A DNA stretch of 35,810 nucleotides from Gammaproteobacteria bacterium. GTDB taxonomy: Bacteria; Pseudomonadota; Gammaproteobacteria; SZUA-140. How positions within the stretch are numbered: the stretch's first letter is position 1; every line of letters starts with the position of its first letter. Below, piece after piece: positions 1-35,810 of this stretch. The position numbers and the translations under genes are program-made. The notes beneath the pieces are model-generated. The model saw only the letters and a list, made by a program, of their open reading frames with translations, made no database searches and was not told the DNA's origin. Location: positions 1 through 35,810 of the forward strand of contig JADLCS010000008.1 in the NCBI GenBank assembly GCA_020847075.1, in the 5' to 3' direction.

Positions 1-1067
1 GCGAGCCGCAGCCAGCGCGCGCGCTCGCCACGCACACGGCTGTGTATCGCGACCTTGTGCCCCGAGAGGTGCTCCAGGACCTGGCGGATCATTTCCTGAT
101 CCTCCGGCTCCTCGTTTACGAGCAGTTCGGGCGGGACCTCGCGGCCGACGTAGTACTGTGACACGAACGCGGTGAGTATGTCTCTCGCCTCCGCCTCGCG
201 CGGATGGCGGGGGAAAAACGCCTTGTTGCCCAGATTGCGTCCGCCGCGGATACAGAAGATCTCGACGCAGCCCACGCCATCGCGGACTACGCTGGCGATG
301 ATATCCAGATCGCCGCTGCCCGGGCCCGCGTAATTCTGGTCCAGGATGCGGCGCAGGGACGCGATCTGATCCCGATAATAGGCGGCCTGCTCGTAATCCA
401 GCCGCGCCGAGGCCTGGTCCATCCTGTGGATCAGTTCGTCGATGACCTCGCGGTTCTTCCCCTCCAGGAACATGATCGCGTGGCGCAGATCACTCCGATA
501 TTTATCCTTGCCGATGAGTCCCACGCAGGGCGCCGTGCAGCGCTTGATCTGATACTGCAGACAGGGCCGTGTACGGTTGTGAAAAAAGGTGTCCTCGCAC
601 TGGCGGATCTTGAACAACCGCTGCAACTGATTGAGGGTCTCGCGTACGGCGCCCGCGTTAGGATACGGGCCGAAATAGCGCTCACCGGACTTTTTTTCCC
701 CGCGGTAGAAGCTCAGGCGCGGAAAATCATCGGTATCCGTGAGCCGGATATAGGGGTAACTCTTATCATCGCGCAGCAAGACGTTGTATCTGGGCTTCAG
801 CTCCTTGATCAGGTTGTTTTCCAGGAGCAGCGCCTCGTCTTCCGTACGCGTGACCGTGACTTCCACGCCATGGATCTGCTCGACCAGGCGATGCGTCTTG
901 GGGGAGGCGTCGGAACGGTTGAAATAGCTGGATACCCGCCGCTTCAGATTGCCCGCCTTGCCGACGTAGATCACCTCGCCGCGCTGACCCAGCATGCGGT
1001 AAATCCCCGGCCGGGTCGGGAGCTGCTTGAGCAGCTCCGCCGGATCGAAAGCAGTCTTCTCCGTCAT
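1..1067 (-). CDS. uvrC: UvrABC excinuclease subunit C, N-terminal part (3' end outside window)
   Basis: UvrC makes the dual incisions in nucleotide excision repair after UvrA and UvrB locate damage. The 355 visible codons begin with the GIY-YIG nuclease domain (GIY about 20 residues in, YVGKAGNLKRR soon after). They continue through the conserved QYQIKRCTAPCVG block and a UVR (UvrB-interacting) helix pair around residues 195-235. The C-terminal RNase-H-like nuclease and HhH region lie beyond the window start. The ATG overlaps the stop of the upstream glycosylase gene by four bases (ATGA), so the two repair genes are probably translationally coupled. No frame disruption is visible. Confidence 0.96.
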   Translation of the reverse strand, partial: MTEKTAFDPAELLKQLPTRPGIYRMLGQRGEVIYVGKAGNLKRRVSSYFNRSDASPKTHRLVEQIHGVEVTVTRTEDEALLLENNLIKELKPRYNVLLRDDKSYPYIRLTDTDDFPRLSFYRGEKKSGERYFGPYPNAGAVRETLNQLQRLFKIRQCEDTFFHNRTRPCLQYQIKRCTAPCVGLIGKDKYRSDLRHAIMFLEGKNREVIDELIHRMDQASARLDYEQAAYYRDQIASLRRILDQNYAGPGSGDLDIIASVVRDGVGCVEIFCIRGGRNLGNKAFFPRHPREAEARDILTAFVSQYYVGREVPPELLVNEEPEDQEMIRQVLEHLSGHKVAIHSRVRGERARWLRL

Positions 1068-1732
1068 CCGGGTACGCGGACAGCGCCGGTAGACGTGCCG
1101 CCGTAGTCCGCGATGCGCGCGAAGACGTCATGAAACATCGCCTCCGTCAGCCGCCTCGTCTGGGTGTTGTAACGGCTGCAATGATAGGAATCGAACAGTC
1201 TGCGCCCGTCCGCGAGCGCGTGCTCCGCGCCATGCGAGAATTTGTAGTCGCGCAGCGGCAGGGACAGGGCGCGCAGTACCGCCTGGTGCGCGATGGTCCC
1301 GAGCGCGAGGATGACGGCATCGGGGCGCAGCGCATGCAACTCGGCGCGCAGAAAGGGGTTGCACTGGGCGACCTCGGCCGGTGTCGGCTTGTTCTCGGGC
1401 GGCAGGCATTTCACCGCGTTGGTGATGCGGCACCCGAGGAGGCGCAAGCCGTCCTCGCGGTGTTGCGACACCGGCAGGTTGCTGAAGCCGAATTTGTGCA
1501 GCGTCTGGTACAACAGGATACCGGCGTAATCTCCGGTAAAGGGCCGACCGGTGGCGTTAGCGCCGTGCATCCCCGGCGCGAGCCCGACGATCAGCAGGGC
1601 GGGGTCCTCCGCGCCGAACGGCGCGACCGGCCGCGCATGATAGTCCGGATGCGAATGCCGCACCGCATCGAGGTGCGCGGCGAGCCTCGGGCAACGGACA
1701 CAGCCTGGGTCATAGCCGCCGCACTCCGGCAT
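1064..1732 (-). CDS. Uracil-DNA glycosylase, family 5 (UDGb)-like, iron-sulfur type
   Basis: This 222-residue protein probably removes uracil and related deaminated bases from DNA. The active-site block GLAPGMHGANATGRPFTGD (residues 50-68) is of the family 5 type and differs from the GExPG motif of family 4. The C-terminal motif is HCSRYNTQTRRLT. Cysteines 11, 14, 109 and 124 have the spacing of the [4Fe-4S] ligands in family 4/5 enzymes. It overlaps uvrC by four bases, forming a repair pair. A perfect 10-bp hairpin ends six bases before its ATG, and no clear Shine-Dalgarno sequence is visible, so its translation may depend on structure or on readthrough from the gene upstream. The family 5 assignment is from motifs read by eye. 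Confidence 0.9.
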   Translation of the reverse strand: MPECGGYDPGCVRCPRLAAHLDAVRHSHPDYHARPVAPFGAEDPALLIVGLAPGMHGANATGRPFTGDYAGILLYQTLHKFGFSNLPVSQHREDGLRLLGCRITNAVKCLPPENKPTPAEVAQCNPFLRAELHALRPDAVILALGTIAHQAVLRALSLPLRDYKFSHGAEHALADGRRLFDSYHCSRYNTQTRRLTEAMFHDVFARIADYGGTSTGAVRVPG

Positions 1733-1738
1733 GGAAAC

Positions 1739-1762
1739 GGCCGCCGCCTTCAGGCGGCGGCC
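1739..1762 (-). terminator. Perfect GC hairpin between hpf-csd and the glycosylase gene
   Basis: Inverted arms 1739-1748 and 1753-1762 (GGCCGCCGCC and its complement) flank a 4-base loop. Read on the minus strand, the stem is followed by GTTTCC and then the glycosylase ATG. With only three T residues it is a weak intrinsic terminator. It could instead be a structure that limits entry into the next gene or masks its ribosome-binding region. Confidence 0.55.
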
Positions 1763-1800
1763 CCCTCGTTTGTCCGCGGTCCGGCCGGACGCATGACGGA

Positions 1801-2343
1801 CTATTTTCCGAGCGGGATGACCACCACCGCCTGCGGACCCTGCTCGCCCTCCTCCTCGGTGAAACGCACCTCGGCATTCGGGCTCAGGTGGTCGAAACCG
1901 CTGTTTCTGACGCTGTTGCGATGAAAATAGATCTCCCGCCCGTCCGGGGTCTCGATGAAACCGTAATCGTCCGCGGGATAGAGTTTGCGCACATGCCCGG
2001 TGGGCGAGTGGTTCTCCTGATGGATCTTGACCTCGCCGCGCTGGCGGCCGGAAAAGCTCTGCAACTGCCGGCGGGCGGCGTCGAAGGAATCCCGGATGGC
2101 GACGTAGAGATCCTCGTTCGGCTCGCGTTTGACCACGATCTCGTTGCCGGGAACGGTGATGTCGACGCGGACATTATAGGCGATGCCGTGCTGCTTGTGC
2201 CGGTGCGGTACCTCGACCAGCACGCGGCAGGACATGATATGGTCGTAAAACGTTTCCAGCTTGGAAGCCTTTTCGCGGATCACCTCCTCCGCGGCTTCGG
2301 ACAGGGACACATTCCTTGTTGTAATTTGCAAGGGCAATTTCAT
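1801..2343 (-). CDS. HPF/RaiA-type ribosome-associated protein fused to a cold-shock domain
   Basis: The 180-residue product has an S30AE (ribosome hibernation/RaiA) domain at residues 2-100, joined by a short linker to a cold-shock domain at about 115-178. RNP-like motifs in the second domain are YGFI (127-130) and IYFHRNSV (138-145). S30AE proteins bind the decoding region of the 30S subunit and stall or protect ribosomes in slow growth; cold-shock domains bind single-stranded RNA. The fusion suggests a ribosome- or mRNA-binding stress factor. I chose the ATG at 2343: a GTG three codons earlier is part of the strong Shine-Dalgarno GAGGTGAT. It lies 178 bases downstream of relA on the same strand, with a hairpin in the leader. 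Confidence 0.92.
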   Translation of the reverse strand: MKLPLQITTRNVSLSEAAEEVIREKASKLETFYDHIMSCRVLVEVPHRHKQHGIAYNVRVDITVPGNEIVVKREPNEDLYVAIRDSFDAARRQLQSFSGRQRGEVKIHQENHSPTGHVRKLYPADDYGFIETPDGREIYFHRNSVRNSGFDHLSPNAEVRFTEEEGEQGPQAVVVIPLGK

Positions 2344-2384
2344 AAAGATCACCTCGGAGTGGACATCATAGTCTGTGGTTCCGT

Positions 2385-2405
2385 CGATCGGGACGACCCC
2401 GATCG
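2385..2405 (-). repeat. Perfect 8-bp inverted repeat in the leader of the ribosome-associated gene
   Basis: CGATCGGG and CCCGATCG flank a 5-base loop, ending about 42 bases before the ATG at 2343. No T-run follows on the minus strand, so it is not an obvious terminator. In transcript it would form a stable leader stem; as DNA it could be a dyad operator. Confidence 0.55.
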
Positions 2406-2521
2406 CATGGCCTTTTCCGGGCCTTCCGCCGGGGAGAAGCTGATTGAAAGCGACCGATCCATGAACCTGTTTCTATCCTATTACAGGCCGGCGCCGCAGA
2501 TCAATGACCATCCGCGCATGT

Positions 2522-4738
2522 TCAATGGGAAACCCGCCGTACCTGCAGGATGTTCGGCAGTTGATTGATCCTGGCGAGGACGCGGCTCAGGGTGTCGATA
2601 TCGGGAATCTCCAAGGTCATGCGTATGTTCGCCGTGTGATCCCTGCTGTTGGACAGGGTGTTGACCGCGATCATATTGATCTTCTCGTTCGCCACCACGG
2701 CGGTGATATCGCTGAGCAGGCCGTGCCGGTCGAAGGCCAGGATCTGGATATCGACCGGGAAGGTCTGCTGCGCGGCGTCGCCCCAGTCGACGACGATGAT
2801 GCGCTCCGGATGGCGCGCGCACGAGCGCAGCAGATTCGGGCAGTCGCTGCGATGGATCGTCACCCCCCGCCCCACCGTGATGTAACCCCGGACTTCATCG
2901 CCGGGGACAGGCTTGCAGCAATGGGCCATGTGGGTCAGCACATTGCCGACGCCCTGGATCTGGAATCCCCCCGCGCCGGGCTTCGGCCGCGCCGGCCTTT
3001 GCACGGTGAGCGGCGCTCCAGCGCCATCGGCACGAGTCTCCTGCAAGGCCTGGGCCGCCTGCAGATAGCGCGTGGTCTTGACATCCCCGTGGGCGACGGC
3101 GGCATAGAGCTCGTCGGGCCGGGAATAACCGAGTGTTTCGGCCAGTTTCTCCTGGTTCACGTTGGAAAGTCCGAGTCGCTTCAATTCGCGCTCCAGCATG
3201 CCGCGCCCGGCCAGGACGTTCTTGTCATAATCCTGCAGCCTGAACCAGTGCTGTACCTTCGCGCGCGCGCGCGCAGTGCGCAGATAGCCGAGATGCGGAT
3301 TCAGCCAGTCACGGCTGGGGGCGGCCTCCTTCACGGTCACGATCTCGACCTGCTGTCCGGTCTCAAGTGACGTGGTCAACTGCACCATGCGGCCATTGAT
3401 CTTCGCGCCCCGGCAACGGTGGCCGACCTCGGTATGGATGTGATAGGCGAAATCGAGCGGCGTGGCCCCGCGCGGCAGATCGACGACCCTGCCCTTGGGC
3501 GTGAAGACATAGATCCGGTCCTGGAACACCTCGGTGCGGAAACGCTCGACGAAATCCCCCGCATCGGCGACCTCGTCCTTCCATTCCAGCAACTGGCGCA
3601 GCCACGCCACCTTGCGATCGAAGGCGCCATCGCCCTCCCCGCCCTCCTTGTAACGCCAGTGCGCGGCCACACCGAGCTCGTTGCGCTCGTGCATCTCACG
3701 CGTACGGATCTGCACCTCGACGGTCTTGCCCTCGGGGCCGATCACGGCGGTATGGATCGACTGATAATTGTTTTCCTTCGGAGTCGCGATGTAATCGTCG
3801 AACTCGCCCGCGATGTACTGCCACAGACCATGCACGACGCCGAGCGCCTTGTAGCAATCGGGAACCGAACCGACCAGGATGCGCACGCCCCGGATGTCGT
3901 AGATCTGGTCGTAGCCGATCTTCTTGCGCTCCATCTTGCGCCAGATGCTGTAGATATGCTTCGGTCGGCCGGTGACCTCGGCCTCGAGACCGATCTTTTT
4001 CAGCTCCTCGTCCAGCCGGGCGACGAAACGTTCAAGATAGTGCTCGCGATCGATGCGCCGTTCGTCCAGCATGCCCGCGATGCGCTTGTACAGCGCCGGA
4101 TCGAGATACCGCAACGACAGGTCCTCGAGCTCCCATTTGAGCTGCCAGATGCCGAGCCGATTCGCGAGCGGCGCGTAGATGTCGAGCGTCTCCTTGGCGA
4201 TCCTGCGTTGCTTGTCCGGCGGCAGCGCACCCAGGGTGCGCATGTTATGGATGCGGTCGGCCAGCTTGATCAGGACGACCCGGATGTCCTCCGCCATCGC
4301 AAGCAGCATCTTGCGCAGGTTTTCGGCCTGCGCCCGTTCCTGCTTGTCGCTGTCGGGCAGACTCTTGTAGGTCTGGATCAGCTTCATCTTGGTGACGCCG
4401 TCGACCATCTGCGCGATGGTGTCGCCGAAACCGGCGCGGATATCGTCCATGGTGACGCCGGTATCCTCGGCGACATCGTGCAGCAGGGCGGCGGCCAGGG
4501 TTTCCGCGTCGAGATTGAGATCGACCAGGATATTGGCGATGGCGATGCAATGCTGGAAATACGGTTCGCCCGAGGCGCGCCGCTGACCCTCGTGGGCGCG
4601 TTGCGCGAGCTCGCAGGCGCGCCGGATCAACGCCACATCCTGCGCCGGCCGGCCGGGGGCGATGGAGGCGATCCAGTCCTCGCTGCGCAGGCCATCCTTG
4701 CTGGTCAGCCCGAGCTGCCTGTCCTTGACGCTAACCAT
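2522..4738 (-). CDS. relA: RelA-type (p)ppGpp synthetase with an apparently intact hydrolase site
   Basis: This 738-residue long RSH protein makes (p)ppGpp at stalled ribosomes. Domains in order: HD hydrolase (about 50-210), synthetase (about 260-400) with EFDD at 312-315, TGS (starting near 437), helical region, zinc-finger domain with the CC pair (HCCKPVPGD), and a C-terminal ACT. The EFDD motif is the acidic form typical of synthetase-dominant RelA; bifunctional Rel/SpoT have RxKD. Unusually, the hydrolase residues are all present: H63, H87-D88, E91-D92, D161 and N165. E. coli RelA has lost these. I chose the ATG at 4738 because MVSVKDRQ aligns with the E. coli RelA start; an upstream in-frame start would add 34 unsupported residues. 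No strong Shine-Dalgarno is visible. Confidence 0.96.
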   Translation of the reverse strand: MVSVKDRQLGLTSKDGLRSEDWIASIAPGRPAQDVALIRRACELAQRAHEGQRRASGEPYFQHCIAIANILVDLNLDAETLAAALLHDVAEDTGVTMDDIRAGFGDTIAQMVDGVTKMKLIQTYKSLPDSDKQERAQAENLRKMLLAMAEDIRVVLIKLADRIHNMRTLGALPPDKQRRIAKETLDIYAPLANRLGIWQLKWELEDLSLRYLDPALYKRIAGMLDERRIDREHYLERFVARLDEELKKIGLEAEVTGRPKHIYSIWRKMERKKIGYDQIYDIRGVRILVGSVPDCYKALGVVHGLWQYIAGEFDDYIATPKENNYQSIHTAVIGPEGKTVEVQIRTREMHERNELGVAAHWRYKEGGEGDGAFDRKVAWLRQLLEWKDEVADAGDFVERFRTEVFQDRIYVFTPKGRVVDLPRGATPLDFAYHIHTEVGHRCRGAKINGRMVQLTTSLETGQQVEIVTVKEAAPSRDWLNPHLGYLRTARARAKVQHWFRLQDYDKNVLAGRGMLERELKRLGLSNVNQEKLAETLGYSRPDELYAAVAHGDVKTTRYLQAAQALQETRADGAGAPLTVQRPARPKPGAGGFQIQGVGNVLTHMAHCCKPVPGDEVRGYITVGRGVTIHRSDCPNLLRSCARHPERIIVVDWGDAAQQTFPVDIQILAFDRHGLLSDITAVVANEKINMIAVNTLSNSRDHTANIRMTLEIPDIDTLSRVLARINQLPNILQVRRVSH

Positions 4739-4864
4739 GGGAAACACCGCGCGCTCTGATGACCGCCACGCCTCCTCTTTCCGAAGAGATGGGTGGCGCG
4801 GGCGCGAATAACAAGGGGACCCCGGGCGGCGGGGAATCAAAAGACCCGGGTGCTCGCGCCGGCC

Positions 4865-5326
4865 TCAGTTGCGACCCTTGCTGAGCACCTGGATGAGCTG
4901 GTCCTCGAGTTCGATACGATCGGCCAGGGATTCCCCCAGTCTGGAAAGATCCTGCTCCAGGGTCTCCAGGCTGATGCCCTCGCGATTGTTCTCGAAATCG
5001 TATTTGTCGTTGAAATCCAGGATGGAATCCGTCGTGGTGAGAATGGTCGGATAGATGCGGTCCGCCACCTCGAGCACCGCCCGCCGGCGCTCTCGCTTCT
5101 CGTCGACATAGCGATACAGGCCAAAGTGGGTATCCGCCGTGTAGTCGATGAGCATCTGGCAGAACTGCTCCAGCAGCGTGTTCACCGAATCCCCTTCTCT
5201 GAAAGGGTGCTGCGCCGCGAGTTCGCTGTACAGGGAAAGCATTTGATCGCGCACGCCGACCAGTTCCTGAATCCTGCGGTGTGAATGCTGGCGGCGCTCC
5301 TGTACCCTGTTCTCGATATCGGACAT
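4865..5326 (-). CDS. rsd: Rsd/AlgQ family anti-sigma-70 regulator
   Basis: The 153-residue protein matches the Rsd/AlgQ family: helical, with conserved blocks around RDQMLSLYSEL and the segment FCQMLIDYTADTHFGLYRYV. Rsd binds sigma-70 and frees core RNA polymerase for alternative sigma factors in stationary phase; AlgQ is the pseudomonad ortholog. The ATG at 5326 is preferred over an in-frame GTG four codons upstream because that GTG falls in the GGGG-rich ribosome-binding segment. It lies upstream of relA on the same strand, so two regulators of growth arrest may share transcription. An extended -10 candidate lies about 35 bases upstream. Confidence 0.9.
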   Translation of the reverse strand: MSDIENRVQERRQHSHRRIQELVGVRDQMLSLYSELAAQHPFREGDSVNTLLEQFCQMLIDYTADTHFGLYRYVDEKRERRRAVLEVADRIYPTILTTTDSILDFNDKYDFENNREGISLETLEQDLSRLGESLADRIELEDQLIQVLSKGRN

Positions 5327-5358
5327 GTCATTCCCCACGGGTTGAATTTTTATTCGGA

Positions 5359-5367
5359 ATGATACCA
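5359..5367 (-). promoter_or_regulatory. Candidate extended -10 of rsd
   Basis: On the minus strand the sequence reads TGGTATCAT, an extended -10 (TGn then TATCAT), about 33 bases upstream of the rsd ATG. The -35 region is weak, as is usual for extended -10 promoters. Confidence 0.35.
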
Positions 5368-5429
5368 GACCCCGACCTTCGGGATTACCGCCTTACCCCG
5401 GGGCCCATCAATATTATTTTGATTCTGCC

Positions 5430-5460
5430 TGAGATTCCCGCTTTACCTATATGAATCTCA
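5430..5460. repeat. 8-bp inverted repeat in the rsd-uspA intergenic region
   Basis: TGAGATTC (5430-5437) and GAATCTCA (5453-5460) are perfect inverted copies separated by 15 bases in the AT-rich segment. The layout fits a dimeric regulator site, but chance is not excluded. Confidence 0.4.
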
Positions 5461-5723
5461 AATGAATTCCCGGATATTTAACAGGGAACCTCCCTTCGCG
5501 CGCCGCTGATCGTACAGTTTTCGTCACCGTCGCGCGGCCCCTCCCCCCGGTCGCCGCCGGTAGGCCATGATAAAGCAGGCTTCATGCCAAGACCACGGCC
5601 CGGGAGGGTCTCCGATACCGGCCGGACTCCACGCCGCACGGCCCCGCCCCGCATCGGCTTGCCCTGCCCGGGCGAAGCTGCTGAAATGGACCCGGACTTC
5701 CCCTGGCCGCGAAAGGTGTACGC

Positions 5724-6167
5724 ATGTCCTACCGCCATGTCCTGATCGCCGTCGATTTTTCGAGCGCTTCGGAGCATGTCGCCCGGCGCGCCATCGGGAT
5801 CTCCCGGCGGAACTCGGCCGTACTGAGCCTGCTGCACGTGGTCGATTATCTCCCTCCCCTCGGTTTCGCCGACGACCTCCTCCCGACGCCCGCCCTGCTG
5901 GTGAACGAGAAGGAATTGATCGGGCACGGAATGGCATCGCTGGAAACCTTCGCGCGGAAGATCGACCTCCCCGCCGACACCGCGCGGCACGTCCGCCTGG
6001 GCGCGCCGCATCAGGAGATCGTCGAATTCGCCAGGACCCAGGGCGTCGATCTGATCGTACTCGGCTCGCACGGCCGACACGGCCTCGGCCGCCTGCTCGG
6101 CAGCACGGCGAACTCCGTGCTCAACCACGCGGCCTGCGACGTCCTCGCCGTGCGCATCACGGCCTGA
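5724..6167 (+). CDS. Universal stress protein A family
   Basis: A 147-residue single-domain Usp. It opens with RHVLIAVDFSSAS, with D11 at the usual adenine-binding position. It ends with DLIVLGSHGRHG and LLGSTANSVL, the nucleotide-binding loop, here one residue shorter than G2xG9xG(S/T), a common variant. Usp proteins are cytoplasmic and support survival of starvation, oxidative and envelope stress. The ATG follows AAGGTG at good spacing. pcm follows after 23 bases on the same strand and is likely co-transcribed, pairing stress tolerance with protein repair. Confidence 0.93.
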   Translation: MSYRHVLIAVDFSSASEHVARRAIGISRRNSAVLSLLHVVDYLPPLGFADDLLPTPALLVNEKELIGHGMASLETFARKIDLPADTARHVRLGAPHQEIVEFARTQGVDLIVLGSHGRHGLGRLLGSTANSVLNHAACDVLAVRITA

Positions 6168-6190
6168 GGCCGCGGCGCGCGACAAGACGC

Positions 6191-6889
6191 ATGTCCGGGA
6201 CGGAATTCGCGCGCGAACGCCGGCGCCTGCTGCGGGAGGTCGAAGAGGACATGCGCGCCTGCGCCGCGGCCACCGGGCGCGATACGCTGTCTCCGCGCGT
6301 CGCGGCCGCGCTGGAGGCCGTCCCGCGCCATCGCTTCGTACCGCACGGAATGGAATCCCTGGCCTATGCAAATCGGCCGCTGGACATCGGCCTCGGGCAG
6401 ACGATCTCGCAGCCCTTCATCGTCGCGCTGATGACCGAGCTGCTCGACCTGCAACCCGGCGATACCGTATTGGAGATCGGCACGGGTTCCGGCTACCAGG
6501 CCGCAGTGCTCGCGCGCCTGGTCGAGCGGGTCTACAGCGTCGAGGTCCTTCTCGAACTGGCGCGCACGGCGCAGCGGCATCTGCAGGAAAGCGGCAGCGA
6601 CAATGTAGCGCTGCGCATCGGGGATGGCCGCCTGGGCTGGCCGGAGCACGCACCCTACGACGCCGTCATCGTCACCGCGGCCGCGCCCGAAATCCCCGGG
6701 GCATTGCTCGACCAGTTGAAAACCGGCGGCCGCCTGATCGCACCGCTCGGTCTCCGCCATGCGGCGCAGGAACTGGTCCTCTTCACCAAGGATGCGAACG
6801 GCGGGATCCATCGCCGCATTATCCTGCCCGTGGCCTTCGTCCCGCTGGTCGAACCCGGGGCCGCGGAGACGGCCACGCCGGGACACTAG
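6191..6889 (+). CDS. pcm: Protein-L-isoaspartate O-methyltransferase
   Basis: Pcm methylates isoaspartyl residues in aged proteins using S-adenosylmethionine, starting their repair. The 232-residue product has the SAM-binding motif VLEIGTGSGYQAAVLA, the substrate-region block RPLDIGLGQTISQPFIVA, and the later GDGRLGW and YDAVIVTAAAPEIP motifs of the family. It is somewhat longer than E. coli Pcm (208) because of an N-terminal helical extension. The start codon lacks a clear Shine-Dalgarno, consistent with coupling to uspA. Its TAG stop lies in a CTAG that also supplies the stop codon of the convergent gene, giving a 4-base overlap. Confidence 0.95.
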   Translation: MSGTEFARERRRLLREVEEDMRACAAATGRDTLSPRVAAALEAVPRHRFVPHGMESLAYANRPLDIGLGQTISQPFIVALMTELLDLQPGDTVLEIGTGSGYQAAVLARLVERVYSVEVLLELARTAQRHLQESGSDNVALRIGDGRLGWPEHAPYDAVIVTAAAPEIPGALLDQLKTGGRLIAPLGLRHAAQELVLFTKDANGGIHRRIILPVAFVPLVEPGAAETATPGH

Positions 6890-7731
6890 CCCGCCAGGAC
6901 GATCTCACAGGGCAAGTCTTCCAGCAGGCGTCGATAACCCGCCTCCGAGGCCAGCGGGCTATCGCGCCCGATCACCAGGAGCTTGCCGCGCGCCGCCGTC
7001 ACCATCCGGATCAGATCCGTCGCCGCCGCGCGCGCCAGCGGCCGGAATTCCATCTCCACGCCGTCGGTCGGAATATCGCCGAACTCCCCGGCGCGACGCG
7101 CGAACTCCGCCGCGCCGTCGGCGGATACCATCACCAGGAGCGGCTTGCCGCCATGGCGCGCAAGCTGGCCCGCGACCGCGAGCACGCGCCGGCTCGACGG
7201 TCCATCGTCGAGCAGCGCGACGACCGGCGGCGCGCCCGCGGCCAGCCCGCGATACAGCCAGACGGTGCAGGCGCCATGCGAGAAAAAGTACCGTGTCACG
7301 CGGTCGGCCGCGCGCAACGAACCCGCCCGGCGTCCCCCGACGCCCAGGATCAGGAGATCGCTGGCCGCGGCCTCGCCCAGTTGTTCCTGCAGCGACTCAT
7401 CCCGCGCGACGTGGAAAGACCAGGGGATCCGCGCCCGCGTCGCGCGCTCCTGCAGACGGGCGCGCAGGACCCCGGCGCGCACGCGCAGGGCGCGCGCCAT
7501 GTCGGCGGGATCGAGGCGGCGCGTCGAAACCGACAACGGAATCGTCTCGCGCGCGAATGGCAGGGCCGCGAGGCGCATCAGGTCCGAATCCTCGATGAAA
7601 ATGCCGACGATCTCGGCATGGAACCGGGCGGCGAGCCCGATCGCCGCATCGATCCCGGGGCCGTCCCGCGCCCCGCTGTCGAGCGGCAAGAGGATCCGCC
7701 TGAATACCGCGTCACGCGGGGACGTCGTCAT
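6886..7731 (-). CDS. Divergent tandem-type universal stress protein
   Basis: The 281-residue protein begins with RRILLPLDSGARDGPGIDAAIGLAARFHAEIVGI, a Usp first strand and helix. Later segments SDLLILGVGGRR (first half end) and KLLVIGRDSPLA (second half end) mark two Usp-like halves. The second half is degenerate and neither carries the full nucleotide-binding loop. The role is probably in stress response; the ligand is unknown. I place the start at the ATG at 7731, 20 bases inside the end of the Lon-like gene; an in-frame ATG at 7743 is an alternative. The overlap with the protease gene indicates translational coupling. Confidence 0.82.
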   Translation of the reverse strand: MTTSPRDAVFRRILLPLDSGARDGPGIDAAIGLAARFHAEIVGIFIEDSDLMRLAALPFARETIPLSVSTRRLDPADMARALRVRAGVLRARLQERATRARIPWSFHVARDESLQEQLGEAAASDLLILGVGGRRAGSLRAADRVTRYFFSHGACTVWLYRGLAAGAPPVVALLDDGPSSRRVLAVAGQLARHGGKPLLVMVSADGAAEFARRAGEFGDIPTDGVEMEFRPLARAAATDLIRMVTAARGKLLVIGRDSPLASEAGYRRLLEDLPCEIVLAG

Positions 7732-10132
7732 GTTCGTACCCATCCGCGGGCGGCTTTGCGAATTCATGGCGCAGATCGGCGAACTCGCGCAGGCGATCCT
7801 CGGCCAGCCGATTGACGCTGCCCGCCGGGTAGTCGCCCAGCCCGTCACGCTCGCCGGCGGGGACTCCGGCCAGTAACGCGATCGCCTCGTCGGCCGTTCC
7901 GACGGCATAGACATGGAAACGGCCCGCCCGTACCGCTTCGACCACATCCTCGCGCAGCATCAGATGCGCCAGATTCGAGACCGGGATGATCGCGCCGTGC
8001 CCCCCGTCCAGCCCGCGGGCGCGACAGATGTCGAAGAAACCCTCGATCTTCTGGTTCACGCCGCCGATCGCCTGAACCTGGCCGTGCTGATTCACCGAGC
8101 CGGTCACCGCCAGACGCTGATCGAGCGGGATCCCCGCCAGGGCGGACACCAGCGCACAGAACTCGGTGACCGAAGCGCTGTCGCCGTCGATGAGGCCATA
8201 GGATTGCTCGAACACCAAGCTCGCCGAGAGAGAGAGCGGCCGATCCTGCGCATAACGCGCGGCCAGCAGCGAGGTGAGGATCATCACCCCTTTCGAATGG
8301 ATGGCGCCGCCGAGATCGACCTCACGCTCGACATCGATGATCTCGCCCTCTCCCATGCGTGCGTTGGCGGTGACGCGGGTCGGCAGGGCAAAGCTGAAAT
8401 TGCCCAGGTCGATGACCGACAGCGCATTGACCTGGCCGACCCGCGCACCCGTCGTATCGATCAGGACCAGGTCGCGCAGGATGGCTTCCTGCGCCTGTTC
8501 CCGGACACGGTCTACGCGCCGGATCTGCATGTCGAGCGCGCGTTGCACGTCGGCCGGCACGATCACCGCGCGCCCGGCCTGCCGCGCCCAGTAGTCCGAT
8601 TCGCGCAGGAGATCGAGCGTCCCCGACAGGTGGACCGAAAGGCGTTCCGCATCCTCCGCCTGCCGGGCGCACTGTTCGATGACGCGCGCCACCGCGGCGC
8701 GGTCGAGCGGGCACAGGTCTTCGCGCCGGGCCAGCGCGGCGAGCAGGCCGGCATAGAGCCGGTCGTTCTCCCGCGTGCGTTCGACACGATCCTCGAATTC
8801 CGCCGTGACCTTGAACAATTCGGCGAAGTCCGGGTCGTAGGACTGCAGCAGATAATACAGTGAGCGATCCCCCAGCAGGACCACCTTCAGATCGAGCGGA
8901 ATCGGTTCCGGCTCGAGCGATACCGTGCTCACGTAGCTGTAGATCTGACCGAGCGACTGGATGCGCACCTCGCGCGCATACAACGCGCGCTTGAGGCCTT
9001 CCCAGGCATAAGGCTCGGTCAGCAGTTTCTTGGCGTCGAGGATCAGATAACCGCCGTTGGCGCGGTGCAGCGCACCGGGCTTGATCAGCGTGAAATCGGT
9101 CACCAGCGCGCCCATCCGGGTGAGATGCTCCACCCGGCCGACCAGGTTCTGATACAGCGGCGTATCCTCGTAGATCACCGGGAGGCCCTGCGAGCGTCCA
9201 TGGTCGATCAGCAGATTCACCTGGTAACGGCGCAACGAGGGGTCCTCGCCCAGCGTGATGCCGAGGGGGTTCGGCGCCTCTTCCTGCCCCCGGAACTCCT
9301 GCAGATTGTCGATCACATCGTCCTGCATCGCGTCGAGATGGGCCGCGATCGCCGCGATATCCTGATATTTCTTCTTTATTTCATCGATCAAGTGGCCCAC
9401 GGCGAACAGCGCCACCTCGCGGTCCAGCGCCTTGATCCTGTCGCGCGACTCGCGCTGCCAGCCCGGCGCCTGGCGCAGGACATTGGCCAGCTTGTCCTGT
9501 AGCTCCTCCACCGCCGCTTCGATACGCTGTCTTTCCTCATCCGGCAGACGCTCGTAATCCTCCGGCTTGAGCACTTCTCCATCGCGCTCGGGCGCGAAGG
9601 CGAAGCCGCCCGGTGTCCGGATCAGGGTGAGGCCGCGCGCCTCGGTCTCGGTGGAAAGCCCGGCCAGCGCCTGCTCGCGCCGGTCCTTCAGCGTCTCCTC
9701 GATCTCGCGCACGCGCGTGTGATACTCCTCGGTCTCGAAGCTGACCGGGATCGCATTGCGCAGATCGTCCACCAGACGTTCCATATCCTTGCGCAGCGCC
9801 TGGCCGCGCCCGGCCGGCAGCATGACGGCGCGCGGCCGGTCCGGCTGATCGAAATTGTGCAGATAACACCAGTCCGGCGGGGGCGCCGCCCCCTCGGTGT
9901 CGCGCTCGAGGTAATGGCGGACCACTGAATACTTGCCGATCCCAGGCGGCCCGAGCACGAACAGGTTGTAACCCTCGCGGCGGATGCCGACGCCGAACTG
10001 CAACGCCTCCATGGCGCGCTCCTGCCCGAGGATCCCGCCGCCGGACAGCTCCGCCGTGGTCTCGAAATCGAACTGCGCCGGATCACAACGCGTATACAGG
10101 GACTCCGGGGCGAGCCCCTTTGGTCTGTTCAT
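7712..10132 (-). CDS. Lon-related AAA protease (LonB/YcbZ type)
   Basis: This 806-residue ATP-dependent protease belongs to the soluble Lon-like family that includes E. coli YcbZ. The N-terminal nucleotide-binding motif is GPPGIGK (61-67), followed by Tyr where classical Walker A has Ser/Thr. A helical insertion domain fills the middle. The C-terminal Lon protease domain has catalytic Ser652 in DGDSAS and Lys695 in VNQKIEGF; the 43-residue spacing equals that of E. coli Lon (679 and 722). The ATG at 10132 follows AGAGAGGAAT; an upstream in-frame start is less likely. A Usp-like gene overlaps its 3' end. It probably degrades misfolded or regulatory proteins; substrates are unknown. Confidence 0.93.
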   Translation of the reverse strand: MNRPKGLAPESLYTRCDPAQFDFETTAELSGGGILGQERAMEALQFGVGIRREGYNLFVLGPPGIGKYSVVRHYLERDTEGAAPPPDWCYLHNFDQPDRPRAVMLPAGRGQALRKDMERLVDDLRNAIPVSFETEEYHTRVREIEETLKDRREQALAGLSTETEARGLTLIRTPGGFAFAPERDGEVLKPEDYERLPDEERQRIEAAVEELQDKLANVLRQAPGWQRESRDRIKALDREVALFAVGHLIDEIKKKYQDIAAIAAHLDAMQDDVIDNLQEFRGQEEAPNPLGITLGEDPSLRRYQVNLLIDHGRSQGLPVIYEDTPLYQNLVGRVEHLTRMGALVTDFTLIKPGALHRANGGYLILDAKKLLTEPYAWEGLKRALYAREVRIQSLGQIYSYVSTVSLEPEPIPLDLKVVLLGDRSLYYLLQSYDPDFAELFKVTAEFEDRVERTRENDRLYAGLLAALARREDLCPLDRAAVARVIEQCARQAEDAERLSVHLSGTLDLLRESDYWARQAGRAVIVPADVQRALDMQIRRVDRVREQAQEAILRDLVLIDTTGARVGQVNALSVIDLGNFSFALPTRVTANARMGEGEIIDVEREVDLGGAIHSKGVMILTSLLAARYAQDRPLSLSASLVFEQSYGLIDGDSASVTEFCALVSALAGIPLDQRLAVTGSVNQHGQVQAIGGVNQKIEGFFDICRARGLDGGHGAIIPVSNLAHLMLREDVVEAVRAGRFHVYAVGTADEAIALLAGVPAGERDGLGDYPAGSVNRLAEDRLREFADLRHEFAKPPADGYEHDDVPA

Positions 10133-10257
10133 ATTCCTCTCTTTCCTGAAAATCCGTGGAAACAGGCCCGGCAGCACGCGGCGGCCGGGGCCTCGAAACG
10201 GGCTCGAATAAAATTTATGCCTGAAAATACCGTCTGGATCGAATGCGATCCGGCGCG

Positions 10258-10286
10258 TTTCGCGGATCGCGCTCGCCGTCTATAAT
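10258..10286 (+). promoter_or_regulatory. Candidate sigma-70 promoter of phhB
   Basis: A perfect -10 hexamer TATAAT lies at 10281-10286, about 60 bases upstream of the phhB ATG. The 17-bp-spaced -35 (TTTCGC, 10258-10263) is weak. A small GC hairpin (CGGGG/CCCCG) lies between promoter and gene. Confidence 0.55.
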
Positions 10287-10347
10287 AACGCGGACTAGCG
10301 ACCGGGGATCAGCCCCGTCACGACGACCGAACGCATGGGAGAGTGCG

Positions 10348-10692
10348 ATGACCGGATTGGCCGAGATCAAATGCGAGGCATGCCGCGCCGGGGCACCGAC
10401 GGCGACGACGGAAGAGATCGCCGGATTCCTGCCCCAGATCCCCGCCTGGCGCATCGTCGCGCGGGAGGGCATCGATCAACTGGAACGCCGCTACGCCTTC
10501 CGCAACTTCGTCGACGCGCTCGCCTTCACCGTCAAAGTGGGGCTGCTGGCGGAAAGGGAATTCCACCACCCCGACCTGCGGACCGCCTGGGGCGAGGTCA
10601 CCGTGACCTGGTGGTCGCACAAGATCAAGGGTCTGCACCGCAACGATTTCATCCTCGCCGCCCGGACCGACCGCCTCTACGGCGACCCCTGA
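10348..10692 (+). CDS. phhB: Pterin-4a-carbinolamine dehydratase
   Basis: A 114-residue enzyme that dehydrates 4a-hydroxytetrahydropterin during cofactor recycling, usually with phenylalanine hydroxylase. The active-site residues are visible as H73, H74 and P75 (EFHHPDL) and H91. The 18-residue spacing from H73 to H91 matches His61 to His79 of the mammalian enzyme. The block [20 protein letters not shown] is typical of the family. The ATG follows GGGAGAG. No phenylalanine hydroxylase gene is in the window, so its physiological partner is unknown here. It converges with the dodecin gene, 43 bases apart. Confidence 0.94.
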
Positions 10693-10735
10693 AGCGCGCG
10701 TTCGAGGCGCCCGGGGCGGCCGGCCGCGCACCGGC

Positions 10736-10945
10736 TCAGTCTTCCAGCGTGAAACCGACCTTCAGGGTCACCTGATAGTGCGCGACCTTGCCGTTCTCGA
10801 TATGTCCCCGCGTACCGGTGACCTCGAACCAGCGCATATTGCGCACGCTCTTGGCGGCGCGCGCGACGGCGTTTTCGATCGCCGCCTCGATCCCCTTGGG
10901 GGACGAACCGGTCAGTTCGATCAATTTATAGACATGGTCGCTCAT
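10736..10945 (-). CDS. Dodecin family flavin-binding protein
   Basis: The 69-residue protein has the dodecin fold signature: [25 protein letters not shown], then [13 protein letters not shown], then [10 protein letters not shown]39 and Q58 correspond to the aromatic and glutamine residues that stack on and contact the isoalloxazine ring. Dodecins form hollow dodecamers that store FMN, riboflavin or related flavins and limit flavin photochemistry. It lies alone, with a 575-base non-coding region upstream. Confidence 0.95.
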
Positions 10946-11189
10946 TCCTGGGCCCTCGTAGGATGGGGATACCCGCGGCTTTCCCCTGAACCCAGATCAT
11001 AGCCTGCGTGACGACCGATGGAAATCGCCCCCGCCCCCTCTCGAAGGGCCGGATCACGGGCGCCCCGCGGGCGGGGGAATTCACGCTGAATGGGAATGGG
11101 CCGGAGGCGGGAGAGCGCCCCCGACCCGTATCCGCGGAGACCCGGGAGGGGGAACCCATCGCGCAGACGGCGACGAGCGATCGTCTGTC

Positions 11190-11222
11190 CCAATCCATTG
11201 GATGACCATGACCGGGTCATGG
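11190..11222. repeat. Two adjacent palindromes, candidate operator
   Basis: CCAAT-CC-ATTGG (11190-11201) is followed after four bases by CCATGACC-G-GGTCATGG (11206-11222), a 17-base perfect dyad. They lie about 245-275 bases upstream of the dodecin start, the only gene reading away from this region. Confidence 0.6.
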
Positions 11223-11487
11223 CGCCGTCCCTGGCATTCCAACGATGGTCCGGACCGCCCACGCGATGGGTGTTCGGTCAAACTCTTTCCCGTAGCGGAG
11301 GCCGCCTGTTTCCCGCCGCCCTTCCGCCCCGCGGCCATCGGCCCCGTGACCCTCGGGGCGGCCGCCTCCGATCCGGCGAGTATACAAAGACGGAAATGAA
11401 AATACTGCTCGACCAAAGGCCTAACCCGACCTTCTTATGCCGGAGGCGAATTCCCTTCATCCTTTAGCACGAGAGGATTAATACCGG

Positions 11488-11507
11488 CCGGGACACGACC
11501 GTCCCGG
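11488..11507 (-). terminator. Hairpin after the HDOD gene
   Basis: CCGGGAC and GTCCCGG (arms 11488-11494, 11501-11507, 6-base loop) lie 13 bases past the stop of the minus-strand HDOD gene. There is no T-run, so it may stabilise the 3' end or mark Rho-dependent termination. Confidence 0.4.
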
Positions 11508-11520
11508 ATCCCGCGTCGGC

Positions 11521-12432
11521 TCAGGCCGCCCGCGGCAAGAGGGTATCCGAAAGCTGGGACAACTGGGCGACGGCCCCGGCATGCACGTCGATCAGGTCAT
11601 CGGCATGGAGCCCGGTAAGCGCCCAGCCGATCGGATCGACCTCACGGGCGAGATGGCGGACCAGCGCGGGCGCGTCCGCGGCCGGGAGAGGCAGGGTATA
11701 GGGGCTGTCCGCGACGGTGGCGGCGATATGGACCAGACCCGCATGGAGCAACCCGTGCCGCGCCTCGCCGGGCGCATGGTGGCATCTGACGGCCTCCCAG
11801 ACAGGGTCCGGCAGCCGCCACTGGCGCAGCAGTTCGCCGCCGACCGCCGCGTGGTCGAAACCGATCACACTGCGCTCCAGCAGATGGAGACGCATACCGC
11901 TGTCCTTCGCGCGCAAATGGGTCTCGCGCGCCATCTCGGGCAGTTTATGGGCGATGATCAATTGACCGATGTCGTACAGCAGACCGGCCACGAACAGCGA
12001 TTCGGCCTCGACCACCCGGCTGCGCAGCCCGAGCTGGCGGGCGGTCAACGCGCATAACAGACTCCTCCGCCAGTAATCCTCCATATCGATCAGCCCATCC
12101 CTGAATCGCGTCATGACATCCATGGCGGCATAGGCGAGCATCAGGTCGCGCAGGCCGCGCGTGCCGATCACGGTGATGGCGCGAGAGATCGTATCGATGC
12201 GGGCGGTGAAACCGTACAACGGGCTGTTCGCGATCCGCAGCAGTCGCGCGGTGAGCGCGGGGTCTTCGCCGATGGCCCGCGCGATCATGCCGCCCGAACT
12301 GCGCGGGTCGTCCACCATGCGGGTGACTCTGAGGAAAAGATCGGGCAGCGCGGCGAACCGGATCGCCCCCCTTACCACATCCTCGGGCCGCATCCGCGCC
12401 GTCGCGAGGGAGTTTTCCTGTTCAGGAGTCAT
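11521..12432 (-). CDS. HDOD domain protein
   Basis: The 303-residue protein is mostly one HDOD (degenerate HD) domain. It shows the N-terminal LPDLFLRVTRMVDDP segment, EDPALTARLLRIANSPLYGF near residues 55-75, and IDTISRAITVIGTRGLRDLML. Later helices include FVAGLLYDIGQLII, where a catalytic HD would be expected but the pair is YD. HDOD proteins are usually non-enzymatic regulators linked to signalling. No output domain is fused. It follows hrpA on the same strand after about 120 bases. The function is not predictable from the sequence. Confidence 0.88.
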   Translation of the reverse strand: MTPEQENSLATARMRPEDVVRGAIRFAALPDLFLRVTRMVDDPRSSGGMIARAIGEDPALTARLLRIANSPLYGFTARIDTISRAITVIGTRGLRDLMLAYAAMDVMTRFRDGLIDMEDYWRRSLLCALTARQLGLRSRVVEAESLFVAGLLYDIGQLIIAHKLPEMARETHLRAKDSGMRLHLLERSVIGFDHAAVGGELLRQWRLPDPVWEAVRCHHAPGEARHGLLHAGLVHIAATVADSPYTLPLPAADAPALVRHLAREVDPIGWALTGLHADDLIDVHAGAVAQLSQLSDTLLPRAA

Positions 12433-12554
12433 AGCTCGAGGACCGAACGCCCGCTGTGGATGAGGTATCCCGGCGCCAGAGCCCGGCGCTCCGACGCCTT
12501 ACAGTAATCGTCCGGGTAGGGATATTCTTTAAACGACTCCGGTCCGCCCTCCGT

Positions 12555-15500
12555 TCATCCCGGCCAGAGGCGCTGCACGCGCTGTACGGATACCGGCGCC
12601 ACGGTCTTCAGCTCCTGGGCGAACAGCGATACGCGCAACTCCTCCAGCATCCAGCGCACCGGAATCCCCGCCTCACCGGGCGCGCCGCCGGCGCCCTGTT
12701 GCAGCCACCTCCGCCACAGCGGGGCGATGCCGGCGAGTCCCTGCGCATCCCGCTCCGGCCGGTCGCGCAGCCTGTCGAGGCGGATGCTCATGGCGCGGAG
12801 ATAACGCGGATAATGGCGGAGCCAGTCCGACGGCGTGTCACGCAGAAAACCAGGGTAGACCAGCCCGTCCAACTGACTCTTCATGTCGTCCAGCGCCGGA
12901 CGCCAGGCGGCGGGATGCGTCCCGGACAGGGCCTGCCGGATCCCGTGCCAGGCGCCCAGTATCTCGTCGACGAGGCGGCAGAGCTCATTGAAGGTCGCGA
13001 TCAACTCCGGCCCCGCCTCGGCCAGGCGGCGGGTGAAATCCGCCTCGCTGCGCGGCAGGGACCGGCCGTCGAGGAACGCCCTGTCGAGCGCGGCCTCGAC
13101 GAGTTGATCCTGCAGCTCGAGGCAGGATCCCAGCGGGAGATAATGCGCGCACATGCGCTGCAGCCGGGGGATCTCCTTGCGCAGATATTTGACCCTGGCG
13201 GACAGGGCCAGCGCGATCAGCCGGCGGATGCCCGCGCGGTTGACCTCATGTGCGCGCCGGGCGTCGTCGTACAGACGCCAGGACACCGCATCCCCTTCAT
13301 CCTGCAGCGCCGGATGGGCCAGGATACGCCTGCCGTCGTGCTCGTATTCCGCCGTTTCGGGCAGATCCCCGAAGTCCCAGGCGGTGATCCGGCGCCCGGC
13401 GGGCCCCGGCCGCAGGTCCTCCGCCAGGGATCGACGCGCCCGCTCCCCCAGTTCGTCCCGCAGCCGCGCGAGATCGCGGCCCGCGGCGAGCACGGCGCCC
13501 GTCCCGTCGACGACATGGAAATTCATGCGCAGGTGATCCGGAAGCTCCTCCGGCCGCCAGCCCTCCGGGGGGACCTCCATGCCGGTCATGCGCTTCAATT
13601 CGGCGCCGAGCGCCGTGACGAGATCGCCCCGCGTCTTCGTCCGCAGGGCCTCCGCGGAGGCGGTGGCGAAGTCCGCCGCCGGCACGAAACGGCGCCGCCA
13701 GGCCTTGGGCAGGGATTTGATCAGCGCGACCAGTTTCTCCTGCAGCAGGCCGGGCACCAGCCATTCGACGCGCGCGCCATCCACCTGGTTCAGCATCATC
13801 AGCGGGATCTCCAGCGTCACGCCGTCGTCCGCATGCCCGGGCTCGAACCGGTAATGGAGGGTAAACCCGGCGCCGTTCATCTCCAGCCGGGCGGGAAACA
13901 GCGCATCCACGTCACTGTTGTCCGAACCCTGCAACAGCAGCCCCTTGTCCATGAACAGCAGGTGCGGCTCGGCGCGCCGCCCCGCCTTGTACCAAGCCTC
14001 GAAGCCCCGCGCGTCGGCCAGCCCGGGGGGCAGACGCTCGGCGTAAAAACGGAACAACGTCTCCTCATCGGCCAGCAGGCCGCGGCGGCGGGTCCTGTCT
14101 TCCAACGCCCGGATCTCCTCAATGAGCCCGCGATTGTGGCGCAGGCACTCGGCATCGAGCCCGGATTCCGGGTCCAGCAGGGCATCGCGGATGAAGATCG
14201 CGCGCGCCTGCTCCGGATCGATGGGCGCGAAATCGACACAGCGCCTCGGGTTGAGCACCAGACCGTACAAGGTAACGCGTTCGTAGACCATCACGCGCCC
14301 GCGCCGGGCGTCCCAGAAGGGGTCGTAGTGGCTGCGTTTCACCAGATGGGCCGCGGCCCGCTCGATCCATTCGGGCTCCACCCGCGCCGCGGTATGCGCA
14401 TACAGGCGCTGAGTCTCGATCAGCGCGGCCGCCATGATCCATCTGGGCGGCTTGCCGGCCAGCGCGGACCCGGGGAACAGTACGAATTTATTGCCCCAGG
14501 TGCCGGCGTATTCACGTTCTTCGTTCAGGCGCGCGACATTGCCGAGCAGGCCGAGGAGCAGCGCCCGGTGGAGCGGCCCGTAATCGGCGGGTTGCTGATT
14601 GGGGCGGTACCCCATTTCCCTCGCCTGTTCGTGGAGCTGCTGATGGATGTCGCGCCATTCCCGCATCCTTCGATAGGAGAGGAAATGTTCCTGGCAATAC
14701 CGGCGGAGCTTGTTCTGCGACAGATGACGCGCCTGCTGTTCGAACTCCGACCACAGCCTGAGATAGGACAGAAAGTCGGAACGCCCGTCCTGGAACGCGC
14801 GATGCTTCTCGTCGGCCGCCTGCCGCGACTCCTGCGGGCGCTCGCGCGGGTCGGGCAGCGACAGCGCGGCGCATACGATCAGCGTTTCCGTCAGGGCGCC
14901 CTCGGCGGCCCCGCCCAGGATCATGCGTCCGATGCGCGGGTCGACGGGAAACTGCGCGATCTTGCGGCCGATGTCCGTCAGGCGGCGTTGCCCGTCGAGC
15001 GCGTTCAACTCCGTCAGCAGCTTGTAGCCGTCATTGATATAGCGCGGATCGGGCGGGTCGATGAAGGGAAAATGTTCGATCTCGCCCAGGTTCAGGGTAT
15101 GCATCTGCAGGATCACGCTGGCGAGGTTCGTGCGCAGGACCTCGGGCGGCGTATGCTCGGGCCGGGACAGGTAATCCTCTTCCGAGTACAGGCGTATACA
15201 CACGCCCGGCGCGACGCGGCCGCAGCGCCCGGCGCGCTGGTCGGCCGACGAACGCGCGATCGGTTCGATCGGCAGACGCTGCACCTTCGCGCGATGGCTG
15301 TAGCGGCTGATGCGCGCCAGACCGGTATCGATCACGTAGCGGATACCGGGCACGGTGAGCGAGGTCTCGGCGATATTGGTGGCCAGAATCAGGCGGCGTT
15401 CCCGCCCCGGACGGAAGATCCGGCCCTGTTCCGCCGTGCTCAACCGGGCGTAGAGCGGCACGATCTCGGTGCGCGGCGGGTGATGCTTGCGCAGGGCCTC

Positions 15501-16430
15501 GGCGGCCTCGCGAATCTGCCGCTCGCCCGGCAGGAAGATCAGGATATCCCCCGGTCCCCCGCGCGCCAGTTCATCCGCGGCCTCCAGTATCCGCTGCTGC
15601 ATGCCGTCCTCCTCGCCCGCCTCCGCCCCCGCCGGACGGTAGCGGATCTCCACGGGATGGCTGCGCCCGGACACCTCGAGGATCGGCGCCCCGTCGAAAT
15701 GGCGCGAGAACCGCTCGGGATCGATGGTCGCGGAAGTGATGATCAGCTTCAAATCCGGGCGCCGCGGCAGGAGTTGCTTGAGATAGCCCAGCAGAAAATC
15801 GATATTGAGGCTGCGCTCATGCGCCTCGTCGATGATCAGGGTATCGTAGGCGAGCAGATCCCGGTCCTGCCTCAGTTCGGCCAGCAGAATGCCGTCCGTC
15901 ATCAGCTTGATCATCGTTTCCGGCCGGGTATGGTCGCCGAAGCGGACCTTGTAGCCGACCCGGCCGCCGGGCTCGACCTTCATTTCACCGGCGATGCGCT
16001 CCGCCAGGCTGCGCGCCGCGATGCGGCGCGGCTGGGTGTGGCCGATCATTCCGGTGACGCCGCGGCCCGCCTCCAGGCAGATCTTGGGCAATTGGGTACT
16101 CTTGCCGGAGCCCGTCGCCCCGCACAGCACGATCACCGGATGTTCGGACAGGGCGGCGGCGATCTCGGCGCGCCGGGCGCTGACCGGCAGCTCCTCCGGA
16201 TATCCCCATGTCCGTTCCAGCGCGCGCCGTTGCTCGACACGCGCCCTGGACACCCCGATCTCGGCGCGCAGACGCGCCAGCGGCTCCCCCTCATCCGTCC
16301 CCGGAGAATCCCCGGCGAAGCCCTCCCCGCTCCCGAGCGCGATCCTCCGCAACCGCCGCCGCAGGCGCGGCCGATCGACGAGCAGACAGGAATCGAGCGC
16401 CCGCTCGAGTTCGTCGAGGAGACCGGTCAT
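12555..16430 (-). CDS. hrpA: ATP-dependent RNA helicase HrpA
   Basis: A 1291-residue DEAH-box helicase, close to the E. coli length of 1300. Motifs in order are Walker A GATGSGKST (104-112), TQPRRIAA, DEAH (201-204), SAT (233-235), and the motif VI region DQRAGRCGR further on. The helicase-associated and OB-fold region and the long HrpA-specific C-terminus follow. HrpA acts on mRNA and, in E. coli, resolves stalled or collided ribosomes and processes fimbrial mRNA. It starts 49 bases after the solute-binding protein gene on the same strand. A large open frame on the opposite strand is a GC-driven shadow. Confidence 0.97.
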   Translation of the reverse strand: MTGLLDELERALDSCLLVDRPRLRRRLRRIALGSGEGFAGDSPGTDEGEPLARLRAEIGVSRARVEQRRALERTWGYPEELPVSARRAEIAAALSEHPVIVLCGATGSGKSTQLPKICLEAGRGVTGMIGHTQPRRIAARSLAERIAGEMKVEPGGRVGYKVRFGDHTRPETMIKLMTDGILLAELRQDRDLLAYDTLIIDEAHERSLNIDFLLGYLKQLLPRRPDLKLIITSATIDPERFSRHFDGAPILEVSGRSHPVEIRYRPAGAEAGEEDGMQQRILEAADELARGGPGDILIFLPGERQIREAAEALRKHHPPRTEIVPLYARLSTAEQGRIFRPGRERRLILATNIAETSLTVPGIRYVIDTGLARISRYSHRAKVQRLPIEPIARSSADQRAGRCGRVAPGVCIRLYSEEDYLSRPEHTPPEVLRTNLASVILQMHTLNLGEIEHFPFIDPPDPRYINDGYKLLTELNALDGQRRLTDIGRKIAQFPVDPRIGRMILGGAAEGALTETLIVCAALSLPDPRERPQESRQAADEKHRAFQDGRSDFLSYLRLWSEFEQQARHLSQNKLRRYCQEHFLSYRRMREWRDIHQQLHEQAREMGYRPNQQPADYGPLHRALLLGLLGNVARLNEEREYAGTWGNKFVLFPGSALAGKPPRWIMAAALIETQRLYAHTAARVEPEWIERAAAHLVKRSHYDPFWDARRGRVMVYERVTLYGLVLNPRRCVDFAPIDPEQARAIFIRDALLDPESGLDAECLRHNRGLIEEIRALEDRTRRRGLLADEETLFRFYAERLPPGLADARGFEAWYKAGRRAEPHLLFMDKGLLLQGSDNSDVDALFPARLEMNGAGFTLHYRFEPGHADDGVTLEIPLMMLNQVDGARVEWLVPGLLQEKLVALIKSLPKAWRRRFVPAADFATASAEALRTKTRGDLVTALGAELKRMTGMEVPPEGWRPEELPDHLRMNFHVVDGTGAVLAAGRDLARLRDELGERARRSLAEDLRPGPAGRRITAWDFGDLPETAEYEHDGRRILAHPALQDEGDAVSWRLYDDARRAHEVNRAGIRRLIALALSARVKYLRKEIPRLQRMCAHYLPLGSCLELQDQLVEAALDRAFLDGRSLPRSEADFTRRLAEAGPELIATFNELCRLVDEILGAWHGIRQALSGTHPAAWRPALDDMKSQLDGLVYPGFLRDTPSDWLRHYPRYLRAMSIRLDRLRDRPERDAQGLAGIAPLWRRWLQQGAGGAPGEAGIPVRWMLEELRVSLFAQELKTVAPVSVQRVQRLWPG

Positions 16431-16479
16431 GTCGGATCGATACGGTCGAATCGATGGAACACGCGCAGAGGTCCGGGGC

Positions 16480-17805
16480 TCAGACGCCGCCGTTCAGTCT
16501 CGCATCGATCGCCTTGACGGCGGTATCGAGCGCACTGCGCACGTCCGCTCCATGCACGATGTCGTCGAAGGCGTGCTGGAATTCCTCGCTGAGGGCGGGA
16601 TACGCCGGCAGGCCTGGACGCGAGGTCGTCGCGTTTTCGAGCTGGGGCATGAAGAAATGCAGCGGCCCGTCGTCGCGATACAGGGTCGCGCGGGAGGCGG
16701 CGCTGCGCGTCGCGGGGATCCCGTCCGCCGCGGCGGACGTCGCCAGCACCTGTTCCGGCTGCAACAGATATTCGATGAAGCGCATGGCGGCATGCCGGTC
16801 TTTGCAGGTCGCGCTGACCGCCCAGCCCCACCCTCCCTGCGCGGTGCGCGGACCGTGACCGAAATCCGGCAGCGGCAACAGGACGACATCGCCGGGGAAC
16901 CGCGCCTCGTAACGGTGAAACGCGGTGTGATCCCCCCAGGACAGCGCCACCCGCCCGTCCAGGAAGGCGGCGCCATCGTCGCCCATATCGACGTAGCCCT
17001 TCCTGACCCAGGATTGCAGCCGCGACATCGCCGCCACCACCCCCTCCCGGTTCAGGCGCCCGGCCGCGGTCCGGTAGCCGGCGCGGTCCACGAGATCGCC
17101 GCCGGCGGACTGCACCACGGGGAGGAAGGCATAGCTGTACCATTCGCCTTTCGCCGCGAGCCCGAGATCGAGCACCGCCCCGTCCGCGTCCCGCCCCGCC
17201 AGACGCTGCAGCACCCGGTCGAATTCCTCCGCGCTCCATGCCTCCCCGATCGAACCGGGAATACGCGCCCCCGCCGCGCGCAGCAGACTGGGGCGCGCAT
17301 AGATGCCGAGGCCGGTGTCGTAACTGGATACGGTGTACATCCTGCCGTGGTACGAGCCCTGCCCGATCACCGAAGGAAACAGGTCGAGCCGACTGTTGTC
17401 GGTCAACAGCTTATCCAGCGGGATCAGGTAACCGCGCTGGATGTAGTCCTGGATATAAGGTCCGTCGACACCGAGAATATCGGGCAGCGCGCCCGCGTCG
17501 GCCGCCTCCCGGACCCGTCCGGCATAGGACTCCCGGGGCAGGACCTCCAGCGTCACCCGCACCCGGTACTGCATCGCGTTGAAACGCGCGGCCTGCTCCT
17601 GCAGGGTCTCGCGCTCGGCGGCGGAACCGGCCGGCATCCATACCTCGAGCTCGGCGACCGGTTCGTCCCGCGCCGCCGTGGCGGCGGGGCCGGAGTCGCA
17701 CCCCGCGAGCAGCGCCGCTCCGGCGATCAATGCCGCCGCGACCGCGCGGCCGCGGCGGCGGAGACTTCGAAACGAAAGAGCGGCGGCGCGGGACTCCGGA
17801 CGCAT
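16480..17805 (-). CDS. Orphan extracellular solute-binding lipoprotein (family 1 type)
   Basis: A 441-residue exported lipoprotein: Arg-rich n-region, hydrophobic segment 21-34 and lipobox LAG-C36. The mature part looks like a family 1 (sugar-type) ABC solute-binding protein: VAELEVWMPAGSAAERETLQEQAARFNA, then LPDILGVDGPYIQDYI, then MYTVSSYDTGLGIYARPSLLRAAG. Late segments WGWAVSATCKDRHAAMRFIEYLL and DGIPATRSAA also fit. No permease or ATPase for such an importer is nearby; the ABC pair downstream of fabB is an exporter type. It begins one base after the stop of the ankyrin gene (TGA, C, ATG), so the two are surely co-translated. The ligand is unknown. Confidence 0.88.
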   Translation of the reverse strand: MRPESRAAALSFRSLRRRGRAVAAALIAGAALLAGCDSGPAATAARDEPVAELEVWMPAGSAAERETLQEQAARFNAMQYRVRVTLEVLPRESYAGRVREAADAGALPDILGVDGPYIQDYIQRGYLIPLDKLLTDNSRLDLFPSVIGQGSYHGRMYTVSSYDTGLGIYARPSLLRAAGARIPGSIGEAWSAEEFDRVLQRLAGRDADGAVLDLGLAAKGEWYSYAFLPVVQSAGGDLVDRAGYRTAAGRLNREGVVAAMSRLQSWVRKGYVDMGDDGAAFLDGRVALSWGDHTAFHRYEARFPGDVVLLPLPDFGHGPRTAQGGWGWAVSATCKDRHAAMRFIEYLLQPEQVLATSAAADGIPATRSAASRATLYRDDGPLHFFMPQLENATTSRPGLPAYPALSEEFQHAFDDIVHGADVRSALDTAVKAIDARLNGGV

Positions 17806-17806
17806 G

Positions 17807-19471
17807 TCACTCGGAGGTCGCGGCCGTGAGCAGCCGCGCCAGTTCGGCGGGGCTGCCGTCCCGGGCGGCCGCATCCAGCACCGCCGCCGACAGATCCCCG
17901 ATCGTATCCACGGCGGCGCCGTGTTCCAGCAAGGCCCTGGCGATGGACTCGCGTCCGCCCTGCACCGCGAGCCTGAGCGGTGTCACGTCCGGGCGCGCGG
18001 CGAGGTTGACATCGGCCCCATGCGCGAGCAGCAGCTCCACGGCCTCCGCAGAGCCGCCCTCCACGGCCCAATGCAGCGCGCTGCGCCCCTCGCCGTCCCG
18101 GGCATCGGGTCCGGCGCCGGCGTCCAGCAGCAGTCCGAGCATGTCCGTCCGGCCGTTGCGCGCCGCCTCCACCAGCAACGGCGGCGGCGCGCCGTTATTG
18201 ACCAGGGTGGTGATCATGTAGCCACGCGTCAGCGGCGGATCGTTCCGGTTCGGATCCAGTCCCTTGCTCAACAGGGCGCGCATGATATCGAGGTTTCCCG
18301 CGCGCGCGGCCGCGATGCCCGGCGTGTCGCCCTCCCGGTTCGGCAGGCGGATGTCGGCGCCGTGGTCGAGCAGGATCCAGACGGCGTCCATGTCTTCGCG
18401 CCAGATGGCGGTGAGCAGCGCCGTGTCGCCGCGCCCCACGGCGCGCAGCAGCTCGCGCTCGCGTAGCGGCGCGCCGGACGCCTCGATGCGCTGCGCGCTG
18501 AGCCCCCATGGCACATCGTTCACCTCGGCGCCGTGCTCGATCAGCACTTCCACCAAGGCGTGCTCTCCACGGTAGGCAGCGCTCGCCAGCGGCGTGATGC
18601 CCGTGACCGGATCCCGGTAGTCGGGGTCGACGGGCTGTTCGAGGAGACCGGCGAGCTTGTCCGCATCACCGAGCTTGACCGCCCGGAGCAGGGCCTGTTC
18701 CGGACTCAGATCGGCATACGGCGTCTCGTCGCGCGCGCCGGCCCGGAGCAGCTCTTCCGCCGCGGCCGTCATGCCGTTGCGCAGCGCCAGCGTATAGGCC
18801 GTCTCGCCGCGTGCACGCGCGGCGTCGGGAAGCGCGCCATGGGCGAGCAGCCCGCGCACCATGGCCAGACTGTCCGCCGCAGGGAGGTCGCCCGCGACGG
18901 CGCGCATCAGCGGGCTGTAGCCCGTGTTGCCCGCACCCGGCCCGTAACGGTTCGGGTCGGCGCCCCGAGAGAGCAGGGCATCGACGATACGGACGCGATC
19001 GAACCGGATTGCGGCGCTCAACGCGGTTTCACCGTTGCCGTCATAGGCATTCACGTCCGCCCCGGCCTCCAGCAGCAGACGCACGTTGTCCGCCCGCCCT
19101 CTCGCGGCGGCATGCATCAGGGCCGTGACCCCCTCGAGGTCCGCGGCGGAGACGTCCGCGCCGCGGGCGAGCAGCAGGGCCGTGATCGCGGCATCCGCCT
19201 CGCCGGCGGCGGCGATCAGCGCCGTCCGGCCCAGGCCGTCGCGCGACTCCGGGGTCACGCCCTGATCGAGCAACAGACGCACGGTATCGCGCTGGCCGAA
19301 ACGCGCGGCCAGCACCAGGGCCGGATCCCCGCGCGCCGCCGCGGGATCTCCCACGGGCCCGGCGCCCGTCGTGGAAGCCGTATCCGCGCCGGCTGCGAGG
19401 CCAGTCTGGAGACCCGCTGCCAGCAGTCCCGCGAACAGATAAACCGCCATGTGATGATTCGATGCCGCCAT
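17807..19471 (-). CDS. Exported ankyrin-repeat protein
   Basis: The 554-residue protein has a signal peptide (residues 1 to about 30, hydrophobic core VYLFAGLLAAGLQTGLAAG) and then about 12-14 ankyrin repeats to the C-terminus. Examples are GRTALIAAAGEADAAITALL and later SALHWAVEGGSAEAVELLL, each followed by ARGAD or AHGAD-type turns. A less regular stretch sits near the middle. Ankyrin repeats bind proteins, so a periplasmic scaffold or inhibitor role is likely. The ATG at 19471 follows GGAGGGG at proper spacing; an in-frame start 13 codons upstream is unneeded. It is tightly coupled to the solute-binding lipoprotein gene. Confidence 0.9.
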   Translation of the reverse strand: MAASNHHMAVYLFAGLLAAGLQTGLAAGADTASTTGAGPVGDPAAARGDPALVLAARFGQRDTVRLLLDQGVTPESRDGLGRTALIAAAGEADAAITALLLARGADVSAADLEGVTALMHAAARGRADNVRLLLEAGADVNAYDGNGETALSAAIRFDRVRIVDALLSRGADPNRYGPGAGNTGYSPLMRAVAGDLPAADSLAMVRGLLAHGALPDAARARGETAYTLALRNGMTAAAEELLRAGARDETPYADLSPEQALLRAVKLGDADKLAGLLEQPVDPDYRDPVTGITPLASAAYRGEHALVEVLIEHGAEVNDVPWGLSAQRIEASGAPLRERELLRAVGRGDTALLTAIWREDMDAVWILLDHGADIRLPNREGDTPGIAAARAGNLDIMRALLSKGLDPNRNDPPLTRGYMITTLVNNGAPPPLLVEAARNGRTDMLGLLLDAGAGPDARDGEGRSALHWAVEGGSAEAVELLLAHGADVNLAARPDVTPLRLAVQGGRESIARALLEHGAAVDTIGDLSAAVLDAAARDGSPAELARLLTAATSE

Positions 19472-19576
19472 AACCGCCCCTCCGCGATCCGAGGCCCTCA
19501 TCCCGTCCACCCGCGTCGGAAATCGCGGCGGACCCGGCCATTATACCCGAAGGGGGCCGGTCCGGCCGGCCGGACG

Positions 19577-19900
19577 TCAGTATCTGGGCATGGCGGGGTC
19601 GACGACGGCCGCCCAGGCGTCCAGACCGCCCTGCAGATTGATGAGGCTCGTGAAGCCGCGCTGCTCCAGGAAGAGCGCCACCCGCTGACTGCGCATCCCG
19701 TGATGACAGATCAGGACCGTCTCCCGCGCCGGGTCGAGCTCCGCGAGCCGGCCGGGGACACCCGCCATGGGGACATGGACCGAGCCCTCGATATGGCAGT
19801 GGGCGAATTCCCACTCCTCGCGCACATCGAGCAGCAGCGGGGGCGACGCCGCCCCGGCGAGGTGACGCTGCAGGGTCGCGGGACTCATCTGACGGATCAT
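19577..19900 (-). CDS. Single-domain rhodanese-like sulfurtransferase
   Basis: The 107-residue protein is one rhodanese domain. It has LLLDVREEWEFAHCHIEGSVHVPM (residues 22-45), the active-site loop C65-HHGMRS and GGLDAWA near the C-terminus. Such proteins carry persulfide sulfur on the loop cysteine. The loop closely resembles GlpE/PspE-type and thiosulfate-linked small rhodaneses. The ATG at 19900 follows GGGGGTG; a GTG two codons earlier is inside that segment. It lies 39 bases after the ABC permease gene. Confidence 0.92.
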   Translation of the reverse strand: MIRQMSPATLQRHLAGAASPPLLLDVREEWEFAHCHIEGSVHVPMAGVPGRLAELDPARETVLICHHGMRSQRVALFLEQRGFTSLINLQGGLDAWAAVVDPAMPRY

Positions 19901-19939
19901 GGGCACCCCCCGGGGCCAGAATACGAACGATACGGGTCG

Positions 19940-20698
19940 TCAATTTCTCAGGCGGTAACCCCGCCTGAGCAGCACCAGCGTGAGCGACGACAACAGCAGG
20001 AAGGTGATCGTCACCACCGCCAGACTCACGCCCGGATCGACATCGGAACGGCCGATGAAACCATAGCGGAAGCCGTCGATCATGTAGAAAAACGGGTTCA
20101 GTTTCGAAACCTGCTGCCAGAACTCCGGCAGGGAACCGATCGAATAGAACACCCCGCTCAGGAACGACAGGGGGAGGATGATGAAATTCTGAAACCCCGC
20201 CAGTTGATCGAATTTCTCGGCCCAGATGCCCGCGATGACGCCGAGCGTACCGAGCACGGCGCTGCCGGCGAGGGCGAAGGCGACGATGAACGCCGCGCTG
20301 TGCAGCGGCAACGGAACGAACGGCGCCGCGCACAGATATACGGCCAGGCCGACGACCAGCCCCCGCGTCACCGCGGCCAGCATGAAGGCGAGATAGAACT
20401 CCACGTAAGACAGGGGCGTCAGCAGGATAAAGACGATGTTACCGGTGATCTTCGACTGGATCAGGCTGGACGAACTGTTGGAGAACGCGTTCTGAATCAT
20501 GGTCATCATCACCAGACCCGGGACCAGGAAGGTGGCGTAGGCGACATCGCCGAACACCGTGACATGCTGCTCCAGCGCGTGGGAAAACACCAGCAGATAG
20601 AGCAGGGTCGTGATCGCCGGCGCGACCACGGTCTGCAGCACGACCTTGTGGAAACGCAGTATCTCCTTGTAGAACAGGGTCCGGAATCCACGCGACAT
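19940..20698 (-). CDS. ABC-2 type transporter permease (YadH-like)
   Basis: A 252-residue membrane protein with about six hydrophobic spans and typical ABC-2 segments: LFYKEILRFHKVVLQTVVAPAITTLLYLLVF at the start, FLVPGLVMMTMIQNAFSNSSSSLI, then PLSFLSGVFYSIGSLPEFWQ and NPFFYMIDGFRYGFIG. It pairs with the ATPase encoded just upstream: the ATPase stop and this ATG share one base (TGATG). The length and motifs fit E. coli YadH. The substrate is unknown. Confidence 0.93.
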   Translation of the reverse strand: MSRGFRTLFYKEILRFHKVVLQTVVAPAITTLLYLLVFSHALEQHVTVFGDVAYATFLVPGLVMMTMIQNAFSNSSSSLIQSKITGNIVFILLTPLSYVEFYLAFMLAAVTRGLVVGLAVYLCAAPFVPLPLHSAAFIVAFALAGSAVLGTLGVIAGIWAEKFDQLAGFQNFIILPLSFLSGVFYSIGSLPEFWQQVSKLNPFFYMIDGFRYGFIGRSDVDPGVSLAVVTITFLLLSSLTLVLLRRGYRLRN

Positions 20699-21621
20699 CA
20701 GCGGGCCTCGCGCGAGGTCAGATTGATGAAAACATCCTCCAGCCCGGCCCGCTCGGTATGCAGATCGACGATCTCGATACCGGAGCTCTGCAGTTCGTTC
20801 AGCACCGCGACGATGGAATCCGCCGTCTTGTCCAAGGCCAGCTCCAGCATGTTGCCGGCGCGCTTCACGACCTTGCCCGCCAGGGCGTCGGGGACATCGG
20901 ACACCTCGGCGCGGGCGATCACCCTGAGGCGGACGCCCCGTCCCGGCCCCCCCTCCAGCAGGGCCTGCTTGGAATCGAGCGCGATAATCCTCCCGTGATC
21001 GAGGATGGCGATACGATCGCACAGCGATTCCGCCTCCTCGAGATAGTGGGTGGTGAGGATGATGGTATGCCCCTGACGATGCAGTCTCTGGATGAACCCC
21101 CACAACAGCTTGCGCAGCTCGACGTCGACGCCGGCGGTGGGTTCGTCCAGGACCAGCACCGGGGGCCTGTGCACCAGCGCCTGCGCGATCAGGACCCGGC
21201 GTTTCATGCCGCCGGAAAGGGAGCGCATATTGCTGTCGGCGCGGTCGGTGAGCTTCAACTCGGCCAGCAGCTCGTCGATCCAGGCGTCATTTTCCCGCCC
21301 GAGCCCGAAATAACCGCCCTGGATCCGCAGCGTTTCCCGCACGGTGAAGAACGGATCGAACACCAGCTCCTGCGGCACCACGCCGAGATTCCGCCGCGCC
21401 GCGCGATAATCCGCCACCACGTCGTGCCCCATGACCGCGACCCGCCCGGAATCGGCGCGGCTCAATCCGGCCATGATGTTGATCAGGGTGGATTTGCCCG
21501 CCCCATTGGGTCCGAGCAGGCCGAAGAATTCGCCTTGCCCGATCGCGAGATCGACCCCCTGCAGGGCCTGCACCCCGGGGTAACCCTTGATCACGCCCTG
21601 CACCGAAACCGCCGTTGTCAC
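20698..21621 (-). CDS. ABC transporter ATP-binding protein (YadG-like)
   Basis: A 307-residue ATPase with Walker A GPNGAGKS (37-44), signature LSGGMK (135-140) and Walker B VLVLDEPT (155-162). A Q-loop (VVPQE, 81-85) and H-loop (TTHYLEEAE) are also present. The C-terminal extension is of the type seen in ABC-2 exporters. The GTG start at 21621 follows GGGAGG at good spacing and gives almost exactly the YadG length (308); a long upstream open extension has no Shine-Dalgarno and is Gly/Pro/Arg-rich. It overlaps the permease start. Confidence 0.94.
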   Translation of the reverse strand: MTTAVSVQGVIKGYPGVQALQGVDLAIGQGEFFGLLGPNGAGKSTLINIMAGLSRADSGRVAVMGHDVVADYRAARRNLGVVPQELVFDPFFTVRETLRIQGGYFGLGRENDAWIDELLAELKLTDRADSNMRSLSGGMKRRVLIAQALVHRPPVLVLDEPTAGVDVELRKLLWGFIQRLHRQGHTIILTTHYLEEAESLCDRIAILDHGRIIALDSKQALLEGGPGRGVRLRVIARAEVSDVPDALAGKVVKRAGNMLELALDKTADSIVAVLNELQSSGIEIVDLHTERAGLEDVFINLTSREAR

Positions 21622-21715
21622 CCGGGCCTCCCGTCGTGGCGGCCCGGGCCCACCGCCCGCCGCACCAGCCCGCCATTCTAGCGCAAACGGACGCGAAGGG
21701 CGTGGACCCGCGAGG

Positions 21716-22027
21716 CTAACCCCGGTCGCCCCCGCACTTCCAACAGGTCTCGAAGGTCCCCGGATTATCCTCACCGCAGGCGGCGCAGCGCCATCCGTTC
21801 CCCTGTCCCGTCGCCGCCCGCTCGAATACCCCGATGATCGCCGTCGCCCGCTTTACATCGGTCTCGTCGAACAGCCACAGGGTCGGGTAGGTATGGGTGA
21901 ACGGGAGCTCCCCGACGCCGCCCTGCAGGTTTTCATTGGAGATGTAATGCGCGATACCGGCCTGCTCGAGCAGATGAGACAACAGGTAGGCCTGCTGCAG
22001 ATCGGCGGCCGTATACAGCTTTTTCAT
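21716..22027 (-). CDS. DUF2007 protein with C-terminal RanBP2-type zinc finger
   Basis: A 103-residue protein. Residues 1-70 match the DUF2007 (putative signal-transducing) fold: KKLYTAADLQQAYLLSHLLEQAGIAHYISNENLQGGVGELPF and PTLWLFDETDVKRATAII. Residues 79-98 carry two CxxC pairs (CAAC and CWKC) with the exact W-x-C-x2-C-x3-N-x6-C-x2-C pattern of RanBP2-type zinc fingers, which in eukaryotes bind RNA or ubiquitin. It sits between the HDOD gene (30 bases upstream) and the ABC ATPase. The function is unknown. Confidence 0.87.
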   Translation of the reverse strand: MKKLYTAADLQQAYLLSHLLEQAGIAHYISNENLQGGVGELPFTHTYPTLWLFDETDVKRATAIIGVFERAATGQGNGWRCAACGEDNPGTFETCWKCGGDRG

Positions 22028-22057
22028 CCGCCGCGTATCCCGTACGATCCGCGCGCG

Positions 22058-22990
22058 TCAGTGGGAATCGAGTTCCTTTTTACGGTGTTCGTAAAGATGC
22101 CTCTCCTGCTCGGTGTATTCGGACGGCACCACATGCACGTAGGCGCTGAGCCCGATGGACTGGAATTGCCCGGCGATCGTCGATCCCGCCGTCCTGGCAT
22201 AGAGGATCCCCTCTGGGTCCGGCATGGGTGATTCTATGATGAGCTTTCCATGCCGGGAAAAACTGATGTCGACGACCGCGTGGGCGAGGTCCACGACCGC
22301 CGCCAGCGACAACTCGTCCTTCTTCACGAATCTGAAATAGGAATGGTCGATGATCTCGCCCAGGGCCGGCGGCAGGCCGAATGCCTCGATGAGACGGCCG
22401 CCGACCCAGGGATAGTGATGCGCGACGAATTCGGGCCCCAGCACACGACCCGATTGCCGCTCGTACAATGCCATGATCACCTTGCCGATCTCGAGAAACA
22501 GTCCGGCCAGACCCACGGTGCTGCGTTCTTCCGGCTTCAGCCCGAATTCGAGCGCGAGGAGTTCGGCCAGTTTGCTGGTGGCGAAATTACGCGCGAACAC
22601 CCGGCGCAGATCCTCGGTGTCGGCCAGCGCCATCAGCGCGATGAAGATCGCCAGGCTGCGCGTGGTGTCGACGCCCAGGTGGGTGACGACATCGATGAAT
22701 TTGGTGATCTTGCCGGAGCGCGACTTCCCATAGTAGTTGGAGTTCGCGACGCTGAACAACCTGACCGAGACCGTTTCGCCGAGCTTTTCCTTCAGCGCCT
22801 CGATCTCGGCCGGGCGCGCCCTTTCGTCGTCGAGGACATTGAGGACCTTGACATCGAAACCCAGGTGGAGGTCGTCGAGGCCCTGGCGGATCTCCTCGAG
22901 TATCTGCCCGTCGTCGGGCGCGGACTCCTCCGTCAGCTCCACCGACGCGGGAACGTCCGCCGCCGGCTCGTCAGGCGGATCGTTCTGCAT
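22058..22990 (-). CDS. HDOD-type regulator, second copy in the window
   Basis: A 310-residue protein with an acidic N-terminus (1-30) and an HDOD-like helical domain. Visible blocks are VSVRLFSVANSNYYGKSRSGKITKFIDVVTHLGVDTTRSLAIFIAL, then VGLAGLFLEIGKVIMALYE and GGRLIEAFGLPPALGEIIDHS. The HD pair is degenerate (LE at the expected site). Sequence similarity to the HDOD protein at 11521-12432 is limited to the fold. It starts 71 bases after fabB on the same strand without an obvious Shine-Dalgarno. Confidence 0.85.
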   Translation of the reverse strand: MQNDPPDEPAADVPASVELTEESAPDDGQILEEIRQGLDDLHLGFDVKVLNVLDDERARPAEIEALKEKLGETVSVRLFSVANSNYYGKSRSGKITKFIDVVTHLGVDTTRSLAIFIALMALADTEDLRRVFARNFATSKLAELLALEFGLKPEERSTVGLAGLFLEIGKVIMALYERQSGRVLGPEFVAHHYPWVGGRLIEAFGLPPALGEIIDHSYFRFVKKDELSLAAVVDLAHAVVDISFSRHGKLIIESPMPDPEGILYARTAGSTIAGQFQSIGLSAYVHVVPSEYTEQERHLYEHRKKELDSH

Positions 22991-23061
22991 GGCCGGGATC
23001 GCCGGGGGCGGATATCATGTCGTTCTCCCATGCGCGCGCCGCCGACCCGGCAGGCGGACAT

Positions 23062-24279
23062 TCAAGAGGAAAAACGCTCAAAAACCAGGGCGGCGTTCGT
23101 ACCGCCGAAACCGAAACTGTTGCTCATCACCCGATCCAGGGTGACGCCGTCGCGACAGGTGGTGACGATCGGCATGCCTTCGGCGGCCGAATCGAGGTGT
23201 TCGATGTTGGCGGATCCCGCGATGAAGTCTTTCCGCATCATCAGCAGGCTGTAGATGGCCTCGTGCACACCGGCGGCGCCGAGCGCGTGCCCGGTCAGCG
23301 ATTTGGTCGACGACATAAAGGGGATCGCGGTGCCGAACACCTCGCGAATCGCCTCCAGTTCCTTGATGTCGCCCGCCTGGGTGCTGGTGCCGTGGGTATT
23401 GATGTAATCGATCGGGCCGTCGATCGTGGCCAGCGCCTGGCGCATGCAGCGCACGGCGCCGTCGCCGGACGGCGCGACCATGTCGTAACCGTCGGAGGTC
23501 GCGCCGTAGCCGGTGATTTCGGCGTAGATCCGCGCACCGCGCGCCCGGGCATGCTCGAGCGACTCCAGCACCAGCATGCCGCCGCCGCCCGAGATGACGA
23601 AGCCGTCACGGTCGCGATCGTAAGGCCGCGAGGCGCGTTCCGGGGTCTCGTTGTATTTGGCGGAGAGGGCGCCCATGGCGTCGAACAGCAGCGTCATGGT
23701 CCAGTCGACCTCTTCGCCACCGCCCGCGAAGATCACGTCCTGCTTGCCGGACTGGATCAGCTCGCAGCCGTTGCCGATGCAATGCGCGCTGGTCGAACAG
23801 GCGGAGCTGATCGAATAGCTGACGCCCTTGATCTTGAATGCGGTGGACAGATTCGCCGAGGTCGTGCTGCCCATGGTGCGCGGGACCATATACGGGCCGA
23901 CGCCGCGCACGCCACGCTTCCGGAGCGCCTCCACGGCCTGCAGAAAATTCCGATTGGAGGCGCCGCCGGAGCCCGTCACCAGGCCGGTGCGCGGATGCGA
24001 CACCTCCTGCTCCCGCAGCCCCGCGTCCGCGATGGCCTGCGCCAGCGCGATATGGCCGAAGGCCGCGGCGTCCCCCATGAACCGCAGTACCCTGCGATCG
24101 ATGTGTTCGGCCGGATCCAGCCGGATCGGGCCATAGACCCGGGAACGCAGCCCGAGTTCGGCGTACTCCTCGCTGTAGGCGATGCCGGAGCGGCCCTGCC
24201 GCAGAGAGGCGGTAACCTCCTCCGCATCGTTCCCGAGGCTCGATACGATGCCCAGCCCTGTGACTACGACCCGTCGCAT
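23062..24279 (-). CDS. fabB: 3-oxoacyl-ACP synthase I
   Basis: FabB elongates unsaturated acyl-ACP made by FabA. The 405-residue product has the catalytic residues C161 ([10 protein letters not shown]), H296 (THGTSTQ), K326 and H331 ([11 protein letters not shown]), offset by exactly two from E. coli C163, H298, K328 and H333. The C-terminal [10 protein letters not shown] block is present. AGGGG precedes the ATG. It starts 14 bases after fabA: the canonical gammaproteobacterial fabAB operon for anaerobic unsaturated fatty-acid synthesis. Confidence 0.97.
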
Positions 24280-24293
24280 GATCCCCTGTCGAC

Positions 24294-24812
24294 TCAAAAA
24301 CTGTCCTTGGAAGTGAACAGCCCCACCCGCAGATCGCTGGCCATATAAATCTGCTGTCCGTCCGCCTCCAGCACCGCGTCGGCGATGCCCATGACCAGTT
24401 TGCGTAAAATAACCCGTTTCAGCTCGACGCGGTAGGTCACGAGGCGGGTTTGCGGGGTGATCTGCCCCGAAAACTTCACATCGCCGGCGCCCAGGGCCCG
24501 CCCCTGCCCCGGCTGACCCAGCCAGCCGAGGAAAAACCCCACCAGTTGCCACATGGCGTCGAGCCCCAGACAACCCGGCATGACGGGATCCCCCTCGAAG
24601 TGGCAGGCGAAAAACCAGAGCTCGGGTGTGATATCCAGTTCGGCGACGACCTCACCCTTGCCGTGGCGCCCGCCGTTCTCCGTGATGCGCGCGATACGGT
24701 CGAACATCAGCATCGGGGGCAACGGCAATTGTGCGTTCCCCGGCCCGAACAACCGGCCGTGACCGCATTCGAGCAGATCGGCCTTGGAATAGCTGTCTTT
24801 TTTTGATGACAC
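24294..24812 (-). CDS. fabA: 3-hydroxydecanoyl-ACP dehydratase/isomerase
   Basis: FabA dehydrates 3-hydroxydecanoyl-ACP and isomerises the product to cis-3-decenoyl-ACP. The sequence closely follows E. coli FabA, with catalytic H71 ([12 protein letters not shown]) and D85 ([10 protein letters not shown]). I place the start at a GTG at 24812, which gives 172 residues, identical to the E. coli length, and aligns [10 protein letters not shown] with its N-terminus. Upstream in-frame ATGs would add 21-28 unrelated residues and lie at or before the likely transcription start. No good Shine-Dalgarno precedes the GTG. Confidence 0.95.
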
Positions 24813-24888
24813 GGAATCTTGGCGTTTTATGAAAGGATTCGGACACCCCGCCCCTTCGTGGCCGGGTTCTGACATTGGAACCATCGTC

Positions 24889-24897
24889 ATTATCACA
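24889..24897 (-). promoter_or_regulatory. Candidate fabAB promoter -10
   Basis: On the minus strand TGTGATAAT reads as an extended -10 (TGn then GATAAT), about 75 bases upstream of the fabA GTG. The -35 is weak. Its position argues against the upstream ATG starts of fabA. Confidence 0.4.
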
Positions 24898-24955
24898 CTA
24901 GGCGCGCGGCGTTACGGAACCTTGACCGCGCAGCGCGCGGATGCGGTGGCGCGCA

Positions 24956-24983
24956 ATAAAAACCCCGTCACGAAGACGGGGTC
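24956..24983 (-). terminator. Intrinsic terminator of the histone-fold gene
   Basis: Arms CCCCGTC (24963-24969) and GACGGGG (24975-24981) with a 5-base loop are followed on the minus strand by TTTTTATT. It insulates the upstream histone-fold gene from fabAB. Confidence 0.88.
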
Positions 24984-25109
24984 GCATGGAATCTGCCGCG
25001 ATACCGGGATCCGTCGCCTTCCGGCGTGAACACATCGCGTCTGTACTTTCGCACGCGACGGGAACACCGACCTGCGCGCGTGATCGCCCCGGCACAGCAG
25101 GCCGCCGTC

Positions 25110-25301
25110 TCAGGAAAAATCCCTGTCCTTCACGGTCTTGCGCCCGTCATTGCGCGCATTCTCGATCGCGCGATCGCACATCTCGCGAATCTTGTCCGAC
25201 ATGACGTCGAAGACGCCCGACGAGGTATTCATCTCGGATTTTTCGCGTATGTAGGTTTTGATCTTAGAAGCCACTACTAGAACTTCCTTCTTATCCGTCA
25301 T
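25110..25301 (-). CDS. Bacterial histone-fold protein
   Basis: The 63-residue basic/acidic protein fits a single histone fold. Helix 1 is about residues 6-21 (VLVVASKIKTYIREKS), loop 1 is EMNTSS, helix 2 about 27-51 (GVFDVMSDKIREMCDRAIEN onward), loop 2 is RKTV and a very short helix 3 is KDRDF. RKTVKDRD matches the histone RxTxxxxD signature (the Arg-Thr pair and Arg-Asp clamp) exactly. Short histones of this kind are known in Bdellovibrio (Bd0055) and some other bacteria, where they bind DNA as dimers. I chose the ATG at 25301 because AGGAG lies nine bases upstream. The gene is monocistronic, with its own promoter and strong terminator. Its in vivo role is unknown. Confidence 0.85.
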   Translation of the reverse strand: MTDKKEVLVVASKIKTYIREKSEMNTSSGVFDVMSDKIREMCDRAIENARNDGRKTVKDRDFS

Positions 25302-25395
25302 TGCTCTGATCTCCTGGTTTGTCGCCACTGCTCGCCGTGGCATGCATGAACGCTCGACTTGGATCGGCCACGGTTGAAACCTTCACCGACGGCAA

Positions 25396-25424
25396 ACATT
25401 AGCATTTCCGATCTGATTCGACAA
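25396..25424 (-). promoter_or_regulatory. Candidate sigma-70 promoter of the histone-fold gene
   Basis: Minus-strand -35 TTGTCG (25419-25424), 17-bp spacer and -10 TAATGT (25396-25401), about 95 bases upstream of the ATG. The 8-bp inverted repeat described separately abuts the -35. Confidence 0.5.
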
Positions 25425-25465
25425 TTATCCCGCGCCGGACGCGCGATAGGCCGAAGTGGGATAAT
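25424..25465. repeat. Inverted repeat upstream of the histone-fold promoter
   Basis: ATTATCCC (25424-25431) and GGGATAAT (25458-25465) are perfect inverted copies with centres 34 bases apart, about three helical turns. The first arm touches the -35, so a dimeric repressor or looped complex could act there. Confidence 0.5.
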
Positions 25466-25534
25466 ACGCGTCCGCCGCGTCGCATGGCGGGAACCTCCGC
25501 ATGCGGATCGCGCGACGGGAATGGCGGTGGAAGT

Positions 25535-27382
25535 TTACAAGCCTTCGCGGTATTCCGCGACGACCCGGATCATCGATTGATAAAGCATTCTGGCGCAACG
25601 ATCCCAGGTCACCGTATCCGGCACCCGCACCCGCCGTTCGGGGCGCAGGACCTGGCTAGAGGCAAATCCCGATATCAGCTTGTAAATATCATTTTTATTC
25701 ATTGTATTACGGCTTTTAATTAATCTTTTTGATGTAATCAGGGCGGCATCCCCGGTGATGCGTTCGTAGCGATTGATCAGCGCGGAACGCCGCACCAGAT
25801 CCGCGAGCAGGCGGGCGCGGGAACGCCCGGAGACCTCCACCGCGCGATCGAGCAGGCGGAGATAGATCTCCTGGAAACGGTCGATACGGCGGCGACGCGC
25901 CGGATACACCAGGACATCCTCGCGCGAGGCGTATTTCGAACGCATGATGCGGATGAATTCATGGGCATCAACCCGACCCTCTCCCGCCTGATACCGGACC
26001 GGCAGTTCCCGCAGGACATCCCGCATGCAGAATACCGCGTCCCAGGTCACGCCATCGGCGATGTCATAGGGACCCCGCTTGGACTTGGCGCGTTCGAAAT
26101 AGGAAAAAACCCGGCCGAATCGGCGCAGATCCTCCCGGAATCCGGCGTCGGCCAGCAACCGCCGATGCAGTTCGGGCGCATAACCCAGTTTGTACAACAG
26201 CAGCTCTTCGCGGTGCGCCGCGAAGGCCGCATCGAACGATCGCAGCGCGGCGTCGGCGCGGAAGCCCTTGATATTCTTTTTATGCCCGCTGATCAGGCCG
26301 TCCGCGATCTGGGCGAAGGCCTGCACGACGTAACGCGCCTTGGCGCGCTGCTCCCGGATCGTGGTCGACATCCGATCGACGTCGTCATAGCGGTATTCAT
26401 GATGAAACAGACCGAACTGGCGCAGGGAGCCGTAGTCGATGATGCCGCCGTCCATCAGGATATTGTCGCCGTCCCAGTCGATCCAGCAGAAAATGTACTC
26501 GCTCTCGAAACGCGCGGCCATGCGGCCGAAGTCGGCGGCGATGCGCTGCGCCAGATAGCGGTACGCCCGCGCCCCCGACAACGGCGCGGGCCAATCCCCG
26601 TTGGCGGACTGGCGCGCGATGTAATAGTCGACGACCTGTCTGAGCGAGTTCAGATTGCCCTGCTTGAGGTGGTGCAGGAAATGGGCGGGGCGGAGCAGAT
26701 TGGGATAGGCGCGCACGCTGATCGCGCTGCCGTCTCCGTAGTCGATGATCGCGAGCGTGCGCTCCGTCTTGACGCCGTTTCCATGCAGGACCTCGCTCAT
26801 CATAGCCGCGGCGACGCCATCCCACAGGTCGGCGAGCCCGCTGCCATAGGACGCATCGACGTCACCGGTTCGAAAAAACTTCTTCTCCCTGCCGCTGGCC
26901 GGGCTGAGTCGGGTGACGCCGGTGCCGCAACTGGAAACGTCCCAGGTCGTCCGCCGCCCTGTGACGCACCCGTTCCAGATACTGCGGCCATCACCCGAGG
27001 TGAGCCCTTTCCGGCTGGGATGCTGGAGCTGGAGATAGCGCGTCGCCATGTAGGGTTTCGGACGCGCCTGCGCGAGCAGCTCCGGATGGTGCATGAGGTC
27101 GTATTCGTTGATTATCTGCAGGCTGAAGGTGTCCAGCACGATCCGGGTCAGGGCGGGGGTCATCGCGTCGGGATGCGCGCGCGGGATCAGGCCCATCTCG
27201 CGCGCGAGGGCGAAATTGAAATAGAACACCCGCCCGCCATCGCGGAACCTGACCGGATAATCCACAAAGGCGCCAGGGACGGCCTCCTTGAAGGGATGGC
27301 TGCCGTCGAGTTTGCCGAAACCGCCGTAACTTCCCGTCCAGCGACACGAAGTACGTGCGGATTCCACCATGGACTTGCCCAT
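25535..27382 (-). CDS. Divergent SelO/YdiU-like protein (UPF0061 superfamily)
   Basis: The 615-residue protein resembles SelO pseudokinases, which transfer AMP to proteins. Matching blocks are GDGR (130-133), WDVSSCGTGVT (147-157, like the WxLKGAGxT loop), VRAYPNLLRPAHF (223-235, like the RVAPSxxRFGxFE segment) and WDGDNI...IIDYGS (303-319, like NTDN...LDYGP). Both arginines (R224, R231), the D-N pair and DYG are kept, but the loop lysine aligns with C152 and the helix glutamate with Ala. Activity is therefore uncertain. The start is the ATG at 27382 after GGAG at very short spacing; the ATG at 27370 is an alternative. It follows the DUF1631 gene after 55 bases. The last 60 residues include an AT-rich patch. 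Confidence 0.72.
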   Translation of the reverse strand: MGKSMVESARTSCRWTGSYGGFGKLDGSHPFKEAVPGAFVDYPVRFRDGGRVFYFNFALAREMGLIPRAHPDAMTPALTRIVLDTFSLQIINEYDLMHHPELLAQARPKPYMATRYLQLQHPSRKGLTSGDGRSIWNGCVTGRRTTWDVSSCGTGVTRLSPASGREKKFFRTGDVDASYGSGLADLWDGVAAAMMSEVLHGNGVKTERTLAIIDYGDGSAISVRAYPNLLRPAHFLHHLKQGNLNSLRQVVDYYIARQSANGDWPAPLSGARAYRYLAQRIAADFGRMAARFESEYIFCWIDWDGDNILMDGGIIDYGSLRQFGLFHHEYRYDDVDRMSTTIREQRAKARYVVQAFAQIADGLISGHKKNIKGFRADAALRSFDAAFAAHREELLLYKLGYAPELHRRLLADAGFREDLRRFGRVFSYFERAKSKRGPYDIADGVTWDAVFCMRDVLRELPVRYQAGEGRVDAHEFIRIMRSKYASREDVLVYPARRRRIDRFQEIYLRLLDRAVEVSGRSRARLLADLVRRSALINRYERITGDAALITSKRLIKSRNTMNKNDIYKLISGFASSQVLRPERRVRVPDTVTWDRCARMLYQSMIRVVAEYREGL

Positions 27383-27437
27383 GGCTCCTATATCGGATAT
27401 CCCGGAGCGGTGCTTTAAACCGGAAGGGACACGGCGC

Positions 27438-29942
27438 CTAGGCGTGGCGCACCTGATGCGCCTGATGACGGGGGCGCGCAAACTTCATGATCCCGGAGAT
27501 GACGCCGTCCAGCGCGCGATCGAACAGGGCGACGTTCTCGATCACCCGCGCGGCGCCGTTCCTGAATTCCTCCGCCAGAACGTACAGGGGCCGTTCCGCG
27601 ACCACCTTGTACTGGCGGTTGACGAAGGAATAGTTGGAATAGGCATCGCCGGCCCAGGCGAGCTTGACCCGCCGTTTCCCGCCGTCGGGGTCGGTCAACT
27701 CGACCCAGTCACCGAGCGCGAGCCTGCGCACGCGCTCGGTATGGACGTCCTCGATCCGCGGCCCCCCGTCGCTTTCCGTCTCGAAGCCCATCTCCGCCAT
27801 CATCTGATCGAATCTGCTCTGGCGCTCCGGGTCCTCCTTTCTTTCGAACAGGTCGTCGAAACCCGAAAGCCCTTCCATGTCGATGTCGGGAAGATCCTCG
27901 ATGTCGCCGCCGATCTCCCTGAACATGCGCTCGACCTCGTCGAGCTCCGCCGGATCCGCGCCGACGGCGGCCGGCGCCGCGGCTTTCATCCGGCTGCTTT
28001 TCAGGCCGGCGAAGTGATACCGCTGGAGCACGGCGACGAATGCCTCGATCTCCTCTTCGCCACGGCCGATGCGAAGCTGGCCCTCGCGCAGGTCCGCCAG
28101 CAGGACCGGCAGCAGGACGCCGAGGCGCCGGCGCTGTTCGGCGTTCCTCTTGGGCTCCAGGCTCCAGATGAGATCGTCCATCGCGCGCAGGGCGCGGGCC
28201 CGCCAGGCCCCGTCCCGGCCCTCTTCGAGCGTAACCTCGGTGAGCAGTTGCCGCCACACGGTACCCAGGAACTCCCTCACCTCCGCCGGCACCTCCCTGC
28301 CGGCCACGCGCCCCGCGATCTCCTCGGCGACGGCGAGCCTGAGCTGCTCGAGCTGTTCGGCCTCATGAACCTCCGTGCCGATGCGCTGCTGCAGCGACGC
28401 GAAATTCTTCTTCTCTTCGTCGAGGAATGCACGGAACTCGCCCAGCACCTCCGCGAACAGGCCGACGTCCTCCTCGAATTCGCCCAGGATCCGCCGGACG
28501 ACGGCCTCCATTTTTTCATAGAGGCGATCCCGGGTCGCATCCGCTTCCTCGCCCCAACCCACGCCGGCGGAGGCGAGCTCATTGAGCAGTTGGCGAACCG
28601 GATGCGCCCGGTCACTGAAGAATTCACGATCGACGATGGCGGCCTTCAGGACCGGGATCTGCAATCTTCCGATCAGCGCCTTGACGAAATCGGGCAGCGT
28701 CCCGTCGTCGAAGATGTAATCGAAGATCATGCTGATGACGTCGATGGTCTCGTCATCGATCTGGTTGATCATCCCCGGACGGCCGTGGGCGTCGACCGTC
28801 GCGAACCGCCCGACGACGTGCTGCTTCAGACCGCCGCGCAGCAACTCGCCGGTATGTTCGACCAGGGTGGGATCGCGCTGCAGCGACGACAGGGTATCGA
28901 GCAGCATCGGGGTGGCGGGCAGGTACACGATGGCGGACGGACGCCCGTCCAGGGTCTGAGCGCCTCCCTCGGGATCGCCGGCATAGGCCCCCAGGAGATG
29001 GTGCATGGCCTGAAAGACCGGTTCCCGCGCGTCCGACTCCTGCGGCACCTGCGGGACCTCCTCGCCGAGGAAGCCGTCACCGCCGCCGCCCCCTGCTCCT
29101 CCGGTGGATCCCATCCCTCCGATGGCCCCCGTCCCTCCGGCGGACCCGCCCCCTCCACCGCCCCCCGCCCCGCCTCCGGGCATATCCCCGCGCCGGGGGC
29201 CGCCACGGCCCGCCCCCGCCGGGTGCGGGGTGGATGCGGAGGACTGGGTGCGGATCCTGGCCTTGAGCTGGGGCAGTACACCCTGCCCGATCAGGAATTT
29301 GTTCAGTTCCGCGTAGAACTCCCCCAGACCGGGGATCAACACGCGCTCGAGCAGCTTGTAGCAATGCGCCCGGGCGGGCGCCTCCAGATCCAGCGCGTCC
29401 AGGGCATCCCGAAAGGCATTGCAGAAGGCGCCCGGCTCGAACGGCAGCGTGTCGCCCGCCCCCGGCGCCAGTTCGTCATATCGCTGCGCCAGACCGAACA
29501 GCTCATCGCTGTAGCGCTCACGCAGCTTGCCGATCAGGGTATTGACGGCGAGCGATTCCTCCAGCTCGCTGTCGTCGACGAGGGACAATCCCGGCGTGGA
29601 ACCGCCATCGCCGGCGCTTCCGGATCGAGGGGCATCCGGCGCCGCCTGCCGATCGAGCCGGCGCTCCAACCGGCGCGGGAAGGCCTCGCCCAGGTCCGCC
29701 CGGCCGTTCTGAACGATGCGTAGCCCCTCGATGACCCGGCTCTGCCCCGGGCTGGCGAACACATTCGAGACCTGTTCGGCGAGGTCCTTCTCCAGGACCT
29801 CGAAGAATCGCGCGGGCAGGGTCGCGCCGTAGGCGACGGCCCGGCCGAGGCACTCGGTCAGCAGGCGTGGGGCGGAAGCCGGCGGCGTGGTCCTGCCCTC
29901 GTGATCGAATCCAGTACCGCCCTCTTCCGCGTCCATCGCCAT
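27438..29942 (-). CDS. DUF1631 family protein
   Basis: The 834-residue protein matches the DUF1631 family of unknown function, common in beta- and gammaproteobacteria. It has a helical N-terminal part (20-235), a Gly-rich linker (242-290) and a long helical middle (300-700, including DETIDVISMIFDYIFDD). The C-terminal segment around LGDWVELTDPDGGKRRVKLAW and SNYSFVNRQYKVV looks like a small beta-barrel, PilZ-like but without the RxxxR c-di-GMP motif. It has no signal peptide or membrane span. A 16-base dyad lies 29-44 bases upstream of its start. It is followed by the SelO-like gene, probably in one operon. Confidence 0.85.
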   Translation of the reverse strand: MAMDAEEGGTGFDHEGRTTPPASAPRLLTECLGRAVAYGATLPARFFEVLEKDLAEQVSNVFASPGQSRVIEGLRIVQNGRADLGEAFPRRLERRLDRQAAPDAPRSGSAGDGGSTPGLSLVDDSELEESLAVNTLIGKLRERYSDELFGLAQRYDELAPGAGDTLPFEPGAFCNAFRDALDALDLEAPARAHCYKLLERVLIPGLGEFYAELNKFLIGQGVLPQLKARIRTQSSASTPHPAGAGRGGPRRGDMPGGGAGGGGGGGSAGGTGAIGGMGSTGGAGGGGGDGFLGEEVPQVPQESDAREPVFQAMHHLLGAYAGDPEGGAQTLDGRPSAIVYLPATPMLLDTLSSLQRDPTLVEHTGELLRGGLKQHVVGRFATVDAHGRPGMINQIDDETIDVISMIFDYIFDDGTLPDFVKALIGRLQIPVLKAAIVDREFFSDRAHPVRQLLNELASAGVGWGEEADATRDRLYEKMEAVVRRILGEFEEDVGLFAEVLGEFRAFLDEEKKNFASLQQRIGTEVHEAEQLEQLRLAVAEEIAGRVAGREVPAEVREFLGTVWRQLLTEVTLEEGRDGAWRARALRAMDDLIWSLEPKRNAEQRRRLGVLLPVLLADLREGQLRIGRGEEEIEAFVAVLQRYHFAGLKSSRMKAAAPAAVGADPAELDEVERMFREIGGDIEDLPDIDMEGLSGFDDLFERKEDPERQSRFDQMMAEMGFETESDGGPRIEDVHTERVRRLALGDWVELTDPDGGKRRVKLAWAGDAYSNYSFVNRQYKVVAERPLYVLAEEFRNGAARVIENVALFDRALDGVISGIMKFARPRHQAHQVRHA
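29073..29219 (-). repeat. Glycine-rich low-complexity segment within the DUF1631 gene
   Basis: About 49 codons are mostly Gly with Ala, Ser and Thr. The GGN-rich DNA is prone to slippage. It is in frame and looks like an interdomain linker. Confidence 0.8.
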
Positions 29943-29970
29943 CCGTATACCTGCCGACCCTTGAATCCAG

Positions 29971-29986
29971 CGGACAAAATTGTCCG
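29971..29986. promoter_or_regulatory. 16-base dyad upstream of the DUF1631 gene
   Basis: CGGACAA-AA-TTGTCCG is a perfect inverted repeat with a 2-base centre, 29-44 bases upstream of the start codon, well placed for a repressor or a 5'-UTR element. I do not recognise it as a known regulon site. Confidence 0.55.
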
Positions 29987-30148
29987 GATATCCCGGGTGT
30001 TATCGACCGTTCGGCGTAAGGCCTTTATGCGGGGATCCCGATTCCGTGAAATCGGTCGATCCCGGCGCGCCGGCCCGGGAATCGACCCGAGGGGTAGGAA
30101 AAATCGGCAGGAACATGCGCCGCGACGAGCGGCCGCATGTCCCGCGGC

Positions 30149-30442
30149 TCATGCGGCGGGCTTACCGATCCAGGTTTCCAGGGTTTCGATGATTTTGCGC
30201 GCCTGTTCGACGCTGGAAATGTTGAATTTGGACTTCTGGAAGTACTCGCCGTTCCGTTTCTGGTAACGCCGGATACTGAACTTTTCCGGGCCGAATTCGC
30301 CGCCCTGGGCATCCCAGTCCTGATAGCGAAACATGAGAGTGGCCCAGGCGCCCTTCGACAGGACCACCTTGTCCAGCTCCTTGACGAGTTGGGTATCGCC
30401 TTCCGAATAATTGATCGTCAGTTCCTCGACCGTTGATGCCAT
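30149..30442 (-). CDS. Unknown 97-residue protein, possibly PC4-like
   Basis: I do not recognise this gene with confidence. The sequence is hydrophilic with no signal or membrane span. The C-terminal half, EKFSIRRYQKRNGEYF then KFNISSVEQARKIIETLETWI, resembles the beta-strands and helix of PC4/p15 single-stranded-DNA-binding proteins (IRxYxxxxGExxxGKKGISLxxEQ), but the core GKKG is absent. GGAG lies at good spacing before the ATG. It follows a hairpin that probably ends transcription of the Spy-like gene, so it may be transcribed alone. Confidence 0.7.
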   Translation of the reverse strand: MASTVEELTINYSEGDTQLVKELDKVVLSKGAWATLMFRYQDWDAQGGEFGPEKFSIRRYQKRNGEYFQKSKFNISSVEQARKIIETLETWIGKPAA

Positions 30443-30454
30443 GTCTATTCTCCG

Positions 30455-30496
30455 AAAAATATCCAGTCCGGCCGCGCAGCGGCCCGGCGCGGCCGG
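30455..30496 (-). terminator. Likely terminator after the Spy-like gene
   Basis: A perfect 10-bp stem, CCGGCCGCGC/GCGCGGCCGG (arms 30468-30477 and 30487-30496, 9-base loop), is followed on the minus strand, after eight bases, by TTTTT at 30455-30459. Confidence 0.6.
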
Positions 30497-30541
30497 CGTG
30501 GACCATTCACGAACGCCACGCGGGAAATACCGGCGGGACCC

Positions 30542-31018
30542 TCAACGCCGGGAAAATACGTCCAGATCGAACACCACCCGCTGCTGAGGCGTCAGGACCT
30601 GCCGCGTCTCGATCATGCGCTGATAGTGGTTGATCAGGTATTCGCGCTTGAGCTGCAGGAGCTCATCGATCTTCGCGTACCACTGATCCTGCATGACGTC
30701 CTCGCCGAGGATCAGTTGATTCAGCTCCGCCTCCTTGACGTCCATCTGGGCCTTGAGCAGTTGCTGCCGCTGCGAGGAACGCAGCGTGATCCAGTCGATC
30801 TCCGCCTTCTGCTCCGCGCTCAACAGGGCCTCCCAGTCATGTCCGCCGGAGTGGCTTCCGTGCGCCATCTTCTCGTGATGATGCGGCCCTTCCATCATCG
30901 GCGTCATGCCATGCATATTGCCCGGGGCCGCGGCCGGATCGGCGCTCCCGAGGGCCGGGACGGCGGTCATCGACGCCAGCAGCAGCGCCGAGCCTATGTG
31001 ATAGAGACGATTTTTCAC
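30542..31018 (-). CDS. Spy/CpxP/ZraP-like periplasmic protein with metal-binding N-terminus
   Basis: A 158-residue secreted protein. It has a signal peptide (1 to about 26, hydrophobic IGSALLLASMTAVPALG) and a His/Met-rich segment (35-60: MHGMTPMMEGPHHH then HGSHSGGH). The helical LTxxQ-type domain has LLSAEQKAEIDWI at 65-77 and LTPQQ at 142-146. Family members are chaperones or zinc/copper sensors of envelope stress. The N-terminal His/Met cluster suggests Cu(I) or Zn binding (inference). GTG at 31018 is the start, with AAGGAG at 7-base spacing; a longer open frame upstream has no signal sequence. Confidence 0.85.
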   Translation of the reverse strand: MKNRLYHIGSALLLASMTAVPALGSADPAAAPGNMHGMTPMMEGPHHHEKMAHGSHSGGHDWEALLSAEQKAEIDWITLRSSQRQQLLKAQMDVKEAELNQLILGEDVMQDQWYAKIDELLQLKREYLINHYQRMIETRQVLTPQQRVVFDLDVFSRR

Positions 31019-31092
31019 CCTGTCGCTCCTTGAGTTAAGTTGGAAATCATGATCTGTACCGCAACCCGTATTCGCAGCGGCGAGCGCGCCCC

Positions 31093-31419
31093 TCAATCCG
31101 CCGCGGATCTCCCGCCGCCCAGACAGGGAGGCGACATCGGCGCCTGTCCCGTACGCTCTCCCCACTCCGCGCGCGTATAGGCGTGGATGGCCAGGGCGTG
31201 CACGCCACCAGCGAGCTCGTCGGCGAGCAGCGCATTGATCATCCGGTGCCGCGCGAGCAGGCCGAGCCCTTCGAACGCCTCGGCCACCAGCACGAGCTTG
31301 AAATGGGATTCCGAGCCCGGGGCCACCCTGTGCCGGTCGCTTTCATTGACGACCTCGAGGTGATGGAGATCGGCGATACCCGCCGCCAGTTTACGCTCTA
31401 TCCCGTCCTTGACCTTCAT
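31093..31419 (-). CDS. bolA: BolA family protein
   Basis: The 108-residue protein has the BolA signature: LEVVNESDRHRVAPGSESHFKLVLVAEAFEGL, then ARHRMINALLADEL and VHALAIHAYTRAEW. BolA proteins work with monothiol glutaredoxins in iron-sulfur handling and affect cell shape under stress. The candidate [2Fe-2S] ligand His is in VHALAIHAYT. The C-terminal tail (about 20 residues, Pro/Gly-rich) is longer than usual. It is alone on its strand between the Spy-like gene and hsp20. Confidence 0.94.
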   Translation of the reverse strand: MKVKDGIERKLAAGIADLHHLEVVNESDRHRVAPGSESHFKLVLVAEAFEGLGLLARHRMINALLADELAGGVHALAIHAYTRAEWGERTGQAPMSPPCLGGGRSAAD

Positions 31420-31496
31420 CCCGTCTCCCGCCGGCCGTCAGGCGCCGCAGCGTCGCAGATTAATCGACCCACCGCCGTCGCGCAACCATCGCCCGG

Positions 31497-31525
31497 CTTG
31501 AAAAGCCCGCGACCGCTTCCCATAT
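31497..31525 (+). promoter_or_regulatory. Sigma-32 (heat-shock) promoter of hsp20
   Basis: CTTGAAA (31497-31503), a 15-base spacer and CCCATAT (31519-31525) match the RpoH consensus CTTGAAA-N13-15-CCCATnT almost perfectly, about 65 bases upstream of the hsp20 ATG. Confidence 0.88.
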
Positions 31526-31590
31526 TCTTTGCAGGGTCGAGACCTGAAATCAACCGTGCCACCGAAAAGTTACCTAGCGAGGAGATCCCT

Positions 31591-32028
31591 ATGAGAGTGT
31601 TCCGATACGATCCATGGACGCTGCTGGAGCAATTCCGCAACGAGATTAACCATTTGTCCGATACCCAGGAAAACGGCCACGGGAACAGCTACGTCGCCAC
31701 CAGCGACTGGGCGCCGGCGGTGGACATCGTCGAAGACAACGAGGCCTATGTGCTCCTGGTCGACGTCCCCGGGGTCGACCCGGAAAAGATCGACATCCAG
31801 ATGGAAAACAGCGTCCTTTCCATCAAGGGTGAACGCACATCCGGCCAGGGACAGCCGGAATCCCGCAAGCGCGCCGAGCGCCCGCGCGGGACCTTCCATC
31901 GTCGCTTCAGCCTGCCCGACGCGGCCGATGCGGACCGGATCGCGGCAAGATGCAGAAACGGCGTGCTGGAAATCTCCATTCCGAAACAGCAGCGGATCCA
32001 GGCCCGCAAGATCGCCGTGGAAGGCTGA
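31591..32028 (+). CDS. Small heat-shock protein Hsp20/IbpA family
   Basis: A 145-residue ATP-independent holdase. The alpha-crystallin domain runs from about 40 to 135: DWAPAVDIVEDNEAYVLLVDVPGVDPEKIDIQ, VLSIKGER, then GTFHRRFSLPDAADADRIAARCRNGVLEISIPK. The ISI/IPK-type C-terminal anchor is degenerate. AGGAG lies nine bases before the ATG. A sigma-32 promoter precedes it and a strong terminator follows, so it is a single-gene heat-shock unit. Confidence 0.95.
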   Translation: MRVFRYDPWTLLEQFRNEINHLSDTQENGHGNSYVATSDWAPAVDIVEDNEAYVLLVDVPGVDPEKIDIQMENSVLSIKGERTSGQGQPESRKRAERPRGTFHRRFSLPDAADADRIAARCRNGVLEISIPKQQRIQARKIAVEG

Positions 32029-32050
32029 TCCGCCCGGCGACATGCCCGCC

Positions 32051-32090
32051 GCCGGCCCCGTGTCCGACGGACGTGGGGCCGGCGTTTTTT
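32051..32090 (+). terminator. Intrinsic terminator of hsp20
   Basis: GCCGGCCCC (32051-32059) and GGGGCCGGC (32075-32083), with an inner GTCC/GGAC stem, form a long hairpin followed by six T residues (32085-32090). Confidence 0.92.
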
Positions 32091-32209
32091 ATTCCGGGCG
32101 CCGCCCAGGCCGGGCGAGCTTCATCCGGGGCGCGGGGTAAGGCATAATCCGCCCATGCGTCCGCGCACCGGCGCAGACGCATACGGGAGCCCGCCGTCAC
32201 CGATCCGAC

Positions 32210-33886
32210 ATGAATCCGCCAGCCCGCCCCGAACCGATCCGGAATCTTCCCGGGATCAGAACCCGCTACCGCCTGCTCCAGTGGGTATTGATCTCCGCCA
32301 TCACGCTCTGCAGCATCGTCATCGCCGGGGTCGGCGTCCATGCGCTCCGTTCCGCACCCACCCTGTTCTCCGACGGCGAGATCATCACCATCCGGGACGA
32401 CATCGAAATCACGCGGGTGGGAGACCTCGGACTCAGAAACACGGATCTGTGGAAACTTCCCGCCTTCGCCACCGCGGGAGAGGAGAATGCCTGGTGGGAG
32501 GCGCAAAGAAACCTCTATCAGGAGATCTCCAGTCGTTTCACCGTGGTCATCGAGTTCCTCGACGACACGGATAATACCTGGGAGATCGCCGCGGAGACGG
32601 GCGCGATGCCCGCCAAGGAGATCGCCAAACGGCTTGGGCTCATCTATATCGTCGCCGCCATCTACATCTTCGCCGCGATCTCCGTCCTGCTCCATCACGA
32701 GAAGACCGCCGGCTTCATCTGCGCGTTCTTCCTCAGCTCCACCGCGCTGTATCTGGTCAGCGTCGCCCCCATCGTGCACCGCCCGATCATCCTGGATCCC
32801 GACCTGATGAAGATGCTCATCAACGTCTTCTTCATCGCCAGCACCGGCCAGATATCCATCGTGCACTTCGCGCTGGTGTTCCCGGAGAAGAAACGCTTCC
32901 TGCAGCGCCACCCGGCGCTCGCCGCGGGTTTTTATCTGTACTCTGTATTCATATCGACCCTCTACCTGTCCGGCTACATCTCGCTCGCCACGACGCTGCC
33001 GTTTCTGGTCTTCTGGATCATGCTGATGTCATTCGCGTTCATCCATTCGATGATCCGTATCCGGGACGAATTCATGAGAAAACAGATCCGCACGACCTTC
33101 ATCGCCCTGCTCCTGGTCGCGGCCTTCTTCATCGTCTCCGTCGTGCTTCCCTGGCCGGAGGGCGGCAGGCTGGTGAACAACTATGCCCTGTTCTCCCTGA
33201 TGCTCCCCTTCGCCCTCATCCTGTCCCTCGACAATCAGCGTCTGTACCACGACCGCATCGCGCTCGAACTCAATTCGCGCCAGGAGAAGGAACGCATACA
33301 CCGGGAACTGCACGACACCGTTCTGAACGATCTGGCCAGTATCTCCATCGCGGTGGAAGGCGCGGAACGCAGCGTCGAGAATCCGGGCCGGCTGCGGGAG
33401 AAACTCCAGAAGGTCAAGAACAACACGGCCGAATCGGCCCGCCAGTTGCGCAGCTTCCTGTGGGTCATCGACGAACGGCAGAATTCATGGGAAGAGATAG
33501 CAAACTCACTGCGCAGGCTCGGCTACGACCTGCTCAATAATTTCGATATTGCTTTCGACATGGACGCGCATGGAATCCGGGAAGGGACCCCCGCCCCGGC
33601 GCTCGCGATCAAGCACACCATCCATCAGGCGTTTCGCGAGGCGCTGATCAACATCACCAAACATGCCAGGGCCTCCCACGTGAAATCCACGCTCGCCGTC
33701 GACGCGGGAACGGTCTCGATCACCATCTCCGACGACGGGGTCGGCCTGCAGGGGGGGCCGCAAGACCGGAAGGGGTACGGGTTGAACAACATGATCCGAC
33801 GCGTGAAGGAAAACAACGGCGACATCGACATCGAGTCCCCGCGCGAAGGCGGAACGAAAATCATCATTCGATTACCGCTCAATTGA
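32210..33886 (+). CDS. ComP-like membrane sensor histidine kinase (HisKA_3)
   Basis: The 558-residue kinase has one N-terminal transmembrane segment (about 22-46) and a periplasmic region (47-142). Six to seven spans follow (143-340), including the HFALVFPEKK turn seen in 7TM ComP/LytS-type receptors. The HisKA_3 dimerisation domain has phosphoacceptor H368 in ERIHRELHD. The HATPase_c domain has FREALINITKHA (N box), DDGVG and GYGLNNM. It should phosphorylate the LuxR-type regulator encoded 195 bases downstream. The signal is unknown; hydrophobic or peptide ligands are typical of this receptor class. Confidence 0.92.
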   Translation: MNPPARPEPIRNLPGIRTRYRLLQWVLISAITLCSIVIAGVGVHALRSAPTLFSDGEIITIRDDIEITRVGDLGLRNTDLWKLPAFATAGEENAWWEAQRNLYQEISSRFTVVIEFLDDTDNTWEIAAETGAMPAKEIAKRLGLIYIVAAIYIFAAISVLLHHEKTAGFICAFFLSSTALYLVSVAPIVHRPIILDPDLMKMLINVFFIASTGQISIVHFALVFPEKKRFLQRHPALAAGFYLYSVFISTLYLSGYISLATTLPFLVFWIMLMSFAFIHSMIRIRDEFMRKQIRTTFIALLLVAAFFIVSVVLPWPEGGRLVNNYALFSLMLPFALILSLDNQRLYHDRIALELNSRQEKERIHRELHDTVLNDLASISIAVEGAERSVENPGRLREKLQKVKNNTAESARQLRSFLWVIDERQNSWEEIANSLRRLGYDLLNNFDIAFDMDAHGIREGTPAPALAIKHTIHQAFREALINITKHARASHVKSTLAVDAGTVSITISDDGVGLQGGPQDRKGYGLNNMIRRVKENNGDIDIESPREGGTKIIIRLPLN

Positions 33887-33954
33887 GCGCGGGCCGCCGC
33901 GGGAGGCGTTTTCTCCGCCGCAACGGCCGCGCCGCGGTACGGCATGGTGGTTCA

Positions 33955-33972
33955 CCCAAATGAGGTATTTAC
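33955..33972 (+). promoter_or_regulatory. Shared 18-base element, copy 1 (upstream of the response regulator)
   Basis: CCCAAATGAGGTATTTAC, 110 bases before the response-regulator ATG. It matches copy 2 upstream of csrA at 17 of 18 positions. Read on the minus strand it gives TACCTCA-TT-TGGGTGA, the 7-2-7 layout of NarL-type sites. Confidence 0.7.
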
Positions 33973-34081
33973 TCGCTTCCGGCCCTCTACTACGGTGTTC
34001 TCTCCATTGACGCCGGCGGGCGTTCATCATTTCCCGCGCAGTGGGCAACACCAATCGAAATCACCGTTGCGGCACAACAGA

Positions 34082-34738
34082 ATGTCTCACTCGAACCGGG
34101 AAAAAACCATCGACGTCGCCATCGTCGAAGACAACAGGAGATATCTGGACGAACTCGCCCTGCTGCTGGGAAATACGACGAGCCTGCGCATCGTGGGTCA
34201 GTTCACCAGCGGCGTCGAAGCGGTGGAGACGATCACCCGGCTGAATCCCGACGTCACCCTGATCGATATCGAACTGCCCGACATCTCCGGGGTCGAGGTC
34301 ATCAAACAGGTGTCCTCCCGCGGCTGCCCCACCGAATTTCTCGTATTGACGGTCTACGACGACGACGCGCATCTGTTTTCCGCGCTGCAGGCCGGTGCGG
34401 TCGGATACATCGTGAAAGGATCGACCTCCCTGACGGAAATCGAGACCGCCATCCATGAAGTGATCGATGGCGGGGCGCCGATGTCGCGCGTGATCGCCAA
34501 GCGCGTGCTGGAGACCTTCAAATCCGCTACTCCGAACGCGCGCAAGACGAAATTCGACGAACTGACCAAACGCGAACTCCAGATCCTGGAGTACATAAGG
34601 CTGGGATATTCGACCAAGAAGGTCGGGGAAGAACTGGAGATCAGTTATGAGACCGTGCGTACTCACCTGAAAAACATCTATCAGAAGCTGCATGTACACA
34701 CCCTCGTCGAGGCCATGCTGCTCTACAATCAACGCTAG
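34082..34738 (+). CDS. NarL/LuxR-type response regulator
   Basis: The 218-residue protein has a receiver domain (8-125) with acidic pocket E16-D17, phosphoacceptor D62 (LIDIELPD) and K112 (VKGS). The LuxR-type HTH spans about 160-215: [43 protein letters not shown]. It pairs with the upstream sensor kinase. The ATG at 34082 is the first sensible start; upstream in-frame codons run through non-coding sequence. The 195-base gap with a conserved element suggests its own promoter and possible autoregulation. Confidence 0.94.
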
Positions 34739-34807
34739 ACCTCGTCCAATTCCGCGCGCCGGAACCGGCCCTAGGACGCCCGCCTTGGACTCGGTCCCGC
34801 CGAGTAC

Positions 34808-34825
34808 CCCAAATGAGGAATTTAC
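34808..34825 (+). promoter_or_regulatory. Shared 18-base element, copy 2 (upstream of csrA)
   Basis: CCCAAATGAGGAATTTAC, 170 bases before the csrA ATG, identical to copy 1 except for one base. The TTTACA end could serve as a -35 with TATCGT 18 bases downstream. Confidence 0.7.
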
Positions 34826-34994
34826 AAAGCTGCGCCCGCGGACTTATCGTTTTCGTCATGCTACTGGTTTCACAGCAACAAATGCGAATTATTCACAACG
34901 GTCGAACGGCCGGCGCGCGACGGATGCGCGGCGGAGCGGCCGCGGCGGTACGGAGCTTTGCCAGGTAACACCAAATAAACCGAGGAGAGACATC

Positions 34995-35189
34995 ATGCTG
35001 ATACTGACTCGGAGAGTCGGGGAGACCCTGGTGATCGGGGACGATATCATCATCACTGTCTGTTCCGTTCGCAATAGCCAGGCGCGCATCGGCATACAGG
35101 CGCCACAGCACGTCACCGTCCACCGCAAAGAAGTCTACGAACGTATCCAGAAAGAAGGTCCGGCGGACAAAGCCCTGCCCCCGGACTGA
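34995..35189 (+). CDS. csrA: Carbon storage regulator CsrA
   Basis: A 64-residue RNA-binding dimer that represses or stabilises target mRNAs at GGA motifs near ribosome-binding sites. The sequence follows CsrA closely, with the RNA-contact residues L4 and R44 ([13 protein letters not shown]). The Shine-Dalgarno GAGGAG itself contains GGA, the usual means of autorepression. It follows a kinase-regulator pair, and a short acidic protein gene follows after 34 bases. Confidence 0.96.
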
Positions 35190-35223
35190 ATCGTCGCGCG
35201 TAACCGGCACGGAGGAATCCGTC

Positions 35224-35502
35224 ATGGCGATCGCATACAACGTGAATATCGGAAACTGGTATCGCACCGCGGAGGGCCGCCTGTTCGAGGTCGTCTCCCG
35301 CGATACCGACACGATAGAAGTGCAATACGACGACGGCGATCTGGAGGAGTTCGATCAGGAGACCTGGAGCGACATCCGACCCATACTCTCTCCGCCGCCC
35401 GCCTCCGCGCCGTTCCCCTTCGACCTCGAGAACGAGGAGGGTTTCGGAGCGGACAGGCACTCCCTCCACGAATTGCTGGGCGACATCGATTTCAGCGATT
35501 GA
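35224..35502 (+). CDS. Small acidic protein of unknown function (DUF6763-like)
   Basis: A 92-residue protein with a compact beta-rich start (YNVNIGNWYRTAEGRLFEVVSRD, IEVQYDDGDLEEFDQETW) and a Pro-rich then acidic tail ending DIDFSD. It resembles the short gammaproteobacterial proteins I associate with DUF6763, but I cannot confirm the family. It has no signal or membrane span. GGAGG precedes the ATG. It is likely co-transcribed with csrA. Confidence 0.75.
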   Translation: MAIAYNVNIGNWYRTAEGRLFEVVSRDTDTIEVQYDDGDLEEFDQETWSDIRPILSPPPASAPFPFDLENEEGFGADRHSLHELLGDIDFSD

Positions 35503-35535
35503 AGCGCCAGAGCAGCGCAGCGCGCGGAGACGTCC

Positions 35536-35810
35536 TCAGCGCGCGGCCGACACCAGGTTCAAACGGGGCCTCGCCTCGGCGCACATCCCCTCCTGATCCG
35601 GTGCCGAAAGCCATTTGAGCAGGGGCGCCCATTGCTCGCGCTCGAACGCAGTATCCTCCCGCTCGAGATCGTGGATGCCCATACCGCACTCCGCCGCCGT
35701 GATATAGCCGTCGGAATCGGCGAGCGAGGTGATGAACGGGATGCCGAGGCTGGCCAGGAATCTCTTGAGCGGCTCGTACTGCGGGGTATCGCGTCGCACG
35801 CGGTTGGCGA
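35536..35810 (-). CDS. ParA/MinD-like ATPase, C-terminal part (5' end outside window)
   Basis: The frame is open to the window end, so the N-terminal Walker motifs are not visible. The remaining 90 codons read ANRVRRDTPQYEPLKRFL, then IPFITSLADSDGYITAAECGMGIHDL, then REQWAPLLKWL. This is the C-terminal pattern of chromosomal ParA-family ATPases (NRVR, PFIT-LRDS-Y--A---G-GI). It converges with the plus-strand DUF6763-like gene, 33 bases apart. Its exact role (chromosome, plasmid-like or other cargo partitioning) cannot be judged here. Confidence 0.8.
   Translation of the reverse strand, partial: ANRVRRDTPQYEPLKRFLASLGIPFITSLADSDGYITAAECGMGIHDLEREDTAFEREQWAPLLKWLSAPDQEGMCAEARPRLNLVSAAR

Follow-up and report, generated by a model that had tools for sequence, protein, structure and literature searches.

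A histone of the Bd0055/HBb type in a gammaproteobacterial family, and a double form in a sister genus

Work on bacterial histones has so far centred on Bdellovibrio and Leptospira. Histones with a truncated third helix (alpha3) fall into five classes (Schwab et al., PMC11390915), and the main holders of the bacterial dimer histones in this survey are Bdellovibrionota, Elusimicrobiota, Spirochaetota, Planctomycetota, Myxococcota_A and Chlamydiota (PMC11390915). Bd0055/HBb of Bdellovibrio bacteriovorus (PDB 8fvx, 8cmp, 9ezz, 9f0e) is a dimer which bends DNA and binds genome-wide without specificity; its gene resisted deletion (PMC11317129). Its binding mode is a matter of dispute: from crystals of Bd0055 with 35 bp DNA, Hocher et al. 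proposed that it sheathes straight DNA end-on (PMC10627809), whereas Hu et al. described a further DNA interface, saw the DNA bent in solution and noted that the two DNA-bound crystals differ in packing (PMC11317129). The alpha3-truncated fold is shared by HLp of Leptospira perolatii and HTkC of Thermococcus kodakarensis. Furthermore, there are the ZZ histones, which carry a ZZ zinc-finger domain, and the pseudodimeric DUF1931 histones of Bacteria. Bacterial double histones have been described as lacking the DNA-binding residues (PMC13088155, PMC12701072).

The gene treated here lies in a stretch of 35,810 nucleotides from a gammaproteobacterial metagenome assembly, which is called the window. 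A preliminary description had put the histone at 25110-25301. These limits are exact, but the gene runs on the minus strand, from 25301 to 25110 (ATG to TGA, 63 aa); on the plus strand a stop codon interrupts the frame. The closest relative is SJ336 (locus L028 in the list). The features of the region are:

23062..24279, minus strand: fabB, beta-ketoacyl-ACP synthase, conserved downstream neighbour (Pfam PF00109/PF02801; synteny)
24294..24896, minus strand: fabA, 3-hydroxyacyl-ACP dehydratase, conserved downstream neighbour, start uncertain (Pfam PF07977, E 1e-47; synteny)
24961..24983, minus strand: intrinsic terminator between the histone gene and fabA, conserved in L028
25110..25301, minus strand: histone gene, 63 aa, with alpha1 11-22, alpha2 29-51, alpha3 59-62 and R54/T56/D61 (sequence, profile, AF2 and fold searches)
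25309..25315, minus strand: Shine-Dalgarno sequence AGGAGAT, identical in the same-genus relative
25396..25424, minus strand: promoter-like TTGTCG-N17-TAATGT, a weak match to the consensus but part of a block conserved within the genus
25535..27481, minus strand: SelO-like protein, upstream neighbour (weak Pfam match), in the same position in L028 and L032

The good Shine-Dalgarno sequence of the preliminary description is found ahead of the start (25315-25309), and the intrinsic terminator is present as well, as a hairpin with a 9-bp stem and a T-rich tail at 24983-24961 (shuffle z -2.75). The promoter is weaker than had been claimed, with no site at 9/12 of the sigma-70 consensus, but TTGTCG-N17-TAATGT is conserved: this block is almost identical within the genus, while the DNA before it diverges. 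TTGACA, read by eye, stands at a comparable place in four orthologues of the family (L037, L043, L044, L079). The upstream DNA of the histone (25302-25437, minus strand) is, taken together, almost identical within the genus. Its leader holds the inverted-repeat-like GGTGAAGGTTTCAACC (25387-25372), and an Rfam search for an RNA leader gave sub-threshold matches only.

By sequence comparison and predicted structure, the gene encodes a true histone-fold protein, which is basic (pI 8.9). The RxTxxxxD signature is present in RKTVKDRD, residues 54-61, as R54-x-T56-xxxx-D61. Among proteins of the PDB the best sequence match is Bd0055/HBb (8cmp/8fvx; phmmer E 2e-14) with a full-length alignment and 30/57 identical residues, followed by Leptospira HLp and archaeal HTkC. 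A profile of the family likewise matches HBb (E 5e-30) ahead of every other histone; such values put the homology well beyond chance. The AlphaFold2 (AF2) model of the single chain, computed from a 48-row alignment, has a mean pLDDT of 92.7 and helices at 11-22, 29-51 and 59-62, the third thus comprising four residues, a single turn. The five best Foldseek matches in the PDB are all HBb (TM 0.86-0.94, rmsd 0.7-0.9 A). Sequence search, structure prediction and fold search therefore agree with the Bd0055-type histone with truncated third helix that had been proposed. Pfam PF00808 reaches 18.6 bits with the window protein, below its curated cut-off of 21.4 (HBb itself: 23.6 bits), and the NCBIfam archaeal histone model 24.4 bits with a cut-off of 50, so that annotation by the Pfam cut-off would miss the gene.

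Within the alpha3-truncated histones the protein belongs to the known bacterial dimer class, of the Bd0055/HBb type. It clusters with HBb, its alpha3 has four residues in the model (59-62; 3-4 are typical of the class), its alpha2 is short (29-51), and the RKTxxxxD motif (R54, K55, T56, D61) is accompanied by the alpha1 basic residues K13, K15 and R19. An N-terminal ZZ zinc finger with C4 and C2H2 sites was found neither in the 63 aa nor in the open frame, which extends at most 27 codons upstream of the start. The face-to-face (FtF) residues R48/N52 (profile numbering), which make the dimer-dimer contact in HLp and HTkC, are absent; the window protein has N48 and D52. Together with HBb as best match, these two absences assign the protein to the bacterial dimer class. 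For the same reason a tetrameric, face-to-face histone that wraps DNA like HLp or HTkC is very improbable, although these two proteins are the next-best by sequence and fold; position 52, moreover, where D is the HBb-type residue, is D or E in 48/48 homologues. From the absent FtF residues we infer that the dimer would be the largest assembly. A DUF1931 pseudodimer is not indicated either, since PF09123 gives 13 bits (cut-off 21.8) and the protein, unlike the DUF1931 histones with which it shares the fold, is single-domain with one fold per chain and retains the DNA-binding motif.

The type is uncommon in Bacteria, as the preliminary description had it, but the protein is no isolated oddity; it truly belongs to a class already described (PMC11390915) and comes from a little-noticed lineage. 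It is nearer to the large MNTSA...GRKTVMDRDF core of its family than to HBb, which forms a long branch in the tree and differs also in its host, the window being gammaproteobacterial. The histone domain of a ZZ histone from B. bacteriovorus kdesi (L071 5001-5177) is 64% identical to the window protein, HBb 53%; the former differs in the ZZ domain, which the window protein lacks. That the ZZ-histone domain is the nearer one fits the reported close relation of the ZZ and bacterial dimer classes.

HBb contacts DNA mainly through ten residues (PMC11317129), which correspond here to A11, S12, K13, K15, R19, N25, S27, K55, T56 and R60. Nine of them are kept, K16 of HBb being replaced conservatively by R19, and T8 is lost to A11, where alanine is usual (36/48 homologues). 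The protein also retains the RD clamp R54-D61 together with D52, its helper, and S12, K13, K15, R54, K55, T56 and D61 are invariant in the 48 homologues. By analogy with HBb the protein would form a homodimer, two copies pairing via alpha2. The dimer would grip DNA regardless of its sequence, with the L1-L2 loops (N25, S27, K55, T56, R60) and with the beginning of alpha1 (S12, K13, K15, R19), so that the DNA is bent and the chromosome locally compacted. We thus consider the protein probably to be a dimeric, alpha3-truncated histone of the Bd0055/HBb type acting as a sequence-independent, DNA-bending nucleoid protein, with an architectural role alongside IHF, Fis and an HU-like protein.

The dispute about the binding mode of HBb speaks against bending. 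A protein of the same class might instead coat straight DNA end-on, as a nucleohistone sheath protecting the DNA under some condition, which is the arrangement seen by Hocher et al. (PMC10627809), and the L1-L2 residues used there by Bd0055 are conserved in the window protein. We regard this as unlikely in view of the second DNA interface, the bending in solution and the differing crystal packings of Hu et al. (PMC11317129).

The histone gene is under purifying selection. In comparison to SJ336 it shows 25 base differences, 20 of which fall on third codon positions (dN 0.052, dS 0.66, dN/dS about 0.08). Homologues (E 0.001) exist in 15/20 genomes of the window's order, all of one family, and in 9/10 of the good-quality ones; a separate search added one further genome, from another family. 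No homologue was found in 5/20 genomes of the family, so the histone may be dispensable in some members. That the gene is a chance ORF, or sits on a contaminating contig, as the fragmentation of the assembly into 101 contigs might suggest, deserves practically no credence: the low dN/dS, a same-genus genome with the histone (89% identity) in the same gene order and the presence across the order refute it. An origin from a virus or plasmid was rejected too: neither IMG/VR contigs nor PLSDB contain a relative, and PHROG gave no match.

Beyond the order, 12/370 genomes of a class-wide sample, from six families, have a homologue; in a phylum-wide sample it is 1/398, the window's own. A genome collection contains 477 related loci. 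The best 80 of these are mostly from Bdellovibrionota and Myxococcota, the others from Planctomycetota, Nitrospirota, Spirochaetota and several gammaproteobacterial assemblies. A Nitrosovibrio assembly (L033) lies beside a Bdellovibrionales sequence in the tree, and isolated matches of this kind may be misbinned contigs. The tree comprises 57 columns and is too short to settle transfer of the family's singlets. The order histone-fabA-fabB is kept in the genera g1, g4, g6 and g7, which argues for a long vertical residence, and within the family the gene has been inherited vertically.

The gene, which had been said to stand alone, is indeed followed by a terminator of its own, yet all four of these genera keep it ahead of fabA-fabB. 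This place would suit a specialised histone-fold protein, be it a local regulator, for example acting on fabA-fabB, or a component of some other complex, in place of a general nucleoid protein. The codon usage would suit it as well: codon adaptation of the histone is 0.45 (59 codons only), whereas ribosomal proteins reach 0.57-0.76 and the HU-like protein 0.78. A high-expression codon signature was not found in these 59 codons, and such middling values do not indicate high abundance. Nevertheless, a specialised role appears quite improbable, as the terminator separates the histone from fabA within the window's genus, relatives outside the family have no fabA neighbour, HBb binds without sequence specificity, and the DNA-contact residues are among the most conserved positions.

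Classical nucleoid proteins had been expected beside the histone. The window's genome encodes IHF alpha and IHF beta, Fis (locus L130, recognised by eye from the sequence) and an HU-like protein (L143 2173-2448) with a lysine/alanine-rich N-terminal tail and a codon usage like that of ribosomal proteins; H-NS was not found in this genome. Weak HU-family matches similar to this HU-like product occur in most genomes of the family. Canonical HU was found neither in the window's genome nor in the other genome of its genus, which likewise has three HU/IHF-family matches only; both assemblies are incomplete (89.8% and 94%) and the absence is thus tentative. Elsewhere, canonical HU occurs in g2, g3 and g7 and in a single g6 genome. 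A replacement of HU by the histone as a rule is ruled out by g3 and g7 genomes with both proteins and by the g5 genome, which has neither.

In the sister genus g3, 8/10 genomes carry two HBb-type histone domains, head to tail. In six of them the doublet is one unbroken frame of about 126 codons, with RKTVMDRD in both halves; in genome G013 the N-terminus is shortened, and in G011 the doublet is split by a frame change. Its positions are:

L009 1501-1881, plus strand: g3 doublet, in-frame, 126 aa
L010 1297-1683, minus strand: g3 doublet, in-frame
L011, L012, L013 and L014: g3 doublet likewise

Each half of the doublet protein matches PF00808 and DUF1931 gives no match. In all three genomes examined, the neighbour of the doublet gene is of the DUF520 (yajQ) type. 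In the tree the halves lie near planctomycete- and nitrospirota-type sequences, apart from the family's singlets (weak support; 57 columns). Single-sequence AF2 gave a poor model of the doublet (pLDDT 50). Judged from its sequence, a double form with the DNA-binding motif in both halves looks unusual compared to the main-text literature, supplementary tables aside.

A vertically inherited gammaproteobacterial histone beside IHF and Fis, scoring below the Pfam cut-off, means that annotation by cut-off misses such genes. The HBb-type histone could be a long-standing architectural protein of this family, which occurs in g3 as a covalent double with both motifs, unlike DUF1931, and which may partly stand in for canonical HU in the window's genus; we put this forward tentatively, as a possibility somewhat short of even chances. 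One bacterial family offers a natural comparison of single and fused histones, and the fused form of g3 is the part most worth following.
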